From the NCBI RefSeq assembly GCF_021026345.1, contig NZ_JAJNCZ010000002.1, positions 248,001 through 312,000 on the forward strand: DNA of 64,000 nt, given 5' to 3'. This stretch comes from Rhizobium sp. GN54. GTDB lineage: Bacteria; Pseudomonadota; Alphaproteobacteria; Rhizobiales; Rhizobiaceae. The notes beneath the pieces are model-generated. The model saw only the letters and a program-made list of their open reading frames with translations. It was not told where the DNA came from and did no database searches. The stretch's first letter is position 1. Every line of letters begins with the position of its first letter. Of the stretch, positions 1 to 64,000 are shown piece by piece. The position numbers were made by a program, and so were the translations under genes.

Positions 1-501
1 GAGCGAAACGACGGAACCGCCGGGCTTCTTGTCGCCGTCGTCGCCGGTGGCTGCGGTCTCGCCGTTGCCTTCCGGGGCCTTCTCGAGCGGATAGGCGGTG
101 ATCTCGGCGGTATCGGCTTCGTCCTCTTCCTCGTCCTCGCCGGCTGCGACGTCGAATTCGAGCTCGAAGCTGACCGAGGGGTCGTAGAAGCCGCGAATGG
201 CGTTGAAGGGGATCACGAGCTTTTCAGGCGTGTCGGAGAAGGAAAGGCCGATCTCGAACAGGCTCTCGGTGACCTTCAGCTCCCAGAACTGGTGCTGGAT
301 GACGATGGTCATCTGCTCGGGATACTTGGACTTCAGGTGCTGCGAGATGCGCACGCCCGGCGCGCCGGTGAGGAAGGTGATGAAGAAATGATGATCGCCG
401 GGGAGGTGGCCCGTTGCCGCCACTTCGCTCAAGACTTTGCGGATGACGCTGCGAAGCGCGTCCTGGGCGAGTATGTCGTAGCGGATGTGGTCTTGCGCCA
501 T
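1..501 (-). CDS. sspB: SspB-type ClpXP adaptor protein (C-terminus beyond left edge)
   Basis: Alpha-proteobacterial SspB tethers ssrA-tagged proteins to the ClpX unfoldase for ClpXP degradation in the cytoplasm. The 167 visible codons start MAQDHIRYDILAQDALRSVI and contain the family core GDHHFFITFLTG, PGVRISQHLKSKYPEQMTIV and HQFWELKV, followed by SLFEIGLSFSDTPEKLVIPF. This is the beta-rich tag-binding fold. An acidic linker of Glu and Asp follows near residues 125-135, as expected before the short C-terminal ClpX-binding tail, which is cut off by the window edge. The ATG at 499-501 has AGGAAAG about 10 nt upstream. It lies on the same strand as the tmRNA gene just upstream, whose tag it is expected to bind. 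The family call is made by recognition; tag binding is known for the family. Confidence 0.9.
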   Translation of the reverse strand, partial: MAQDHIRYDILAQDALRSVIRKVLSEVAATGHLPGDHHFFITFLTGAPGVRISQHLKSKYPEQMTIVIQHQFWELKVTESLFEIGLSFSDTPEKLVIPFNAIRGFYDPSVSFELEFDVAAGEDEEEDEADTAEITAYPLEKAPEGNGETAATGDDGDKKPGGSVVSL

Positions 502-693
502 CAGAGCCCGTCTTTCCTGCTGTTTCACATGTCTGTTCGCATTTTTTTGCCTTTTGCCGAAAACCGGCGCCGGCGTCAAACGCGATCGGCCGTTTCCGGC
601 CGGTTATTCCTCCAGCATTCCTCCGGCACGCGCCTGCGCGTTCGCCTGCTGCGAGTCATCCCGAATGACAGCTATAAACCATTTCGAAAGAGG

Positions 694-1040
694 GGAGAAG
701 GTGAAGGCTTCTGTTGCCAGGTGCCTTCGGACCCCGCCTTACGGTGCTACCCGCAAGGGCTTGATTTGAAGTGTCGCACCGCCGTTAGGCAGCGAGACGT
801 GCTTCAGCATAGTTGTCGTTTGCAACTACAATTTTAGCCCGATAACGGTGGTACAATGCCGAGCAAAAAGTCGATCTTTACGCCCTTGTCGATCCTATTT
901 CGCCCCCATCAAAAGCCGATCCGCGAAAGATCGGTTTTTGGTGGAGGCGCCGGGTACCGCCCCCGGGTCCAATGGGTTTATTACACCGCCCGTTTATTGC
1001 CATAGCTGCACGAGGCAGCAGCAGAGATATAGGCGCTTCC
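694..1040 (-). ncRNA. ssrA: tmRNA, circularly permuted two-piece form
   Basis: This RNA rescues stalled ribosomes and adds a degradation tag. Reading the minus strand, the acceptor piece comes first and ends at 939 with CGCCTCC, discriminator A and CCA. A spacer of about 31 nt (908-938) follows. The coding piece then begins at 907 with GGGGGCGAAATAGG. GGGGGCG (907-901) pairs with CGCCTCC (949-943) over seven positions, including one G-U, which rebuilds the tRNA-like acceptor stem across the permutation. A T-arm-like GGACCCGGGGGCGGTACC precedes the acceptor. The tag reading frame at 823-785 encodes ANDNYAEARLAA plus TAA, a rhizobial-type tag. The outer ends (694 and 1040) are estimates from the usual sizes of the two pieces; the internal ends are read directly. 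Confidence 0.95.
785..823 (-). other. tmRNA tag reading frame
   Basis: Twelve codons GCA AAC GAC AAC TAT GCT GAA GCA CGT CTC GCT GCC then TAA encode ANDNYAEARLAA. With the alanine charged on the tRNA-like part, the tag added to stalled chains would be AANDNYAEARLAA. The C-terminal LAA is the ClpX recognition signal, and the AANDNY part is the region contacted by SspB in this group. Confidence 0.93.
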
Positions 1041-1239
1041 GGGGCCCAAGAAAAGGTCTTTGTGACATTTTTTGAGGCAGCCGGACGGTTGAAAACCGGC
1101 TTGCGCGCGGGATTGCGCTTGACTTGCCATCTTTGCGTGAAACACTGCCGCCGTTGACCCTAGAGCAATGAATCCATTCACACATCGGATTGCTCTCATA
1201 TCGACCCGGCCTGCCGGGCCAACTGACAGAGGAGACAGC

Positions 1240-1551
1240 ATGACCGACTATCTGGCAGATGTTCGCAAGTATGACAGTGGCGCCGACGAGGCCGTCGTGA
1301 AGAAGATCGTCAGTCACCTGGGGATCGCGTTGCGCAACCGCGATTCCTCGCTCGTCTCCTGCTCGGACCCTGAGGAACTGGATCGGGTGAAGGAAAAATG
1401 GTGCGGCAAGAAGCTCGGCGTGACCGGCGACGCCGCCGACAAGGCCGTGGAGAAGGTCTGTGCCGCCATGGCCGACGACCGCACGAAGTCGCGCGTCACC
1501 TTCTACTATCTCACCGCCAAGGAACTGGACAAGCTCGGCGCGCTCGCCTGA
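1240..1551 (+). CDS. DUF2853 family small protein
   Basis: This is a 103-residue, soluble, mostly helical protein starting MTDYLADVRKYDSGADEAVV. It has the DUF2853 pattern: an N-terminal YLADVRKYD, a middle region with two cysteines (CSDPEEL and KWCGKKLG), and an ending RVTFYYLTAKELDKLGAL. No signal peptide or membrane segment is visible. The ATG at 1240 is preferred over an upstream ATG at 1168 because GAGGAGAC sits directly before it and family members begin at this point. The function of the family is not known to me. It stands alone between ssrA (other strand) and thyA, about 135 nt before thyA. Confidence 0.82.
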   Translation: MTDYLADVRKYDSGADEAVVKKIVSHLGIALRNRDSSLVSCSDPEELDRVKEKWCGKKLGVTGDAADKAVEKVCAAMADDRTKSRVTFYYLTAKELDKLGALA

Positions 1552-1685
1552 GCCGGGCCTTTCAGGTCGCCTGCCGGCCGGTCCTGGCCGGCAGGCCCAA
1601 AAGAACTGGAAACTTCCCTTTTGCCGTTGGTCGCAGGCCGCGCTCGCCCTAGATTAGGAGCGACACCAGAATCGGCGACCGACCC

Positions 1686-2480
1686 ATGAAGCAGTATCTC
1701 GACCTTCTCAGCCACGTGATGACGAACGGCACGAACCGTTCCGACAGGACCGGCACGGGCACGCGCTCGGTCTTCGGCCACCAGATGCGCTTCGACCTGT
1801 CGGAGGGCTTCCCGGTGCTTACGACGAAGAAGCTGCATCTGCGCTCGATCATCCACGAACTGCTGTGGTTCCTGCAGGGAGACACCAATGTCGCCTATCT
1901 GCGCGACAACGGCGTCACCATCTGGGACGAATGGGCCGACGAGAACGGCGACCTGGGGCCGGTCTACGGCTACCAGTGGCGCTCCTGGCCGGCGCCGGAC
2001 GGGCGTCACATCGACCAGATCGCAGCCGTCGTCGACAGCATCCGCAAGAACCCGCACTCGCGCCGCCATATCGTCTCCGCCTGGAACCCGGCGCTCGTCG
2101 ACGAGATGGCGCTGCCGCCCTGCCATTGCTTGTTCCAGTTCTATGTCGGCGACGGCCGTCTCTCCTGCCAGCTCTACCAGCGCTCGGCCGATATCTTCCT
2201 CGGCGTGCCGTTCAACATCGCCTCCTATGCGCTGCTGACGATGATGGTGGCGCAGGTGACCGATCTGTTGCCGGGGGATTTCGTCCATACGCTGGGCGAT
2301 GCACATATCTATTCGAACCATTTCGAGCAGGCCGAACGGCAGCTCGGGCGCACGCCGAAGCCGCTGCCGTTCATGAAGCTCAACCCGGCGGTGAAGGATC
2401 TCTTTGCCTTCCGGTACGAGGATTTCGAGCTCGTGGGCTACGAGGCCGACGCGAGCATCAAGGCGCCGATCGCGGTCTAG
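1686..2480 (+). CDS. thyA: thymidylate synthase
   Basis: It methylates dUMP to dTMP with 5,10-methylenetetrahydrofolate, producing dihydrofolate in the cytoplasm. The 264-residue length is the normal bacterial ThyA size. Visible motifs are [18 protein letters not shown] near residues 21-38 (phosphate-binding arginine loop), [12 protein letters not shown], the active-site segment [13 protein letters not shown] with the nucleophile expected at Cys146, the [19 protein letters not shown] helix, and the GDAHIYSNH nucleotide-binding segment. It is followed, after a GST gene, by folA, which regenerates the folate that ThyA oxidises, so the two enzymes form a cycle. The sequence before the ATG has no strong ribosome binding site. 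Confidence 0.98.
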
Positions 2481-2546
2481 TCGCAGTCCGGGGCGGCTCC
2501 GGGTCCCGGACTCTGGAGCGCTTTTGGCCGGCAAAGGGAGGATACC

Positions 2547-3134
2547 ATGCTCACGCTCGTGCATGCGCGGCAGTCGCGCTCGTTTCGCATGCTCTGGCTG
2601 CTGGAGGAACTGGAGGCGGACTACGACATCCGCCTCGTCAATATCCGTCGCGCCGACGGCTCCGGCGGGCCCGATCCGGACAATCCGCATCCGCACGGCC
2701 AGGTGCCGGCGCTGATCCACAACGGCACGGTGGTGACCGAATCGACGGCGATCGCGCTCTACCTGACGGATCTCTTCCCCGGCTGCGAGATGGGGCGGGA
2801 CATCGGCACGCCGGAGCGCGGGCCGTATCTTTCCTGGCTCTCCTACTATTCGGGCGTCGCCGAGCCCGCGGCGATCGGGCACATGAGCGGCTGGACAGCG
2901 AGCAATGCGGAGGCCGCGCGCCTCTACCAGGCGATGGCGGAGCGCTTCATCGCGACGCTGGCGCGCCAGCCCTACCTCATCGGCGAACAGCCCTGCGCGG
3001 TCGACGTGATCCTTTCAAGCTCGCTGATGTGGTTCCGCGGCATCCTGCCGGACAGCCCGGCCGTCGACGCCTATATTGGCCGCATGGCGGGGCGCCCGGC
3101 GCTGGCCCGCGCGCAGGCGCGGGAGAATGGATAG
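2547..3134 (+). CDS. glutathione S-transferase family protein
   Basis: This 195-residue cytosolic protein has an N-terminal thioredoxin-like domain (MLTLVHARQSRSFRMLWLLE, then GQVPALIHNGTVVTESTAIA, in which the cis-proline loop VPAL and the E-S pair bind glutathione) and a helical C-terminal domain from about residue 80. It is slightly shorter than typical GSTs of 200-220 residues. The start is supported by AAAGGGAGGATACC before the ATG. It lies between thyA and folA in the same direction with a 29-nt gap to folA, so it is probably co-transcribed. The substrate cannot be read from the sequence. Confidence 0.88.
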   Translation: MLTLVHARQSRSFRMLWLLEELEADYDIRLVNIRRADGSGGPDPDNPHPHGQVPALIHNGTVVTESTAIALYLTDLFPGCEMGRDIGTPERGPYLSWLSYYSGVAEPAAIGHMSGWTASNAEAARLYQAMAERFIATLARQPYLIGEQPCAVDVILSSSLMWFRGILPDSPAVDAYIGRMAGRPALARAQARENG

Positions 3135-3163
3135 CATGAACCGGCATGGCAAGAGGTGCGGGC

Positions 3164-3685
3164 ATGAGTGAGCCGAAGATCGTCCTGGTGGTGGCCGCGG
3201 CGCTGAATGGCGTGATCGGGCGCGACGGCGACCTGCCGTGGCGGCTGCCGTCGGACCTGAAGCGTTTCAGGCGGCTGACGATCGGAAAGCCGGTGGTAAT
3301 GGGTCGGCGGACTTACCAGTCGATCGGCCGGCCGCTGCCGGGACGGCCGAACATCGTCGTCACGCGCGACACCGCCTTCCGCCCCGACGGCATCATCGTG
3401 GCCCGCTCGGTGGACGAGGCGCTGGTCTATGCCCGGCGCGAGGCGCAGGCGCTCGCCGCCGACGAGATCTGCATCATCGGCGGCGGCGACATCTACCGCC
3501 AGACCATCGCGGAGGCCGATGCCATCCATGTCACGGAAGTGCAGGCCGAGGTCGAGGGCGACACCCGTTTCCCCGCGATCGATCCCGAGGTCTTCGAGGT
3601 CGTGACCGAGGAGGAGATCCCGCAAGGGGAGAAGGATAGCCACCGGATGCACTTCCTGACCTATGCGCGGCGGAATTCGACGTGA
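3164..3685 (+). CDS. folA: dihydrofolate reductase
   Basis: It reduces dihydrofolate to tetrahydrofolate with NADPH. The 173-residue protein has the classic motifs: VVAAALNGVIGRDGDLPWRL (substrate and Met20-type loop, with Asp of LPSDLKRF as the catalytic acid), GKPVVMGRRTYQSIGRPLPG (NADPH phosphate site), NIVVTRD, and the IIGGGDIYRQTI glycine-rich loop. The ATG at 3164 follows AAGAGGTG. An in-frame ATG at 3146 would add MARGAG but has a weaker site. It is downstream of thyA and a GST gene in one direction. Strong family match. Confidence 0.96.
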   Translation: MSEPKIVLVVAAALNGVIGRDGDLPWRLPSDLKRFRRLTIGKPVVMGRRTYQSIGRPLPGRPNIVVTRDTAFRPDGIIVARSVDEALVYARREAQALAADEICIIGGGDIYRQTIAEADAIHVTEVQAEVEGDTRFPAIDPEVFEVVTEEEIPQGEKDSHRMHFLTYARRNST

Positions 3686-3753
3686 TTTTAGCCTTCTAAA
3701 GCCCTGTTCACGAACTATTTTGCCGCATCTGCGCCGGAAGTTGGGCCGCCTCC

Positions 3754-3785
3754 GTTGAAAGCCGCATGGGGGATACATATAACGG
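3754..3785 (+). promoter_or_regulatory. candidate heat-shock (RpoH-like) promoter before hflK
   Basis: GTTGAA at 3754-3759 is followed by a 16-nt spacer and CATATAACGG at 3776-3785. This resembles the alpha-proteobacterial sigma-32 pattern CTTGAA-N16-CYTATNTNNG with one mismatch in the first half and two in the second. It sits 70 nt before hflK, whose family is linked to membrane protease control, so heat-shock expression is plausible. This is inference from pattern only. Confidence 0.35.
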
Positions 3786-3854
3786 GTTCACATCATGTGA
3801 CCGCGGCACTGCCGTGCCGCATGAGAGCGGGAGATTCCAGAGAAAGAGGTATTG

Positions 3855-4991
3855 ATGCCCTGGAGCAATCAGAATGGCGGCGGCGGCCCTTGGGGGGGCG
3901 GCGGCGGCAACAATCAGGGACCATGGGGGCAGGGACCGAACCGCCCCCGCGGCAACGGCAGTGGCGGTCCGCCGGATCTCGAGGAGATCATCCGGCGCGG
4001 ACAGGACCAGCTGAAGAACGTGGTTCCCGGTGGCTTCAACGGCGGCATCTTCGTCATCGCGGCACTGCTGATCGGCGTGTTCTGGCTGATGAACTCGATC
4101 TACACCGTCCAGCCGGACGAGCGCGGCGTCGAACTGCGTTTCGGCAAGCCGAAGGACGAGGTCTCCATGCCCGGCCTGCACTTCCATTTCTGGCCGTTTG
4201 AAACCGTCGAGATGGTGACGATCACCGAGCAGCAGCAGAACATCGGCCGCAAGGGCGCCTCGGTGAACGCCGAGGACAGCGGCCTGATGCTGTCCGGCGA
4301 CCAGAACATCGTCAACGTGCAGTTCTCGGTGCTCTATTCGGTCACCGATCCGCGCGCCTATCTGTTCAATCTCGAAAACCCGTCCTCCACCTTGCAGCAG
4401 GTGTCCGAAAGCGCGATGCGCGAGGTCGTCGGCCGCAGGCCCGCCCAGGACATCTTCCGCGACAACCGCCAGGCGATCGCGGAAGCCGTAAAGGCGACGA
4501 TCCAGGCGACGATGGACGGGTACGGCGCCGGCATCTCCGTCAACACCGTCGCGATCGAGGATGCGGCCCCGCCGCGCGAAGTGGCCGACGCGTTCGACGA
4601 AGTGCAGCGCGCCGAGCAGGACGAGGACCGTTTCGTCGAAGAGGCGAACCAGTACTCCAACCAAAAGCTCGGTCTTGCCCGCGGTCAGGCCGCGCAGATC
4701 CGCGAAGAGGCGGCCGCCTACAAGAACCGCGTCGTCAACGAGGCGGAAGGCGAGGCGCAGCGCTTCATCTCGATCTACGACCAGTACCGGCTGGCACCCG
4801 ACGTGACCCGCCAGCGCATGTTCCTTGAAACCATGGAGGGCGTCCTGAAGGGCTCCAAGACCGTCGTCATCGACGAAAAGCAGGGTGGCCAGGGCGTCGT
4901 GCCCTTCCTTCCGCTCAACGAGCTCAGCAGAACTCCGCCGGGCCAGGCGCAGGGTCAGATCCAGGGCCAGGGACAGGGAGGTACGCAGTGA
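3855..4991 (+). CDS. hflK: FtsH modulator HflK
   Basis: HflK and HflC form a large SPFH/prohibitin-type membrane complex that encloses and modulates the FtsH protease. The 378-residue protein starts MPWSNQNGGGGPWGGGGG with the usual Gly/Asn-rich N-terminus. It then has one membrane segment (GGIFVIAALLIGVFWLMNSIY, about residues 62-82, cytoplasmic N-in), the SPFH domain beginning VQPDERGVELRFGKP, a coiled-coil stretch rich in Glu, Gln and Ala, and a Gln/Gly-rich tail. The ATG at 3855 is used rather than the adjacent TTG at 3852; AGAAAGAGG precedes it. Its stop overlaps the hflC start (TGATG), which indicates translational coupling. Confidence 0.96.
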   Translation: MPWSNQNGGGGPWGGGGGNNQGPWGQGPNRPRGNGSGGPPDLEEIIRRGQDQLKNVVPGGFNGGIFVIAALLIGVFWLMNSIYTVQPDERGVELRFGKPKDEVSMPGLHFHFWPFETVEMVTITEQQQNIGRKGASVNAEDSGLMLSGDQNIVNVQFSVLYSVTDPRAYLFNLENPSSTLQQVSESAMREVVGRRPAQDIFRDNRQAIAEAVKATIQATMDGYGAGISVNTVAIEDAAPPREVADAFDEVQRAEQDEDRFVEEANQYSNQKLGLARGQAAQIREEAAAYKNRVVNEAEGEAQRFISIYDQYRLAPDVTRQRMFLETMEGVLKGSKTVVIDEKQGGQGVVPFLPLNELSRTPPGQAQGQIQGQGQGGTQ

Positions 4992-5929
4992 TGGGAAGCC
5001 GTTTGCCAGCCATCCTCGTCGGCATCGCCGTCGTCCTGTTCCTCGTCTATTCGTCGGTGTTCATCGTCAATGCCCGCGAGCAGGCGATCGTCGTCCGCTT
5101 CGGCGAGATCCAGTCGGTGAAGACCGAGCCGGGCATCTATTTCAAGCTGCCCTTCGCCTTCATGGACGCCGACCGCGTGACCTACGTTTCCGATCAGGCG
5201 CTGCGCTTCGACCTGGACAACATCCGCGTCCAGGTTTCGGGCGGCAAGTTCTATGAAGTCGATGCCTTCGTCGTCTATCACATCAGCGATGCGCGCCGCT
5301 TCCGCGAGGCCGTCTCGGCCGACCGCGATGCGGCCGAGGCGCGGCTTCGCACGCGTCTCGACGCAGCGCTGCGCCGCGTCTACGGTCTGCGCGGTTTCGA
5401 GGCCGCCCTGTCGGAAGAGCGCGCCTCGATGATGCGTGAAGTGCGCAACGAACTGACGCCGGATGCGGAAAACCTCGGTCTGACGATCTCCGACGTCAGG
5501 ATCCGCCGCACCGACCTGACGCAGGAAGTCTCGCAGCAGACCTTCGAGCGCATGAAGGCCGAGCGTCTCGCCGAGGCCGAGCTCATCCGCGCCCGCGGTA
5601 ACGAGCAGGGCCAGACCCGCCGCGCCATCGCCGACCGCCAGGTCGTCGAGATCGTGGCCGAGGCCCGCCGCGAATCGGAGATCATCCGGGGCCAGGGCGA
5701 CGCCGAACGCAACCGCGTCTTCGGCGAGGCCTTCGAACGCGATCCGGGCTTCTTCGGCTTCTACCGTTCGATGGAGGCCTACCGGCAGAGCCTCGGCGTC
5801 TCCGACACGACGCTGGTGCTGTCGCCGGATTCGGAGTTCTTCCGTTACTTCGGCGACGTCAACGGCGGCGCTGCCGCAGCCGGCGCTCCGGCGCCTGCTG
5901 CACCGGCGGCTCCCCCGCCGGCGGAGTGA
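4991..5929 (+). CDS. hflC: FtsH modulator HflC
   Basis: This is the partner of HflK in the SPFH complex around FtsH. It is 312 residues: one N-terminal membrane segment (PAILVGIAVVLFLVYSSVFI), the SPFH core VNAREQAIVVRFGEI and EPGIYFKLPF, the motif SDVRIRRTDLTQEVSQQTFE, and a helical region RMKAERLAEAELIRARGNEQ. It ends in an Ala/Pro-rich tail, GAPAPAAPAAPPPAE. The ATG at 4991 shares its A with the hflK stop. The next gene in the operon is a DUF2065 protein whose likely start lies 11 nt downstream of the hflC stop. Confidence 0.96.
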   Translation: MGSRLPAILVGIAVVLFLVYSSVFIVNAREQAIVVRFGEIQSVKTEPGIYFKLPFAFMDADRVTYVSDQALRFDLDNIRVQVSGGKFYEVDAFVVYHISDARRFREAVSADRDAAEARLRTRLDAALRRVYGLRGFEAALSEERASMMREVRNELTPDAENLGLTISDVRIRRTDLTQEVSQQTFERMKAERLAEAELIRARGNEQGQTRRAIADRQVVEIVAEARRESEIIRGQGDAERNRVFGEAFERDPGFFGFYRSMEAYRQSLGVSDTTLVLSPDSEFFRYFGDVNGGAAAAGAPAPAAPAAPPPAE

Positions 5930-5940
5930 TCCGCAGGACC

Positions 5941-6126
5941 ATGGCGGATTTGCTGACGGGGTTCGCATTCTTTCTGGTGATCGAGGGGCTGGTGTACGCA
6001 CTGGCCCCTTCGTCCTTGAAGCGAATGGCGGCGCTGCTGCCGACGGTCCCGGAGGCGCAACTGCGCCTCTTCGGCCTCGGTTCCATCGCGCTCGGCGTCG
6101 GCCTCGTCTGGCTGATCCGGGGCTAG
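5941..6126 (+). CDS. DUF2065 family small membrane protein
   Basis: This 61-residue protein starts MADLLTGFAFFLVIEGLVYA, the characteristic DUF2065 opening, followed by PSSLKRMAALLPTVPEAQLR and a second hydrophobic helix FGLGSIALGVGLVWLIRG. It is therefore a two-helix inner-membrane hairpin. The ATG at 5941 fits the family; a GTG at 5926 overlapping the hflC stop would add five residues. DUF2065 genes occur regularly between hflC and a DegP-type protease, as here, which suggests a role with membrane quality control. The function is unproven. Confidence 0.85.
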   Translation: MADLLTGFAFFLVIEGLVYALAPSSLKRMAALLPTVPEAQLRLFGLGSIALGVGLVWLIRG

Positions 6127-6351
6127 GCGCGTGCCTGGTGGAGTGCCTTGTGGATAAGGCGGGCGGTGCGATTGCGGGATGCCGCCCCACCGGCGCATCT
6201 GTCCGGCAGGGGCTGCGGCCTGATCGCGGGCCGATCACGAAGATTTAACGGACGACGGCTGGACGGCCGCGGTCCGGCGGTTCCAATATCCCCAATTCCG
6301 CCGCATCCATGGCGATGATTGAGGGTCCAGCGAAGCGAAAGGACAGCGCAG

Positions 6352-7968
6352 ATGGCATCGAGCAGCAGGTCACGACACTACGGCACGCGGGTGCTGGCGA
6401 CGGCGCTTTCGGTGCTCGTCGCGGGCACGGCGCTGCCGTTCGCGGCCGCGCATGCACAGGCGCAGATCGCACCGCAAGGTGCTGTGCAGCCGACGCCTCC
6501 GGCCGGAACGCCGGCACCGCCGCCGCCGGGCGGCGCGATCCAGCCGCCGGCGATGGCGCCGCTGCAGTCGCCGCAGGGGCCGGAGTCGGTCGCAGATCTC
6601 GCCGAACGCCTGCTCGGCGCGGTCGTCAACATCTCGACCTCGCAGAACGTCAAGGCCGACGACGACGCGCCGACGCCGCAGGTGCCGGAGGGCTCGCCGT
6701 TCCAGGACCTCTTCGACGACTTTTTCAAGGGCCAGGAAGGCGAGGGCGGCAACGCGCCGCGCACCGTCAATTCGCTGGGCTCCGGCTTCGTCATCGATCC
6801 GGCCGGCTTCATCGTCACCAACAACCACGTGATCGAGGGGGCCGACGACATCGAGGCGAACTTCGCCGACGGCTCGAAGCTGAAGGCCACGCTCGTCGGC
6901 GTCGACAGCAAGACCGACCTGGCGCTGCTGAAGGTCGAACCGAAGGACCCGCTGGTGGCGGTGCCCTTCGGCGATAGCCGCCAGATGCGCATCGGCGACT
7001 GGGTGATGGCGATCGGTAACCCGTTCGGCCTTGGCGGCTCGGTGACGGTCGGCATCATCTCGGCGCGCGGCCGCAACATCAATGCCGGGCCCTACGACAA
7101 CTTCATCCAGACCGATGCCGCGATCAACCGCGGCAATTCCGGCGGGCCGCTGTTCAACATGAAGGGCGAAGTGATCGGCATCAACACGGCGATCATATCG
7201 CCGTCGGGCGGCTCGATCGGCATCGGCTTCTCGGTGCCGACGGAACTGGCGCAGAACGTGATCGGGCAGTTGCGCGAATTCGGCGAGACCCGCCGCGGCT
7301 GGCTCGGCGTGCGCATCCAGCCGGTGACCGACGAAATCGCCGAGAGCCTCGGCATGGCCGATGCGAAGGGGGCGCTGGTGGCCGGCGTCATCAAGGGCGG
7401 GCCGGTGGACAACGGCGTGCTGAAGACGGGCGACGTGATCATCCGTTTCGACGGCAAGGACGTGGTCGAGATGCGCGACCTGCCGCGGGCGGTGGCCGAA
7501 AGCCCGGTCGGCAAGGCCGTCGACGTGGTGGTGATCCGCGACGACAAGGAGGTCACCGTCAAGGTGACCCTCGGCCGGCTGGAGGATGGCGAGAAGATCG
7601 CGGAAGCCAAGGCCACGCCGGATGCGAAGCCGGAGGACCAGGCGGCCCCCGGGCAGGCGCAGCCTGCGGCCCCCGTCGTTCTCGGCATGACGCTCGGCGC
7701 GCTCGACGAGGCGACGCGCAAGTCCTTCTCGATCGCCGATACGGTCAAGGGCGTGGTGGTCACCGCCGTCGACGGGGCCTCGGCTGCCGCCGAACGGCGG
7801 GTCCAGCCGGGCGACGTGATCGTCGAGATCGGCCAGGAGGCCGTGTCCTCGCCCGAGGATGTGAGCAAGCGCATCGGCGAGCTGAAATCGCAGGACCGCC
7901 GCAACGCGCTGCTGATGCTCGCCGACAAGACCGGCGCCTTGCGCTTCGTCACGGTCCGCATCGAATAG
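6352..7968 (+). CDS. degP: DegP/HtrA-type periplasmic serine protease (Do family)
   Basis: This 538-residue secreted protease and chaperone acts on misfolded envelope proteins. It has a signal peptide (basic SSSRSRHYGTR, hydrophobic VLATALSVLVAGTALPF, cleavage near AHA-QA), a long Pro/Ala/Gln-rich linker to about residue 75, and a trypsin-like domain with the triad His159 (TNNHVIEGAD), Asp189 (SKTDLALLKV) and Ser263 (NRGNSGGPLF). Two PDZ domains follow (starting near residues 315 and 440), joined by a charged and Pro/Ala-rich linker. The ATG at 6352 has AAAGGACAG upstream and directly precedes the signal peptide. It follows hflKC and DUF2065, so a shared stress role is likely. Confidence 0.95.
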   Translation: MASSSRSRHYGTRVLATALSVLVAGTALPFAAAHAQAQIAPQGAVQPTPPAGTPAPPPPGGAIQPPAMAPLQSPQGPESVADLAERLLGAVVNISTSQNVKADDDAPTPQVPEGSPFQDLFDDFFKGQEGEGGNAPRTVNSLGSGFVIDPAGFIVTNNHVIEGADDIEANFADGSKLKATLVGVDSKTDLALLKVEPKDPLVAVPFGDSRQMRIGDWVMAIGNPFGLGGSVTVGIISARGRNINAGPYDNFIQTDAAINRGNSGGPLFNMKGEVIGINTAIISPSGGSIGIGFSVPTELAQNVIGQLREFGETRRGWLGVRIQPVTDEIAESLGMADAKGALVAGVIKGGPVDNGVLKTGDVIIRFDGKDVVEMRDLPRAVAESPVGKAVDVVVIRDDKEVTVKVTLGRLEDGEKIAEAKATPDAKPEDQAAPGQAQPAAPVVLGMTLGALDEATRKSFSIADTVKGVVVTAVDGASAAAERRVQPGDVIVEIGQEAVSSPEDVSKRIGELKSQDRRNALLMLADKTGALRFVTVRIE

Positions 7969-8054
7969 GACGCAACGCCGGGGTGCGCGCGTCACGCTTG
8001 CAGGCGTGGCGCTGCGCCGCGTGGCTCTTTTCGCGCAAGGACTTACGCGGCTGG

Positions 8055-8076
8055 ATACCGGCTCGGGGGCCGGTAT
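8055..8076. repeat. short intergenic palindrome of the type scattered in rhizobial genomes
   Basis: ATACCGGC at 8055-8062 and GCCGGTAT at 8069-8076 are perfect 8-bp arms around a 6-nt loop. The surrounding CTGGATACCGG...CCGGTATGACGG resembles the common alpha-proteobacterial dispersed intergenic palindrome. It lies in the convergent gap between degP and the acetyltransferase gene. Its copy number elsewhere cannot be seen here. Confidence 0.5.
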
Positions 8077-8219
8077 GACGGAAGAAGAGGGGCAGCCGGA
8101 GGGGTGTTTTGCGTCTCGCGCGGAATGAAGATTTAGCGCGGGGGAATGGATTTTTTCAGTTTTTTCCGTGGCTTGTCCGGACAGTCGCCGAAATCGATTC
8201 ACCGACTTCGCATCCCGAT

Positions 8220-8804
8220 TCAACGTCCGCCTGACGCTGCCTTTCGCCCCTGCCACTGCGCGCGGGTGATCGCGTAGAAGGCGTGGCGGACGAGGTGGGG
8301 GTGGCTGGCGGGGACGCGCGGGTGGTCGAAGTCGCGGGCGGGGTCGGGCCGCATGCCGATGCGGCTCATCACGGCCGTCGAGCGGACATTGCCGGCAACC
8401 GCGAAGGAGACGATCTCCTCGAGGCCGCAGCTTTCGAAGCCGTGATCGAGCAGCCCGGCCGCCGCTTCGGTCACGTAACCCTTGCCCCAGTGCGGCCGCG
8501 CCAGGCGCCAGCCGATCTCGACGGTGCCGTCCGGCAGGATGGGTTCGAGATCGGTGCGGGCGAGGCCGCAGAAGCCGAGCGGGCGGTCGTTCTCGGCAAG
8601 CGCGATCGCGAAGAAGCCGAACCCGGTTTCGCCGATGGCGTTCCGGAGCTTGTCGAACAGGGCGTCGGACTGGGGACGGCTGCGGCGGAAGGGGAAATAG
8701 GCCATCACCTCCGCATCGGAATTGATCTCGTGAAAGAGATCGCGGTCGGTCTCGACCCAGTTGCGGATCCGCAGCCGCTCCGTCCTGAGGATCGCCGTGC
8801 TCAT
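8220..8804 (-). CDS. GNAT family N-acetyltransferase (RimJ/RimL-like)
   Basis: The 194-residue protein starts MSTAILRTERLRIRNWVETD, the usual RimJ/RimL-type opening. It carries the acetyl-CoA binding region IGWRLARPHWGKGYVTEAA with the Q/R-x-x-G-x-G/A-like loop HWGKGY. Later come LDHGFESCGLEEIVSFAVAG and NVRSTAVMSRIGMR, the conserved N-x-x-S helix. These transferases modify ribosomal proteins, small metabolites or antibiotics; the target here is unknown. The ATG (8802-8804) overlaps the serB stop as ATGA, so it is translated as the second gene of a serB operon. Confidence 0.88.
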   Translation of the reverse strand: MSTAILRTERLRIRNWVETDRDLFHEINSDAEVMAYFPFRRSRPQSDALFDKLRNAIGETGFGFFAIALAENDRPLGFCGLARTDLEPILPDGTVEIGWRLARPHWGKGYVTEAAAGLLDHGFESCGLEEIVSFAVAGNVRSTAVMSRIGMRPDPARDFDHPRVPASHPHLVRHAFYAITRAQWQGRKAASGGR

Positions 8805-9703
8805 GCGATCCGGGCGGGCGAGACGAAGTCGGCCTTGCGGTAGCCCTGGATGTAGAGCAGGGCGGTCAGGTCGCCATGATCGATGCGGATCCGGGCCTCG
8901 GCCGCCACCGCCGGCTTGGCATGGAGGGCGACGCCGGCGCCGGAGCGATGCAGCATGCCGAGATCGTTGGCGCCGTCGCCGACGGCCATGGCCTCTTCGG
9001 TGGAGATGCCGAGCCGGGCGCAGATGTCCTCCAGCGCGTCGACCTTCGCCTGCTTGCCGAGGATCGGTTCGCGGACCTCCCCGTTCAGCCGTCCGCCGTC
9101 CTCCAGCAGCACGTTGGCACGGTTCTCGTCGAAGCCGAGCTGTGCCGCGATGCGACTCGTAAAGACGGTGAAGCCGCCGGAGACCAGCGCGGTATAATGG
9201 CCGTTCTCCTTCATGGTGGCGATCAGTTCGGGGCCGCCGGGGGTGAGTGTGATGCGCTTTTCGATGACGTCGTCGACCACCGAGAGCGGCAGGCCCTTCA
9301 ACAGCGCCACGCGCTCGCGCAGCGCCGGTTCGAAGGCGATCTCGCCGTTCATGGCGCGGGCGGTGATCGCGGAGACCTCGTCCTTGAGGCCGACTTCGGC
9401 GGCCAGCTCGTCGATGCATTCCTGGCCGATCATGGTCGAATCCATGTCGGCGATCAGAAGCCTCTTGCGCCGTGTCTCGGCCTCCTGGACGACGAGGTCG
9501 ACCGGGGCCGTGCCGATGGCGGCGGCCAGTTGCCGGCGTGCTACCGCCTCGTCGGTGCCGTCGCGAAGCGGGATGTCGCAGGCGATGCCGTCGGCGAGCC
9601 AGTAGAGGCCGGAGGCTGCGACCGCGTCCGCGGCCCGCTCGCCGAGCGCAGCTTCAAGGACCGGATTTGACGGATTGGCGATAAGCGTGGCAACGAGAGC
9701 CAT
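8801..9703 (-). CDS. serB: phosphoserine phosphatase
   Basis: It performs the last step of serine synthesis, hydrolysing O-phosphoserine. The 300-residue protein starts MALVATLIANPSNPVLEAAL, has an N-terminal region of about 80 residues that is not catalytic, then the HAD core LLIADMDSTMIGQECIDELA with the nucleophile DMDST. Further elements are TPGGPELIATM, LVSGGFTVFTSRIA (HAD motif II Ser), GKQAKVDALEDICARLG (motif III Lys) and AVGDGANDLGML (motif IV). The ATG at 9701-9703 overlaps the miaA ATG on the other strand by two bases. The family usually begins exactly here. The GNAT gene downstream is coupled to it. Confidence 0.95.
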   Translation of the reverse strand: MALVATLIANPSNPVLEAALGERAADAVAASGLYWLADGIACDIPLRDGTDEAVARRQLAAAIGTAPVDLVVQEAETRRKRLLIADMDSTMIGQECIDELAAEVGLKDEVSAITARAMNGEIAFEPALRERVALLKGLPLSVVDDVIEKRITLTPGGPELIATMKENGHYTALVSGGFTVFTSRIAAQLGFDENRANVLLEDGGRLNGEVREPILGKQAKVDALEDICARLGISTEEAMAVGDGANDLGMLHRSGAGVALHAKPAVAAEARIRIDHGDLTALLYIQGYRKADFVSPARIA

Positions 9704-10616
9704 GACGAGAATTCCTGAAGCTGAGACTGGCGCCATCCTGATAACCGGCCCGACCGCGAGCGGCAAGTCCGCTCTCGCGGTCCGGCTCGCCGCCAGGCAC
9801 GGCGGCGGCGTCGTCAATGCCGACAGCATGCAGGTCTACGACACGCTGAACGTCCTGACCGCGCGGCCGCAGCCGGAGGATATGGGCGGCATCGAGCACC
9901 GGCTCTACGGCCATGTGCCGGCCGGGCAGGCCTATTCCAGCGGCGCCTGGCTGCGGGAGGCGGCCGAGGTGACGCAGGAGCTGCGCGCCAAGGGAAGGCT
10001 GCCGGTCTTTGTCGGCGGAACCGGCCTCTATTTCAAGGCGCTGACGGGCGGGCTTTCGGACATGCCGTCGATCCCGGCCGGCGTCCGCGACGCCTTGCGG
10101 GCGCGGCTGGCCGAGGAGGGCGCGCCGGCGCTGCATGGCGAACTTGCGCGGCGCGACCCGCAGACCGCCGGAACGATCCGGCCGGCAGACGGGCAGCGCA
10201 TCCTGCGGGCGCTGGAAATCCTCGACGTTAGCGGCCGCTCGATCCGGGCGTTCCAGTCGGCGGCGGGGCCGGCGATCGTCGATCCCGCCCGCGCGCTGAA
10301 GCTCGTCGTCCTGCCGGAGCGCAGCCTGCTGCATGCGCGCATCGACAGGCGCTTCGCGCAGATGCTGCGCCTGGGCGCCGTCGAGGAGGTGCGCGCGCTG
10401 CTGGCACTCGGCCTGCCGCCGGAGATGCCGGTAATGAAGGCGATCGGCGTGCCGCAGATCGCAGCGCTCCTGGCTGGGGAGATGAGCGAGGCCGAGACGA
10501 TCGAGCGCGGTGCTGCGGCGACCCGGCAATATGCCAAGCGGCAGATGACGTGGTTCCGCAACCAGATGGACGAAAGCTGGATCAGGACCGACGCCCTTTC
10601 GACCGCCTTCGGCTGA
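9702..10616 (+). CDS. miaA: tRNA dimethylallyltransferase
   Basis: It transfers a dimethylallyl group to A37 of tRNAs that read UNN codons. The 304-residue protein has the P-loop AILITGPTASGKSALAVRLA at residues 11-30, NADSMQVYDTLNVLTARP (substrate region), EHRLYGHV, PVFVGGTGLYFKALTGG, and the C-terminal ATRQYAKRQMTWFRNQ that is typical of MiaA. The ATG at 9702 overlaps the start codon of the divergent serB. A TTG at 9675 would add nine residues inside serB and is less likely. With starts overlapping, each promoter must lie inside the other gene. Confidence 0.95.
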   Translation: MTRIPEAETGAILITGPTASGKSALAVRLAARHGGGVVNADSMQVYDTLNVLTARPQPEDMGGIEHRLYGHVPAGQAYSSGAWLREAAEVTQELRAKGRLPVFVGGTGLYFKALTGGLSDMPSIPAGVRDALRARLAEEGAPALHGELARRDPQTAGTIRPADGQRILRALEILDVSGRSIRAFQSAAGPAIVDPARALKLVVLPERSLLHARIDRRFAQMLRLGAVEEVRALLALGLPPEMPVMKAIGVPQIAALLAGEMSEAETIERGAAATRQYAKRQMTWFRNQMDESWIRTDALSTAFG

Positions 10617-10768
10617 CGACCGGCCCGAACCGCCGCCGATCGTTCGGCGGCGCGGGCAGCAAACGCTGGGCCAGTAATGTGCCGCACGGGTTCAATGCCG
10701 CTTCCGGGCGAGCGGCACGACCGATCTGTCGCCCGCAGCCGTGCCGGGGCAGGGCCGGACGCCCCGGA

Positions 10769-12850
10769 TCACTTTCGCAGCAGGCTGCTCAGCGGCTTCT
10801 TCAGCAATTGCTCCCGGATCGACCCTTCCTTGCGGATCTCGCCGCCGCCCTCGCCGAAGGCCGGGCGTTGCGGTTGCCGGGCCTGTGCGGCCCGGTCGCC
10901 CGCCTGCTCGTTCAATTCGCGCCGCAGCGCCTCGAAACGGTCATGCGCCGACAGGGGGCTCGGCCCCTCCTGCATGCGCGGCAGCATTTCCGGCCGGTAG
11001 GGCTCTATTCCTGCGGGACCGGCCGAGGGCGGATCGAGCGGGAGCTCGCGGGCGGATGGCTGCGGGTCGCTCCAGGCCCCGCCATCGTCGGCACCGGTGC
11101 GCGGGGCGTCGTATTCCGCCGCCTGGCGTTGCGCGAATTCGGTCTCGGCGCTCAGGACGGAATTCTGGAAGGCGGAGATGTCCGGGCCGGAGACGGAGCG
11201 CATGCGGCCGACGATGGAGCGCAGGTCGACGCTGTCGGGCGTATCGTCGCTGGCCTTGACGGTGATGCCGTTCGCCTTCGGCAGGCGGTTTTCCTGCACG
11301 CGGGTGAATTTCATGCGCATCGGCACGGTCACGGCCTCGCCGAAGGCGATCGCCTCGCCATTGCCGATCGAGGAGATGAAGCTCGTGGTTGACGACGACG
11401 AGTTGGGGATCGCGGAGCGGATGATCTCCTGGTCCTGGTCGTTGGCCAGTCGCATGGCGAAGACGGTCGAGCACTGCGACAGGATCGTCGGGTCGAGCTC
11501 GCCCGGGCGCTGTGTGATGATGCCGAGCGAGACGCCGTACTTCCGGCCTTCCTTGGCGATGCGGGCGATCGCCTGGCGGGTCGGCAGGAAGCCGAGCCCG
11601 GCATCGGCCGGAACGTAGCGGTGCGCTTCCTCGCAGACGACCAGCATGTGCACGCCGCCGCTGCTCCACAGCCCGATCTCGAAGGCCATGCGGCAGAGCA
11701 CGGAGGCGACGGAATTGACCACTTCGGAAGGAATGCCGGCGAGCTGGAAGGTGGTGATCGGCTTGCCTTCGCCGGGGATGCGGAAAATCCGCGCGATCGT
11801 GTCGAGGATGGTATCGGTGATCGTGTTCGAGGAGAACATGAAATGGTAGCGCGGGTCGTTGATCGCCGACATGACCTTGACCTTCAGCGAGCGAAGGTAG
11901 GGCTTTTCCGAGCGGCCCTCGAGCCGGCCGATGCGTTCGTCGACGAGCGCCAGCAGGTCGGCGATGCGGTAGGGCACCGGCGTGTCGGCGGTGATCGAGC
12001 TCTTCTCGTTGCCGCGGCGCATGAGGCTCGATTCGCCCGAGCCGCGGAAGGCCTTCTTCGCCTCCGGGATCAGGTCGCGCAAGACGTCCAGTTCCTCGGG
12101 CACGGCCGGGCGGCCGCGGAAGATGACTTCCGAGAACTCGTCCAGCCGGAACAGCCAGAAGGGCAGGTCGAGCGTATCCGTCTCGATGACGACGGAATGA
12201 TCGGGGAAGGCGGCGGCGAATTCGTTGTGCGGGTCGAGGATGAGGACGCGCAGCTTCGGATCAGCCTGGATCGCCTTGTGCAGAAGCAGCGTGACCGCGG
12301 TCGACTTGCCGACGCCGGTGGTGCCGACGATGGCGAAGTGCTTGGCCAGCATCGAGGGTACGTGGATCGTCGCGTCGAGCGTTTCGTCCTGCGTCAGCTT
12401 GCCGATCACGCAGACGTCGTTCAGCCCGGTGTCGTAGACGCGGGCGAGGTCGGCGGCGCGGATGCGGTGGGCGATCGCGCCGAGATAGGGATAGCGGGTG
12501 ATGCCGGCGGAGAATTCCTCGCGGCCGTCCGGGCCCATGTGGACCTCGCCCAGCAATTCCACCTCGACATGGAAGACGGTGTCGCCGCCGATGGACCAGG
12601 TCTGCTGGTCGGTGCCCATCGCATAGACGAGCGCCACGACCCGGTTGTCGCCGACGGAGATGGAGATCAGCCGGCCGACGGACCAGAGTTCGGTGAGCGC
12701 GGTTTCGCCGGCCTCGGCAACGGCGCTGATCGTCGCGCGCGATCCGCTGCAGGCGACGACCCGCCCGAGAAGGCGGTTGCCGGGTGCTTCCTCGTCGCGC
12801 CGTTCCTGTTCGCCGGCCGCCATCGAATGGTGAAAATCGGTGTTCCGCAA
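10769..12850 (-). CDS. HerA/DUF87-type ATP-binding protein
   Basis: This is a 693-residue ATPase of the HerA-FtsK superfamily. The N-terminal HAS-barrel-like region (LLGRVVACSGSRATISAVAE) precedes a Walker A motif FAIVGTTGVGKSTAVTLLLH near residue 180 and VLILDPHNEF. The Walker B/helicase segment HMLVVCEEAHRYVP lies near residue 410, followed by GRKYGVSLGIITQRPGELDP and a sensor arginine region. The C-terminal 150 residues are low-complexity, rich in Pro, Ala, Glu and Arg. HerA proteins are hexameric DNA translocases that often work with NurA nuclease; no nuclease gene is adjacent. A TTG at 12850 with GGAG nine bases before it is the likely start; an ATG at 12823 lacks such a site. Confidence 0.85.
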   Translation of the reverse strand: MRNTDFHHSMAAGEQERRDEEAPGNRLLGRVVACSGSRATISAVAEAGETALTELWSVGRLISISVGDNRVVALVYAMGTDQQTWSIGGDTVFHVEVELLGEVHMGPDGREEFSAGITRYPYLGAIAHRIRAADLARVYDTGLNDVCVIGKLTQDETLDATIHVPSMLAKHFAIVGTTGVGKSTAVTLLLHKAIQADPKLRVLILDPHNEFAAAFPDHSVVIETDTLDLPFWLFRLDEFSEVIFRGRPAVPEELDVLRDLIPEAKKAFRGSGESSLMRRGNEKSSITADTPVPYRIADLLALVDERIGRLEGRSEKPYLRSLKVKVMSAINDPRYHFMFSSNTITDTILDTIARIFRIPGEGKPITTFQLAGIPSEVVNSVASVLCRMAFEIGLWSSGGVHMLVVCEEAHRYVPADAGLGFLPTRQAIARIAKEGRKYGVSLGIITQRPGELDPTILSQCSTVFAMRLANDQDQEIIRSAIPNSSSSTTSFISSIGNGEAIAFGEAVTVPMRMKFTRVQENRLPKANGITVKASDDTPDSVDLRSIVGRMRSVSGPDISAFQNSVLSAETEFAQRQAAEYDAPRTGADDGGAWSDPQPSARELPLDPPSAGPAGIEPYRPEMLPRMQEGPSPLSAHDRFEALRRELNEQAGDRAAQARQPQRPAFGEGGGEIRKEGSIREQLLKKPLSSLLRK

Positions 12851-13010
12851 ATCGAAGCACTCCGGGTCCGTTTGCCGGGGGAATAACAGCAGTGGCTAAA
12901 CGATTAACAGCCGCCGCTTAACAATGCGTTTCGCGGCCGCACGCCCGCATGCGGCAATCCATCGCCGGCGGCCGCGGCCCAGCAGGAGAACGGGCGACGT
13001 GGATAACTGA

Positions 13011-13039
13011 TTGACGGCCTGTGCTTTAGCGTCTATCAA
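13011..13039 (+). promoter_or_regulatory. ilv leader promoter
   Basis: TTGACG at 13011-13016, a 17-nt spacer and TATCAA at 13034-13039 form a good vegetative promoter. The expected transcription start is 13046-13048, at or within two bases of the leader peptide ATG. The leader mRNA would therefore have essentially no 5' untranslated region. Confidence 0.65.
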
Positions 13040-13047
13040 TCCGCCCC

Positions 13048-13107
13048 ATGATTTCGAACGTCGCGAAGATTCTTGTGGTGGGATGGCGCATGGGCAAGGT
13101 GGTGTAA
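13048..13107 (+). CDS. ilv leader peptide (attenuation), likely leaderless
   Basis: A 19-codon reading frame encodes MISNVAKILVVGWRMGKVV, with eight branched-chain residues (Ile 2, Leu 1, Val 5) including the run Ile-Leu-Val-Val. It is placed between a promoter and an intrinsic terminator just before ilvB. There is no ribosome binding site before the ATG, and the promoter predicts a transcript starting at the ATG. Leaderless leader peptides of this kind are known for the rhizobial trp leader. GCGCATGGG (13086-13094) inside the frame is perfectly complementary to CCCATGCGC (13124-13132). A small hairpin GGTGG/CCACC (13098-13112) holds the stop codon in its loop. Stalling at scarce Ile, Leu or Val tRNA would mask the first arm. 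Confidence 0.78.
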   Translation: MISNVAKILVVGWRMGKVV

Positions 13108-13140
13108 CCACCGGGCGAAAGCTCCCATGCGCGGTAAGCA

Positions 13141-13163
13141 GGCTCCACACGGGGCCTTTTTTT
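13141..13163 (+). terminator. ilv attenuator terminator
   Basis: GGCTCC (13141-13146), loop ACAC and GGGGCC (13151-13156) form a six-pair stem with one G-U pair, followed directly by seven T residues. It sits 33 nt after the leader peptide stop and 60 nt before ilvB. It fits a transcription attenuator. I could not settle which upstream segment forms the competing antiterminator. Confidence 0.8.
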
Positions 13164-13222
13164 ATGCCCCCGATTTCGCTAATCACATTTTCAAAACACG
13201 AGCTACGGACGGAAACATTCCG

Positions 13223-15001
13223 ATGAGTGCAACTGAGAACCAGATGACGGGCGCCGAGATCGTCCTGCAGGCGCTGAAAGACAACGGCGTCCAACATATC
13301 TTCGGCTATCCGGGCGGCGCAGTCCTGCCGATCTATGACGAGATCTTCCAGCAGGAGGACATCCAGCACATCCTCGTTCGCCACGAGCAGGGGGCCGGCC
13401 ATGCGGCCGAGGGCTATGCGCGCTCCACCGGCAAGGTCGGCGTCATGCTGGTGACCTCGGGCCCCGGCGCCACCAATGCGGTGACGCCGCTTCAGGATGC
13501 GCTGATGGATTCCATCCCGCTCGTCTGCCTCTCCGGACAGGTTCCGACCTCGCTGATCGGCTCGGATGCGTTCCAGGAATGCGACACCGTCGGCATCACC
13601 CGGCCGTGCACCAAGCACAACTGGCTGGTCAAGGACGTCAACGATCTTGCGCGCGTCATCCACGAGGCCTTCCGCGTCGCCCAGAGCGGCCGGCCCGGCC
13701 CTGTTGTCGTCGACATCCCGAAGGATATCCAGTTCGCCACCGGCACCTATGTCGCCCCGTCCGCCGCGCCGGCGCAGCATGCCTACGCGCCGAAGGTCCA
13801 GGGGGACCTCGCGCGGATCAAGGAGGCGGTCGAGTTGATGCAGGGCGCGAAGCGGCCGGTCATCTATTCCGGCGGCGGCGTCGTCAATTCTGGGCCGGAA
13901 GCCTCGCACCTGTTGCGCGAACTGGTCGAGCTGACGGGCTTTCCGATCACCTCGACGCTGATGGGCCTCGGCGCCTATCCGGCGTCCGGCAAGAGCTGGC
14001 TCGGCATGCTCGGCATGCACGGCACCTACGAGGCGAACCTCGCGATGCACGATTGCGACGTCATGGTCTGCATCGGCGCCCGCTTCGACGACCGCATCAC
14101 CGGGCGGCTGAACGCGTTCTCGCCGAATTCCAAGAAGATCCACATCGACATCGATCCGTCCTCGATCAACAAGAACGTCCGCGTCGACATCCCGATCCTG
14201 GGCGACGTCGGCCGGGTCCTGGAGGACATGGTCCGACTCTGGCGCGCCACCTCGAAGCAGGCGGGCAAGGAGCATCTTTCCGACTGGTGGGCCTCGATCG
14301 CCCGGTGGCGGGCGCGCAACTCGCTGGCCTACAAGCCGAGCGACGACGTCATCATGCCGCAATACGCAATCCAGCGGCTCTACGAGCTGACCAAGCATCG
14401 CGACACCTACATCACCACCGAGGTCGGCCAGCACCAGATGTGGGCGGCGCAGTTCTTCGGCTTCGAGCAGCCCAACCGCTGGATGACCTCGGGCGGCCTC
14501 GGCACGATGGGCTACGGCCTGCCGGCAGCGCTCGGCGTGCAGATCGCCCATCCGGACGCGCTCGTCATCGACATTGCCGGCGACGCCTCGATCCAGATGT
14601 GCATCCAGGAGATGTCGGCTGCGATCCAGCACGACGCGCCGATCAAGATCTTCATCCTCAACAACCAGTACATGGGCATGGTGCGCCAGTGGCAGCAGCT
14701 GCTGCACGGCAACCGCCTGTCGCACTCCTATACCGAGGCGATGCCTGATTTCGTCAAGCTTGCCGAGGCCTATGGCGCCGTCGGCCTGCGCTGCGACAAG
14801 CCCGGCGATCTCGATGGGGCGATCGAGGAGATGATTTCGGTCAAGAAGCCGGTGATCTTCGATTGCCGCGTCGCCAACCTCGCCAACTGCTTCCCGATGA
14901 TCCCGTCCGGCAAGGCGCATAACGAGATGCTTCTGCCCGACGAGGCGACGGACGAGGCGGTCGCGAACGCGATCGACGCCAAGGGCCGGCAGCTGGTCTA
15001 G
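13223..15001 (+). CDS. ilvB: acetolactate synthase large subunit (ilvI/ilvB type)
   Basis: It condenses two pyruvates, or pyruvate and 2-ketobutyrate, in the first common step of valine, leucine and isoleucine synthesis, using thiamine diphosphate, Mg and FAD. The 592-residue protein has the N-terminal GYPGGAVLPIYDEIF and RHEQGAGHAAEGYARSTG, the latter carrying the catalytic Glu. The central FAD region contains GGVVNSGPEASHLLREL. The ThDP motif is GDASIQMCIQEMSAAIQ through LNNQYMGMVRQWQQLLHG. The ATG at 13223 follows GGACGGAAAC. Expression appears to be controlled by the leader peptide and attenuator just upstream. The small subunit gene follows after 22 nt. Confidence 0.97.
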   Translation: MSATENQMTGAEIVLQALKDNGVQHIFGYPGGAVLPIYDEIFQQEDIQHILVRHEQGAGHAAEGYARSTGKVGVMLVTSGPGATNAVTPLQDALMDSIPLVCLSGQVPTSLIGSDAFQECDTVGITRPCTKHNWLVKDVNDLARVIHEAFRVAQSGRPGPVVVDIPKDIQFATGTYVAPSAAPAQHAYAPKVQGDLARIKEAVELMQGAKRPVIYSGGGVVNSGPEASHLLRELVELTGFPITSTLMGLGAYPASGKSWLGMLGMHGTYEANLAMHDCDVMVCIGARFDDRITGRLNAFSPNSKKIHIDIDPSSINKNVRVDIPILGDVGRVLEDMVRLWRATSKQAGKEHLSDWWASIARWRARNSLAYKPSDDVIMPQYAIQRLYELTKHRDTYITTEVGQHQMWAAQFFGFEQPNRWMTSGGLGTMGYGLPAALGVQIAHPDALVIDIAGDASIQMCIQEMSAAIQHDAPIKIFILNNQYMGMVRQWQQLLHGNRLSHSYTEAMPDFVKLAEAYGAVGLRCDKPGDLDGAIEEMISVKKPVIFDCRVANLANCFPMIPSGKAHNEMLLPDEATDEAVANAIDAKGRQLV

Positions 15002-15023
15002 AGACACCGGAGGAGAGAAGACC

Positions 15024-15596
15024 ATGAACGCACATCTTCAGCCGACCGGTTCGGCCTATTTCATCGCTCCCGAGACCCAGGTTTCGGAAAACCACACGCT
15101 TTCGGTGCTCGTCGACAACGAGCCGGGCGTGCTTGCCCGGGTCATCGGCCTGTTCTCCGGCCGCGGCTACAACATCGAGAGCCTGACGGTGTCGGAGACC
15201 GAGCACCAGGCGCACCTGTCGCGGATCACCATCGTCACCCGCGGCACGCCGCACGTGCTCGAGCAGATCAAGGCGCAGCTGGAACGGATCGTGCCGGTGC
15301 ACCGCGTCGTCGATCTGACCGTGCGCGCCAGGGACCTCGGCCACGAGCGGCCGCTGGAGCGCGAACTGGCGCTGGTGAAGGTGTCGGGCACCGGCGATCA
15401 CCGGGTCGAGGCGCTCAGGCTCGCCGACGCCTTCCGCGCCTCCGTCATCGACGCCAACACCGAGCACTTCGTCTTCGAGATCACCGGCAAGGTCTCGAAG
15501 ATCGATCAGTTCATCGCCATCATGAAGCCGCTCGGCCTGATCGAGGTCTGCCGCACCGGCATCGCCGCGATGAACCGCGGCCCGCAAGGGATGTAG
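15024..15596 (+). CDS. ilvN: acetolactate synthase small (regulatory) subunit
   Basis: This 190-residue regulatory partner of IlvB (also named ilvH) confers valine feedback and full activity. An N-terminal ACT domain (NHTLSVLVDNEPGVLARVIG, FSGRGYNIESLTVSETE, LSRITIV) is followed by the C-terminal domain LALVKVSGTGDHRVEALRLA and VFEITGKVSKIDQFIAIMKP, ending GLIEVCRTGIAAMNRGPQGM. The ATG at 15024 has GGAGGAGAGAAGACC before it. It is co-transcribed with ilvB. The next gene is on the other strand, 9 nt beyond the stop. Confidence 0.96.
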   Translation: MNAHLQPTGSAYFIAPETQVSENHTLSVLVDNEPGVLARVIGLFSGRGYNIESLTVSETEHQAHLSRITIVTRGTPHVLEQIKAQLERIVPVHRVVDLTVRARDLGHERPLERELALVKVSGTGDHRVEALRLADAFRASVIDANTEHFVFEITGKVSKIDQFIAIMKPLGLIEVCRTGIAAMNRGPQGM

Positions 15597-15605
15597 GCTG
15601 CTGCA

Positions 15606-16088
15606 TCAGAACAGGCTGATGTCGGGCTTCTCCAGCATCAGCCAGAGGATGCCGAGCACGGACAGGAAGGCGGGAAAGCCGCAGGCGAACCAGATGCGGT
15701 AGAGCCTGTGCCATCCCGGCGGCAACGGCGTCCCGTCGGCTGCCGCCACCCTGGCGATGTCGCGCAGCCGGATCTGGATCCAGACGACAGGCAGCCAGAA
15801 GAGACCGGTGAAGACGTAGAGCATCAGCGACACGGCGATCCAGCCTTCGCTCAGCGACCAGCCGATTTCGCGGGCGAGCAGATAGCCGGTCAGCGGCTGA
15901 GCCACGACGGCCGTTGCCGTGAAGATGGTGTCGGCGATCACCACCGTTCCTGCCACATGGGCGATCAGCTCCGGCTGGCCGCTGCGGCCTGCCATGACCA
16001 TGAAGAAGGCGATGCCGGCGCCGGTGCCGAACAGCACGGTCGCGCCGATCACGTGCAGCATGCGGTAGACGAGTTCGGCTTCGATCAT
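15606..16088 (-). CDS. DUF2269 family integral membrane protein
   Basis: This 160-residue protein starts MIEAELVYRMLHVIGATVLF and has four hydrophobic segments (near residues 8-30, 42-64, 80-103 and 130-152). The signature is an early HV/IGA helix and WHRLYRIWFACGFPAFLSVL near the end, as in DUF2269 membrane proteins. It lies in the inner membrane; its function is unknown. The ATG at 16086-16088 overlaps the stop of the upstream SDR-DoxX gene as ATGA, so the two are translationally coupled and probably work together. Confidence 0.85.
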   Translation of the reverse strand: MIEAELVYRMLHVIGATVLFGTGAGIAFFMVMAGRSGQPELIAHVAGTVVIADTIFTATAVVAQPLTGYLLAREIGWSLSEGWIAVSLMLYVFTGLFWLPVVWIQIRLRDIARVAAADGTPLPPGWHRLYRIWFACGFPAFLSVLGILWLMLEKPDISLF

Positions 16089-17359
16089 CGTTCGTCCAGC
16101 AGTGCAAGGGTGGTCAGGGTGAGGGCGAGGGCCGGCAGCACCTTGACGTAGGGGCCGAGCGGATCGAGCCAGAGCGCCGGTTCGAGCAGGGTGCCGCCGG
16201 CGAGATAGGCGAGGGCCAGCGCAGCCTGGCCGACGAGGGCGATGCGCGCGGTCGGCCGCCAGAGCAGCAGCAGCCCCAGCACGATATCGAGGAGCGAGGT
16301 CGCGGCCGTCAGGCCGAGTGCCGCCGCCTGCGGCATGAACGGCGCGAAATGGGCGGCCGCACGGCCGAGGTCGAGGAAGGGCACGAGCCCGGAGAGGATC
16401 CAGAACAGGGCGAGCGTGACGATGAGAACCGGCTTGGCGAGATAGAGCCTTGCAAACCACAGGTCCTGCACGCCGGCAGGGTGGCGGGCGAGCGTTTCGC
16501 GCGCCGACGACAGCGGCCGGTCGACCCTGGTTTCGCCGGCCGCAATGCCGCCCGCCATGACCTGCATGGCGGTGCTGCGCAGGGGCGAGCGCCAGCCGAG
16601 GCGCCCGGCGAGGTCCGCCAGCCGCGATACCGGCGCTGCGATCGCGTCGGGCAGGGCAAGGGTCTTCGCAGGCGGCAGGCCGAGCCATGCGCGATGCAGG
16701 GTGACCAACTTGCCGAGATCGGGCGCATCGGCTGCGAGATCGACGTCCGTACCGGACGGCAATCTGCCCTCGATCGCCTCGTGCACGCATTCCGCCACGT
16801 CCTCGACCGAGACCGTCTCGACACGGCGATCGGAAAAGGCCAGCGGCGTGATGAACGGCAGAGCGGCCAGCGCCCGCAGCAGCGCTGAGCCGCCATGGGC
16901 GTTGCGGCCGAGCACGAGCGCCGGGCGGAGGATGACGTGGTCGAGGCCGGATGCGGCCAGTGCCATGTCCGCTTCGGCCTTCGTCGAGAGGAAGGGCAGG
17001 CCTTGTCCGCGGTCGGTCCGGGCGGAGATCTGCACCACGAGCCGGAGACCGCTTTTCCGCGCGGCCTGATAAAGCGCCAGCATGGCGTCGCGTTGCGTGG
17101 CCACAACGTCGTCGCGCTGTCCGTCCTGTAGCGCGCCGGCGCAATTGACGACAACCTCGACGCCGTCGAAATACGGTGCCCAGTCTTCCACGCTCTTGAG
17201 GCCGGACAGGTCGGCGCGATGCCAGCGCACTGAAGGGAAACGGTTTTTCGCGTGCGCAATGTCACGGCCGAGGCCGGCAAGAACGTGGCCGTCGCGGGCA
17301 AGCCGGGCGAGCACCGCGGAACCGACAAAGCCGTTTGCGCCGAGAATCAGGATGGTCAT
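16085..17359 (-). CDS. SDR/NDUFA9-like protein fused to a DoxX-like membrane domain
   Basis: This 424-residue protein has two parts. The first (to about residue 285) is an atypical short-chain dehydrogenase with the NAD(P) loop ILILGANGFVGSAVLARLA, ADLSGLKSVEDW, NCAGALQ and the conserved segment FLSTKAEADMALAASGLDHV. The second (about residues 300-424) is a four-helix membrane domain of the DoxX_3 type: LYLAKPVLIVTLALFWILSG, then LGLTAATSLLDIVLGLLLLW. The substrate is not known. The ATG at 17357-17359 is directly before the nucleotide-binding loop. It is the first gene of a two-gene operon with the DUF2269 gene. Confidence 0.85.
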   Translation of the reverse strand: MTILILGANGFVGSAVLARLARDGHVLAGLGRDIAHAKNRFPSVRWHRADLSGLKSVEDWAPYFDGVEVVVNCAGALQDGQRDDVVATQRDAMLALYQAARKSGLRLVVQISARTDRGQGLPFLSTKAEADMALAASGLDHVILRPALVLGRNAHGGSALLRALAALPFITPLAFSDRRVETVSVEDVAECVHEAIEGRLPSGTDVDLAADAPDLGKLVTLHRAWLGLPPAKTLALPDAIAAPVSRLADLAGRLGWRSPLRSTAMQVMAGGIAAGETRVDRPLSSARETLARHPAGVQDLWFARLYLAKPVLIVTLALFWILSGLVPFLDLGRAAAHFAPFMPQAAALGLTAATSLLDIVLGLLLLWRPTARIALVGQAALALAYLAGGTLLEPALWLDPLGPYVKVLPALALTLTTLALLDER

Positions 17360-17421
17360 GCGCACGACTATTGCGTTTGTCAGCTCCGCTGCACAAGCGT
17401 TGCGACAGACCTGTCCGTCGT

Positions 17422-18267
17422 TCAGATCATCGCAAGCGGCGTCTTCCGCTTCGGCGGCGGGAAGGCGGCGTCGAGGGTGGCCATGTCCTCGGGCGCCAGC
17501 TTCAGGTCTGCGGCCTTGCGGTTTTCTGCCACGCGTTCGAGCGAGGACGATTTCGGGATGGCGACGATCTGGATCCGCGCGAGCACGAAGGCGAGCGCGA
17601 CCTGGGCTGCGGTGGCGCCGCGGTTGCCGGCGATGCGGACGAGCGCCGGGTGGCGGACGAGGCGGCCCTCGTCGAGCGGCGAATAGGCCATGGTGACGAT
17701 GCCGCGCTGCACGCTCCAGGGCAGGAGATCGAACTCGACGCCGCGGCGGGCGGGATTGTAGAGCACCTGGTTGGCCGCGACGTTGCCGCCACTCTCGACC
17801 GCAAGCAGTTCCTCCATGTCGTCGACGTCGAAATTGGAGACGCCCCAGGCGCCGATCTTGCCGGCCGCCTTCAGGTCCTCGAAGGCCGCGACCGTGTCGG
17901 CCAGCGGGAAGCGGCCGCGCCAGTGCAGGAGATAGAGGTCGATCCGCTCCGTGCCGAGCCGCTTCAGGCTGGCCTCGCAGGCGGCGACGGTGCCCCGGCG
18001 ACTGGCATTGGAAGGCAGCACCTTGCTGACGAGAAACACGTCGTCGCGCCGGCCGCGGATCGCTTCCCCGACCACCTGTTCCGAGCCGCCGTCGGCATAC
18101 ATCTCGGCGGTGTCGATCAGCGTCATGCCGAGGTCGATGCCGGCCTGCAGGGCGCGGATCTCGGCCGGCGCGGCAGCACCGTTCTCGCCCATGTGCCACG
18201 TACCCTGGCCGAGGGCGGGCACGCTGCGACCATCGGGAAAGGTGATCTCGTGCGGGTTGGCGCTCAT
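17422..18267 (-). CDS. aldo/keto reductase
   Basis: This 281-residue TIM-barrel NAD(P)H oxidoreductase reduces aldehydes and ketones. It starts [20 protein letters not shown], and the catalytic tetrad is visible as Asp and Tyr in [15 protein letters not shown], Lys in [12 protein letters not shown] and His in [10 protein letters not shown]. The cofactor-binding end is [17 protein letters not shown]. The ATG at 18265-18267 is preceded by CCGGAGAACGAC; an in-frame ATG nine codons upstream is possible. It is transcribed divergently from the LysE-type exporter, 97 nt away. The physiological substrate cannot be deduced. Confidence 0.92.
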
Positions 18268-18364
18268 GTCGTTCTCCGGGGAAGGGGCATTCATCACTCT
18301 GACGAATGACAGTATGACAAGAATTGGCTGGTCCTTCCATGCGCATCGCCTATCAAGGGCGGAG

Positions 18365-18982
18365 ATGACACGCGCCGCGGAGGGCGTCTTGCCGTTCGAA
18401 ATCTTTCTGACGCTCGTCGTTTTTGCTTTCACCACCTCCATCACGCCGGGACCGAACAACATGATGCTGTTCGCCTCGGGCGTGAATTTCGGCATCGTCC
18501 GCACCATTCCGCACATGTGCGGCATCGGCGCCGGCTTCCTGACGCTGCTTCTCGGCGTCGGGTTCGGGCTCGGGGCGCTCCTGGAAGCCGTTCCGCTCCT
18601 CTATACGGCGCTGAAGTTCGCGGGCGGCGGCTACCTCGTCTGGATCGCCTGGAAGATCGCCACCTCCGACAGCCTGAGCGACCGCAAGGCCGGCGCGCGG
18701 CCGATGACGTTCCTGGAGGCGGCCGCGTTCCAGTGGGTCAATCCCAAGGCGTGGGTGATGGCGGTTTCGGCCATGGCGACCTATACCGAGCCTGCTCACT
18801 ACACGATGAGCGTGCTTCTCGTCGGGGTGGCGTTCGCCCTCGTCAACTTCCCGAGCGTTTCGACCTGGGCGGGATTCGGATCGGTGCTGCGCGAATGGCT
18901 GTCGGTTCCGGCGAGGCTGCGCGCCTTCAACGTGACGATGGCGCTGCTGCTGGTGGCGAGCCTGTGGCCGATGCTGCGCTGA
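18365..18982 (+). CDS. LysE/RhtB family translocator (amino acid exporter)
   Basis: This 205-residue inner-membrane protein has about six helices. Its family signature is [20 protein letters not shown] near the N-terminus and [19 protein letters not shown] in the middle, as in LysE/RhtB exporters of lysine, homoserine or threonine. The ATG at 18365 is annotated, but a TTG at 18389 with GGAGG five bases upstream would give [14 protein letters not shown], which matches the normal family start better, so the start is uncertain. It is divergent from the aldo/keto reductase gene. The exported compound is unknown. Confidence 0.88.
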
Positions 18983-18995
18983 GGCCGCCGCAGCC

Positions 18996-19313
18996 TCATG
19001 CGTCTTCCATCTGCCGGTAGCATTCGTCGGCGACGGCGCGAAGCGCCTCGGCGGAGATCTCGCCGGTGACGGCATAGCCGATCGGGCCGTCAATCCAGTA
19101 AAAGGTGCGCAAGGGATCCTGCACGTCGAGGCGGAAACTCGTCTCGCTGTTTTCGTCGTTGCGGCCGATCAGCATCGTCAGCCGCCGGCCGGCCGAGTTC
19201 TGGTACATCAGCAGCGCGCCGGGCTTTCCCGCCACCGGAACCAGCCGGCCGCCGACGAGGGCGCGCAGGTTGACGCCGCGCCATTGCGCGCGCCGCTGCA
19301 GCGCCGTCTCCAC
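18996..19313 (-). pseudogene. anti-sigma factor C-terminal remnant
   Basis: The 105 codons from a GTG at 19313 encode LVGGRLVPVAGKPGALLMYQ, SAGRRLTMLIGR and TFYWIDGPIGYAVTGEISAE. This closely matches the periplasmic end of membrane anti-sigma factors that accompany ECF sigma factors. The zinc-binding or cytoplasmic N-terminal domain and the membrane segment (normally about 120 residues) are absent. An in-frame TAG lies at 19320-19322, and the sequence above it does not resemble the family. No ECF sigma gene is adjacent. A 275-bp MITE begins about 190 nt upstream of the fragment. It is most likely a truncated relic; a short expressed protein is possible but would lack sigma binding. Confidence 0.6.
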
Positions 19314-19512
19314 GCAGTCCTAGGCGGTGGCGGCCGCTGCAAGCATCGTCGTTCTCATGGAAGCGGTTCCTCGTTGCGAATTGGCCGATCCCGGCTCACG
19401 GGGACAAACATCGGACAAACATGAGACAAAGGAGATCGGCGGTTTATTCCCGCATCGGTCGCGCTGGCGGCTTGCCATGAAGCGGCAGCGAGCGCAGGCT
19501 CTGCCGTCGAGC

Positions 19513-19787
19513 CTAGAGTCTGTCCGGGCTAGATTGCAGCATTCTGCCGGAGCAGGTTTTCGTTGGGGCAACGGCGATTGGCGAAGGGCATACCACAGGG
19601 TCTGTCCGAGCCGATCGCCGTTGATCCCTACGGAAAGATGCCCGGCCCTTCGGGTTGGCTGAAACGGGCCGGCTGATCGCCCGGCTGGCTTGGCCGTATG
19701 CTTGGGCTACGACACGCGCCAGCCGGGCAACCATCCGACTCCGTTTGAGCCAACAGAATGCTGCAATCTAGCCCAGACAGACTCTAG
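19513..19787. mobile_element. MITE-like element with 34-bp terminal inverted repeats
   Basis: The segment 19513-19546, beginning CTAGAGTCTGTC and ending GCAGCATTCTG, and the segment 19754-19787, its inverted copy, agree at 33 of 34 positions. The single difference is C versus T at the 13th base. The element is 275 bp with no coding sequence. The palindrome CTAG sits at both outer ends. This fits IS630/mariner-type elements, which insert at CTAG and duplicate TA. An inner inverted pair, CAACGGCGAT and ATCGCCGTTG, lies near 19567-19624. It is non-autonomous, since no transposase is present. It ends 71 nt before the ku gene and lies beyond the anti-sigma remnant. Confidence 0.75.
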
Positions 19788-19858
19788 CAAGCGGAACGAA
19801 TGCAGGCGGAACACGTTTCGCCTCCTGCCTACAGGGTCTGCTCACCGGGAAGGACGCC

Positions 19859-20668
19859 ATGGCGACGCGCATCTTCTGGAAAGGCTATCTGAAGCTCTCT
19901 CTCGTCACCTGCCCGGTGGCGATGACGCCGGCGACGAGCGAGGACGAGAAGGTGCGGTTCCATACGCTAAACCGTGCCACGCAGAACCGCGTCGTCAGCC
20001 GATACGTCGATTCCGTCACCGGCAGGCCCGTCGACCAGGACGACGAGGTGAAGGGATACGAGCGCGGGGAGGGCGAGTTCGTCCTGCTCGAGGACGACGA
20101 ACTCGATGCGGTCGCGCTCGAAAGCACGCGCACGATCGATATCGAGACCTTCGTGCCGCGCGACAGCGTCGACTGGATCTGGTTCGACAAGCCGCATTAC
20201 CTGACGCCGAACGACCCGGTCGGCGAGGAGGCGTTCAGCGTCATCCGCGATGCGATGGCCGCAAGCAGGATGGTCGGCATCTCGCGGCTCGTGATGTACC
20301 GCCGCGAGCGCGCCGTGCTGCTGGAACCGCGGGACCGGGGCATCGTGCTCTGGACGCTGCGCTACGGCGAGGAAGTGCGCCAGCCCGACGCCTATTTCGA
20401 GGAGATGAAAAAGATGAAGACGGAGGCGAAGCTGATGACGCTCGCCGAGACCTTCATCGAGGAGAACACGCGGCCATGGACGCCGGAGATGGCGCAGGAC
20501 CCGGTGCAGGACAGGCTCCTGGAGATCATCGCGGCGAAGAAGAAGGGGCACAGGAAGCCCACGAGGGAGAAGGCGGAGGCGCCGCAGGCGGCCGCCTCCA
20601 ATGTCATCAACATCATGGATGCGCTGCGAAAGAGCGTGGCGGCCGAGCGCAAGCCGAAGAAGACGTGA
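19859..20668 (+). CDS. ku: Ku protein (non-homologous end joining)
   Basis: Bacterial Ku forms a ring that binds DNA double-strand ends and recruits LigD. The 269-residue protein starts MATRIFWKGYLKLSLVTCPV and continues with FHTLNRATQNRV, the bridging-region segment RPVDQDDEVKGYE, YFDxPYYL-like WFDKPHYLTPNDPVGEEAFS, and RERAVLLEPRDRGIVLWTLR. It ends with a short Lys-rich tail, MDALRKSVAAERKPKKT. It is divergent in sequence from the second ku gene downstream and lies on the opposite strand to ligD, convergent with it (37 nt between stops). The MITE lies directly upstream and could supply or alter its promoter. Confidence 0.95.
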   Translation: MATRIFWKGYLKLSLVTCPVAMTPATSEDEKVRFHTLNRATQNRVVSRYVDSVTGRPVDQDDEVKGYERGEGEFVLLEDDELDAVALESTRTIDIETFVPRDSVDWIWFDKPHYLTPNDPVGEEAFSVIRDAMAASRMVGISRLVMYRRERAVLLEPRDRGIVLWTLRYGEEVRQPDAYFEEMKKMKTEAKLMTLAETFIEENTRPWTPEMAQDPVQDRLLEIIAAKKKGHRKPTREKAEAPQAAASNVINIMDALRKSVAAERKPKKT

Positions 20669-20704
20669 CCGGCCTTCGGGAGGCTTCCGTCGATCCGGTC
20701 GCGG

Positions 20705-23320
20705 TCAGGCGGCGCGCCCCTTGCGCGCACCGGCGCCGGGAAGCGGGGCGGCGGACTTGCGGAAATCGGCCCAGGGATCGGACGACAGCGCCGCGAGCCG
20801 CTTTCCTGCATTGAGGACCGTGAAATGGGCAGGGCCGAGGGCCGCGTCGAGCTCGTCCCAGGCGAGCGGCATCGAGACCGGCGCGCCCGGCCGCGCCCGG
20901 GTGGAGTAGGGGGCGACCGCGGTCTGGCCGCGCTGGTTGCGCAGGTAGTCGATCAGGATCTTGCCGCCCCGCTTGGCCTTGGCGATCGTCGCGACGTACT
21001 TCTCCGGGCTGTCGGCGGCCATGCGGTCGGCCAGATCCTTGGTGAAGGCCTTCGCGTCCGGCCATTCCGCCTTCGGCTTCAGCGGCGAGACGACATGAAG
21101 CCCTTTGCCGCCGGAGGTCTTGACGAAGGTGGCAAGACCCAGATCCTTCATCCGGTCGCGGATCTCCAAGGCTGCCGCGATCACCTCGCTCCAGGCCACG
21201 CCCGGCCCGGGATCGAGGTCCATGATGATGGTGTCGGGCTTTTCCCAGTCGGCGGTCGTCCCTCCCCAGGGGTGGATCTCGAGCGCCGCCGACTGCACGA
21301 GGCCGGTCAGGCCGTCGAAATCTCCGATCGCGATATAGGGCGCCTCGGCGGGTTCCCTGGGATCGGCCACGAGCGTGATGTGCTCGTTGATCCCCTTCCA
21401 GGGATGCTTCTGGAAGAACTGCTGGCCGTCTATGCCGTCCGGGCAGCGCAACAGCGCCAGCGGCCGGCCGACGACGAAGGGCTCCATGAAGGGCCAGACC
21501 TCGGCGTAGTAGTCGGCAAGGCCTCCCTTGGTGACGCCCTCCTTCGGCCAGTAGACGCGGTCGGGATGCGTCAGTTCCACGGATGAATTCGGTCTGGCGG
21601 CGGATTTCGACATGGTCGACCTCTTGTTTCCGTTTCCGTTTCTGCCTCCGGCAGCGGTTGCGGCCGTCTCGCGAACGATGTCCTTCGGCGACTTGTCTTC
21701 GCGGATGCCGCGGAAGGCGGCGTGGCGCAGGTGGCCGTCGGCCGTCCATGCCCGGAATTTGACCTCTGCGACCAGTTCGGGTCGCACGAAGCGGGCGCCG
21801 CGGGCCTCGACGGCGGTGAGCGGCGCCGCAAAGGGGCTGGCATCGGCCTTCAGGCGTTCGAGGCGTCTTGCCAGGTCGAGCGCGAGCGCATGGCTGAAGC
21901 CCGTGCCGACGCGGCCGACGTGCTCCAGCCGGTCGCCGTCGTAGACGCCGAGGACGAGCGATCCGACCGCCTTGCGTGCGGTCGAGGAGGGGACCCAGCC
22001 GGCGATGACGAATTCCTGGCTGAGGGCGCACTTGGCTTTCAGCCAGCCCTTGCTGCGGCCGGACCGGTAGGGATCGCAGGCCACCTTCGAGACGATGCCT
22101 TCCAGTCCCAGCCGGCAGGCGTGCTTCAAGAGCACCTCGCCGTCGTCCTCGAAGTCGGCGCTGTAGCGAAGCATGCCCGTCTCGGAGGAAACGATCGTGC
22201 GCAGCAAGGCCTTGCGCCGGACGAGCGTCGCCGCCGTCAGGTCGTAGCCGTCGAGATGCAGGAGGTCGAAGGCATAGTAGACGAAACGGTCGGTTCGCCC
22301 CTCGCTGAGGTCCGCCTGCAGGGCGGAGAAGTCCGATGCGCCGGAGCCGCTTTCGACGACGAGTTCGCCGTCGATCAGCGCGTTGCCGACGGGCAGGTCG
22401 CGGAAGGCCGACAGGACCTGCTTGCCGAACCTGTCCGTCCAGTCGAGCCCGCTGCGGGTCAAGAGCTTGACCTTGCCGGCCTCGACGCGCGCCTGCAGCC
22501 GGTAGCCGTCGAACTTGATCTCGTGCAGCCAGCGCGTGCCGGCCGGAGGCTTCGTCGCGAGCGTTGCCAGCGACGGCTCCACGAAGGCCGGCAGTCGTGC
22601 CTTCCGGGCGCCCTCGATCTTCGTCGGATCACCGGGCGCGATCGCCGCCGGCCCGGCGTCGTCCGTGCCGGTCTGCCCCGAGCCGGCCGCAGCCTTGCCG
22701 GTCTTGCGCGCTGCCTTCTTCGTGATCCGGCCCGTCTTCGACGACCAGCCGGGTTCTTCGCCTGCGACATCGGCGATGAGGCGGCCGGTCTTGACCGATT
22801 CCGGCCGCTCCTCGAGGATGTCGGGATCGCCTTCGTTGCGGGCGTCGTCGTCCTCGCCCTTGATGAGCAGCCAGTTTTCCCGGCGCTCGCCGGGCTTGCC
22901 TTCCATGCGCACGAGATGCCAGAGGCCGTGCAGTTTCTCGCCGTGGAGCGCGAATTCGAGGTGGCCCTTGGCGTAGCCCCGGTGCGGATCCTCCAGCGGT
23001 TCCCAGGTGCCGCGGTCCCAGACGATCACCGTGCCGCCGCCATATTCGCCCTTCGGGATGGTGCCCTCGAAGCCGCCGTATTCGAGCGGGTGATCCTCGA
23101 CATGCACCGCCAGCCGCTTCTCGCCGGGAACGAGGCTCGGGCCGCGCGTCACGGCCCAACTCTTCAGCACGCCGTCCATCTCCAGCCGGAAATCGTAGTG
23201 CAGCCGGCGTGCGTCATGCTTCTGGATGACGAAGCCGGCGCCGCCGGCCTTCGCCCTGCCGCCCCGCGGCTCGGAGGTCTTGTCGAAGTTGCGCTTGCGG
23301 CGATAGGTTTCGAGCGCCAT
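20705..23320 (-). CDS. ligD: ATP-dependent DNA ligase LigD (phosphoesterase-ligase-polymerase)
   Basis: This 871-residue multifunctional end-joining enzyme has domains in the order 3'-phosphoesterase (about 20-165, with HDARRLHYDFRLEMDG and VEDHPLEYGGFEGTIP), a Lys/Ala/Gly-rich linker (about 190-245), ATP-dependent ligase (about 250-545, nucleophile Lys269 in HEIKFDGYRL, then LIDGELVV) and primase-type polymerase (about 580-865, with HPDRVYWP and the metal-binding MDLDPGPG). This PE-Lig-Pol order is seen in rhizobial LigD; other bacteria have different orders. The start ATG at 23318-23320 is 3 nt from the upstream ku stop, so the two are co-transcribed. Confidence 0.96.
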   Translation of the reverse strand: MALETYRRKRNFDKTSEPRGGRAKAGGAGFVIQKHDARRLHYDFRLEMDGVLKSWAVTRGPSLVPGEKRLAVHVEDHPLEYGGFEGTIPKGEYGGGTVIVWDRGTWEPLEDPHRGYAKGHLEFALHGEKLHGLWHLVRMEGKPGERRENWLLIKGEDDDARNEGDPDILEERPESVKTGRLIADVAGEEPGWSSKTGRITKKAARKTGKAAAGSGQTGTDDAGPAAIAPGDPTKIEGARKARLPAFVEPSLATLATKPPAGTRWLHEIKFDGYRLQARVEAGKVKLLTRSGLDWTDRFGKQVLSAFRDLPVGNALIDGELVVESGSGASDFSALQADLSEGRTDRFVYYAFDLLHLDGYDLTAATLVRRKALLRTIVSSETGMLRYSADFEDDGEVLLKHACRLGLEGIVSKVACDPYRSGRSKGWLKAKCALSQEFVIAGWVPSSTARKAVGSLVLGVYDGDRLEHVGRVGTGFSHALALDLARRLERLKADASPFAAPLTAVEARGARFVRPELVAEVKFRAWTADGHLRHAAFRGIREDKSPKDIVRETAATAAGGRNGNGNKRSTMSKSAARPNSSVELTHPDRVYWPKEGVTKGGLADYYAEVWPFMEPFVVGRPLALLRCPDGIDGQQFFQKHPWKGINEHITLVADPREPAEAPYIAIGDFDGLTGLVQSAALEIHPWGGTTADWEKPDTIIMDLDPGPGVAWSEVIAAALEIRDRMKDLGLATFVKTSGGKGLHVVSPLKPKAEWPDAKAFTKDLADRMAADSPEKYVATIAKAKRGGKILIDYLRNQRGQTAVAPYSTRARPGAPVSMPLAWDELDAALGPAHFTVLNAGKRLAALSSDPWADFRKSAAPLPGAGARKGRAA

Positions 23321-23323
23321 CGG

Positions 23324-24214
23324 TCATCCGGCCTTGCGCCGCGCCGCCGGCGCCTTCCTCGCGGCAGCCGCGGCTCCCGTCTTGCCTGCGCTCCCGGCCG
23401 CCGTCTTCGATCCGCCCTTTGCCGGCTGATCCGGCTTGCTGCCGAGTGCGGCGCTCTGGCGGAGCGCTTCCATCAGGTCGGTGACCTTCTCGCGCTTCGG
23501 CTCCTTGCGGGGCGCGATCGTCCGGCCCTCGATCTTCGCCTTCACCAGTTCCGCCACCGCCTCCTCGTAGCGGTCGTGGAAGCCAGCCGGATCGAACGTG
23601 CCTTTCTTCGTGCCGATGATGTGTCTGGCGAGGTCGAGCATCTCGCCCTTGATCTTCAACGGGGCAATGTCGGAAAACGCGTCCTTCGCCGGCCGGATCT
23701 CGTAGTCGAAGTTCAAGGTGGTGGCGATCATCCCGTCGCCCTGCGGCCGGATCAGCACCGTGCGCATGCGCCGGAAGAGCACGGCCTGCGCAATGGCGGC
23801 GGACTGCCGCTTCTCCAGCGCGTCGCGGATCAGCGCATAGGCCTCGTCGGCCATGCGTTCGGCCGGAGCGAGGTAGTAGGGCTTGTCGAAATAGAGGTCG
23901 TCGACCTCCGCCAGCGGCACGAAGGCCTCGACGGCCAGCGTCTTGTCGCTTTCGGGGATCGCGGCCGCCACTTCCTCCGGCTCCAGCACGATGTAGTCGT
24001 CCGTGCCGACCTCGTAGCCCTTCACCTGGTCGTCGCGCCCGACCGGCTCGCCGGTGACGCTATCGACGAACTCGCGGCGGACGCGATTGCCGGTGTCGCG
24101 GTTGACGGTATGGAAGGCGATGCGGTCGGAGGTGGAGGCGGCCGTGTAGAGCGCGACGGGGCAGACGACCTCGCCGAACTTCAGAAAGCCTTTCCATTGC
24201 GCGCGCGGTGCCAT
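23324..24214 (-). CDS. ku: Ku protein (non-homologous end joining), second copy
   Basis: This 296-residue Ku starts MAPRAQWKGFLKFGEVVCPV, with FHTVNRDTGNRVRREFVD, GRDDQVKGYEVGTDDYI, LYFDKPYYLAPAERMADEAY and RMRTVLIRPQGDGMIATTL. The C-terminal 60 residues are rich in Lys, Ala and Gly (KPDQPAKGGSKTAAGSAGKT), a basic extension typical of Ku proteins that bind DNA beyond ends. It is the first gene of an operon with ligD. Together with the convergent ku gene it could form a heterodimer, as reported for some rhizobial Ku pairs; that is inference here. Confidence 0.95.
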   Translation of the reverse strand: MAPRAQWKGFLKFGEVVCPVALYTAASTSDRIAFHTVNRDTGNRVRREFVDSVTGEPVGRDDQVKGYEVGTDDYIVLEPEEVAAAIPESDKTLAVEAFVPLAEVDDLYFDKPYYLAPAERMADEAYALIRDALEKRQSAAIAQAVLFRRMRTVLIRPQGDGMIATTLNFDYEIRPAKDAFSDIAPLKIKGEMLDLARHIIGTKKGTFDPAGFHDRYEEAVAELVKAKIEGRTIAPRKEPKREKVTDLMEALRQSAALGSKPDQPAKGGSKTAAGSAGKTGAAAAARKAPAARRKAG

Positions 24215-24371
24215 GTGCGATGTCCTCGAAGCCGGCAGGAGGACCGGCGGGAAAGGGGCAGCAAGGAAATTGAACGCAGGCGATTTTTCTTTGTTCCCGA
24301 CACTCTACCCTGAAGGCGAGGGAAAATCAGGTGAATTGCGTGGCAGCGGTGATTCGCGCGCGGCCGCGCCG

Positions 24372-25466
24372 TCAGGTGCGGTCGGCGACGAAGCGGGCGA
24401 TCAGCGGGCCGATCAGCGTGATGATCACCAGCCGCGCCGTCTGCAGGGCCATGACGAAGGAGAGATCGACATTGCTGGAGGCGGCGATGACGGCAATGGA
24501 ATCGAGGCCGCCGGGGCTGGTGGCGAGATAGGCGGTCATCGGATCGATCCCGAGCCAGATCACCAGCAGGTAGGCGAGCAGGCCGGAGAAGGCCAGGAGC
24601 ACGACGATCGAGACGACGGTGGGGACGAAGGCGCGGCGGGCGTGCAGCAGGATCGAGCGCGTGAAGCCGAGCCCGATGCTCCAGCCGAGCAGCGCGAAGG
24701 CGGTCGCCAATAGCCAGGGCGGCAGCTCGACATGGATCGTCCCGGTCAGGCTCAGCAGGGCGCCGACGCCGAAAGGCGTCAGGAAGCTGCCGGCCGGTAT
24801 CCGCAGGAGCCGGCCGAGAATGCCGGCGCCGACGCCGATGCCAAGCGTCAGCGCGAAGGCCTGGAGATCGAACGGGCCGAAGAACGGCAGGCGCTCGGCC
24901 ATCGCCTGGTGGCCGCCGAAATGGCCGATCAGCGTGGCGAGGGTGGCGACGAACACCACCCGCAGATATTGCATGAAGGCGACGAGGCGGATGTCGGCGC
25001 CGTAGGCGCCGCCCATGACGAGCATGGTCGACGCCGCACCGGCCGACGACCCCCAGATCGCCGTCGTTCCCGGGAGGATGCCCATGCGGGCGATCACCCA
25101 GCCGCTCAGCGTGCTCATCGCGATCACCGAAAGCACGATCGCCAGGAAGATGGGCCAGCGGCTGAGGAAGGTGTCGATCAGGTTCGGCGACACCATGCCG
25201 GCGATCATCATGGCCAGCACGACCTGCACGCCGAAGAAGCAGACGCGCGGCAGCCGGATCGTGCCGCCGTTGATCGCGACGACGACGCCTGCGAACATCG
25301 GGCCCATCATCAGCCCGGCGGGGATGCCGGCGATCTCGAAGAACACCGCAAGCGGAGCGGAAAGGACGAACAGGACCAGCCATTGCACGGGTTTGCGAAG
25401 CAGGCCGATTCCGGATCGGGCTTCAGGGTCATCCGGATGCTGGGACTTGTCTTTCACAGGGGGCAT
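24372..25466 (-). CDS. AbrB family membrane protein (ammonia monooxygenase-like annotation)
   Basis: This 364-residue polytopic inner-membrane protein has about ten hydrophobic segments. It contains the duplicated AbrB-type pattern: AGIPAGLMMGPMFAGVVVAI in the first half and IPAGSFLTPFGVGALLSLTG in the second. The sequence PGTTAIWGSSAGAASTMLVM and the terminal TSPGGLDSIAVIAASSNVDL are also characteristic of the family, whose members are often annotated as AbrB transcriptional regulators although they are membrane proteins. The transport substrate is unknown. An ATG at 25466 is chosen; a TTG at 25526 would add a 20-residue unrelated extension. Confidence 0.85.
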   Translation of the reverse strand: MPPVKDKSQHPDDPEARSGIGLLRKPVQWLVLFVLSAPLAVFFEIAGIPAGLMMGPMFAGVVVAINGGTIRLPRVCFFGVQVVLAMMIAGMVSPNLIDTFLSRWPIFLAIVLSVIAMSTLSGWVIARMGILPGTTAIWGSSAGAASTMLVMGGAYGADIRLVAFMQYLRVVFVATLATLIGHFGGHQAMAERLPFFGPFDLQAFALTLGIGVGAGILGRLLRIPAGSFLTPFGVGALLSLTGTIHVELPPWLLATAFALLGWSIGLGFTRSILLHARRAFVPTVVSIVVLLAFSGLLAYLLVIWLGIDPMTAYLATSPGGLDSIAVIAASSNVDLSFVMALQTARLVIITLIGPLIARFVADRT

Positions 25467-25663
25467 TCCACGATGCAGATGTCGATCGCGACAATCATGG
25501 CGTCTCCTTACGAACAAATGCTGCAACGCGCCATTGAAAAATGCAGCATGCAGGGGCTGGGTGACGTGCGGGAACTGTCCTCATAGCCCGGAATGCCGGT
25601 CCCGTTCATGACGAGGTACCGCTTTTCCTTGCGTCCGAGGGTCGAATCCTGCCAAGTCGGCGC

Positions 25664-26791
25664 ATGGAATTCGCACCGCAACAGGATGAGGCACTCAAGG
25701 CCGTCTCGCGCTGGCTGAAGGAAGGGCGCTCGCCGCTGTTCCGCCTGTTCGGCTATGCAGGCACGGGCAAGACGACGCTCGCCCGCCATTTCGCCGAGCA
25801 TGTCGACGGGGAGGTGCTGTTCGCCGCTTTCACCGGCAAGGCCGCCCAGGTGCTGCGCTCGAAGGGGGCCAGCAACGCCCGGACGATCCATTCGCTGATC
25901 TACCGTCCCCGCGGCGAGGAGGAGGTCTCCGACGAGGAGACCGGCAAGACGTCGATCGCGCCGATGTTCTCGATCAACCGCCAGAGCCCGGTCGCGAAGG
26001 CGGCGCTGATCATCGTCGACGAATGCTCCATGGTGGACGAGGCGCTCGGCAAGGACCTGATGAGCTTCGGGACGCCCATCCTCGTGCTCGGCGATCCCGG
26101 CCAGCTGCCGCCGGTTTCGGGAGGCGGCTTCTTCACCAGCCAGGAACCGGATTTCCTTCTGACCGACATTCACCGCCAGGCCCGCGACAATCCGATCATC
26201 CAGCTCGCCATGCATGTGCGCGAAGGCAAGGAGATCATGCACGGCGACTGGGGCACCGCCAAGGTGATCGGGAAGGGGGACGTGACCCAGCCGCTCGTGC
26301 TCGACGCCGACCAGGTCCTGGTCGGAACCAACAGGACACGGCGGCGCTACAACGTCCGCCTCCGCGAATTGAAGGGCTTTACGACGGAGTATCCGCAATC
26401 GGGCGACAAGCTCGTCTGCCTGCGCAACGACCCGGCCAAGGGCCTTCTGAACGGATCGCTCTGGCAGGTGATGACCTCGTCCAAGGAGACGGTGAAGCCG
26501 GGCATCAACCTGATGATCCGGCCCGAGGACGACGACATGGACAGGGGGGCTGCGAAGATCAAGCTCCTGAAGGCCGCCTTTGAGAATCTCGAGGAAGAGA
26601 TCCCCTGGTCGACGCGCAAGCGCTATGACGAGTTCGACTACGGATATGCGCTCACCGTCCACAAGGCGCAGGGTTCGCAGTGGGACAATGTGGTGCTGTT
26701 CGACGAGAGCTGGGCGTTCCGCGATACGCGCGAACGCTGGCTCTATACGGCGATCACGCGCGCGGCGGAGACGCTGACCATCGTGCGCTGA
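25664..26791 (+). CDS. AAA family ATPase, RecD/Pif1-like superfamily 1 helicase
   Basis: This 375-residue helicase-like ATPase starts MEFAPQQDEALKAVSRWLKE. It has Walker A LFGYAGTGKTTLARHFAEHV near residue 30, LFAAFTGKAAQVLRSKG, Walker B LIIVDECSMVDEALGKDL near residue 110 and motif III VLGDPGQLPPVSGGGFF. The C-terminal UvrD-like motifs are YALTVHKAQGSQWDNVVLFD and RWLYTAITRAAETLTIVR. It is a compact protein without the N-terminal extension of RecD2. It probably acts in DNA repair or replication; its partner is not visible. It is divergent from the AbrB gene and convergent with the MerR-LuxR gene. Confidence 0.93.
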   Translation: MEFAPQQDEALKAVSRWLKEGRSPLFRLFGYAGTGKTTLARHFAEHVDGEVLFAAFTGKAAQVLRSKGASNARTIHSLIYRPRGEEEVSDEETGKTSIAPMFSINRQSPVAKAALIIVDECSMVDEALGKDLMSFGTPILVLGDPGQLPPVSGGGFFTSQEPDFLLTDIHRQARDNPIIQLAMHVREGKEIMHGDWGTAKVIGKGDVTQPLVLDADQVLVGTNRTRRRYNVRLRELKGFTTEYPQSGDKLVCLRNDPAKGLLNGSLWQVMTSSKETVKPGINLMIRPEDDDMDRGAAKIKLLKAAFENLEEEIPWSTRKRYDEFDYGYALTVHKAQGSQWDNVVLFDESWAFRDTRERWLYTAITRAAETLTIVR

Positions 26792-26841
26792 CGGCGCCTG
26801 AGAAAGGTGCAGGCCGAGCTGTCGCGCGGCAGGCTCTTCGA

Positions 26842-27531
26842 TCAGTGCCCGATGATGCCGAGAAGCACCGCCTTCGCCACCGCCTGAAAGCGGTTGTTGC
26901 TGGCGAACTTGCGGATGATCTCCTTCTCCATCCCCTGCACCTGGCCGGGATCGACCTCCAGCGCACGGGCGATCCGGGTGGTCGGATAACCCTCGGCCAT
27001 CAGCGTCAAGCACCGCAGTTCCTGGTCCGACAGCGCTTCCGGGCGGGTGTTGTCGTTCAGCTCGATTTCCTGGCCGGCGCTGAATTCGAGCATCTCGCCG
27101 ATCTGCTGCATCTGGCGGCGGATCGTCGACTGTTGCGCGGTCAGTTCGCGCTTGCGGGCGATCATGGCGCCGCGGAAGATGGCGTCCGCCTCCTGCTGGC
27201 TGCCGGCGTCGCAAAGCGCCTCGAGAAGCTCCTGGATCGCAGCCACCGGCATGCCGGTCTCGCGGCAGGTGTTGACCACCGCCATCTGCTGGATCTCCTG
27301 CGGGCCGTAGACGCGCATGGGCCCGACGCGCGTGGCGCTGAGCAGGCCCTTTTCCTCGTAGAAGTGCAGCGTCCGGTGGGTGACCCCGAAGGCGTTTGCC
27401 ATGTCGGCAATGGCGAGCCGGCCTTCCGGCAGGTCCTCCGGCAGGGGGGCGGACGGCAGGAAGCGAATGGCACGTTCACCGGCGGCAGTGGTCTTTCTGG
27501 TTTCGCTGATCGTCACGGCAACCACCCGCAT
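26842..27531 (-). CDS. MerR family regulator with C-terminal LuxR-type HTH
   Basis: This 229-residue regulator begins with about 25 residues of tail, then the MerR DNA-binding domain LAIADMANAFGVTHRTLHFY and EEKGLLSATRVGPMRVYGPQ, and a helical region that forms the MerR coiled coil (ARKRELTAQQSTIRRQMQQI). The last 60 residues resemble the LuxR/GerE helix-turn-helix: ALSDQELRCLTLMAEGYPTT, RIARALEVDPGQVQGMEKEI and IRKFASNNRFQAVAKAVLLG. Two DNA-binding domains in one chain is unusual. The ATG at 27529-27531 is chosen; an in-frame ATG eight codons upstream (27555) is also possible. Its target genes are unknown; a candidate palindrome lies at 27688-27701. Confidence 0.8.
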   Translation of the reverse strand: MRVVAVTISETRKTTAAGERAIRFLPSAPLPEDLPEGRLAIADMANAFGVTHRTLHFYEEKGLLSATRVGPMRVYGPQEIQQMAVVNTCRETGMPVAAIQELLEALCDAGSQQEADAIFRGAMIARKRELTAQQSTIRRQMQQIGEMLEFSAGQEIELNDNTRPEALSDQELRCLTLMAEGYPTTRIARALEVDPGQVQGMEKEIIRKFASNNRFQAVAKAVLLGIIGH

Positions 27532-27687
27532 GAAAGTGTCGACATTAGCACACATCCCTCGCTGTTCGCAGGTTCGAGCGCCAAGATGTGCGACATTTCC
27601 CGAACCCGCGCTCCATTCCCCTGTTCCGGAGCGCACGTGGCGAATCCGGGCAAAAAAGACTAGCGCTGGGTGGAGTGGTTTGAATAC

Positions 27688-27701
27688 CCCTATATCTAGG
27701 G
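27688..27701. promoter_or_regulatory. candidate operator palindrome
   Basis: CCCTA (27688-27692), TATC and TAGGG (27697-27701) form a short symmetric site, about 160 nt upstream of the MerR-LuxR gene and 27 nt beyond the stop of the neighbouring gene. The AT-rich centre is unusual in this GC-rich region. It could bind the MerR-LuxR protein or another regulator. This is only a pattern. Confidence 0.25.
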
Positions 27702-27727
27702 ATGTATCCAAAACGGCGCCGGGCTCT

Positions 27728-28903
27728 TCAGAGCGCGCGGGCCAGGGGCGGGAGCCTGTCCGTGGAGGGCTGGTCGGTCGTCTCCGGGCCCGTCGAGGCC
27801 TGCATCAGGGGAAGATGCAGGCAGTCGGAACCGGGCTCGCGCCGGCGGTCGGCTTCCTGCAGACAGCGCATCGTCGGGCTGGCGGCGCCGAGCCGCTGCG
27901 CATGGAGATAGATGCGGCCGTTCGCCGACAGGATGCGGCCGGCAAAGGTGAAGGCCTCGTAGCTGATCGTGGCCTCGTTCAGGTCTGCGGCGCGGAATTG
28001 CTCGGCATGCACCGTCAGGCCGCTCTGGGCATGGATGAGCCGCGCATACATCGTCTCGCCATTGCCCTGCGCCTCGATGCGGATCCGGTAGGCGAGCGGG
28101 TCGCCGTCGCCGCTCTTGCGGCTGTCGCCAAGCTGGACGGTCCTGTAATAGCCGATCGCCTTCTCTATGGCGTCGGCGAGCTGGCGGCAGATGCCGGTTC
28201 CCGGCCAGCAGCGTTCGATACCGACGACCGGAATCCGGCCGCCGAGGCCGATGGTGGCGCGTGCCTTCTCGACATGGATGCGGGTATTCGCAATCGCAGT
28301 AATCGCCACGCCGGAATGCGGGGCCGGGGCGAGCAGCAGCATCGGCAGGAGCGTGAACAAAGCGAGGTGCGAGGATATGGGGGCGGGCCGCCAGGTGCCG
28401 CGCGTGAGATTTCGCCGCCTGCGGGCCTGTGGCACCGGATCGGGCGCGGGAGCGGCGGCTGCGGCCAGGCTCGCGCCGGCCTGTGAAGGGCTGCGTCTTT
28501 CCCAGGCGATCTGCGGGGCGTAGCTGCCGAGCGGAATGCGGATGCGCAGCGGCGCGCGCGCGCCCTCCACGTCATAATACTGATCGAGCAGCTTCCTGAG
28601 CTTGCCGGCCTGAACGCGGACGATCGGATCGCTGCCGGCGTCGAAGCCGACGGGTCGGCCGAACACGTCGATGCCGATCGTATAGCCCTTCAACTGGCCG
28701 GCCTTGCCGGCGAGGGCGCATTCGACGACATAGTCGAGAAAAGCGCGCAGACGCCCGGAGCGCGCGAAGGTCCTGCTGGAGAGGATCTCGTCCACGTGCG
28801 CCCTGATGACAGCCGCCTGCGCTGCGCTGTTCAATGCCAATGTCCCGTTGCGATCATCCCTGATCGTCCGCCCCGCATGTTCCCCAAGGTGATCAAGGCT
28901 CAC
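27728..28903 (-). CDS. uncharacterised protein with cyclase-associated DNA-binding-like N-terminal domain
   Basis: This is a 391-residue protein starting from a GTG. Residues about 30-130 (AHVDEILSSRTFARSGRLRA, FLDYVVECALAG, KGYTIGIDVFGRPVGFDAGS and DPIVRVQAGKLRKLLDQYYD) match a domain seen at the N-terminus of many rhizobial proteins annotated as adenylate cyclase or TPR proteins. A Pro/Ala/Arg-rich stretch then leads to one hydrophobic segment (SHLALFTLLPMLLLAPAP, about 195-212). The C-terminal 170 residues contain VVGIERCWPGTGICRQLADA and may be a periplasmic sensor domain. No cyclase or catalytic motif is visible. It may be a membrane-bound regulator, but that is inference. Confidence 0.7.
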   Translation of the reverse strand: MSLDHLGEHAGRTIRDDRNGTLALNSAAQAAVIRAHVDEILSSRTFARSGRLRAFLDYVVECALAGKAGQLKGYTIGIDVFGRPVGFDAGSDPIVRVQAGKLRKLLDQYYDVEGARAPLRIRIPLGSYAPQIAWERRSPSQAGASLAAAAAPAPDPVPQARRRRNLTRGTWRPAPISSHLALFTLLPMLLLAPAPHSGVAITAIANTRIHVEKARATIGLGGRIPVVGIERCWPGTGICRQLADAIEKAIGYYRTVQLGDSRKSGDGDPLAYRIRIEAQGNGETMYARLIHAQSGLTVHAEQFRAADLNEATISYEAFTFAGRILSANGRIYLHAQRLGAASPTMRCLQEADRRREPGSDCLHLPLMQASTGPETTDQPSTDRLPPLARAL

Positions 28904-29106
28904 CTTTCGCCAGCTTGGGACCCTACCGTTGATTCTGATAGGGCGGCAAGCGGCCGGCAGCCGAAAATCACACGTTATTGCGGTCCCGCAGGGTCGGCGT
29001 CGCCACGCTTGCGCTTCAGGAGAGGTGCGCGGGGCCGGATCGGCCCGATTGAACGACGGGCGGCAACAGGCTAGAGCTTGTCGAAGACAACGGGAAAGAT
29101 ACTGCG

Positions 29107-29859
29107 ATGCCTGCGAAACTGTCGGTCAATCTGAATGCGATCGCGATGCTGCGCAACCGCCGGGACCTGCCGTGGCCGAGCGTTCCGGGCCTCGGAAAGA
29201 TCGCGCTCGCGGCCGGCGCCAGCGGGCTGACGGTGCATCCGCGGCCGGACCAGCGGCACATCCGCTTCACCGATCTCGGGCCGATCCGCTCGCTGATCGA
29301 CAGCGCGTTTCCGGAGGCCGAATTCAACATGGAGGGCTATCCGGAGGAGGGCTTCCTGCGTCTCATCGAGGAGCACCGTCCCGAACAGGTGACGCTCGTG
29401 CCGGACGATCCCGCGCAGGCGACCTCCGATCACGGCTGGGATTTCCGCAAGGACCGCGGCCTGCTGGAGAAGGTGGTCGGCCGGCTCAAGGGGCTGGGCC
29501 TGCGCGTCTCGCTGTTTGCCGACGCCGAGCCCGACCGCGAGGCGCTGACGATCGCCCGGGCCGTGGGCGCGGATCGCATCGAGCTCTATACCGGTCCGTA
29601 TGGTGGCTGCCATGACGATCCCGCCCGGGCGGCCTTGCTGGTCGAGGCGCTCGGCGCGACGGCCGATATCGCCTCCGAACTGGGCCTCGGCGTCAATGCC
29701 GGGCACGACCTGACCGTTGCCAACCTGCCGGCGCTCGCCGCCCGCATCCCGGCGCTCGCCGAGGTCTCCATCGGTCACGGGCTCACCGCCGATGCGCTGG
29801 AATACGGAATGGCCGAGACGGTACGGCGCTTCTGCCGAGCCTGCGGGCAGCCGGTCTAG
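29107..29859 (+). CDS. pdxJ: pyridoxine 5'-phosphate synthase
   Basis: It condenses 3-hydroxy-1-aminoacetone phosphate with 1-deoxyxylulose 5-phosphate to pyridoxine 5'-phosphate in vitamin B6 synthesis. The 250-residue TIM-barrel protein has [40 protein letters not shown] (phosphate and substrate site), [20 protein letters not shown] (the catalytic Glu region is shifted to P-D-D), [13 protein letters not shown], and [14 protein letters not shown] and [12 protein letters not shown] near the end. The conserved His residues in HPRPDQRHI and GHGL are visible. The ATG at 29107 precedes the core directly. It stands alone. Confidence 0.95.
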
Positions 29860-29928
29860 CTTCTGCCCGATCCGGTTGCAGGCCGCGGCTGGCGCGGCCT
29901 GCGGGGGCAACATGCCGGGGCGTTCCTC

Positions 29929-30816
29929 TCAGGCCGTGAGCGCCTTGGCGTTCTCGGCGAGAAATGCGCCGAGACTCAGGGACTTGCGGCCCGTCAATTC
30001 CTCGACGTCGCCTGTCGCCATGGCGATCTTGCCTTCGCGCGTGTTGGTGTCGAAGGAGACGACGGTGGGCACCACGGCCTCCGGCAGTCCCGCGGCCTTC
30101 AGCCCTTCGGCGAGCTGTTCGTCGGTGACGTGGACGACCTGGAGCGGCCGGCCGGTTGCCCGCGACGCGGCTGCGGCGATTTCCTCGGTGGTGTGGGCCA
30201 CGGCCCCGGTGAGCGTGTAGATGCGGCTCTCCCCATCGGCGGCGAGCAGGCCGACGGCGATCGCCGCGCCGACGTCCCGGCGGGCGACATGGGCGATCCT
30301 GCCGTCGCCGGCGGCGCTGAACCACTGGCCGGCCTGCAGCGCATGTGGCAGGGCCATGAACAGGTTTTCCATATACCAGCCGTTGCGGAAGATCGTGTAG
30401 GGGACCCCGCTCGCCTTGATGGCGTTCTCCGTGCCGAGATGGTCGCCGGCGAAGGTGACCGCCGAATCGTCCGGCTGCGGCAACGAGGTGTAGAGAATGC
30501 GCTTTGCCCCGGCTTTGACCGCCGCCTCGACCGCGGCGACATGCTGGGCAAGGCGCTTGCCGGGTTCGCCCAGCGCATCGGTCGAGATGATCAGGACCCT
30601 GTCGGCGCCGGCGAATGCGGCCGGCAGCGATGCGGGATCGTCGAAATCGGCCTTGCGCACGGTAACACCCCTTGCGGCATAGTCGGCGAGCTTTGCGGGG
30701 TCGCGCGAGGCGGCGATAACCGAGGTCGGCGCCACCTTGCCCGATGCGAGAACCTGATCGAGCACGATGCGGCCGAGTTGGCCGGAGGCGCCGGTGATGA
30801 GGAGATTGTTCGACAT
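29929..30816 (-). CDS. NAD(P)H-binding SDR protein (QorB/NmrA-like quinone oxidoreductase)
   Basis: This 295-residue atypical SDR starts [20 protein letters not shown]. It has the NAD(P)H loop ITGASGQLG, then [40 protein letters not shown] and [17 protein letters not shown], as in QorB and related azoreductase/quinone reductases. The ATG at 30814-30816 is preferred; an in-frame ATG at 30894 adds a 26-residue unrelated stretch. It is divergent from an HxlR-type regulator at 30965, the arrangement of the qorB/qorR-like pairs that respond to electrophiles or quinones. The inducer is not known. Confidence 0.88.
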
Positions 30817-30964
30817 GGCTGCTTCCTTTCGTTGGCGTCCGGACGAAACGATGGTATCTGTCCGGAATATGGTCTCAAAAAGAGAGTGCGTCACTCATCG
30901 ACCAGGGGACGGACCTTGTAAAGGAGGCAGTTTTGGCTCCACTGGTTACCTGGAGGGAACCGCG

Positions 30965-31381
30965 ATGAACAAGATTGCGAGCAGGATCGAGGGCGAGAGG
31001 GTGCTCGTCATCGACGGCGTGGCCATGTCGATGGACGATTGCCCGGTCCGCGACGTGCTCGACCATATCGGCGGAAAATGGAACTCGCTGATGCTTCTGG
31101 CGCTCGCCGACGGGCCGATGCGCTTTTCGCAATTGCGCCGCTTCATCCCCGACATCTCGCAGCGGATGCTGACGCAGACGCTGCGCGACCTGCAGCGCGA
31201 CGGCTATCTGGTTCGCACGGTCTATCCGACGCTCCCGCCCAGCGTCGAATACCGGCTAACCGATCTCGGGCATTCGCTGCTGACGCCGGTGCGGGGGCTG
31301 GTGCAGTGGTCGCAGGCCAATCACGCCACAATCCGGCAGGCTCGCAGCGCCTATGACGCGCAGGACGGCAAGGGACGCTAG
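30965..31381 (+). CDS. HxlR family transcriptional regulator (QorR-like)
   Basis: This 138-residue winged-helix regulator starts [20 protein letters not shown]. It has the HxlR core [60 protein letters not shown], and [20 protein letters not shown]. The single Cys in [13 protein letters not shown] is the position used in the YodB/QorR group to sense quinones and diamide. The ATG has GGAGGGAACCGCG upstream. It is divergent from the SDR quinone reductase gene with 148 nt between starts, which fits control of that gene. The next gene, ndh, is 139 nt downstream in the same direction. Confidence 0.9.
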
Positions 31382-31520
31382 AACCTTGTGACGACTGCCT
31401 GTGACGCGTGCCGGCAGCGCAGGGCACGCATGTCGAGACGGCCATTGTGCGCCTCCCGCCGAATGCCCAGATTGTAGGGCGCGCACGCACGGTCCGACAT
31501 GAACGAAACAGGATAAAGCC

Positions 31521-32843
31521 ATGCAAAGCCTTCATCATCTGGTCGTCGTCGGTGGCGGCTTCGGCGGCCTTCAGCTCGTCAATGCCCTGAAGGGCGCGCC
31601 CGTCCGGATCACGCTGATCGACCGCAGGAACCATCACCTGTTCCAGCCGCTGCTCTACCAGGTCGCGACCACGGTGCTGGCGACGTCGGAGGTCGCCTGG
31701 CCGATCCGGCATCTCTATCGCAACCGTCCGGAGGTCACGACGCTGCTTGACCAGGTGGTCGGCGTCGATCCGGCCGCGAAGACGGTCAGCCTCGCCAGCG
31801 GCGGCGCCGTCGCCTACGATACGCTCGTGCTCGCGACCGGCGCGACGCATGCCTATTTCGGCCATGACGAATGGGAGCCGTACGCGCCAGGCCTGAAGAC
31901 GCTGGAGGATGCGACGACGATCCGGCGCCGGCTGCTGCTCGCCTTCGAACGCGCCGAACTTTCGACCGATGCCGCCGAGCGCGCGGCACTCTTGACCTTC
32001 GTGATCATCGGCGCCGGCCCGACGGGCGTGGAACTCGCCGGCATCATCGCCGAACTCGCGCAGCGCACGCTGCCCGGCGAGTTCCGCCATGTCGACACCC
32101 GGCAGGCCAGGGTCATGCTGGTGGAGGCCGGCCCGCGCATCCTCGCCGGCTTCGGCGAGCCCTTGTCCGACTATGCGCGCCGCTCGCTGGAGAAGCTGGG
32201 CGTGGAGGTGCGCACCGGCGTGCCGGTGACATCGTGCACGGCGGACGGCGTGACGATCGGTGATGCCTTCGTGCCCGCGCGCACGATCGTCTGGGCCGCA
32301 GGCGTGCAGGCCTCGCCGGCGGCGCGCTGGCTCGGCATTCCCGCCGACAGGGCAGGGCGGGCGATCGTGTCGCCGGACCTGTCGGCGCCCGGCCTGCCGG
32401 ACGTCTTCGTGATCGGCGACACGGCCGCGGTGACGCAGGAGGGCGGAAAGCCGGTGCCGGGGATTGCGCCGGCGGCCAAGCAGCAGGGTGCCTATCTCGC
32501 CCGCCTGATCCGGGCGCGGCTCGCCGGCAAGCCTTCGCCGGGGCCGTTCCGCTATCGCCACCAGGGCAGCCTGGCCACGATCGGCCGGCGTGCCGCCATC
32601 ATCGAACTCGGCCGTTTCAGGATGAAGGGCGCATTGGCCTGGTGGCTCTGGGGCATCGCCCACATCTATTTCCTGATCGGAACGCGCAGCCGCTTCGCCG
32701 TCGCCTGGAGCTGGCTGTGGACCTACCTGAGCGGCCAGCACAGCGCCCGCCTGATCACGCAGAGGGAGACGATCCCCGAGCGCGAGGCCCACAGGCCCGT
32801 GGCCGAAGGACCGACTTCCCGCGACCGGGAGGCGGCCGGCTGA
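31521..32843 (+). CDS. ndh: type II NADH dehydrogenase (NDH-2)
   Basis: This 440-residue FAD enzyme oxidises NADH and reduces quinone at the inner face of the membrane without pumping protons. Visible motifs are the FAD-binding HHLVVVGGGFGGLQLVNALK, the quinone-region segment FQPLLYQVATTVLATSEVAW, the NADH loop FVIIGAGPTGVELAGIIAEL and the second FAD motif GLPDVFVIGDTAAV. The C-terminal hydrophobic and amphipathic stretch LAWWLWGIAHIYFLIGTRSR is the membrane anchor. It is downstream of a quinone-sensing regulator and a quinone reductase, so a shared quinone or redox theme is possible. A bidirectional terminator follows. Confidence 0.93.
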   Translation: MQSLHHLVVVGGGFGGLQLVNALKGAPVRITLIDRRNHHLFQPLLYQVATTVLATSEVAWPIRHLYRNRPEVTTLLDQVVGVDPAAKTVSLASGGAVAYDTLVLATGATHAYFGHDEWEPYAPGLKTLEDATTIRRRLLLAFERAELSTDAAERAALLTFVIIGAGPTGVELAGIIAELAQRTLPGEFRHVDTRQARVMLVEAGPRILAGFGEPLSDYARRSLEKLGVEVRTGVPVTSCTADGVTIGDAFVPARTIVWAAGVQASPAARWLGIPADRAGRAIVSPDLSAPGLPDVFVIGDTAAVTQEGGKPVPGIAPAAKQQGAYLARLIRARLAGKPSPGPFRYRHQGSLATIGRRAAIIELGRFRMKGALAWWLWGIAHIYFLIGTRSRFAVAWSWLWTYLSGQHSARLITQRETIPEREAHRPVAEGPTSRDREAAG

Positions 32844-32874
32844 GGCATTGTCCCGGCAAAATCCACCAACGAAA

Positions 32875-32898
32875 AAAGGCCGGCGATTGCCGGCCTTT
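32875..32898. terminator. bidirectional intrinsic terminator between ndh and cspA
   Basis: AAAGGCCGGC, loop GATT and GCCGGCCTTT form a perfect ten-pair stem including the A/T ends. On the minus strand six T residues follow (A run at 32872-32877), ending the cspA transcript; on the plus strand TTT ends ndh. It lies in the convergent gap, 32 nt after ndh and 57 nt after cspA. Confidence 0.85.
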
Positions 32899-32954
32899 CC
32901 TCTGATCCCTGTCGCTGCAGCCACAGGCGTGACTGCCGGCGGAACCGGCTATGC

Positions 32955-33164
32955 TCAGGCTGCCTGCAGCTGGTCTGCAGACATCTTGCCCGACTTGCGA
33001 TCGCGGACGAGCTCGTAGCTGACCTTCTGGCCTTCGTCGAGGCCTGCGAGGCCTGCGCGCTGTACGGCCGAGATGTGCACGAATACATCCGGTTCACCAT
33101 TGTCGGGAGCGATGAAGCCGTAGCCCTTGGTGGTGTTGAACCATTTAACGGTACCTGTTGCCAT
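32955..33164 (-). CDS. cspA: cold-shock protein (CspA family)
   Basis: This 69-residue single-domain RNA chaperone of the CspA family has the RNP1 motif [11 protein letters not shown] and the RNP2 motif [20 protein letters not shown], within the start [20 protein letters not shown]. It is short and complete, with typical size. A candidate 5' region of about 300 nt upstream holds no other gene, fitting the long 5' leaders of cold-shock genes. Whether this copy is cold-induced cannot be told here, since rhizobia have several csp genes. Confidence 0.96.
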
Positions 33165-33465
33165 GACGAAACCCTTTTTTCTCCGGCGTCTTTTAGGTGG
33201 ATACCCGGCCTTTGAGCCGAAAATCCGGTCTTAGTCGAATTTGAAGGGGAAGTTCGTCAAACTGCGCCGGAGCGCAAAAGCAAAAGTCGTCGTTCAAATC
33301 TCGATGCGGCGCAAGATAAGTGCTTCGCCCGATGAGGTCAAGATATGCTGCAAGGCTGCCATCCGTCCCAAATCGGCACGTGAAACCGCCTTTCAAGCGG
33401 CGCCGCGGCGGCAATTGCCGCGCCCGGCAGGAGCGCGGCGACCGTGTCGATGGCGGACGCAGCCC
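33165..33465. other. gap upstream of cspA, no gene
   Basis: About 300 nt lie between the cspA start and the next gene's stop. The stretch is less GC-rich near cspA (CCCTTTTTTCTCC right before the start region) and holds no convincing gene; a short minus-strand reading frame at 33193-33414 has arginine-rich composition and no ribosome binding site. It probably carries the cspA promoter and leader, though no specific sites are claimed. Confidence 0.5.
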
Positions 33466-33849
33466 TCAGTGAAGCGACGGCGGCGTGAGGCGCGAGGCTT
33501 CGACGAAAACCGCCTGTGCCTCGCCTTCCTGACGGCGGCGCTTGCGGATCAGCACGCCCATGATCCGGGCGGCGGTGGAGAATGTCATGACGTCCAGCGG
33601 ACCGTCTCCGTCCCAGCGTTTGGTCAGCCGTTCGGCCACCATTTCCATAACGCTCTTGGGCACAATGTCGGTGCATCCGCGCATGGCCTCGAAAACGGTG
33701 CTGATCGGGATCAGCGTTCCCTCGTGCATGACGGAAGGCTCGGGTTCGTCCGTCTTCCAGTCGTAGAAGGTATCGATCGCATCGCGAAAGAGATGTTGCA
33801 GGGTGATCGGAGCGTGTCCTTCGTGAAGGTCAGGCAGGAAATTCATCAT
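33466..33849 (-). CDS. conserved hypothetical protein
   Basis: This soluble protein of 127 residues starts MMNFLPDLHEGHAPITLQHL. It contains FRDAIDTFYDWKTDEPEPSV and MHEGTLIPISTVFEAMRGCT, then helical KSVMEMVAERLTKRWDGDGP and a basic end IMGVLIRKRRRQEGEAQAVF. There is no signal peptide or membrane segment. GGAGACAGAAA lies just before the double ATG. The Lys/Arg-rich C-terminal helix may bind nucleic acid, but that is a guess. It stands alone between the cspA and TetR genes. I do not recognise the family. Confidence 0.6.
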   Translation of the reverse strand: MMNFLPDLHEGHAPITLQHLFRDAIDTFYDWKTDEPEPSVMHEGTLIPISTVFEAMRGCTDIVPKSVMEMVAERLTKRWDGDGPLDVMTFSTAARIMGVLIRKRRRQEGEAQAVFVEASRLTPPSLH

Positions 33850-34198
33850 TTTCTGTCTCCTTGGCGTCGGGGCTGGCTGCTTACTCCTGCAGCGGCAGTA
33901 AAAGGCGATAAAACATGTCCTGTGTTGCCGCGTGATGACCACTGTCGTTCATGAGCGGCCTCACCAATTCTATCGAGTTGAAATGTCTTGGGAAGAGAAA
34001 AATGATGCGCGAAAGCGCGCCCGGATCCCGGCTTTCAAGAATAATGTTTCAATTCAATCGGTTGATGTTTGCTCTTAAGCCGCAAATTCATCTCCCGTTC
34101 AGCTTTCTCGCTTGCCGGTCCTGCGCGTTTTCCGGAAGAATCGCGCCGCCTCCGCTTCGATTGCGGTCTGCCCTGCGCTCTCGTTCCTCAAAAATCTG
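33850..34198. other. gap upstream of the TetR-ilvC region, no gene
   Basis: About 350 nt with AT-richer composition than the neighbours separate the hypothetical gene and the TetR promoter. I find no credible gene: candidate short frames lack ribosome binding sites and coding composition. No clear terminator or repeat is seen. Confidence 0.4.
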
Positions 34199-34227
34199 TT
34201 GACCCCGGTTTGCGATCGGCATAGAAC
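34199..34227 (+). promoter_or_regulatory. promoter of the tetR gene
   Basis: TTGACC at 34199-34204, a 17-nt spacer and TAGAAC at 34222-34227 give a reasonable vegetative promoter. The predicted start near 34233 lies just before a perfect palindrome at 34239-34252, which is the typical position of a repressor operator. Confidence 0.5.
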
Positions 34228-34238
34228 GGCGCCGAACC

Positions 34239-34252
34239 GTACCGTACGGTAC
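34239..34252. promoter_or_regulatory. candidate TetR-family operator (14-bp perfect palindrome)
   Basis: GTACCGTACGGTAC is a perfect palindrome 46 nt before the TetR gene start and just downstream of its promoter. A palindrome in this position is how many TetR regulators control themselves. The match to this specific regulator is inferred from position. Confidence 0.6.
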
Positions 34253-34297
34253 GCATTCGTTCGGGCTTGGACCGGGCGGATTGCCGAGGGAGCAGGC

Positions 34298-34984
34298 GTG
34301 CAGATCGTCGACGAAAACCGGGCGAAGGCGGAGAGGGCGGGCTTGAGCGAGCGCCAGAACGCTGTGCTGGAAAGCGCGCTCAAGCTGCTTGTCGACGGCG
34401 GCGAGAAGGCGGTGACGACGGCCGGTGTCGCGCGGGCGGCCAATTGCTCGAAGGAATCGCTCTACAAATGGTTCGGCGATCGCGACGGGCTGCTGTCGGC
34501 GATGATATCCTACCAGGCCGGCAAGGTGCGCACCGTCGAGGTCGGGGCCGAGACGCTGACGACGGACGGCCTGCGCAAGCACCTGGCGGCCTTTGCCCTC
34601 GATCTGCTCGATGTGCTCTCGGGCGACGTCTCGCTGGCGCTGAACCGGCTGGCGATCGGGCAGACGGTCGGCAGGACCGCCATGCGCGGCGCGCGCGGGT
34701 CCGGGCCGACGCTCGGGCGGCTTCTCGAGGAGCGGGGGCGGCGGCAGATCGGCCGGCGCGCGACCATGCTGCTGGAAGCCGGGCGCAAGGCAGGGCTTCT
34801 TGCGTTCGACGATGCGGACGAGGCCTATGGCACGCTCTACGGGCTGATCGTGACCGATGCGCACCTGCGCATGCTGCTGGGCTTCGATCCTGCGGCGCTG
34901 AAGAAGGAATTCGCTGGGCGGGCGGAGAGGGCGGCAGCGTCCTTCCTGACCCTCTACGGCGTGGGAGCAATGGCGGACGCATAG
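34298..34984 (+). CDS. TetR/AcrR family transcriptional regulator
   Basis: This 228-residue regulator has an N-terminal TetR helix-turn-helix: SERQNAVLESALKLLVDGGE, KAVTTAGVARAANCSKESLY and KWFGDRDGLLSAMISYQ. The helical C-terminal ligand domain contains LRKHLAAFALDLLDVLSGDV and AIGQTVGRTAMRG. It starts at a GTG (34298) with GAGGGAGCAGGC upstream. It lies 45 nt before ilvC on the same strand, so it may be co-transcribed with ilvC and control it. The palindrome at 34239-34252 is the likely operator. The ligand is unknown. Confidence 0.88.
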   Translation: MQIVDENRAKAERAGLSERQNAVLESALKLLVDGGEKAVTTAGVARAANCSKESLYKWFGDRDGLLSAMISYQAGKVRTVEVGAETLTTDGLRKHLAAFALDLLDVLSGDVSLALNRLAIGQTVGRTAMRGARGSGPTLGRLLEERGRRQIGRRATMLLEAGRKAGLLAFDDADEAYGTLYGLIVTDAHLRMLLGFDPAALKKEFAGRAERAAASFLTLYGVGAMADA

Positions 34985-36049
<1,065 letters not shown>

Positions 36050-36124
36050 TCGCTGTCACCTGATCGGCTGCCAACGCGTCCGGGCCGGGAACGGCTTCGG
36101 TCGCAGGCTGGCTGAAACGTCATG

Positions 36125-36155
36125 GAAGCCGGGCATCTGCCCGGCTTCTGTTTTT
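36125..36155 (+). terminator. intrinsic terminator after ilvC
   Basis: GAAGCCGGGC, loop ATCT and GCCCGGCTTC form a perfect ten-pair stem (36125-36148), followed by TG and five T residues (36151-36155). It lies 76 nt after the ilvC stop. Confidence 0.88.
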
Positions 36156-36361
36156 CGCACCTGTCAAAATTTGGCAACGGCAAGTTGACGCGGCCGAGCA
36201 AGCTGGTGCATCCTCCCGGGCGAAATGCGGACCCGCTGCTGGAGAGGGCGCTTCGACCTTTCGGAGCGTTGCAGCGACAATTCCACGACAGACGACCCTT
36301 TCGCATGCATGCCGTTCTTTCTTGAATGCCTGTTCTTCTTGGAACGAGGGAGGAATGCACC

Positions 36362-37315
36362 GTGAAGCGAAATGCATCGCGCCTTCTTGCGCCGGCCGTT
36401 CTTGCGGGCCTGCTCGCGGCCCAGCCGGCACAAGCGGCCGACCTGGCCATCTCGGCGCCCAACTGGCCCTCCGGGCAGGCCACCGCCAACATCCTCAAGG
36501 TCGGCATCGAGAAGGATTTCGGCCTTCAGGTGGAGGTCAAGCCGATGGGGACGATGAATTCGTTCGTCGGTCTCGAGACGGGGGCGGTCGACATCCAGCC
36601 GGAGATCTGGCGGCCCAATTTCGACGACCTGGTCAAGAAATACGTCGACGGGAAGGGGGCGGTGAAGCTTGCGGACCATCGCATCACCGCCTGGCAGGGC
36701 CTGTGCGCGACGCCTGCGGCGGCGGCCACGTTCAAGTCGGTCACCGATCTCGGCGATCCGGAAAAGACGAAAGTGCTGGACACGGACGGCGACGGGCAGG
36801 GGGAGATCTGGATCGGCGCCCCGACCTGGCTCTCCACCGGGATCGAGCGGGTGCGCGCCCGGAGCTACGGCTATGAGAAGAACCTGAGCCTCGTCGAGGT
36901 GGAGGAGGACGTGGCGATGGCGGCCGTCGACGCGGCGGTCGCGACCGACCAGCCGATGGTGTTCTATTGCTACGCGCCGCACCACGTCTTCGAGCTGCAC
37001 GACATCGAGCGGCTGGAGGAGCCTGCGCACGATCCGGCGAAATGGAACCTGGTATCGGCGCAGGACCCGCTCTGGATTAGCAAGTCGAACGCCACGACCG
37101 CCTGGGATGCGGCGCATTTCCAGATCGGCTACGCGACGGCCTTTGCCAAGGAACGGCCGGAGGTCGCGCAGTTCCTGGAGAAGGTGGACTTCACCCCCGA
37201 AGAGGTGACGCAGATGAGCTACGCACTCGGGGTCGAGCGCCAGGAGCCGCTCGAATATGCGAGGAAATGGGTCGAGCAGAACGCTGCGCGCGTCGAAGGG
37301 TGGGGCAAGCCATGA
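36362..37315 (+). CDS. ABC transporter substrate-binding protein, glycine betaine/OpuAC type
   Basis: This 317-residue periplasmic protein is likely to bind betaine, choline or a similar quaternary amine. The GTG at 36362 (after GAGGGAGGAATGCACC) gives a signal peptide MKRNASRLLAPAVLAGLLAA with cleavage near QAA. The mature part starts DLAISAPNWPSGQATANILK; MGTMNSFVGLETGAVDIQPE, GAPTWLSTGIERV, and DAAHFQIGYATAFAKERPEV fit the OpuAC family. No permease or ATPase gene is next to it, so it is an orphan binding protein. Its stop overlaps the start of the L,D-transpeptidase gene as ATGA. Confidence 0.88.
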   Translation: MKRNASRLLAPAVLAGLLAAQPAQAADLAISAPNWPSGQATANILKVGIEKDFGLQVEVKPMGTMNSFVGLETGAVDIQPEIWRPNFDDLVKKYVDGKGAVKLADHRITAWQGLCATPAAAATFKSVTDLGDPEKTKVLDTDGDGQGEIWIGAPTWLSTGIERVRARSYGYEKNLSLVEVEEDVAMAAVDAAVATDQPMVFYCYAPHHVFELHDIERLEEPAHDPAKWNLVSAQDPLWISKSNATTAWDAAHFQIGYATAFAKERPEVAQFLEKVDFTPEEVTQMSYALGVERQEPLEYARKWVEQNAARVEGWGKP

Positions 37316-38010
37316 CGATGGGAACAGATGGCCAGCGCGGCACGATCGTCGGGAAGATGCGCCGCTTCGGACTGGTGCTTGCGGCCGCCAGCCTTTGCCT
37401 CGGGCCGCTCGTGGCGCTGGCCGAGACGCAGATCTACGATGCGCGCACGGGCAAGTGGGTCGACTACGACAAGAAGAAGGCGCGCCAGCTCTACGCCCGC
37501 AACAAGCAATTGCCGGAGGCCTTCCGCCGGCAGGTCGTGCCGTTCCGCACGGCCGAGGCGCCCGGCACGATCATCATCGACGGCAACCAGCACTTCCTCT
37601 ACCTCGTGCAGCCGGGCGGGCAGGCGATCCGCTACGGCATCGGCGTCGGGCGCGAGGGCTTCGGCTGGGCCGGCATCGTCCGCGTCGGGCGCAAGGCGGA
37701 GAATCCGACCTGGACGCCGCCGCCGGAAATGGTGGCGCGCGACCCCAATGCGGCGAAGTGGGCAGCCGGCATGCCCGGCGGGCGGCCGGACAACCCGCTC
37801 GGCCCGCGCGCGCTTTATCTCTATGTCGGCAACAGCGACACGATCTACCGCATCCACGGCACGATCGAGCCGTGGACGATCGGCCTCGACGTCTCCTCCG
37901 GCTGCATCCGGCTGAACAACGAGGACGTGATCGACCTCTATGGCCGCGTCGATGTCGGAGCCAAGGTGATCGTGCTGATGCAGGGGGCGGCGCTCTACAA
38001 GGGCGTGTGA
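37312..38010 (+). CDS. L,D-transpeptidase (YkuD domain)
   Basis: It is an envelope enzyme that crosslinks peptidoglycan 3-3 or attaches lipoproteins. This 232-residue protein has a signal sequence (RRFGLVLAAASLCLGPLVAL, cleavage after A) and a YkuD domain from about residue 85 (GTIIIDGNQHFLYLVQPGGQ) to the C-terminus. The catalytic motif is IHGTIEPWTIGLDVSSGCIR with active His and Cys in HGT and SSGCIR. The ATG at 37312 overlaps the preceding stop. Genes downstream are a lipoprotein and small ORF, so it may act in envelope maintenance; the coupling to a betaine-type binding protein is unusual. Confidence 0.9.
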   Translation: MTMGTDGQRGTIVGKMRRFGLVLAAASLCLGPLVALAETQIYDARTGKWVDYDKKKARQLYARNKQLPEAFRRQVVPFRTAEAPGTIIIDGNQHFLYLVQPGGQAIRYGIGVGREGFGWAGIVRVGRKAENPTWTPPPEMVARDPNAAKWAAGMPGGRPDNPLGPRALYLYVGNSDTIYRIHGTIEPWTIGLDVSSGCIRLNNEDVIDLYGRVDVGAKVIVLMQGAALYKGV

Positions 38011-38084
38011 CGTGGCGCACCGGGAAACGTGGACATGAGCCTGGCGGACTGGCCGCCACAGCGAAAAGAGAGGACGTGTCGGGG

Positions 38085-38441
38085 ATGGATGCAAGGGGGA
38101 TCACATTCGGCTGGCTGGTGCTGGCCTCGGCGGGTTTGCTCGGCGGTTGCCAGTCGTCGACGCCGGCGCCGCAGGACATGGCGCGGACCAGCCTGGGCAC
38201 GGCGCCTGCCGACCTGCAACTGATGTGCGCCAGCGCCGCAGCCGGGCCATCCGGCGTCGACAGCAGCAGGATCCTGCCCACGAGCTCGAGCCAGCTCGAC
38301 GCGACCAACTACCGCGTCGATCTCGATGCGGCCGGCAGCAGGTTCACCTGCCTCATCGACAGCAGCGGTTCGGTGAGGTCGGTAACGCCCGCAACGGCCG
38401 CGGCAACGGGAGTGGCGCCGGCGCCGGCCGAGGCGGGCTAG
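38085..38441 (+). CDS. small secreted lipoprotein, unknown function
   Basis: This 118-residue protein starts MDARGITFGWLVLASAGLLG and has a lipobox LLGGC (Cys22), so it is expected to be acylated at the Cys and exported. The rest (SSTPAPQDMARTSLGTAPAD, LQLMCASAAAG, YRVDLDAAGSRFTCLIDSSG) includes two further cysteines (MCA and FTC) and is otherwise low in features. An AGAGAGGA site ends ten bases before the ATG. A strong hairpin follows at 38504-38524. The family is not recognised. It is downstream of the transpeptidase gene and may be co-transcribed with it. Confidence 0.75.
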   Translation: MDARGITFGWLVLASAGLLGGCQSSTPAPQDMARTSLGTAPADLQLMCASAAAGPSGVDSSRILPTSSSQLDATNYRVDLDAAGSRFTCLIDSSGSVRSVTPATAAATGVAPAPAEAG

Positions 38442-38503
38442 CGGCCCCGCTTCAAGAGCGCGAGCCGCTCGACCGGGGCAACTGATGCGAGGGGGCTTCG
38501 ATG

Positions 38504-38524
38504 GACGCCACGTTTTGTGGCGTC
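38504..38524 (+). terminator. candidate terminator hairpin
   Basis: GACGCCAC, loop GTTTT and GTGGCGTC form a perfect eight-pair stem 62 nt downstream of the lipoprotein gene. Only two T residues follow, so it may need Rho or act as a 3'-end stabiliser. Confidence 0.4.
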
Positions 38525-38582
38525 TTGCCGGGCCTTCCGCGGCAACCTGGCTTGGCAGCGGCGCGTCCGCCGATATCGCTGA

Positions 38583-38611
38583 TTGAAATAGTTACAGTTT
38601 TGTCACATACT
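38583..38611 (+). promoter_or_regulatory. promoter of the 34-residue membrane peptide gene
   Basis: TTGAAA (38583-38588), a 17-nt spacer and CATACT (38606-38611) fit a sigma-70-type promoter. The expected start near 38618 leaves a leader of about 30 nt with a strong ribosome binding site before the ATG at 38648. Confidence 0.5.
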
Positions 38612-38647
38612 TCCTCTCGTCGTTTCACGATCAGGGAGGAGAGTGCG

Positions 38648-38752
38648 ATGACAACCTTGGTGTATCATTTCGCATGGTTCGACTTGGCGATCCTGAGCGT
38701 GATCGCCGCGCTGATCCTGGCGAGCCTGTACGGCGAAGGAAGGGCCCGGTAG
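38648..38752 (+). CDS. small single-pass membrane protein, 34 residues
   Basis: The 34-codon frame encodes a short N-terminus, MTTLVYHFAWFDLAILSV, continuing with a hydrophobic stretch IAALILASLYGEGRAR that forms one membrane helix and ends in a positively charged tail. The ATG is preceded by GGGAGGAGAGTGCG, a strong ribosome binding site, and by a promoter-like element. Good composition of start signals and a clean membrane helix support a real gene. The positive tail is likely cytoplasmic. Function is unknown; small peptides of this kind often modulate membrane complexes. Confidence 0.55.
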   Translation: MTTLVYHFAWFDLAILSVIAALILASLYGEGRAR

Positions 38753-39070
38753 ATCGCCTCTCGGGCGACTGCCGAGCGATGAAGGCGCCGCCGGCGGCTG
38801 CTGGCGAAGCTGTTTCGTGCGCCGTGCCGTTTGGCTGCGCTTCCGGACGGCGCTTCGATCGCCAATCGGTGGCGAGGTGGCTGTTCGCCGACGCCATCGG
38901 AGTGGGCTTCCGCTTTCCGGACTGTTCCCGCGCTTCCTTCTTGAAATCAATCATGCCGATGCCCGGAAGGGAATCGATTCAATGCCTTGTCCGCAAGAGT
39001 TGAAGTCTTGCAGCGCCCTCCGCGATGCGGCCGGGCGCTACGAGAATCTGCTTTGTTGCGTCCCGATCCG
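38753..39070. other. gap with no gene
   Basis: About 320 nt between the small membrane peptide and the DUF2189 gene (opposite strand). I see no credible coding frame: a 107-codon minus-strand frame at 38631-38954 runs antisense to the small membrane peptide and has poor start signals. No clear repeat or terminator is visible. Confidence 0.4.
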
Positions 39071-39871
39071 CTACTTCGCCGGGACGACCAGCTTGCGATA
39101 GAGATGCCAGGTGGCGTGGCCGAGGATCGGCATCATCACGGCGAGGCCGGCGAAGACCGGGATCGATCCGATCATCATGCAGACCGCGACGATGAAGCCC
39201 CAGAAGGCGACCGGAATGGGATTGGCGATTGTTGCCCTGAGCGAGGTCTCGACGGCGGAGACGGCGCCGACGTCGCGGTCGAGCAGGAGCGGGAAGGCGA
39301 CGACGGTCGTCGCCAGGACCACGGCTGCGAAGCAGAAGCCGATGGCATGGCCCGCGACGATCAGCGTCCAGCCCGCGCGCGTTCCGAGCACCTGCTGGAT
39401 GAAGCTCGAAAACGACTGCGGCTGCTCGGGACCGAAGAGGCTGACATAGAGCCGGTCGGCGACGAGAAGCCAGGCGACGAACAGCGTCAGGAGCATGAGG
39501 CCGACCACGATGATCGCCGGCAGGGCCGGGGAGTGGCGCACCTCGAAGGCGTGGCGCCAGGAGGTGTCGAGCCCCGCCTCGCGCCGGCGGCTGATCTCGT
39601 ACAGGCCGACGGCGAGCAGGGGGCCGAGCAGCGCGAAACCCGCCGTCAGCGGAAACATGATCGGCATGAGATTGGCGCCCGAGCTCCAGATCATCAGGAT
39701 GATGCCGGAGAGCGGAAACAGCAGGCAGAGGAATACGTAGTGCGAGGGCTGTTCGCGAAAGTCGTCGATGCCCAGGAGAAAGGCGTCCCAGACCTGGCCG
39801 ATGGTGATCTTGTTGATCTGGGGATGGGCGACCGCGTGCTCGGCGTCCGACATCACGTGAAATGTGGCCAT
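39071..39871 (-). CDS. DUF2189 family integral membrane protein
   Basis: This 266-residue protein starts MATFHVMSDAEHAVAHPQIN, followed by KITIGQVWDAFLLGIDDFRE, the DUF2189 opening. It has six predicted membrane helices, for example YVFLCLLFPLSGIILMIW, GFALLGPLLAVGLYEISRRR and AIGFCFAAVVLATTVVAFPL. The segment AVMMPILGHATWHLYRKLVV ends the family domain. It is an inner-membrane protein of unknown function, often annotated as a cytochrome c oxidase subunit-I-like protein without the catalytic residues. It is divergent from the hydrolase gene, 183 nt away. Confidence 0.88.
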   Translation of the reverse strand: MATFHVMSDAEHAVAHPQINKITIGQVWDAFLLGIDDFREQPSHYVFLCLLFPLSGIILMIWSSGANLMPIMFPLTAGFALLGPLLAVGLYEISRRREAGLDTSWRHAFEVRHSPALPAIIVVGLMLLTLFVAWLLVADRLYVSLFGPEQPQSFSSFIQQVLGTRAGWTLIVAGHAIGFCFAAVVLATTVVAFPLLLDRDVGAVSAVETSLRATIANPIPVAFWGFIVAVCMMIGSIPVFAGLAVMMPILGHATWHLYRKLVVPAK

Positions 39872-40053
39872 GCTCAGTCCTCCTTGCCGGTTGGAACCGA
39901 AAGGGCCGTCGAGGGCAGGACCTTGAACCACCGCACGGCGGTACCCTGGATCGGCAGAAGATAGCATCGTTGCGGGCGATTGTCCTGCCTTTCGACGCGA
40001 TCCTCGGCGGCGGCCCTTGACACGGCGCGTCGACGAACGCACATCGCCTCACC

Positions 40054-40608
40054 ATGAAAGCATCCGAAGCAGAGATCCTGATCGTCCCCGGCTACACCAA
40101 TTCCGGCCCCGACCACTGGCAGACCCGCTGGCAGTCGAAGCTTTCGAGCGCGCGGCGCGTCGAGCAGGCGGAATGGTCGAAGCCGGTGCGCGAGGACTGG
40201 GTCGGCCGCCTGGTCGCGGAGGTCGAGGCGGCAACGAAGCCGGTCGTCATCGTCGCCCATTCGCTCGGCGTGGCGACGACCATCCATGCCGTGCCGATCG
40301 TCGGGCACAGGATCGCCGGCGCCTTCCTGGTGGCGCCCCCCGACGTCGCCAATCCGGATATCCGGCCGAAGCACCTGATGACCTTCGGCCCCTATCCGCG
40401 CGACCCGCTGCCGTTTCCCTCGCTGGTGGTGGCCAGCCGGAACGATCCGTTCGGGTCCTACGACCACGCCGACGACATCGCCAACGCCTGGGGCTCGCTG
40501 ATCGTCGATGCGGGCGAATCCGGCCATATCAACGCCGATTCCGGGCACGGTCCCTGGCCGGAAGGCGGCATGGTGTTCGCCCAGTTCCTGAGCCGGCTGA
40601 AGCCCTGA
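40054..40608 (+). CDS. RBBP9/YdeN family alpha/beta hydrolase
   Basis: This 184-residue serine hydrolase has the family opening ILIVPGYTNSGPDHWQTRWQ. The nucleophile is Ser in VIVAHSLGVATTIHAV, with the acid in SRNDPFGSYDHADDIANAWG and the His in DAGESGHINADSGHGPWPEG. The small size and the GYxNSGPDHW start place it in the RBBP9/YdeN group. Natural substrates are not known. It is just upstream of the GGDEF-EAL gene, separated by 121 nt, and may be independently expressed. Confidence 0.92.
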   Translation: MKASEAEILIVPGYTNSGPDHWQTRWQSKLSSARRVEQAEWSKPVREDWVGRLVAEVEAATKPVVIVAHSLGVATTIHAVPIVGHRIAGAFLVAPPDVANPDIRPKHLMTFGPYPRDPLPFPSLVVASRNDPFGSYDHADDIANAWGSLIVDAGESGHINADSGHGPWPEGGMVFAQFLSRLKP

Positions 40609-40729
40609 TCCGGCTATGCCGGGCGCCGGATCTGGCGATGTGCCGACACGGCACGACCGGCATTAATTGGAACTTCATCGAATTCCCATATACGGTTGGC
40701 CTGAGTTAGTGCGAGTAGGCGACGCGTCT

Positions 40730-43288
40730 ATGGGGCCATCCCGATCTGCGAACACGATATCCGCCGCCGACCGTCCGGAAGAGACGGCCTTCCGCCATTC
40801 GCCGTTCGGCATGGGAACGATCGACGCCGGCTTGCGGTTCGTATCGGCCAACCCTGCGCTGCTCCGCATGTTCGCCGTCGCCGGTGTCGAAGACCTCCCG
40901 CCGCTGGACCGGATCGCCTTTGACGACGTCGCCCTTGCGCTGCCGGCGGCCAGCCCGACGGGCGACATCGAAAAGCCACGCGAGATGCGGATCCGGCGAC
41001 TGGACGGCAGCGCCTTCTGGTGTCTCCTGTCGATCCTCGACGTCGGCCGCGCCGATGCGCCGGCCTTCCTGCTGCAGATCATCGACATCGACGAGCGCAA
41101 GCGCCGGGAACTCGACCTTGCCGATCGCGAGAGCCGCTGGAACCATGCGCTGGAGAGCGCGGGGCAGGGGGTGTGGGACCACGACTTCGCCAGGGGCGAG
41201 CTGTTCTACTCCCGTCAGTGGAAGGCCATCCGCGGCATGGCGCCGGACGAGGCGGTGGACGGGACGCTGGAGACATGGATCCAGAACGTCCATCCCGACG
41301 ATCGCGCGCGCGTGCTTGTCGAGATCGAGCGGCAGGAATCGGCGGAAGCGGTCTTCAACGTCTTCTCCTACCGCGAGCGCCATCGCGACGGGCACTGGGT
41401 CTGGATCGAAAGCCGCGGCGCTGTCGTCGAATACGGTCCCGACGGCAGGCCGTCGCGCATTGCCGGCACCGACACCGACATCACCGGGCGCCGGAAGGCC
41501 GAGGAGAGGATGGCGCAACTGTCCCGGCGGCTGGAACTGGCGCTCGACATCTCGCGCATCGGCGTGTTCGAATCGAACCTGCACGACAAGACCGTCGCCT
41601 GGGACGAGCGCATTCGCCAGATCTACGGCAAGACGACGGGCGCGATCGGGCGGACGGACTGGGAGGATTCCATCCACCCGGCCGACCGCGACCACGCAAG
41701 CGCGGTGGTCGCAAAGGCGATCGAAAGCGGCGCGGAGTACAGCCAGGCCTTCCGCATCGTCCGCGGCGAGGACGAGATCCGCCACATCCGTTCGCGCGGG
41801 GTCACCTTCGTCGATGCCGACGGGGTGCCGCGGCTGGTGGGCGCCAACTGGGACGTGACCGAGGACGTGCTGCTGCAGCAGGAACTGCAGCGTGCCAAGG
41901 ACCTCGCCGAGGCCCGCAGCGCAGCACTGGAGGAAGCGCAGGCGCGGCTTCAGCACAATGCCCTGCACGATCACCTGACGCAGCTTCCCAATCGCCGCTA
42001 TCTCGACGTGGCGCTGGAGGAGCGGGCGATCCGCGCGGCTGCGACCGGCACGCGCCTGTCGATCCTCCACATCGACCTCGACCGCTTCAAGGAGATCAAC
42101 GACACACTCGGCCACAGCGCCGGCGACGGCATGCTGACGCATGCGGCGCGCGTGCTTCGCGCACATATGGGGCCGCAGGATTTCGTCGCCCGCATCGGCG
42201 GCGACGAGTTCGTGTTCCTGGTCTGCGGGCCGGAAAAGCGCAATCTTGGCGACCTTGCCGAGCGGATCGTCACGGCGATGCGCCAGCCGGTCACCTTCGA
42301 GGGCCATGTCTGCCGCTTCGGCGCGAGCATCGGCATCGCCAGCGCGGCGGGACCCCTGATCGACGGCCGGCAGCTCCTGATCAATGCGGACCTCGCGCTC
42401 TACCGCGCCAAGAACAAGGGGCGCAGCCGGCACGAGTTCTTCACCAGCGAGTTCCAGGCGCAGATCATCGTCAGCAAGAAGACCGCCGACGAGATCATGG
42501 CAAGCCTCGAGCAGCGCCGCTTCCTGCCCTACTACCAGCCGCAATTCTGCGCCCGGACGCTGGAGGTGGCCGGTGTCGAGACGCTGGCGCGCTGGGACCA
42601 TCCCGAACGGGGCATTCTGGCTCCGGCCGCGTTCCTGCCGATTGCCGAGGACATCAATGCCGTCGGCGCGATCGACCGGCAGATCCTGGAGCGGGCGCTA
42701 TTCGACCTCGCCGCCTGGGACATGCAGGGCGTCGTCGTGCCGAAGCTCTCGGTCAACGTCTCCTCGCGCCGGCTGCAGGACCCCGATCTCTGCGCCTCGC
42801 TGCGGGCGCTGCCGCTGCAGGCCGGACGGCTGTCGTTCGAACTGCTGGAATCGATCTTCCTCGACGACTGCGATCCGAAGATCCTCGAAAGCCTGGCGGA
42901 GATCCGCAAGCTCGGCATCGATATCGAGGTCGACGACTTCGGTACGGGACATGCCTCGATCGTCAGCCTGATGAAGCTCCTGCCGCGCCGGCTGAAGATC
43001 GATCGCCAGCTGGTCAAGCCGATCGTGCGGTCGCAGGCGCAGCGGCGCCTCGTCGGCACGATCATCGAGATCGGCCGCTCGCTGGACATCACCGTGACGG
43101 CGGAAGGGGTCGAGACGGCGGCGCATGTGCGGCTGCTGCAGGAGATGGGCTGCGACCTGCTCCAGGGCTACGCGCTGGCGCGACCGATGCCGGCGCTGGA
43201 GATCGTCGATTTCATCCGCTCCGAGCGCTGGCGCGAGGTGCAGGAGGCGGCGGCGGACCTGCCGGAACGGCTGACGCGCTCCTGGTAG
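40730..43288 (+). CDS. PAS-PAS-PAS-GGDEF-EAL protein (cyclic di-GMP turnover)
   Basis: This 852-residue cytoplasmic protein has three PAS sensory domains (about 20-125, 140-260 and 265-385; for example WNHALESAGQGVWDHDFARG and RRLELALDISRIGVFESNLH). A GGDEF domain follows (about 425-580, signature RIGGDEFVF intact), then an EAL domain (about 590-840) with ETL in place of EAL and conserved acidic residues: LSFELLESIFLDD, DDFGTGHAS, KIDRQLVKP and TAEGVETA. All visible metal and catalytic positions are present, so both synthesis and hydrolysis are possible. No membrane segment is seen. The ATG at 40730 is used; an upstream non-ATG start cannot be excluded. Confidence 0.92.
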   Translation: MGPSRSANTISAADRPEETAFRHSPFGMGTIDAGLRFVSANPALLRMFAVAGVEDLPPLDRIAFDDVALALPAASPTGDIEKPREMRIRRLDGSAFWCLLSILDVGRADAPAFLLQIIDIDERKRRELDLADRESRWNHALESAGQGVWDHDFARGELFYSRQWKAIRGMAPDEAVDGTLETWIQNVHPDDRARVLVEIERQESAEAVFNVFSYRERHRDGHWVWIESRGAVVEYGPDGRPSRIAGTDTDITGRRKAEERMAQLSRRLELALDISRIGVFESNLHDKTVAWDERIRQIYGKTTGAIGRTDWEDSIHPADRDHASAVVAKAIESGAEYSQAFRIVRGEDEIRHIRSRGVTFVDADGVPRLVGANWDVTEDVLLQQELQRAKDLAEARSAALEEAQARLQHNALHDHLTQLPNRRYLDVALEERAIRAAATGTRLSILHIDLDRFKEINDTLGHSAGDGMLTHAARVLRAHMGPQDFVARIGGDEFVFLVCGPEKRNLGDLAERIVTAMRQPVTFEGHVCRFGASIGIASAAGPLIDGRQLLINADLALYRAKNKGRSRHEFFTSEFQAQIIVSKKTADEIMASLEQRRFLPYYQPQFCARTLEVAGVETLARWDHPERGILAPAAFLPIAEDINAVGAIDRQILERALFDLAAWDMQGVVVPKLSVNVSSRRLQDPDLCASLRALPLQAGRLSFELLESIFLDDCDPKILESLAEIRKLGIDIEVDDFGTGHASIVSLMKLLPRRLKIDRQLVKPIVRSQAQRRLVGTIIEIGRSLDITVTAEGVETAAHVRLLQEMGCDLLQGYALARPMPALEIVDFIRSERWREVQEAAADLPERLTRSW

Positions 43289-43382
43289 GGGGCGGGGCCA
43301 TCTCGCATTGGCCCGGGGATCGGAAGGTTCTGCTTGCCGCACCGGGCCGGCGGTGGTACGGCCAGCGCGGGGAGAAGGATTT

Positions 43383-43403
43383 TAGGTCAGTAACGTTGAC
43401 TTA
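43383..43403. promoter_or_regulatory. candidate operator upstream of the aminotransferase
   Basis: TAGGTCA, seven bases and TGACTTA form an imperfect palindrome (TA-x-GTCA / TGAC-x-TA) 51 nt before the gene. TTGACT at its right end could be a -35 element, so a regulator bound there would control transcription. A dimeric activator or repressor of the GntR or Lrp kind is possible. Confidence 0.35.
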
Positions 43404-43454
43404 AATTGGCCGGCGTGTTCCTCTCCCGAACTACAAAATTCCGAGGAAACCCCC

Positions 43455-44681
43455 ATGCTGAATTGGGAAGATATCTTTGCCACGCGTTCATCCCGGATGA
43501 AGGCGTCGGAAATCCGCGAACTGCTGAAACTCCTGGACCGCCCGGACATCATATCGTTTGCCGGCGGCATTCCCGATCCGGCGCTGTTTCCCGACCAGGA
43601 CTTCAAGGCGGCCTATGCGGACATCTTCTCCGGCGCAGCCGTGAGCGCGGCCCTGCAGTATTCGGTCAGCGAGGGCTACAAGCCGCTGCGCGAATGGCTC
43701 GTCGCCGAGATGGGCAAGCTCGGCGTCGCCTGCACCGCCGACAACGTCTTCATCGTGTCCGGCTCGCAGCAGGGACTGGATTATCTCGGCAAGCTGTTCC
43801 TGTCGCCGGGCGACACCGCGCTCGTGACGTGGCCGACCTATCTCGGCGCGCTGCAGGCCTTCAATGCCTACGAGTCGACCTACGACCAGCTGACGCTCTC
43901 CGGCAACCGCACGCCGGATTCCTATCGCAAGGCGGCGCAGGCGGCGGGCGGCAAGGTGAAATTCGCCTATCTCTCGGCCGATTTCTGCAATCCGACCGGC
44001 GAAACCGTCGACCGGGCCGGGCGCGAGAAGCTGATCGACCTTGCCGACGAGCTCGACATCGCCATCATCGAGGATGCCGCCTACCAGTCGCTGCGCTATG
44101 ACGGCGAGCCGATCCCGCCGATCCTGGCACTGGAGCTGGCCCGCAAGGGCGGCGACATCAACCACACCCGCACCATCTATTGCGGCAGCTTCTCCAAGAC
44201 GCTGGCGCCGGGCCTGCGGGTCGGCTTCGTCGTCGCTAATCACGACATTATCCGCAAGCTGGTGCTGATGAAGCAGGCTGCCGACCTGCACTCCTCGACG
44301 ATCAACCAGATGGCGATCGCCCACGTCGCCGAGCGCGGCTTCGAGGCGCAGGTGGCGAAGATCAAGTCGGCCTACAGCAAGCGCCGCGATGCGATGCTGC
44401 AGGCGCTGGCCAGGTACATGCCCGAGGGCGTGCGCTGGACCAGGCCGGAAGGCGGCATGTTCATCTGGGTGACGCTGCCGGAGGGGCAGGACGGCGCGAG
44501 CCTTCTTGCCAAGGCGATCGAGAAGAAGAAGGTCGCCTTCGTGCCCGGCAAGGCGTTCCACGCCGACGGCAGCGGCGCCAACACCTTCCGCATCTCGTTT
44601 TCCTGTGCCGACGAGAAGACGATCGACGAAGGCATCTCCCGCCTCGGCGCGCTGATCCGCGAGGAGACCGGTGCCGCCTGA
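43455..44681 (+). CDS. PLP-dependent aminotransferase, class I/II (aminoadipate/aromatic type)
   Basis: This 408-residue PLP enzyme has LLDRPDIISFAGGIPDPALF, QYSVSEGYKPLREWLVAEMG, IVSGSQQGLDYLGKLFLSPG, CNPTGETVDRAGREKLIDLA and the Schiff-base lysine in YCGSFSKTLAPGLRVGFVVA. The C-terminal PEGGMFIWVTLPEGQ fits the fold-type I, MocR/LysN-like group that transfers amino groups between amino acids and 2-oxoacids. The substrate is not fixed by the sequence. It is followed by an ABC uptake operon 137 nt downstream in the same direction, so it may act on the imported compound. An operator candidate precedes it. Confidence 0.9.
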   Translation: MLNWEDIFATRSSRMKASEIRELLKLLDRPDIISFAGGIPDPALFPDQDFKAAYADIFSGAAVSAALQYSVSEGYKPLREWLVAEMGKLGVACTADNVFIVSGSQQGLDYLGKLFLSPGDTALVTWPTYLGALQAFNAYESTYDQLTLSGNRTPDSYRKAAQAAGGKVKFAYLSADFCNPTGETVDRAGREKLIDLADELDIAIIEDAAYQSLRYDGEPIPPILALELARKGGDINHTRTIYCGSFSKTLAPGLRVGFVVANHDIIRKLVLMKQAADLHSSTINQMAIAHVAERGFEAQVAKIKSAYSKRRDAMLQALARYMPEGVRWTRPEGGMFIWVTLPEGQDGASLLAKAIEKKKVAFVPGKAFHADGSGANTFRISFSCADEKTIDEGISRLGALIREETGAA

Positions 44682-44818
44682 GGCGAAACCGGACCGACGC
44701 CCCGCCGGAAGGCGGTTCAGGGACGAACTCCGACAGGGGCCGCTGATCGCGGCGCCTGTCACATCTCTGTTAAGCGACATGACTAAAGCCTCGGCACATT
44801 CCAACAGGGGATGTTCCG

Positions 44819-45799
44819 ATGAAGACGCTTGTTTCCACCCTCGCAGCGCTCGCCGCCGCCACCTTCCTCGCCACGACGGCAAACGCCGCCGATCTCGTGC
44901 TCTATACCAGCCAGCCGAACGAGGACGCACAGGCGACCGTTGACGCCTTCAAGGCCAAGAACCCGGGCATCGAGGTCGAGTGGGTCCGTGACGGCACCAC
45001 CAAGCTGATGGCCAAGCTGATGGCCGAGATCGAGGCCGGCAACCCGGTGGCCGACGTGCTCCTCATCGCCGACACGGTGACGCTGCAGCGGATGAAGGAA
45101 TCCGGCCAGCTGCTCGCCTACAAGTCCCCGGAAGCCGCCCATTTCGACGCGACGCTCTACGATGCGGACGGCGCCTACTATTCGACCAAGCTGATCACCA
45201 CCGGCATCGTCTACAACACCGGCGCCGGCATGAAGCCGGAAGGCTGGAAGGACCTGACGAAGGCGGAGGCGAAGAACCTCGTCATGATGCCGAGCCCGCT
45301 CACCTCGGGTGCGGCGCTGATCCATGCGCAGGTGCTGTCCGGCCTGGAAGGCTACGGCTGGGACTACTACAAGGCGCTGCAGCAGAACGGGGCTGCGGCA
45401 TCCGGCGGCAATGGCGGCGTGCTGAAGGCCGTCGCCACCGGCGAGAAGGTCTATGGCATGCTGGTCGACTACATGGCGATCCGCGAGAAGGCCAAGGGCG
45501 CGCCGATCGCGTTCGTCTTCCCCGCCGAAGGCGTCTCCGCCGTCACCGAGCCGGTGGCGATCCTTGGCGGTACCAAGAACGAGGAGAACGCGAAGAAGTT
45601 CGTCGACTTCGTTCTCTCCGAGGACGGCCAGCAGGTTTCGACCAGGCTCGGCTACATCCCCGCCCGCAACGGCGTCGCCATGCCGGAAGGTTTCCCGGCG
45701 CGCGAAACGATCAAGGTGCTGCCGCTGGATGCAGCCGCGGCGCTGAAGACCAGCGAAAGCGACATCAAGTCGTTCTCGGACATCTTCGGCACCAACTGA
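44819..45799 (+). CDS. ABC transporter substrate-binding protein (iron(III)/phosphonate type)
   Basis: This 326-residue periplasmic protein has the signal sequence MKTLVSTLAALAAATFLATT with cleavage at ANA-AD. The mature protein starts DLVLYTSQPNEDAQATVDAF, which is the family-1 pattern of FbpA and 2-aminoethylphosphonate-binding proteins. It contains FKAKNPGIEVEWVRDGTTKL, ADVLLIADTVTLQRMKESGQ, and EENAKKFVDFVLSEDGQQVS near the end. The Tyr and Asp positions of iron-binding FbpA are partly replaced, so the ligand could be iron or an organic solute. AGGGGATGTTCCG precedes the ATG. It heads an operon with a fused permease and an ATPase. Confidence 0.9.
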   Translation: MKTLVSTLAALAAATFLATTANAADLVLYTSQPNEDAQATVDAFKAKNPGIEVEWVRDGTTKLMAKLMAEIEAGNPVADVLLIADTVTLQRMKESGQLLAYKSPEAAHFDATLYDADGAYYSTKLITTGIVYNTGAGMKPEGWKDLTKAEAKNLVMMPSPLTSGAALIHAQVLSGLEGYGWDYYKALQQNGAAASGGNGGVLKAVATGEKVYGMLVDYMAIREKAKGAPIAFVFPAEGVSAVTEPVAILGGTKNEENAKKFVDFVLSEDGQQVSTRLGYIPARNGVAMPEGFPARETIKVLPLDAAAALKTSESDIKSFSDIFGTN

Positions 45800-45805
45800 T
45801 CCTGG

Positions 45806-47497
45806 ATGCGCCGCCTGCCGCATGCGAACAGCCAGCCCGGCTGGCTGTTCGCCTCAGTCTTCCTCGTCATCCTTCTCCTGAGTGCCGTGCCGCTCGGCCG
45901 GCTGGCCTATGCAGGGCTGGCCGCCACGTTCAGGAGCGGCCTGCCGCCGGTGCTTCTGGAGACCGGCACCTGGCGGGCCTTCGCCAACACGCTTTCCACC
46001 TCCGTGCTCGGCATGTTCGTTTCGGTCGCGCTCGGTGCTGCCTTTGCGCTTGCGACGTCGCTCTCCGACATCCGGCGAAAGCGCCTGCTCGGCTTCTGCT
46101 TCATGCTGCCGATGATGATGCCGCCGCAGATCACCGCCCTTGCCTGGGTCGAGATGTCGGGGCCGGCGAGCCCGCTGCTGAAGACGCTCGGCATCGCCCC
46201 GCCGCTCGGCACGCCGCAACCGCTCTATTCGATCGGCGGGATCGCGCTGCTTCTGGGCGTCCAGCACGCGCCGCTGGTGTTCCTGGCGATGCAGGCGGGG
46301 TTGGCCGCCATCCCGCGCGACGTCGTCGAGGCGGCGCGGCTGTCCGGGGCGGCGCCTCGCCGGGTGCTGCGCGACATCGTGCTGCCGCTGGCGCTGCCGG
46401 GGCTGATCGCCGGCGCCTCGATCGCCTTCGTCTCCGGGGTCGGCAATTTCGGCATCCCGGCGATCCTCGGCATTCCCGCCTCGATCCTGACGCTGCCGAC
46501 GCTCGTCTACAGCCGGCTGGCAAGCTTCGGCTCGCAGACCTTCGCCGATCTCGCCGCACTGTCGCTGCTGATGGCTGCGATCTGCGCTGCCGGGCTCGCC
46601 GTCCAGCAGCGGGCGCTGTCGGGGCGGGATTATCGCACGATCGGGCTTTCGGGCGCCTCGCCGGTCTTCGCGCTCGGCCCCTGGCGCGCGCCGGTCGAGG
46701 CCGGGCTGTGGCTCGTGCTCCTCGTCATCCTCGCAGCCCCCTTCGCCGCGCTGGTGGCGAGCTCGCTGGTTCCGGCCTATGGCGTGCCGCTAACGACTGA
46801 GACCGTCTCGCTGCGCGCCTATGGCGAGATCCTGTTTCGCCAGAGCGTGACCGTGACCGCCTTCGGCAATTCGGCGTTTCTCGCCGCCACTGCGGCACTC
46901 GGACTGCTCGTGCTCTCCTTCGCCACAGCCTACCTGCTCCTGCACCGCAAGGGGGCGGCGATGGCGTTCCTGCTGGTGCTGATCGAGATCCCCTATGCGC
47001 TGCCCGGGATCGTGCTCGCGGTCGCCTTCATCCTGCTCTTCGCAGCGCCGCTGCCGGGGCTCGGCTTTTCGCTCTACGGTACGATCTGGATCATCCTGAT
47101 CGCCTATCTCTCCAGCTTCTTTGCCGTCAGCCTGAAGCCCGTGCTCAGCGCCTTCCGCCAGATCGACCCGGCGCTGGAGGAGGCGGCACGGCTGTCCGGT
47201 GCCGGTCTTGGCCGGCGCATGCGCGACATCCTGCTGCCGATCATGGCGCCGGCGGCGGGCGCGTCCGTCGTCCTCGTCTTCCTGATCGCCTGCAACGAAC
47301 TGACCGTCTCGGCGCTGCTGTGGTCGGCCGGGACGCAGACGCTGGGGGTGGCGATCTTCAATCTCGACGACAGCGGCAGTTCCGACCTGGCATCGGCGCT
47401 GTCGGTCCTGGTCGTCGCCATGATCGTCGCGCTCATGGCGCTGCTCGAGGTCCTTGCGCGCTACCTGCCGGACGGAGTGCTGCCGTGGCGACGCTGA
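45806..47497 (+). CDS. ABC transporter permease, two fused transmembrane domains (FbpB-like)
   Basis: This 563-residue inner-membrane protein has about 12 helices in two BPD_transp_1 units (about 50-265 and 330-555). Each has an EAA-type loop: RDVVEAARLSGAAPRRVLRD near residue 171 and DPALEEAARLSGAGLGRRMR near residue 453. FbpB-type permeases for iron and phosphonates are fused in this way. The ATG at 45806 lies 7 nt after the binding-protein stop, and a 29-nt hairpin covers its codons 7-16. Its stop overlaps the ATPase start. The permease passes the substrate bound by the upstream protein. Confidence 0.92.
   Translation: MRRLPHANSQPGWLFASVFLVILLLSAVPLGRLAYAGLAATFRSGLPPVLLETGTWRAFANTLSTSVLGMFVSVALGAAFALATSLSDIRRKRLLGFCFMLPMMMPPQITALAWVEMSGPASPLLKTLGIAPPLGTPQPLYSIGGIALLLGVQHAPLVFLAMQAGLAAIPRDVVEAARLSGAAPRRVLRDIVLPLALPGLIAGASIAFVSGVGNFGIPAILGIPASILTLPTLVYSRLASFGSQTFADLAALSLLMAAICAAGLAVQQRALSGRDYRTIGLSGASPVFALGPWRAPVEAGLWLVLLVILAAPFAALVASSLVPAYGVPLTTETVSLRAYGEILFRQSVTVTAFGNSAFLAATAALGLLVLSFATAYLLLHRKGAAMAFLLVLIEIPYALPGIVLAVAFILLFAAPLPGLGFSLYGTIWIILIAYLSSFFAVSLKPVLSAFRQIDPALEEAARLSGAGLGRRMRDILLPIMAPAAGASVVLVFLIACNELTVSALLWSAGTQTLGVAIFNLDDSGSSDLASALSVLVVAMIVALMALLEVLARYLPDGVLPWRR
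45824..45852 (+). repeat. perfect inverted repeat in the early permease coding sequence
   Basis: The 14-base arm beginning GCGAACAGCCAGCC is perfectly inverted after a single central C, covering 45824-45852. It lies in codons 7-16 of the permease, 25 nt after the end of the binding-protein gene. In ABC operons a hairpin here typically keeps binding-protein mRNA stable and limits permease translation, which suits the excess of binding protein needed. As it also codes protein, selection on amino acids alone would not produce it. Confidence 0.7.
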
Positions 47498-48510
47498 TCC
47501 TCAATCACCTTTCGAAGGCCTATGACGGCGGGCGCGCGGCGGTGAACGGCGTCTCGCTCACCGTGCGCGACGGCGGCTTCCTGGCGCTGCTCGGCCCGTC
47601 CGGCTGCGGGAAGACGACGCTGCTGCGCATGATCGCCGGCTTCGAGCAGCCGAGCGACGGTTCGATCGTGCTCGGCGAGCGGGTGATCTCCACGGCCGAG
47701 GGGGCGTTGCCGCCGGAACGGCGGAACATGGCCATGGTGTTCCAGTCCTACGCGCTCTGGCCGCACATGACGGTGGCCCAGAACGTCGGCTACCCGCTGA
47801 AGCTGCGCGGCGTGAAGGGCGAGAAGCTGCGCCGCAAGACGATGGAGGCGCTCGACGTCGTGCGCCTTGCCGACCTTGCCGAGCGGCGGCCGGCGGCGCT
47901 GTCCGGCGGTCAGCGGCAGCGCGTGGCGCTGGCGCGCTGCCTGGTGACGTCGCCGGACGTGGTGCTTCTCGACGAACCGCTCGCCAATCTCGACAGGCAC
48001 CTGCGTGCGGCGATGGAGGAGACCTTCCGCGATTTCCACGCCCGCTCGGGGGCGACGATGATCTATGTGACGCACGACCAGGCCGAAGCGATGGCGCTTG
48101 CGACCGAGATCGCGGTGATGTCGGAGGGGCGGCTCTTGCAGGTCGCCGCGCCGAACGAGATCTATGCGCGTCCGGAGGGAAAGGTGGTCGGCGGGCTGAT
48201 CGGGCAGGGCAGCATCCTGTCGCTGCCGGTCGGCGCGGGGCGGGAGCGGAGCCTGGACCGCGCCGCCTGCCATGCTCTGCTTCTCGGCGAGGCGGGGGGA
48301 GACCTGCGCGACGTCCTGATCCGCCCCGAGCATGTCCGCCCGGCTGCGGACGGCATCGCGCTTCAGGTGCGCGACTGCGTGTTCACCGGCGAGCGCCACG
48401 CGCTGACGCTGGCGCTCGCCGACGGTTCGCTGCTGAAGGCCTATTCCGACGAGCGCCTTGCGCCCGGCTCCATGGCGGTGTTTTCGGTCGAGCGCGGCTG
48501 GAGCCTGTGA
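47485..48510 (+). CDS. ABC transporter ATP-binding protein (iron/phosphonate/polyamine type)
   Basis: This 341-residue ATPase starts at a GTG (47485) overlapping the permease stop by 13 nt. It has Walker A LLGPSGCGKTTLLRMIAGFE near residue 35, the Q-loop AMVFQSYALWPHMTVAQNVG, the ABC signature LSGGQRQRVALARCLV, Walker B VVLLDEPLANLDRH and the switch His in YVTHDQAEAMALA. A C-terminal TOBE-like beta domain (LIRPEHVRPAADGIALQV) follows from about residue 270, typical of the CUT/FbpC group. It powers the fused permease with the binding protein. The three genes form a complete importer. Confidence 0.94.
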   Translation: MATLILNHLSKAYDGGRAAVNGVSLTVRDGGFLALLGPSGCGKTTLLRMIAGFEQPSDGSIVLGERVISTAEGALPPERRNMAMVFQSYALWPHMTVAQNVGYPLKLRGVKGEKLRRKTMEALDVVRLADLAERRPAALSGGQRQRVALARCLVTSPDVVLLDEPLANLDRHLRAAMEETFRDFHARSGATMIYVTHDQAEAMALATEIAVMSEGRLLQVAAPNEIYARPEGKVVGGLIGQGSILSLPVGAGRERSLDRAACHALLLGEAGGDLRDVLIRPEHVRPAADGIALQVRDCVFTGERHALTLALADGSLLKAYSDERLAPGSMAVFSVERGWSL

Positions 48511-48537
48511 GTGCTGCCAATGCTCCTGCCGAACAGA

Positions 48538-50151
48538 TCAGGGCATGCGCACGTCGATCTCCCGGCCCGAACTGTCATAGACGACGCGCCCGATCCGGCT
48601 GCCGTCGGCGTTCTCCAGCCGCACCTGCAGCGTCGGGCGACCATCGGGCGAGGGGACCATGTAGGTCCCGTCGGGTCCCATGATCTGGCCGATGGCAAAG
48701 GCGTAGCGGACCTGCGGCATGCTTTCCTCGTCCGCCTGCAGCCGCCGGTAGGTGCGCGCCGTGAAGTCGGCGAGACCGTCGCCATCCGTGAAGACGGTCA
48801 GGGCCTTCAGGTCGAACAGGCGTTCCTTGCGAAACTGCTCGTCCCAGGGCATCAGCCTGCGGGTGCGCGACAGGCCGGCCGCATCGGCCTCGAAGCCCGC
48901 CATGGCGCCGGGGTGCGCCGGATCCTCGCCGAGGATGCGGGCCTTATCGGCGTCGAAGACGATTTCCGCGAAGCGGCCGCCGGGGCCGAAGTCCCTGCCC
49001 AACTGTCCAAGCGTCGCCGAGATCGAGGCCGGCGCCAGCCAGTCCGCGGCCGAAGCGCGGCCGGCGGGGAGGGCGACCTTGCGCACCGTGCCGTCCGGCG
49101 TGACCTCGACGTTCCCCGAGCCGGTGGCCTCGCCCGCCTTCGTGCCGAGTTCGGTGAAGGTGACGATCCAGCGCAGTTCCGGCTTTCCCGTCGTTTCGCC
49201 GACGCGCCGGAGCGTCATGTAGTCGAGTTTCGCGCTCTCGTGGCCCCAGGCGTTGCGGGCGATGGCGCGGATGCGGGCGAGCGCGGTGAAATCGACCTCC
49301 TGCAGCGAGAACAGCTCGTCTTCGCTCGCACCATGCATCAGCGGCGAGAGCAGCGGCGAGCGGGTGACGCCGGAGATCGTCCAGTTGTAGTCTTCCTTGC
49401 GGCCGGGGGCATCCGGGTGATCCGCGGTGACGGAGATCGCGCGCGGCCGCACGGTGACATCGCGCAGGCGCCGCTGGTCGCCGAAGACGGCGAAAAGCGC
49501 GTCCCTGGCCTCCTTGTGCGGCCAGTCGCCGTCGCCGAGCAGGTCCATGTTGCGGGCGCGGTTGGTGTTGGCGAGGTCGGCGCCAATAATGTTGCCGGCG
49601 GCGTCGGTGCGCACGATCGCGCTCTCGCGCCCCGAGGTCACGTAGATGGACCAGCGGATGTCGCCATAGGCGGGCCTGGGAAGGATCTCGACCTGGCGGG
49701 ATATCTCGATCGACTGGACATGGGCTTCCTCGTCCAGCCTGGCATAGGCGATGGCGCTGGCCGCGACCTCCGGCACCTTTTCCAGCGCGATCTCGCTGCG
49801 GTCGAAGAAGCCGCTATCGGTGTCGCCGACGAGGCCCGCCGAGCGGACCGGACGGGGGCCGACGATCGTCTCGAACTCCAGGAACAGTCGCGTTACCCGG
49901 CCGATCTGCCATTCGTCCATCTCGCCCGGGCGCTTGCCGAGGGTGTCGATGGTCAGGCGCCGGTCGGAGAGTTCCAGCGCGTGCATGTGGGGTTTGCCGC
50001 CCGTTTCGGCGACGAGGGCGTCGAAGGCGCGCGCCGCCTCGCCGGGATCGGCGATATAGGAACTGTCGGCGCGGGCCGGGCCCGCCACCGACAGAAGCAC
50101 GGCGAAGAGGCCGGCGACCAGAAAGCGCGCCGCAATCGTCGTCGCCCGCAT
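48538..50151 (-). CDS. exported protein of unknown function with internal repeats
   Basis: This 537-residue protein has a clear signal peptide (MRATTIAARFLVAGLFAVLL, cleavage near ARA-DS). The mature part is rich in beta-strand-like segments and contains at least two related units: LTIDTLGKRPGEMDEWQIGR then VTR (about 65-90) and ISVTADHPDAPGRKEDYNWT then ISGVTR (about 235-265). A third, looser one may surround DLKALTVFTDGDGLADFTAR (about 445). PGxxDEWxI and PGxKxDYxW are the shared core. It has no catalytic motif, cysteines are absent, and the protein is likely periplasmic. I do not recognise the family. It is divergent from the endonuclease-family gene. Confidence 0.6.
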   Translation of the reverse strand: MRATTIAARFLVAGLFAVLLSVAGPARADSSYIADPGEAARAFDALVAETGGKPHMHALELSDRRLTIDTLGKRPGEMDEWQIGRVTRLFLEFETIVGPRPVRSAGLVGDTDSGFFDRSEIALEKVPEVAASAIAYARLDEEAHVQSIEISRQVEILPRPAYGDIRWSIYVTSGRESAIVRTDAAGNIIGADLANTNRARNMDLLGDGDWPHKEARDALFAVFGDQRRLRDVTVRPRAISVTADHPDAPGRKEDYNWTISGVTRSPLLSPLMHGASEDELFSLQEVDFTALARIRAIARNAWGHESAKLDYMTLRRVGETTGKPELRWIVTFTELGTKAGEATGSGNVEVTPDGTVRKVALPAGRASAADWLAPASISATLGQLGRDFGPGGRFAEIVFDADKARILGEDPAHPGAMAGFEADAAGLSRTRRLMPWDEQFRKERLFDLKALTVFTDGDGLADFTARTYRRLQADEESMPQVRYAFAIGQIMGPDGTYMVPSPDGRPTLQVRLENADGSRIGRVVYDSSGREIDVRMP

Positions 50152-50351
50152 TCCGATCCTCCCCCGGTCGCTGAATCGCAGCGTCGATTCCGGCGCCGAT
50201 CATGGTGCCGCAGCGCCCGGCAGACAAGCCGCTTTTTGCCCGCCGCCTGTCTGTCCGTAACGGCTCGCCCCTGTCTCCAGAGACGATTTAATCGCTTCCC
50301 AACGGCCCGGCGATCGTTAAACTCCTTGTCGATTCAATGGTTGAGTGCCCG

Positions 50352-51455
50352 ATGTCCCTTCGCCTTGCCACCTTCAACGTCGAGAACCTGCTGTCCCGGT
50401 TCGATTTCACCGGATTTCGCAACCAGACCCGGCAGGACCGGGTGCTGCGGCTGTTCAGCATCCGCTCCGAGGCCGAATTCCAGCGGCTGGAGGAGGCGCG
50501 TGCGATCTCGCTTGCCGACGATGCCCGCCAGCAGTCGGCGCTGGCGATCGCGGATGCGGATGCGGACGTGCTCTGCCTGCAGGAAGTCGACAACATGGAA
50601 TCGCTGCAGGCCTTCGAATACGGCTACCTGTTCAAGATGGTCGGCAACGGCTATCGGCAACGCTACCTGATCGAGGGCAACGACAAGCGCGGCATCGACG
50701 TGGCCGTCCTGATGCGCGAGCAGACGCGCGACGGCCAGAAGATCGAGTGCGTCGACGTGCGCAGCCATGCCGGCGTGACCTTCTCAGACTTCGACCTGCA
50801 CGCGCCGGAGCTTGCCCCGCTCCTGCCGACCGACCGCATCTTCAAGCGCGACTGCCTGGAGCTCGACCTGCGGATCGGCGGCCGCCCGCTGACGCTCTAC
50901 GTCGTGCACCTGAAGTCGATGGGACCGGGTCGCGAGGGGTTGGACGGGCGCTCCTCGACCATGGCGTTGCGCACCGCCGAGGCGCGGGCGGTTCGCCGCA
51001 TCATCGAGGATCGCTTCGGCGTCGGCGGCACCGCCAGCAAGCAGTTCGCCATCTGCGGCGACATGAACGACTATCAGGAGCGGCTCGTCGTCGAGGGCGA
51101 CCGGCGCAACGGCTACACCTTCCGCCGGGTGGTGGAGGACAGGAGCGCGCTCGACGTCTTCACCCGCGACGGCTTTGCCGAGAACCCGGTCGAGAAGCGC
51201 CCCGAGGACGACCGCTGGACGCTCTACCACAACATGGGGCCGCAGGACCGGCATCTCTGCCAACTCGACTATATCCTGCTGTCGCCCGCGCTGGCGCGCC
51301 GCAACCAGCAGCGGGTGCCGGAGATCATCCGTGCCGGACAGCCCTATCGCACCGTCTTTCCGCCCGGGCAGGAGGTGGAGCGCTACCCCCGCATCGGCTG
51401 GGACCGGCCGAAAGCCTCCGACCATTGCCCCGTCGTCATGACCCTGGACGTGTGA
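50352..51455 (+). CDS. endonuclease/exonuclease/phosphatase family protein
   Basis: This 367-residue metal-dependent phosphoesterase or nuclease has the family motifs LRLATFNVENLLSRFDFTGF at the N-terminus, ADADVLCLQEVDNMESLQAF (catalytic Glu), LTLYVVHLKSMGPGREGL, QFAICGDMNDYQERLVVEGD (Asp-Asn pair) and DRPKASDHCPVVMTLDV (terminal Asp-His). There is no signal peptide in the chosen start (ATG at 50352). It is cytoplasmic and may hydrolyse phosphodiester bonds in nucleic acid, nucleotides or other esters. It overlaps the Nudix gene by one base (TGATG), so the two products may act in the same process. Confidence 0.9.
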   Translation: MSLRLATFNVENLLSRFDFTGFRNQTRQDRVLRLFSIRSEAEFQRLEEARAISLADDARQQSALAIADADADVLCLQEVDNMESLQAFEYGYLFKMVGNGYRQRYLIEGNDKRGIDVAVLMREQTRDGQKIECVDVRSHAGVTFSDFDLHAPELAPLLPTDRIFKRDCLELDLRIGGRPLTLYVVHLKSMGPGREGLDGRSSTMALRTAEARAVRRIIEDRFGVGGTASKQFAICGDMNDYQERLVVEGDRRNGYTFRRVVEDRSALDVFTRDGFAENPVEKRPEDDRWTLYHNMGPQDRHLCQLDYILLSPALARRNQQRVPEIIRAGQPYRTVFPPGQEVERYPRIGWDRPKASDHCPVVMTLDV

Positions 51456-52198
51456 TGAACCGTTCCATCGAGGAGACCCCCGCTGCCTGGCCGCCCGAGG
51501 GGGCGATCTTTCCGATCGAGCGCATCGAGATCCGCGTCTCCCGGGCACCGCATCCCTTTATTGCCGGTCGGGAAGGGGCGATCCGGGACAACTGGCGCAC
51601 GGAGATCGCCGCCAATCCCGCCCTCTTCGACGGCCAGATGCTGTTGCAGGGCGACGTCTCGATCTCGGAGGCGGGTATCCGCACGACGGCGCATCCGGTC
51701 TCCTTCTCCACCTTTCTCCTGTGGCGCAAGAGCAGGCCGAATGTGGTCGGCCACCACCTGTTCGGCCTGCCGGTGATCGTGTCGTCGGACGGCGCGGTGA
51801 TCGCGATCCGGATGTCGCAGCACACCGCCAATCCGGGCAAGGTCTATTGCGCCGCCGGCTCGCTCGACGAAAACGACGTCGTCGACGGCATCTGCGACCT
51901 GGAGGCCAACATGGTGCGCGAGGTGGCCGAGGAGACGGGGCTGGACCTGCGCCGGGCCGTCGCCGATCCCGGCCTGCACGCCCTTCATTTGGACCGCATC
52001 ATCACGATCTTCCGTCCCTATCGCTTTGCCGCGACGGCCGCGGAGCTTCTCGCCGTCATCGACTGTCACATGCGCACCGACGCCGAACAGGAGATCGACG
52101 GGGCCGTCGCCATCTTCGACAGCGATCCGGCCCGCCACGCCTATGCCGCCTTCATGCCGCCCGTGCTCGCCTGGCTGTTCGACAAGCGCCAGGGGTGA
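51455..52198 (+). CDS. Nudix hydrolase
   Basis: This 247-residue protein contains a Nudix box in the region GSLDENDVVDGICDLEANMV then REVAEETGLDLRRA (about residues 135-165), where RExxEE is the metal site. There is a longer insertion between the first Gly and REV than in the 23-residue consensus, so it is a divergent Nudix. The N-terminal 110 residues contain TFLLWRKSRPNVVGHHLFGL. Nudix enzymes hydrolyse nucleoside diphosphates linked to another group. The ATG at 51455 overlaps the stop of the endonuclease-family gene; the two proteins may be partners in clearing damaged nucleotides. Confidence 0.85.
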   Translation: MNRSIEETPAAWPPEGAIFPIERIEIRVSRAPHPFIAGREGAIRDNWRTEIAANPALFDGQMLLQGDVSISEAGIRTTAHPVSFSTFLLWRKSRPNVVGHHLFGLPVIVSSDGAVIAIRMSQHTANPGKVYCAAGSLDENDVVDGICDLEANMVREVAEETGLDLRRAVADPGLHALHLDRIITIFRPYRFAATAAELLAVIDCHMRTDAEQEIDGAVAIFDSDPARHAYAAFMPPVLAWLFDKRQG

Positions 52199-52311
52199 GG
52201 GGGACTGGGATGAGAAGGACAGGATGAGGAAGACGGGGATGATTTGCGCTTGCCCGGCGCGGGGGCGTCGTGCAGGTTGCGGGTCGGGACGATCGTGCGA
52301 AGGAGCAGGCC

Positions 52312-53226
52312 GTGTCGCGTCGATACGCCGTCTATGACGTTTTCACCGACCGCAGGCTGGCCGGCAATCCGCTGGCCGTCGTGTTCGATGCCGATGGGCT
52401 GGACGATGCGGCCATGCAGGCGATCGCCGGCGAGTTCAACCTGTCGGAGACGGTGTTCGTCAGGCGGGCGCAGAATCCCGCGCACACGGCGCAACTGCGG
52501 ATCTTCACGCCGGTGCACGAACTGCCCTTTGCCGGGCACCCGACGGTCGGAGCCGCGGTCGCGATCGCCGAGAGCCTGAATGGCGAGACGGGCCGGCCGC
52601 ACGACCTGGTCTGCGTGCTGGAGGAGAACGTCGGCCCTGTGCGCTGCGCGGTGAAGCTTCCCGAAAGCGGGGCGGCCTTCGCCGAGTTCGACCTGCCGCG
52701 CAAGTCGGTGCGGCTCGACGCCGCCCTCGACCGACAGGCGCTCGCCGACGCCTTCGGGCTTAAGGTTAGCCAGATTGGGTTCGAAAACCACGTTCCCTCG
52801 CTGTGGAGCGCCGGCGTCGCCTTCGTGCTGGTGCCGGTCCATGATCTCGCGGCAGCGTCCGAGGCGGAGTTCGATCCCGTGCTCTGGCAGCGCTGCGTTC
52901 CCTTCGCCGAGGGCCGGCTCGCCTCCGCCTATCTCTATTGTCGCGGCGCGGTCAACCATCTGGCCCGTTTCCATGCCCGGATGTTCTCGTCCGACAGGGG
53001 GATCGAGGATCCGGCGACAGGCTCGGCGGTGGCGGCCCTTTCGGGCGCGATCCAGTTCTTCGACCAGCTCGTCGACGGCCATCATCCGATGCTGGTGGAG
53101 CAGGGGGTGGAGATGGGCCGGCCCTCGATCGTCCACCTGCATCTCGACATCGCCGCCGGGCAGATATCCGGCGCGCGCATCGGCGGCCAGGCGATCCGCC
53201 TTGCCGCAGGTCTGCTCGATATCTAG
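52312..53226 (+). CDS. PhzF family isomerase-like protein
   Basis: This 304-residue protein is of the PhzF/diaminopimelate-epimerase-like fold. The catalytic Glu is in GEFNLSETVFVRRAQ, the binding loops are FTPVHELPFAGHPTVGAAVA and GIEDPATGSAVAALSGA. The GTG at 52312 is used because AAGGAGCAGGCC precedes it with proper spacing, and family members begin SRRYAVYDVF here. PhzF-like proteins perform isomerisations of small metabolites; the substrate is unknown. It is 113 nt downstream of the Nudix gene and may be separate. Confidence 0.9.
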   Translation: MSRRYAVYDVFTDRRLAGNPLAVVFDADGLDDAAMQAIAGEFNLSETVFVRRAQNPAHTAQLRIFTPVHELPFAGHPTVGAAVAIAESLNGETGRPHDLVCVLEENVGPVRCAVKLPESGAAFAEFDLPRKSVRLDAALDRQALADAFGLKVSQIGFENHVPSLWSAGVAFVLVPVHDLAAASEAEFDPVLWQRCVPFAEGRLASAYLYCRGAVNHLARFHARMFSSDRGIEDPATGSAVAALSGAIQFFDQLVDGHHPMLVEQGVEMGRPSIVHLHLDIAAGQISGARIGGQAIRLAAGLLDI

Positions 53227-53433
53227 CTTGCGCCGTCCGTTGTTCGATAAATTTCAATGCTTTATCGATTCCATGCCATCGATTGTACCTGGCCGCGGGT
53301 GCAGCCGGCCGGGGTCCGCCCGCCCATCCCGGGAAAAATCGCAGCGATTGAAAGAAAATTTCCGCCGATGGCTAGACAAGGTTCGCGAAGGCCATTATAC
53401 GCCCCTCCAGACCGCAGCGACGCGGTCCTGGAC

Positions 53434-53509
<76 letters not shown>

Positions 53510-53672
53510 AAAACTCTTTGACTTCAATGATATGGTCTCCGCCCTTGGGCGGGTTTCCGCGTGAGACTTTTGGGACAGTCGCACGCCGTTCGCCTGATTC
53601 CCTTGGCCCGGACCTGCACAGGCACCCACCGCGCATCGATCATCTGGCGTACAGCCGACCCGCCTGCACATG

Positions 53673-54758
53673 TCACCCGGTTGCGGCCGTCGTCTCGTTG
53701 CGGTTGCGCATTCTGTCGCGAAGCTGCTTGGGGGTGATGCCGAAATTGGCGCGGAAACGTCTGCAGAAGTGGGAGCTGCTCGCAAAACCGACATCCAGGG
53801 CGATTTCGATCATCGACTTGGAGGTCCGTTCGACCAGCAGCGCCGCCTTCTTCATGCAGACCTTCTCGTAGGCGGAGGCCGGCGAGATGCCGGTCTTGCT
53901 TCGAAAGATCCGCTCCAGCTGCCGTCGGGACAGGCCCACATGGCCGGCGATCTTCTCGATGTCCCATCGGTCGTCGATGTTTTCCTCCATGCACAGCAGC
54001 GCGGCACGAATGCGGTCGTCGCTGTGAACGGGCAGGGCGATCGGCGTGCGGCTCTGCAGGTTCGAGCCCTCCCTGCGGCGGTCGAGATGGAGGATCTCCA
54101 TGGCATTGCGTTCCGCCACCTCGCCGACATGACGCCGGACGAGAAGGGCGGCCAGATCGGCGACGGCGCTTCCGCCGGCGCAGGTCGTCACCTTCCCGTC
54201 CTCGACGAAGATGCGCTGCGAGGTCAGCCGGATCTTCGGAAAGCGCGCCTTGAACTCGGAATGATGCAGCCAGCTCACGCAGGCTTCCTTGCCGGCAAGC
54301 ATCCCCGCCTGCGCGAGGATGAAGCTGCCGGTGCAGACGCCGATCAGATTGACGCCCTTCTGGGAGGCGCGCTGCAGAAAGCGCATCGCCTCATGGGACA
54401 GCGGCTCCTCGACGCCGAGAAGGCCGCCGATGACGACGATGTAGTCGAAACGTTCCGGATCGCCGAGGCTTGCCGTCGGAGCGACCTGGATGCCGCAGCT
54501 GGAGCGGATCAGATGCGTGCTCGGGCTCACCACCTCCCAGTCGCACAACAACCGGCCTGATTTGTCGTCGACGTCGCTGGCGAGCCTGAGCGTGTCGACG
54601 AAGAGGGCGAACGCGCTCATCGTGAACTGCCGGGCCAGGAGGAAGCCGACCTTCAACCGCTTCTCCGACGGTGCAGGCGCGCTGCGATCCCGCCCGCCTT
54701 CGGCGACGACATAACCGATACCATTCACATTCACGGGCTGCACTTGCTCCTCGGACAT
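53673..54758 (-). CDS. GlxA family AraC-type regulator (DJ-1/PfpI plus HTH)
   Basis: This 361-residue regulator has an N-terminal DJ-1/PfpI-like domain (about 25-200: KVGFLLARQFTMSAFALFVD, FDYIVVIGGLLGVEE, IGVCTGSFILAQAGMLAGKE with Cys and the H in CVSWLHHSEFK). An AraC HTH pair follows at the C-terminus (about 250-355: RIRAALLCMEENIDDRWDIE, KIAGHVGLSRRQLERIFRSK, ALDVGFASSSHFCRRFRANF). Members regulate catabolism of choline, carnitine, arginine or similar compounds. An ATG at 54756-54758 is used. It is divergent from the Gfo/Idh pair (362 nt between starts), so it may regulate them. Confidence 0.92.
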   Translation of the reverse strand: MSEEQVQPVNVNGIGYVVAEGGRDRSAPAPSEKRLKVGFLLARQFTMSAFALFVDTLRLASDVDDKSGRLLCDWEVVSPSTHLIRSSCGIQVAPTASLGDPERFDYIVVIGGLLGVEEPLSHEAMRFLQRASQKGVNLIGVCTGSFILAQAGMLAGKEACVSWLHHSEFKARFPKIRLTSQRIFVEDGKVTTCAGGSAVADLAALLVRRHVGEVAERNAMEILHLDRRREGSNLQSRTPIALPVHSDDRIRAALLCMEENIDDRWDIEKIAGHVGLSRRQLERIFRSKTGISPASAYEKVCMKKAALLVERTSKSMIEIALDVGFASSSHFCRRFRANFGITPKQLRDRMRNRNETTAATG

Positions 54759-55120
54759 CTCGACCGCGTTCGTCCCGGCCGGGACAAGACATAGACCGGG
54801 TGGCGCGACGGCGCCGCAATTATGGATCCCTTTGGGGCGCATTGGAACGTCCAATTCCACGGTCCAAAACGCCGGTTGTCAGGGAAGTGGATCATACGGG
54901 GCCGATTTGATCAATGGATCGACTGGATATTGATCCTGAAGCGGCAGGCCCGGACGGCACTGTCCGGTTCGGCTTCCGAACGAGCTTCCCGCCCGGCAAC
55001 CGCCGAGCTTCTTTGCGAAATCGGCGGCGCGGGGTGGCTCTCCGGCCTTGCGCGCTTCGGTCAAACCAGTCTATGTTCACTTGTAGGATATCCGTCAAAT
55101 GGCTTGGGAGAGATCGTGCA
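54759..55120. promoter_or_regulatory. divergent intergenic region with candidate operator ATTGGA-N3-TCCAAT
   Basis: The 362-nt gap between the GlxA-type regulator and the first dehydrogenase carries a symmetric site ATTGGA ACG TCCAAT at 54841-54855, with a further TCCAA half-site at 54864-54868. It lies 86 nt before the regulator start and could serve both directions. A second AT-rich segment, GATTTGATCAATGGATCGAC (54904-54923), has the look of a binding region too. No gene is visible here. Confidence 0.35.
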
Positions 55121-56101
55121 ATGCGGCTGGTTTTCTTTGGTGTCGGGCACTGGCATGCGGAGATGCATGCCCATGCGGCGCAGGAGGCGGGCGCGGAGAT
55201 CGTCGGGGCGTGGGACGGCGATCCGGCCCGTGCCGCCGCATTCTCCGCCCGGTTCGGCGGGCAGGCGGCGCAAAGCGTCGAGGCGGCCCTGGCCCTGAAG
55301 CCCGACCTGGCCGTCGTGATGGGGCGCCCGGGCGAAATGGCCGAACTGGCGCGACGTTTCATCCTTGAGGGCGTGCCGATGCTGATCGAGAAGCCGGTCG
55401 GCGTCTCGGGTGCGGTGCTGAAGCCGGTGGCCGAGCTCGCGGCGGCGCACGGGGCTTTCGTCTCCGTGGCGCTGGCCCACCGCTTCAGCCCGGTCCTGCG
55501 GGAGGTTGCCGTGCTGCGCGCGGCGGACCGGCTAGGGCAGATCTCGCATTCGCATTTCCGGCTGATCAACGGTCCGCCGCAGCGCTATCTCGACGACGGC
55601 GTGGCCTGGGTGCTGGATCCTGCCGTCAGCGGCGGTGGAGCATTGCGCAACCTCGGCATTCACGGCATCAACGCCTTCCTCAACCTGTGCGGCGAACAGG
55701 CGGTCGAGGTCGAGCACGTCGCTTTCGGCCGGCAACTGCATGGCACGCCGGCCGAGGACTACGCGCTCGTCGTGCTGCGAGCGGCCGACGGGAGCGTCGG
55801 GACGGTGGAGGCGGGCTACACCCATGCCTCGATGACGCAGGGTCTCTTCGAATGGCGGGTCAATGCCGGCAATGCGAGCGTCGCCGACCGCGACGGCCGC
55901 CTGCACGTCGCCACACTGGACGACGGCGGCTCGCGCGAACTTGCCGCCACGCCCGTGGCCCGCCGCTACGACGACATGATGGCCGACACGATCGATCGCC
56001 TGAGAGGCGGACTGACGCCGGCGGTCACGCTCGGTGATCTCTGGCGGGCGATGGACATCATCGATCGTTGCTACGCTATGGCCGGAAACAGGGGAGAGTG
56101 A
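55121..56101 (+). CDS. Gfo/Idh/MocA family oxidoreductase
   Basis: This 326-residue NAD(P)-dependent dehydrogenase has the N-terminal Rossmann start MRLVFFGVGHWHAEMHAHAA, the loop PMLIEKPVGVSGAVLKPVAE with EKP (catalytic Lys), and the C-terminal half GGGALRNLGIHGINAFLNLC with His in the Gfo/Idh H-G-x-D-like position. The substrate is expected to be a sugar, inositol or similar polyol. GGGAGAG precedes the ATG. It is 2 nt from the next dehydrogenase gene, so they are co-transcribed. The regulator is divergent. Confidence 0.9.
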   Translation: MRLVFFGVGHWHAEMHAHAAQEAGAEIVGAWDGDPARAAAFSARFGGQAAQSVEAALALKPDLAVVMGRPGEMAELARRFILEGVPMLIEKPVGVSGAVLKPVAELAAAHGAFVSVALAHRFSPVLREVAVLRAADRLGQISHSHFRLINGPPQRYLDDGVAWVLDPAVSGGGALRNLGIHGINAFLNLCGEQAVEVEHVAFGRQLHGTPAEDYALVVLRAADGSVGTVEAGYTHASMTQGLFEWRVNAGNASVADRDGRLHVATLDDGGSRELAATPVARRYDDMMADTIDRLRGGLTPAVTLGDLWRAMDIIDRCYAMAGNRGE

Positions 56102-56103
56102 GC

Positions 56104-57093
56104 ATGTTGGGCATTGGCATCATCGGCGCCGGGCACTTCGGCGCAGCGCACGCAACAGCGCTTCGATCCGTCAAGGGAGCGAGGCTGGTGGCCGCATGCC
56201 GCAACGACGCAGACGGGCTTGCGGCCTTCACCGCCGAATTCGGTGGCAAGGGCTATGCCGACTATCACGACCTCCTCGCCGACCCGGATGTCGATGCGGT
56301 GGTGGTGGCGCTGCCGCATCACCTGCACACCGAGGCCGCGATCGCCTGCGCGCGGGCGGGCAAGCACCTCATGGTCGAAAAGCCGCTGGCGCCGACGGTC
56401 GCCGAATGCCGGGCGATTCTCGCCGCAGCGCAGGAGGCGGGCGTGGTGCTGATGCCGGGCCATACGATGCGCTTCACCCTGCCATATCTCGCCGCCCGCG
56501 GGCTGATCGAGGATGGCGGGCTCGGGCGGATGCGCTACGGCTCGAGCCGCATGATCAAGCTCTGGATGGAGGGCAACCGCCGCGACTGGCATCTCGACCC
56601 GGCGACCGGCGGCGGCATGCTGTTCACCGCCGGCATCCATGCGCTCGACCGGCTGCTGGCCTTTGCCGGGCAGCGCGCCACCCATGTCAGCGCCATCACC
56701 GCCACCAGCTTCCATCAGCAGAAGGCCGACGACGCGGCCCTGCTGCTCCTTCGTTTTGGCGACGGGGCGGCAGGCCAGGTGGCCAGCATCGGCTATGCCG
56801 ACGGCGCCTTCATCTCGGGGGACGAACTGATCTTCGACAAGGGCGTTCTGAGCGTCGACTTCTTCAAGGGCGTCACGCTCGGTCGGGCGCTGACGTGGCA
56901 GCCGGTGGAGCAATCGATCGAGCAGGACGTCGCCGGTCGCGGGCTCGTCCGCCAGTGGCAGGCTTTCGTCGACGCCATCGTCCACGGTACGATCCCGCCC
57001 GTGACCGGGGCGGACGGGCTGCATGTGGTGGCCTGCATCGAGGCGGCCTTCAAGGCCTCGCGCGAGCGCTGCGAGGTGGCCGTCGAAAGCTGA
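56104..57093 (+). CDS. Gfo/Idh/MocA family oxidoreductase, second copy
   Basis: This 329-residue dehydrogenase has the Rossmann start MLGIGIIGAGHFGAAHATAL, the EKP segment GKHLMVEKPLAPTVAECRAI, and the active-site region GGGMLFTAGIHALDRLLAFA with the H of IHALD. It resembles the preceding gene in layout but not closely in sequence, so they may act in sequence on one substrate or on different isomers. The ATG follows the previous stop after 2 nt. The dipeptide-type ABC operon is convergent (152 nt from this stop). Confidence 0.92.
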   Translation: MLGIGIIGAGHFGAAHATALRSVKGARLVAACRNDADGLAAFTAEFGGKGYADYHDLLADPDVDAVVVALPHHLHTEAAIACARAGKHLMVEKPLAPTVAECRAILAAAQEAGVVLMPGHTMRFTLPYLAARGLIEDGGLGRMRYGSSRMIKLWMEGNRRDWHLDPATGGGMLFTAGIHALDRLLAFAGQRATHVSAITATSFHQQKADDAALLLLRFGDGAAGQVASIGYADGAFISGDELIFDKGVLSVDFFKGVTLGRALTWQPVEQSIEQDVAGRGLVRQWQAFVDAIVHGTIPPVTGADGLHVVACIEAAFKASRERCEVAVES

Positions 57094-57244
57094 ACGCGGC
57101 CGCCGTCCTCCTGCGCGGCCCCTCTCTCCACCATGAAGATCGCGAAACGAACAGCCCCGCTGCCCCGGGCGGGCGGCGAGGCCGTTCGTTTGCCTTGGGA
57201 GGCGGGATAGCCATCCGCCCGGAGGCCGGCTCCACGCGAAGGGA

Positions 57245-58221
<977 letters not shown>

Positions 58222-58225
<4 letters not shown>

Positions 58226-59238
58226 GCAGTGATCTCCTGCCAGCGGATGCAGCGGCTGCCATGGCCCTCGTCGACGGCGGCAAGCTCCGGCACGGCGGCG
58301 CGGCAGGCATCGATCGCGAAGGGACAGCGGGGCGCGAAGGCGCAGCCGGCCGGCAGCTCGGCAAGACTTGGCACCATGCCGGAAATGGCCGGCAGTTTCT
58401 CGCCGCTGCGCTTCATCGCGGTCGCCTTGCCGAGACGCGGCATCGAATTGAGCAATCCCATCGTGTAGGGATGGCGGGGTTTTCGGAAGACCTCGGCGAC
58501 GGCGCCGGTCTCCACGATGCGGCCGGCATACATGACCACGACGCGATGGGCGATCTCGGCGACGACGCCGAGATTGTGGGTCACGAACAGCATGCCCATG
58601 CTGCGCTCGCGCTGCAGCTTCTGCATGAGGTCGAGGATCTGCGCCTGGATGGTGACGTCGAGGGCGGTGGTCGGCTCGTCGGCGATGAGCAGCGTCGGGT
58701 CGCAGGCGAGCGCCATGGCGATGGTGACGCGCTGGCGCATGCCGCCCGACATCTCGTGCGGATATTGCCCGGCGCGGCGACGGGCGTCCGGAATGCCGAC
58801 CTTCTCCAGCAGGGCGATGGCGGCTTCCAGCGCCTCGCGCCGGCCGGTGCCGCGGTGGACGCGCAGCGATTCCGATATCTGGTCGCCGACCGTGTAGACC
58901 GGGTTGAGGCTCGTCATCGGCTCCTGGAAGACCATGCCGATGTCGTTGCCGCGGACATGGCGCATCTCTTCCTCGCTCAGCGCGACAAGGTCCTTGACCT
59001 TGCCGTCCTTGCCGCGGAAGCGGATCGAGCCGGCATCGATCGAGCCGATCTTGCGGGCCAGGAGCCGCATGACCGACAGGCTCGTCACCGACTTGCCCGA
59101 ACCCGATTCGCCGACCAGCGCCACCGTCTCGCCGGGATGGACGACGAGATCGATTCCGTTGACGGCGGCGATCTCCCTCCCGCGTACGCGAAAGACGGTC
59201 CTGAGGCCCTCGATCTGGAGAATGGGTTCGGGTGCCAT
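58222..59238 (-). CDS. dipeptide/oligopeptide ABC transporter ATP-binding protein (DppD/OppD type)
   Basis: This 338-residue ATPase has Walker [22 protein letters not shown]-loop [20 protein letters not shown], signature [20 protein letters not shown], Walker [16 protein letters not shown] and switch His [13 protein letters not shown]. The C-terminal cysteine segment is [20 protein letters not shown]. Its stop overlaps the DppF-type start. It is 8 nt after the DapA-like gene. As in other DPP systems, the two ATPases form a heterodimer. Confidence 0.93.
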
Positions 59239-59246
59239 CGGTATCC

Positions 59247-60164
59247 TCAGTCGAGCAGGCCGGTCGAACGCAGGATCTCGTCGACCTTGCGCGCCTCGGC
59301 ATCGTTGAGCGGCGCGCGCGGACGCGCCATGACATTGGTGGAGATGATGCCCAGGCTGCGCATCGCGGTCTTGAAGCCGCCGACGCCCGTTGCCCCGCCG
59401 CTGACGCGGCCGGCTGCGACCCAGACGATCTCGAACAGGCGGCACAGGCGCTCCTGCTCCTTGCGGGCGGCGTCCCAGTCGCCGCGCTTGGCATGGTCCC
59501 AGAGGCGGACGTAGCCGGCCGGATCGACATTGGCGAGCCCGGGGACGACGCCGTGCGCGCCCATGTGCAGGGCGCTGTCGACGACGATTTCCGAGCCGGT
59601 CATCAGGAACACGTCCTTGTTGCCGGAAAGGTCGCTCAGCGCGTAGCGGAAGTTGCCGTCGTCGCCGGAAGAATCCTTCAGGCCGATGATCGTGCCCTCG
59701 TTGGCGAGCGTCACCACGGTCTGGCGGGCGAGCTTGGCGTGGACGCAGACCGGAATGTCGTAGGCGATCAGGGGAATGTCGACCGCGTCGCGGATCATGC
59801 GGAAATGGTCGATCGTCTCGGCCTGGCTGGTGATGGTGTAGAAGGGAGCGGTGACGACGACGGCGTCGGCGCCGACGTCCCTGGCGGTGCGGGCATGACG
59901 GATGACGCGATCGGTCGTCGGGTCGATGACGCCGGCGATGACCGGCACGCGGCCATTGGCGACCTTGACGGTGTGCTCGAGGATCTTGCGACGTTCCGCA
60001 TCGTCGTAGAACACCACCTCGCTGGTCGATCCGAGCGCGAACAGGCCATGGCAGCCGTTATCGATCAGATGTTCGAGGACGCGGGTGTAGGAGGCGTAGT
60101 CGACCGAGAAATCCTCGTTAAGGGGGGTGACGACGGGAGGAACGACACCGAAGAATTTGGACAT
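59247..60164 (-). CDS. dihydrodipicolinate synthase family protein (DapA/NAL-like lyase)
   Basis: This 305-residue TIM-barrel aldolase or lyase starts [20 protein letters not shown]. It has the motif [20 protein letters not shown] in place of GTTGE, the Tyr in PLIAYDIPV and the Schiff-base Lys in [20 protein letters not shown]. It belongs to the DHDPS/NAL superfamily but is unlikely to be the lysine-pathway DapA because of its location and the altered loop. Being inside an uptake operon suggests cleavage of a keto acid made from the imported substrate. The ATG at 60162-60164 lies 21 nt after the permease stop. Confidence 0.87.
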
Positions 60165-60185
60165 GGTTTGCTTCTCTTCCAGGGG

Positions 60186-61064
60186 TTAGTTGAGTTCGGA
60201 TCGGGGGTCGAAGGCATCCCTCAGGCCGTCGCCGATGAAGTTGATGGCAAGGACCGCGAGCACGAGGGCGCCGCCGGGAAACAGCCATTGCCAGGGGAAC
60301 TGTTCGAGGACCGCCGTGGAGCGCGCCGCGTTCAGCATGTTGCCCCAGCTTGCCGCCGGCGGCGGCACGCCGAGGCCGAGGAACGACAGCCCGGCCTCGA
60401 GCAGGATCGCGTTGGCGACCTGCAGGGTGGCGTAGACGACCAGGATGTCGATCGAATTGGGCAGGCCGTGGCGGAACAGCAGATGGCCGATGCCGGCGCC
60501 CATGCCGCGCGAGGCCATGACGAATTCGCGTTCGCGCAGTTCCAGCAGGCGGGCTCGGATCATCCGCGACAGCACCGGCCATGACAGGAGCGCGATGACG
60601 ACGACGGTCGTCCAGATGCCGGAGCCAACGATGGAGGCGAGCACCAGCAGGAAGATGACCGGGGGCAGCGTCATGGCGAGATCGACGGAGCGCATGGCAA
60701 GCGCATCGGCCCAGCGGCCGCCGAAGGCCGAGATCGCGCCGACGAGAAAGCCGATCGCCGTCGACAGCACGACCGAGGAGACGGCGACCATGAGCGAGAT
60801 GCGGCCGCCTTCGAGCGTGCGGGCGAGCACGTCGCGGCCGACCCCGTCGGTGCCGAACCAGTGCTTCCAGGACGGCCCGGCGTTCATGGCCAGAAGATCG
60901 ATGTCGTTCGGCTTGTAGGGGAGCCAGAGAGGATAGGTCAGGACAGCCAGGAGCAGGGGGACGAGCAGGACGACCCCGAACAGGGCGGCGTTGTTCTGGG
61001 TGAAACGGCTGGTGGCGCGGGCCAGCGGGCCGGAGGAGGAGGAGGAGAGGGCGAACAGGCTCAT
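60186..61064 (-). CDS. dipeptide/oligopeptide ABC transporter permease (DppC type)
   Basis: This 292-residue permease has about six membrane helices and the N-terminal OppC-type segment ([20 protein letters not shown]), followed by [20 protein letters not shown]. The EAA-like loop is [20 protein letters not shown]. The C-terminal part is [20 protein letters not shown] and [10 protein letters not shown]. It starts 1 nt after the DppB-type stop (ATG at 61062-61064). It forms the channel with DppB. Confidence 0.93.
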
Positions 61065-61065
61065 G

Positions 61066-62025
61066 TCAGGCCACCTCGATGCGCGGGTCGATGACCGCAT
61101 AGGCAAGGTCGGTCAGGATGTTGACGATGATGACGCAAGCGCCGATGACCAGCGTCGCCCCCATGATGACGGGATAGTCGCGGGTCTCCACCGCGCTGAT
61201 GAGCAGCAGGCCCATGCCCGGCCAGTTGAAGACGCTCTCGATGAAGATGGCGCCGCCGACGGCAAGCCCGATGGTCGAGCCGATCAGGGTGACGACCGGC
61301 AGCAGCGCGTTGCGCAGCGCATGCTTGGTGACGACCCAGAATTCCTTGATGCCCTTCGCCCGCGCCGTGCGCACATAGTCCTGGTTCAGGACCTCGAGCA
61401 TGGAAGCGCGCATGTAGCGCATGATCAGCGCCGCATGGCCGATCGACAGCACGACCGCCGGCAGGATCAGATGGTGCAGCAGATCGGCGAGCGAGAACTC
61501 GGTCGCGGGCGTCAGCATGCCGCCGGAGGGCGCCCATTTCAGCCGCACGGAAAAGACGTAGAGCCCCAAAAGCGCCGTCAGGAACGCCGGGCTCGAGATG
61601 CCGAGCAGCGCCAGCACCGAGAAGGAATAGTCCGGCAGAGAATTGCGGCGCACGGCGCTGAGGATGCCGGCGGCGATGCCGACGACGATGGCGATCGCGA
61701 GGCCTGCGCCCATCAGCAGCAGGGTCGGGCCGATGCGCGAAATGATCAGGCCGGCCACGGTCTCGTTGAAGCGCTGCAGCGAATGGCCGAGATTGCCCTG
61801 CACGGCCTGCGACAGCCAGGCGAGATACTGGACGGGCAGGGGCTGGTCGAGGCCGAGCCGCGCCCGCAAGGCGTCCATCGCCTCCTTCGTCATGGCGACG
61901 TTGGGATCGATATAGGCGTCGATCGGGTCGCCGGGCGTCAGCTGCAACAGCACGAATATCAGCACGGTCAGCGCGAGCAGCATGCCGAGCCCGATCACCA
62001 GGCGATGGAGACAGTAGCGAAGCAT
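61066..62025 (-). CDS. dipeptide/oligopeptide ABC transporter permease (DppB type)
   Basis: This 319-residue permease starts [20 protein letters not shown] and has six helices. It shows the OppB/DppB N-terminal signature [20 protein letters not shown], the helix-loop [20 protein letters not shown] and the EAA loop [20 protein letters not shown]. It ends [20 protein letters not shown] and [21 protein letters not shown] terminator-like hairpin at 62066-62098 separates it from the binding-protein gene, which would lower its level relative to that protein. Confidence 0.94.
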
Positions 62026-62065
62026 AGGTGGTCAGCACCCTTTCCAGGGAGTTCCGGAACGTCCG

Positions 62066-62098
62066 AAAAATGGGGGTGACCGATGGGACGGCCACCCC
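62066..62098 (-). terminator. intercistronic attenuating terminator between dppA-like and dppB-like genes
   Basis: On the minus strand GGGGTGgCCG, loop TCCCAT and CGGtCACCCC form a stem with one mismatched pair, and CA then five T residues follow. It lies 15 nt after the binding-protein stop and 40 nt before the permease start. Partial termination here gives more binding protein than permease. Confidence 0.65.
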
Positions 62099-62113
62099 GG
62101 GGAGGAAATTGGC

Positions 62114-63700
62114 CTATTCGGCGATCACCCACTTCTCGGGATGGGCCTGGTAGGGACCGCCGGCCGGCGCAGGCGTCCAGACGAAGTCGTTCAGCTTCGT
62201 CGAGGCGACGCCGTAGCGGTTGGCGACCCACATGGTGCCCCACGGCAGGTTGGCGTTGGTGGCCTTGCAGACGTCCTGGTAGCGGGCGTCGTGCTTGCTG
62301 GCGTCCGTCTCCGCCAGTGCCGCGTCGAGGGCGTCGGTTACCTCCGGCATGCGGATGCGCATGAGGTTGGCGCCGGCCGGCGGGATCTGCTTCTCGTTCA
62401 GGCCGATGTTGATGTTGGACGCGTCGGGGCCGTTCTGCAGTCCGGCGAAGATCAGCGGAAACTCGCCGGCATTGCCCGACTGCTGGTAGACGATCGAGTT
62501 GTAGGTCGGGGTATCGACGGCGCGCGGCACGATATTGATGCCGACCTGGCCGAGCATGGCCTGCATGGCGGCGAGCACGTTGGCCACGAGCGGCGAGGTG
62601 TAGTAGGTCAGGATGGTGATCGGCTTGTCGCCGTTGATCTTGTCCCAGCCGGCCTCGGCCAGCAGCTGCTTGGCCTTCTCGGGATCGTAGCCGTAGGGAT
62701 CGATACCCTGCGGCACCAGGCGATCGGCGACATAGACGCAGTTGGCCGGCTTGGCGGCTCCGCCATAGAGGCTCTGGATGATGGCGTCGCGGTTGATGGC
62801 GTGCATGAAGGCCTGGCGGACCTTCAGGTCCTTCCACAGCGGAACTTCCTGGTTGAAGCCGACATAGTTGACGACATAGGAGTCGCCCTCGATCACCCGG
62901 AAGGCACTGTCGTCCTTGAAGGTGGAGACGTCGTTGGAGTCGACATAGGTGAACTGGATCTCGCCCGAGCGCAGGGCGGCGATGGCCGCGGCCGGATCGG
63001 CGAAATAGCGGTTGATCAGCTTCTCGGCCGCAGGCTTGCCGCCGCGGTAGTCCGGATTGGCGGCGAGCTCGACATACTGGTCGGCGACATATTTGGTGAA
63101 CTTGAACGGACCGGTGCCGATCGGCGAGCTCGACCACCAGGCGTTCTTGGCGATCTGCTCGACCGGGATGGAGGACAGCGCATGCTCGGGCAGCACCATG
63201 AGCTTGGTGAGGGTGTCGAGCATGCTGGGCGTCGCCGCCGACAGCGTGATCACGACAGTGCGGTCGTCGGGCGTCTCGACGGACTGGATGGCGCCGAGAC
63301 GGGCTGCGAAGACCGAACCTGCCTTGTCGTTCTTGGCCAGATCGATGGTGAACTTGACGTCCTTGGCGGTGAAGGGCTTGCCGTCATGCCACTTGGTGTC
63401 GGCGAGCTTGAAGGTATAGGTCTTCTGGTCGTCGCTGATCTCGTAGGTGTCGGCCAGCGCACCCACGACCTTTTCGAGCTTGTCGTCGTAGATGACCAGC
63501 GGTTCGAAATAGGTGACGAGCCAGGTGAAGCCGCTGGTCGCCGCGAGCGGGTTGAAATTGCCCTGGAAGCCGCCGGGACCGACGTCGAAGCCGCCGGTGA
63601 TGGTGCCGCCGTCGGCAAATGCCGGCGTTGTCGTGGCGGCGAGGCCGCCGAAAAGCGCTGCCGACAGGGCGAGCGCCGAAATCGTGGTCTTCAGGTTCAT
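62114..63700 (-). CDS. dipeptide/oligopeptide ABC transporter substrate-binding protein (family 5)
   Basis: This 528-residue periplasmic binding protein has the signal sequence MNLKTTISALALSAALFGGL with cleavage near TTPAFA-DG. It shows the SBP-5 signature, with ADTYEISDDQKTYTFKLADT and KWHDGKPFTAKDVKFTIDLA, and KVRQAFMHAINRDAIIQSLY. The length and pattern fit peptide, opine or nickel-type ligands; the actual substrate is not fixed. The ATG at 63698-63700 overlaps the regulator stop (ATGA), so it is coupled to that gene. Confidence 0.93.
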   Translation of the reverse strand: MNLKTTISALALSAALFGGLAATTTPAFADGGTITGGFDVGPGGFQGNFNPLAATSGFTWLVTYFEPLVIYDDKLEKVVGALADTYEISDDQKTYTFKLADTKWHDGKPFTAKDVKFTIDLAKNDKAGSVFAARLGAIQSVETPDDRTVVITLSAATPSMLDTLTKLMVLPEHALSSIPVEQIAKNAWWSSSPIGTGPFKFTKYVADQYVELAANPDYRGGKPAAEKLINRYFADPAAAIAALRSGEIQFTYVDSNDVSTFKDDSAFRVIEGDSYVVNYVGFNQEVPLWKDLKVRQAFMHAINRDAIIQSLYGGAAKPANCVYVADRLVPQGIDPYGYDPEKAKQLLAEAGWDKINGDKPITILTYYTSPLVANVLAAMQAMLGQVGINIVPRAVDTPTYNSIVYQQSGNAGEFPLIFAGLQNGPDASNINIGLNEKQIPPAGANLMRIRMPEVTDALDAALAETDASKHDARYQDVCKATNANLPWGTMWVANRYGVASTKLNDFVWTPAPAGGPYQAHPEKWVIAE

Positions 63701-64000
63701 GTAGTCCTCCCTACAGGTGTGATGGTCTTGCTTTGTGCGATCACCCGGTTGATGCCGGCGTAGTGCTTGTCGAGCCGGTCCCTGGCGGCCACGGGGTCGC
63801 GCGCCTCGACCGCATCGACGATCGCGGCATGGTCGCGCCAGGTCCGCATCGGATCGGCATTGTCGAGGTTGACGAAGTCGGACGCCTTGTAGAAGGCCAG
63901 CCAGAAGACCTCGAGCAGGCGCAGCAGCACCTCGTTGTTCTGGCAGCGGAACAGCAACTGGTGGAAGTGCCGGTCCTCGTCGGGGAAGCTCTCGCCCCGC
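63697..64000 (-). CDS. GntR family (FadR/FCD) regulator, C-terminal part
   Basis: Only the last 100 codons are in the window; the gene enters from the right edge. They contain DRHFHQLLFRCQNNEVLLRL and MRTWRDHAAIVDAVEARDPV, the FCD ligand-binding region with its metal-binding His (FHQ and the H of RDHAAI). The DNA-binding N-terminus is outside. The stop overlaps the SBP start, so regulator and transporter are one operon. FCD regulators bind carboxylic acids, fitting uptake and degradation of an organic acid, sugar acid or opine. Confidence 0.85.
   Translation of the reverse strand, partial: RGESFPDEDRHFHQLLFRCQNNEVLLRLLEVFWLAFYKASDFVNLDNADPMRTWRDHAAIVDAVEARDPVAARDRLDKHYAGINRVIAQSKTITPVGRTT

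Follow-up and report, generated by a model that had tools for sequence, protein, structure and literature searches.

The branched-chain ilvB leader is already in print as such, and the leader described here adds one more genome to a family that is already known. Corbino et al. 2005 (PMC1273637) refer to an alphaproteobacterial ilvB leader peptide as previously described, and a 2008 survey of small RNAs (sRNAs) in S. meliloti (PMC2573895) places an ilvIH cis-regulatory element before SMc01431; both cite Vitreschak et al. 2004. As relayed by these two papers, the ilvB/ilvIH leader of Vitreschak et al. consists of a leader peptide and an attenuator before the same genes as those examined here. 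The rnTrpL/trpL attenuator RNA of Sinorhizobium meliloti likewise carries a leaderless leader ORF at its 5' end, but serves another amino acid and another operon; action in trans and a function of the peptide are reported for it (PMC10117765, PMC7298713). The ilvBNC leader of Corynebacterium glutamicum is reported to encode a branched-chain amino acid leader peptide, to have its start site one nucleotide from the start codon, and to carry its control codons shortly before a 5' strand, there that of the antiterminator (PMC11857589). C. glutamicum belongs to another phylum, and the likeness is one of description, as it is for the Caulobacter ilv leader, in which tandem Ile and Val codons are described before the ilv operon (PMC4117421).

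A start-site study of S. meliloti reports 171 leaderless starts, all of them at AUG (PMC3616915). The main texts of that study and of a ribosome profiling study of the same species (PMC10117765) contain no word beginning with “ilv”, and a survey of open-licence literature, mostly by listing, turned up no description of the rhizobial ilvB leader as leaderless, nor of Atu_C8 as an ilvB leader. Atu_C8 (Rfam RF02502) is filed under the type “Gene; sRNA” and described as a Rhizobiales sRNA, and neither its name nor its description mentions ilvB or an ORF. The leader examined here scores far above the cut-off of its model. The name C8 is said to come from an Agrobacterium sRNA paper. The accession also appears in a published test set.

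Layout, structure and spread of the leader

The locus lies in a 64,000-nt stretch of the Rhizobium sp. GN54 genome, referred to below as the window, and comprises the following features.

13011–13039, + strand: promoter, TTGACG (13011–13016), 17-nt spacer, TATCAA (13034–13039); direct reading and the geometry of near relatives
13048–13107, + strand: leader ORF MISNVAKILVVGWRMGKVV, 19 codons plus TAA (13105–13107), probably leaderless; direct reading and relatives
13056–13173, + strand: match to Rfam RF02502 (Atu_C8), 108.9 bits against a cut-off of 50, E-value 1.5e-24; covariance model
13069–13080, + strand: control codons ATT CTT GTG GTG (Ile8 Leu9 Val10 Val11); direct reading and codon choice in 129 leaders
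13086–13094, + strand: helix arm 1, GCGCATGGG, within the ORF, beginning 5 nt past the last control codon; alignment and covariation
13098–13112, + strand: small hairpin across the stop codon, GGTGGT GTA ACCACC; folding, weaker support (83.7% of cells paired)
13113–13124, + strand: small hairpin GGGC GAAA GCTC, present in near relatives; folding and alignment by eye
13124–13132, + strand: helix arm 2, CCCATGCGC, whose first base can also close the small GAAA hairpin; alignment and covariation
13140–13163, + strand: intrinsic terminator of seven pairs, 4-nt loop and seven T; direct reading and terminator scan
13223–15001, + strand: ilvB, acetolactate synthase large subunit; Pfam TPP_enzyme N, M and C domains
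15024–15596, + strand: ilvN (ilvH), small subunit; named by recognition from sequence and position

A sequence-only reading of this stretch had proposed a promoter with a 17-nt spacer, a 19-codon frame with eight Ile, Leu or Val residues and two 9-base arms with perfect complementarity, and direct reading found all of these exact to the base: 8 of the 19 codons of the leader peptide specify Ile, Leu or Val, and GCGCATGGG (13086–13094) and CCCATGCGC (13124–13132) are perfectly complementary over 9 bp. The same reading had given the terminator six pairs and seven T; the seven T were found, and the scan raised the pairs to seven, with arms AGGCTCC (13140–13146) and GGGGCCT (13151–13157) and a T run at 13157–13163. 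From the T run to the ilvB ATG there are 59 nt, and the acetolactate synthase genes follow as ilvB and then ilvN, as for the rhizobial ilvB/ilvIH leader. A further small hairpin, CGGAAACATTCCG, lies beside the ilvB start codon in the window (13210–13222); among the stretches of relatives viewed by eye, it was otherwise seen only in Mycoplana dimorpha (L031).

Comparison was based on 150 fetched loci (L001–L150), among them those of Sinorhizobium saheli (L038) and Ensifer aridi (L040); two loci without ilvB were dropped. Of the 148 that remained, 138 have an ATG-started leader of 11–22 codons with a run of at least three Ile, Leu or Val codons; the 10 lost to this ATG and run filter all lie outside the set that we call near (Rhizobiaceae/Phyllobacteriaceae-type loci L001–L009 and L031–L111), and by eye, in a view that covered them except for L028, they include eight GTG-started leaders and the L136 leader, which has an ATG start, 15 codons and Ile-Phe-Val-Val. 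With L103 dropped as well, 137 leaders were obtained, of which 129 were distinct: 81 near and 48 distant, the latter from other families. L103, on a contig of a metagenome-assembled genome, has neither arm 2 nor the terminator 5' arm and keeps the promoter, ORF and T run, perhaps reflecting a true deletion or an assembly effect. For alignments, 41 (A1, mostly near) or 56 (A2) of 74 leaders under 88% identity were used, and a thinned set of 52 leaders under 80% identity served for permutation tests.

The leader of the window folds better than chance: its MFE is −46.1 kcal/mol, and its shuffles average −38.55 (z −2.26; 4 of 200 shuffles as good). From the late ORF to the start of the terminator, every one of the 129 leaders beats its own shuffles, with all z values below −1 and a mean of −4.27. 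In alignment A1, the arms, the stop-codon hairpin and the terminator together have 93.2% of their pair cells occupied by standard pairs; both sides have changed in 64 cells against 18.8 in shuffles and in 11 of 22 pairs against a shuffled mean of 6.9, and the covariation is 0.288 against 0.171, with none of 500 shuffles reaching any of the five measures. When the partners are slid by one to three columns, pairing falls to 27–56%. The two arms are paired in 97.8% of cells even though one of them is coding, and seven of their nine pairs have changed on both sides; the terminator is paired in 95.5% of cells, with one pair changed on both sides. Across the 41 leaders the arms covary strongly, and the peptide is conserved in relatives. 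The branched-chain peptide, the arms and the terminator are shared with the relatives fetched here and recur, all three, ahead of ilvB across families. This supports the sequence-only reading in placing a conserved branched-chain peptide with a terminator in front of ilvBN.

The window's own genome has a single RF02502 match. Of 199 sampled genomes in the same family, 193 carry one, 187 of them above the cut-off. The six family genomes that lack it measure 1.2–2.0 Mb, and some equally small genomes do carry it. In the order, 131 of 249 sampled genomes have a match (38 above the cut-off), and in the class at least 6 of 289 do, two of them above the cut-off, one being the window's own genome; a home-built model, R1, matches at least three of the same 289. 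Because at most 13 (R1) and 11 (RF02502) candidates per genome were scored in the class searches, absence in this sample means little. The surroundings were consistent: in 72 of the 75 matches fetched, ilvB begins less than 400 nt downstream on the same strand. The 75 comprise 70 of the 135 order matches and five more (the second copy of G437, both copies of G310 and of G393), with G423 and G426 (two matches each) and G223 left out. Among the 80 named loci kept by the IlvB search, the closest is that of Mycoplana dimorpha, at 93%. A catalogued sRNA family gains a concrete probable task, governing the synthesis of branched-chain amino acids, in bacteria that count nitrogen-fixing symbionts among them.

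Probable leaderless start and control codons

In the window, TATCAA (13034–13039) is followed directly by TCCGCCCC and the ATG at 13048, so that 8 nt separate the −10 hexamer from the start codon. This geometry is general among near relatives. TTGAC begins 35–38 nt ahead of the leader ATG in 85 of 85 distinct near leaders (for L082 the promoter counts use the inner ATG), where its chance occurrence in the seven positions examined is about 0.015 per leader. When the best-scoring −10 hexamer is chosen at spacers of 16–19 nt, all but one of the 84 distinct near promoters have a 17- or 18-nt spacer; 71 of the 84 place this hexamer 8 nt from the ATG, and the other 13 place it 7 nt away. Since these 7–8 nt leave space for about three untranslated bases at most, the transcript is predicted to start, probably, at the leader ATG or no further than about 3 nt from it. 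The leaderless start that the sequence-only reading had placed before ilvBN is supported by the promoter geometry of 84/84 distinct near promoters. A sigma-70 scan of the interval 12850–13300 reported no promoter, TTGACG-N17-TATCAA included; its rule requires the second hexamer to end in T, and TATCAA ends in A.

Shine-Dalgarno matches of at least 4 nt precede 2 of 85 near leaders, compared with 22 of 48 distant ones. In a control comparison, such a match precedes ilvB itself in only 7 of 43 near loci, so the lack of a long match alone says little in these genomes. The near loci, all of which pass the ATG-only filter, combine an AUG start with the lack of such a match in all but those 2 of 85 leaders, as leaderless mRNAs do. 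Only 12 of the 48 distant leaders have TTGAC at the near-type promoter position, and eight further distant leaders start, by eye, with GTG after a GGAG-like sequence. An independent hint comes from the Rfam model: in four loci, those of Agrobacterium pusense (L071), Rhizobium leguminosarum (L066), Ensifer aridi (L040) and Rhizobium giardinii (L037), its position 1 coincides with the G of the leader AUG, which is where an sRNA mapped from roughly that codon would be expected to begin. The window has a longer leader ORF, and there position 1 lies 8 nt into it, at 13056. A leaderless start is therefore well supported by comparison, and the start site itself is probably as predicted. It looks fixed in one lineage, and others often have Shine-Dalgarno or GTG starts instead, such that one conserved element could reveal the costs or gains of leaderless starts.

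Just before the leader −35 box, at about 1740–1775, a T-rich, UP-element-like stretch, TTTTTATTGC, was seen by eye in Rhizobium-type loci (L032–L036, L039, L041, L046, L051, L052, L054, L056, L057, L059, L060, L062, L066, L067 and L076), and none was seen in the window.

The distance between the control codons and the helix is nearly invariant: the end of the Ile/Leu/Val run lies exactly 5 nt from arm 1 (GCRY) in 121 of 129 leaders (78 of 81 near, 43 of 48 distant), although the N-terminus of the peptide varies. Arm 2 lies 6–8 nt from the 7-nt terminator arm in 101 of 129 leaders, and 7 nt from it in the window. The control codons themselves are mostly minor synonyms when the 129 leaders are compared with ilvB usage. 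In near leaders, control Leu is CUU or CUC in 97 of 97 cases and never CUG, which makes up 58% of Leu codons in ilvB; control Val is GUA in 30%, GUG in 63%, GUU in 7% and GUC in 0%, against 2, 25, 15 and 58% in ilvB; and AUU accounts for 56% of control Ile codons against 14% in ilvB. Distant leaders follow the same trend less strictly (Leu: CUU/CUC 88%, CUG 8%; Val: GUA 64%, GUC 11%). By wobble rules, these codons presumably point to tRNA-Leu(GAG) and tRNA-Val(UAC). A constraint on the RNA sequence itself may also cause the choice. Theory links the choice of codons in leaders to their sensitivity, according to one account (PMC1183508).

Proposed termination control and competing explanations

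The sequence-only reading had found the antiterminator not clear by eye, and computation agrees with it in finding no conserved one; the expectation of a recognisable antiterminator as part of the attenuator gains no support from shuffles, permutations or modelled ribosome states. Shuffled versions of the region from the stop codon to the terminator loop fold better than the region itself (mean z +0.55, n = 81; +1.02, n = 48), and none of the three segments start to arm 1, arm 1 to stop and stop to arm 2 pairs with either terminator arm in excess of shuffles. When each of the 129 leaders was compared with permuted partners, using its own terminator 5' arm with flank and loop, start to arm 1 (z +5.9) and stop to arm 2 (z +4.3) paired worse than with strangers, and arm 1 to stop paired with its own terminator 5' arm about as well as with strangers (z +1.2); the 52-leader set gave +2.3, +2.2 and +0.4, respectively. 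These z values ignore the relatedness of the leaders. The positive controls worked (terminator arms, z −12.4, or −9.2 in the 52-leader set; arm 1 with the arm 2 region, z −17.9). The 18 nt before arm 1 paired worse with the terminator 5' arm than with permuted arms (z +1.8 to +4.6), so the trinucleotide at the terminator/antiterminator boundary that marks the three-hairpin ilvBNC design was not detected; the C. glutamicum antiterminator is reported to share GCC with its terminator, and no such overlap was found in the rhizobial leaders tested. With no ribosome modelled, 126 of 129 leaders have the terminator in their MFE structure; at each of the other three ribosome positions all 129 have it, also with arm 1 covered or with the ribosome at the stop codon.

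Two further candidates for pairing were considered. By eye, GGA-NN-GC before arm 1 could pair with GCUCC, but it was dropped: its Gly codon is absent from several leaders and the permutation sign is wrong. Directly after the T run (13164–13168 in the window) stands an RU(U)GCC-like motif, with RU in 126 of 129 leaders, mostly as AUUGCC or AUGCC, and it is kept even in leaders with a different arm 1. Its pairing with arm 1 reaches z −2.95 over the 129 leaders (0 of 500), −1.33 in near and +0.39 in distant ones, and because the signal fades inside both sets, lineage is its likelier cause; with the flank of arm 1 (−18 to +4), z is −3.34 in the 48 distant (0 of 500) and +1.17 in the 81 near leaders. 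The motif is partly general, since RT follows 9 of 21 other terminator-like sites of the window's genome (two T-run patterns; the window's leader excluded).

With its parts, conservation, covariation, spacing and codon choice as described, the leader is, with good probability, a rhizobial member of the alphaproteobacterial ilvB leader family (RF02502) that works like a ribosome-mediated transcription attenuator of ilvBN. It has the leader ORF with an Ile-Leu-Val-Val run and the intrinsic terminator before a structural gene that belong to the trp type; the conserved antiterminator competing for a terminator arm was found in neither the 129-leader nor the 52-leader tests, and for that reason we describe the leader as working like an attenuator rather than file it as a proven member of the trp type. 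We infer the start site, a starvation response and its sign as follows. Transcription would start at or beside the leader ATG, and a ribosome would start on the 5' AUG without a Shine-Dalgarno sequence and translate the Ile, Leu and Val control run, whose last codon lies 5 nt ahead of arm 1. With ample charged tRNA, it would cross arm 1 to the stop codon and RNA polymerase would halt at the terminator. The product would be a leader RNA (Atu_C8) some 116 nt long, which, as the sequence-only reading suggested, could also act in trans. With branched-chain tRNAs uncharged, the ribosome would halt at the control run and read-through into ilvBN would rise. The helix of arms 1 and 2, located 7 nt ahead of the terminator, may act as a pause hairpin that detains RNA polymerase until the ribosome catches up. 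The scheme needs a means for a halted ribosome to weaken the terminator, and no conserved competing antiterminator was found. With the usual footprint, which we assume here, a ribosome halted at the first control codons leaves arm 1 free, unlike in the E. coli trp layout. The gap is testable: either a weak, fast structure escapes comparison, or attenuation works by the position of a helix.

Other explanations differ in what they ask of this gap. A classical attenuator with a weak, fast antiterminator is a possible reading that we consider somewhat unlikely. In the window and in Rhizobium, GGCU in the 5' arm of the terminator would then be engaged by AGCU or AGCC, the 3' strand of the small hairpin. 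This pairing would form while arm 1 is blocked and the terminator 3' arm is not yet made, with a short spacer pairing assisting, and it is indeed the MFE of the nascent downstream stretch (−4.4 kcal/mol in the window, −5.1 kcal/mol in Rhizobium leguminosarum L066) when the terminator 3' arm is absent and everything up to 12 nt past the stop is masked. Against the general trend of the permutations, stop to arm 2 gave hints in its favour with the terminator 3' arm (z −1.74, 18 of 500; −1.77, 24 of 500, in the 52-leader set) and, limited to the full set, with the terminator 5' core (z −1.45, 41 of 500). However, the 5' core hint vanishes in the 52-leader set (z +0.87), shuffles show no excess complementarity, and the structure is far less stable than the terminator (group means −12.1 and −12.5). 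A weak antiterminator specific to a lineage may nevertheless exist. It is doubtful, and in our estimation less probable than such a structure, that the helix anti-terminates by its position and not by competition for bases, forming near the terminator and lowering termination when a halted ribosome leaves arm 1 free, and melting when the ribosome runs to the stop codon. The exact 5 nt before arm 1 in 121/129 leaders, the 6–8 nt after arm 2 in 101/129, the failure to find a competing pairing and the C. glutamicum ilvBNC antiterminator, reported to share just three bases with its terminator, all fit this idea, but a non-overlapping helix has no shown way to block a terminator 6–8 nt off, and an untranslated leader would read through as well.

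More improbable still is that the element is chiefly an sRNA with its own terminator, with ilvB served by constant leakage or its own promoter and no control by starvation. The Rfam type and the retention of the terminator in every modelled ribosome state are in line with this; the control-codon run, the codon choice and the position before ilvB, all of them conserved, speak against it, as do the 59 nt between T run and ilvB ATG, which in the relatives viewed by eye look unconserved past the first bases. Returning to attenuation of ilvBN, we offer one specific version tentatively, as an unlikely but concrete form: without a competing antiterminator, the helix, measured off by two rulers, would relay the position of the ribosome to RNA polymerase by pausing or closeness, and the leader would read minor isoacceptors (CUY Leu, GUR Val), not bulk tRNAs.

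Copies before transporter genes and second ilvB genes

In three genomes from two families, a leader of the ilvB type stands before an MFS transporter gene instead of ilvB, and these are the other 3 of the 75 RF02502 matches fetched.

L010, 1501–1621, + strand: leader before an MFS gene; RF02502 match
L112, 501–620, + strand: leader before an MFS gene; RF02502 match
L163, about 1601–1721, − strand: leader before a Bcr/CflA-like MFS gene; RF02502 match

Two of the carriers belong to the same genus, and the third comes from another family. Pfam MFS_1 is matched by two of the three proteins, and that of L163 is closest to Bcr/CflA efflux transporters, below the cut-off of that family (173.4 against 200.9). 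With a leader RNA geared to branched-chain amino acids in front of its gene, such a transporter may move a related compound. A second, more distant ilvB with a leader copy of its own occurs in L111, L164 and L166, the genes being 72–77% identical to the ilvB of the window. Finally, a strong RF02502 match (L171, G547:C3:9228-9347; 98.8 bits) was seen in a genome classed outside the window's order, which may reflect transfer or misplacement.
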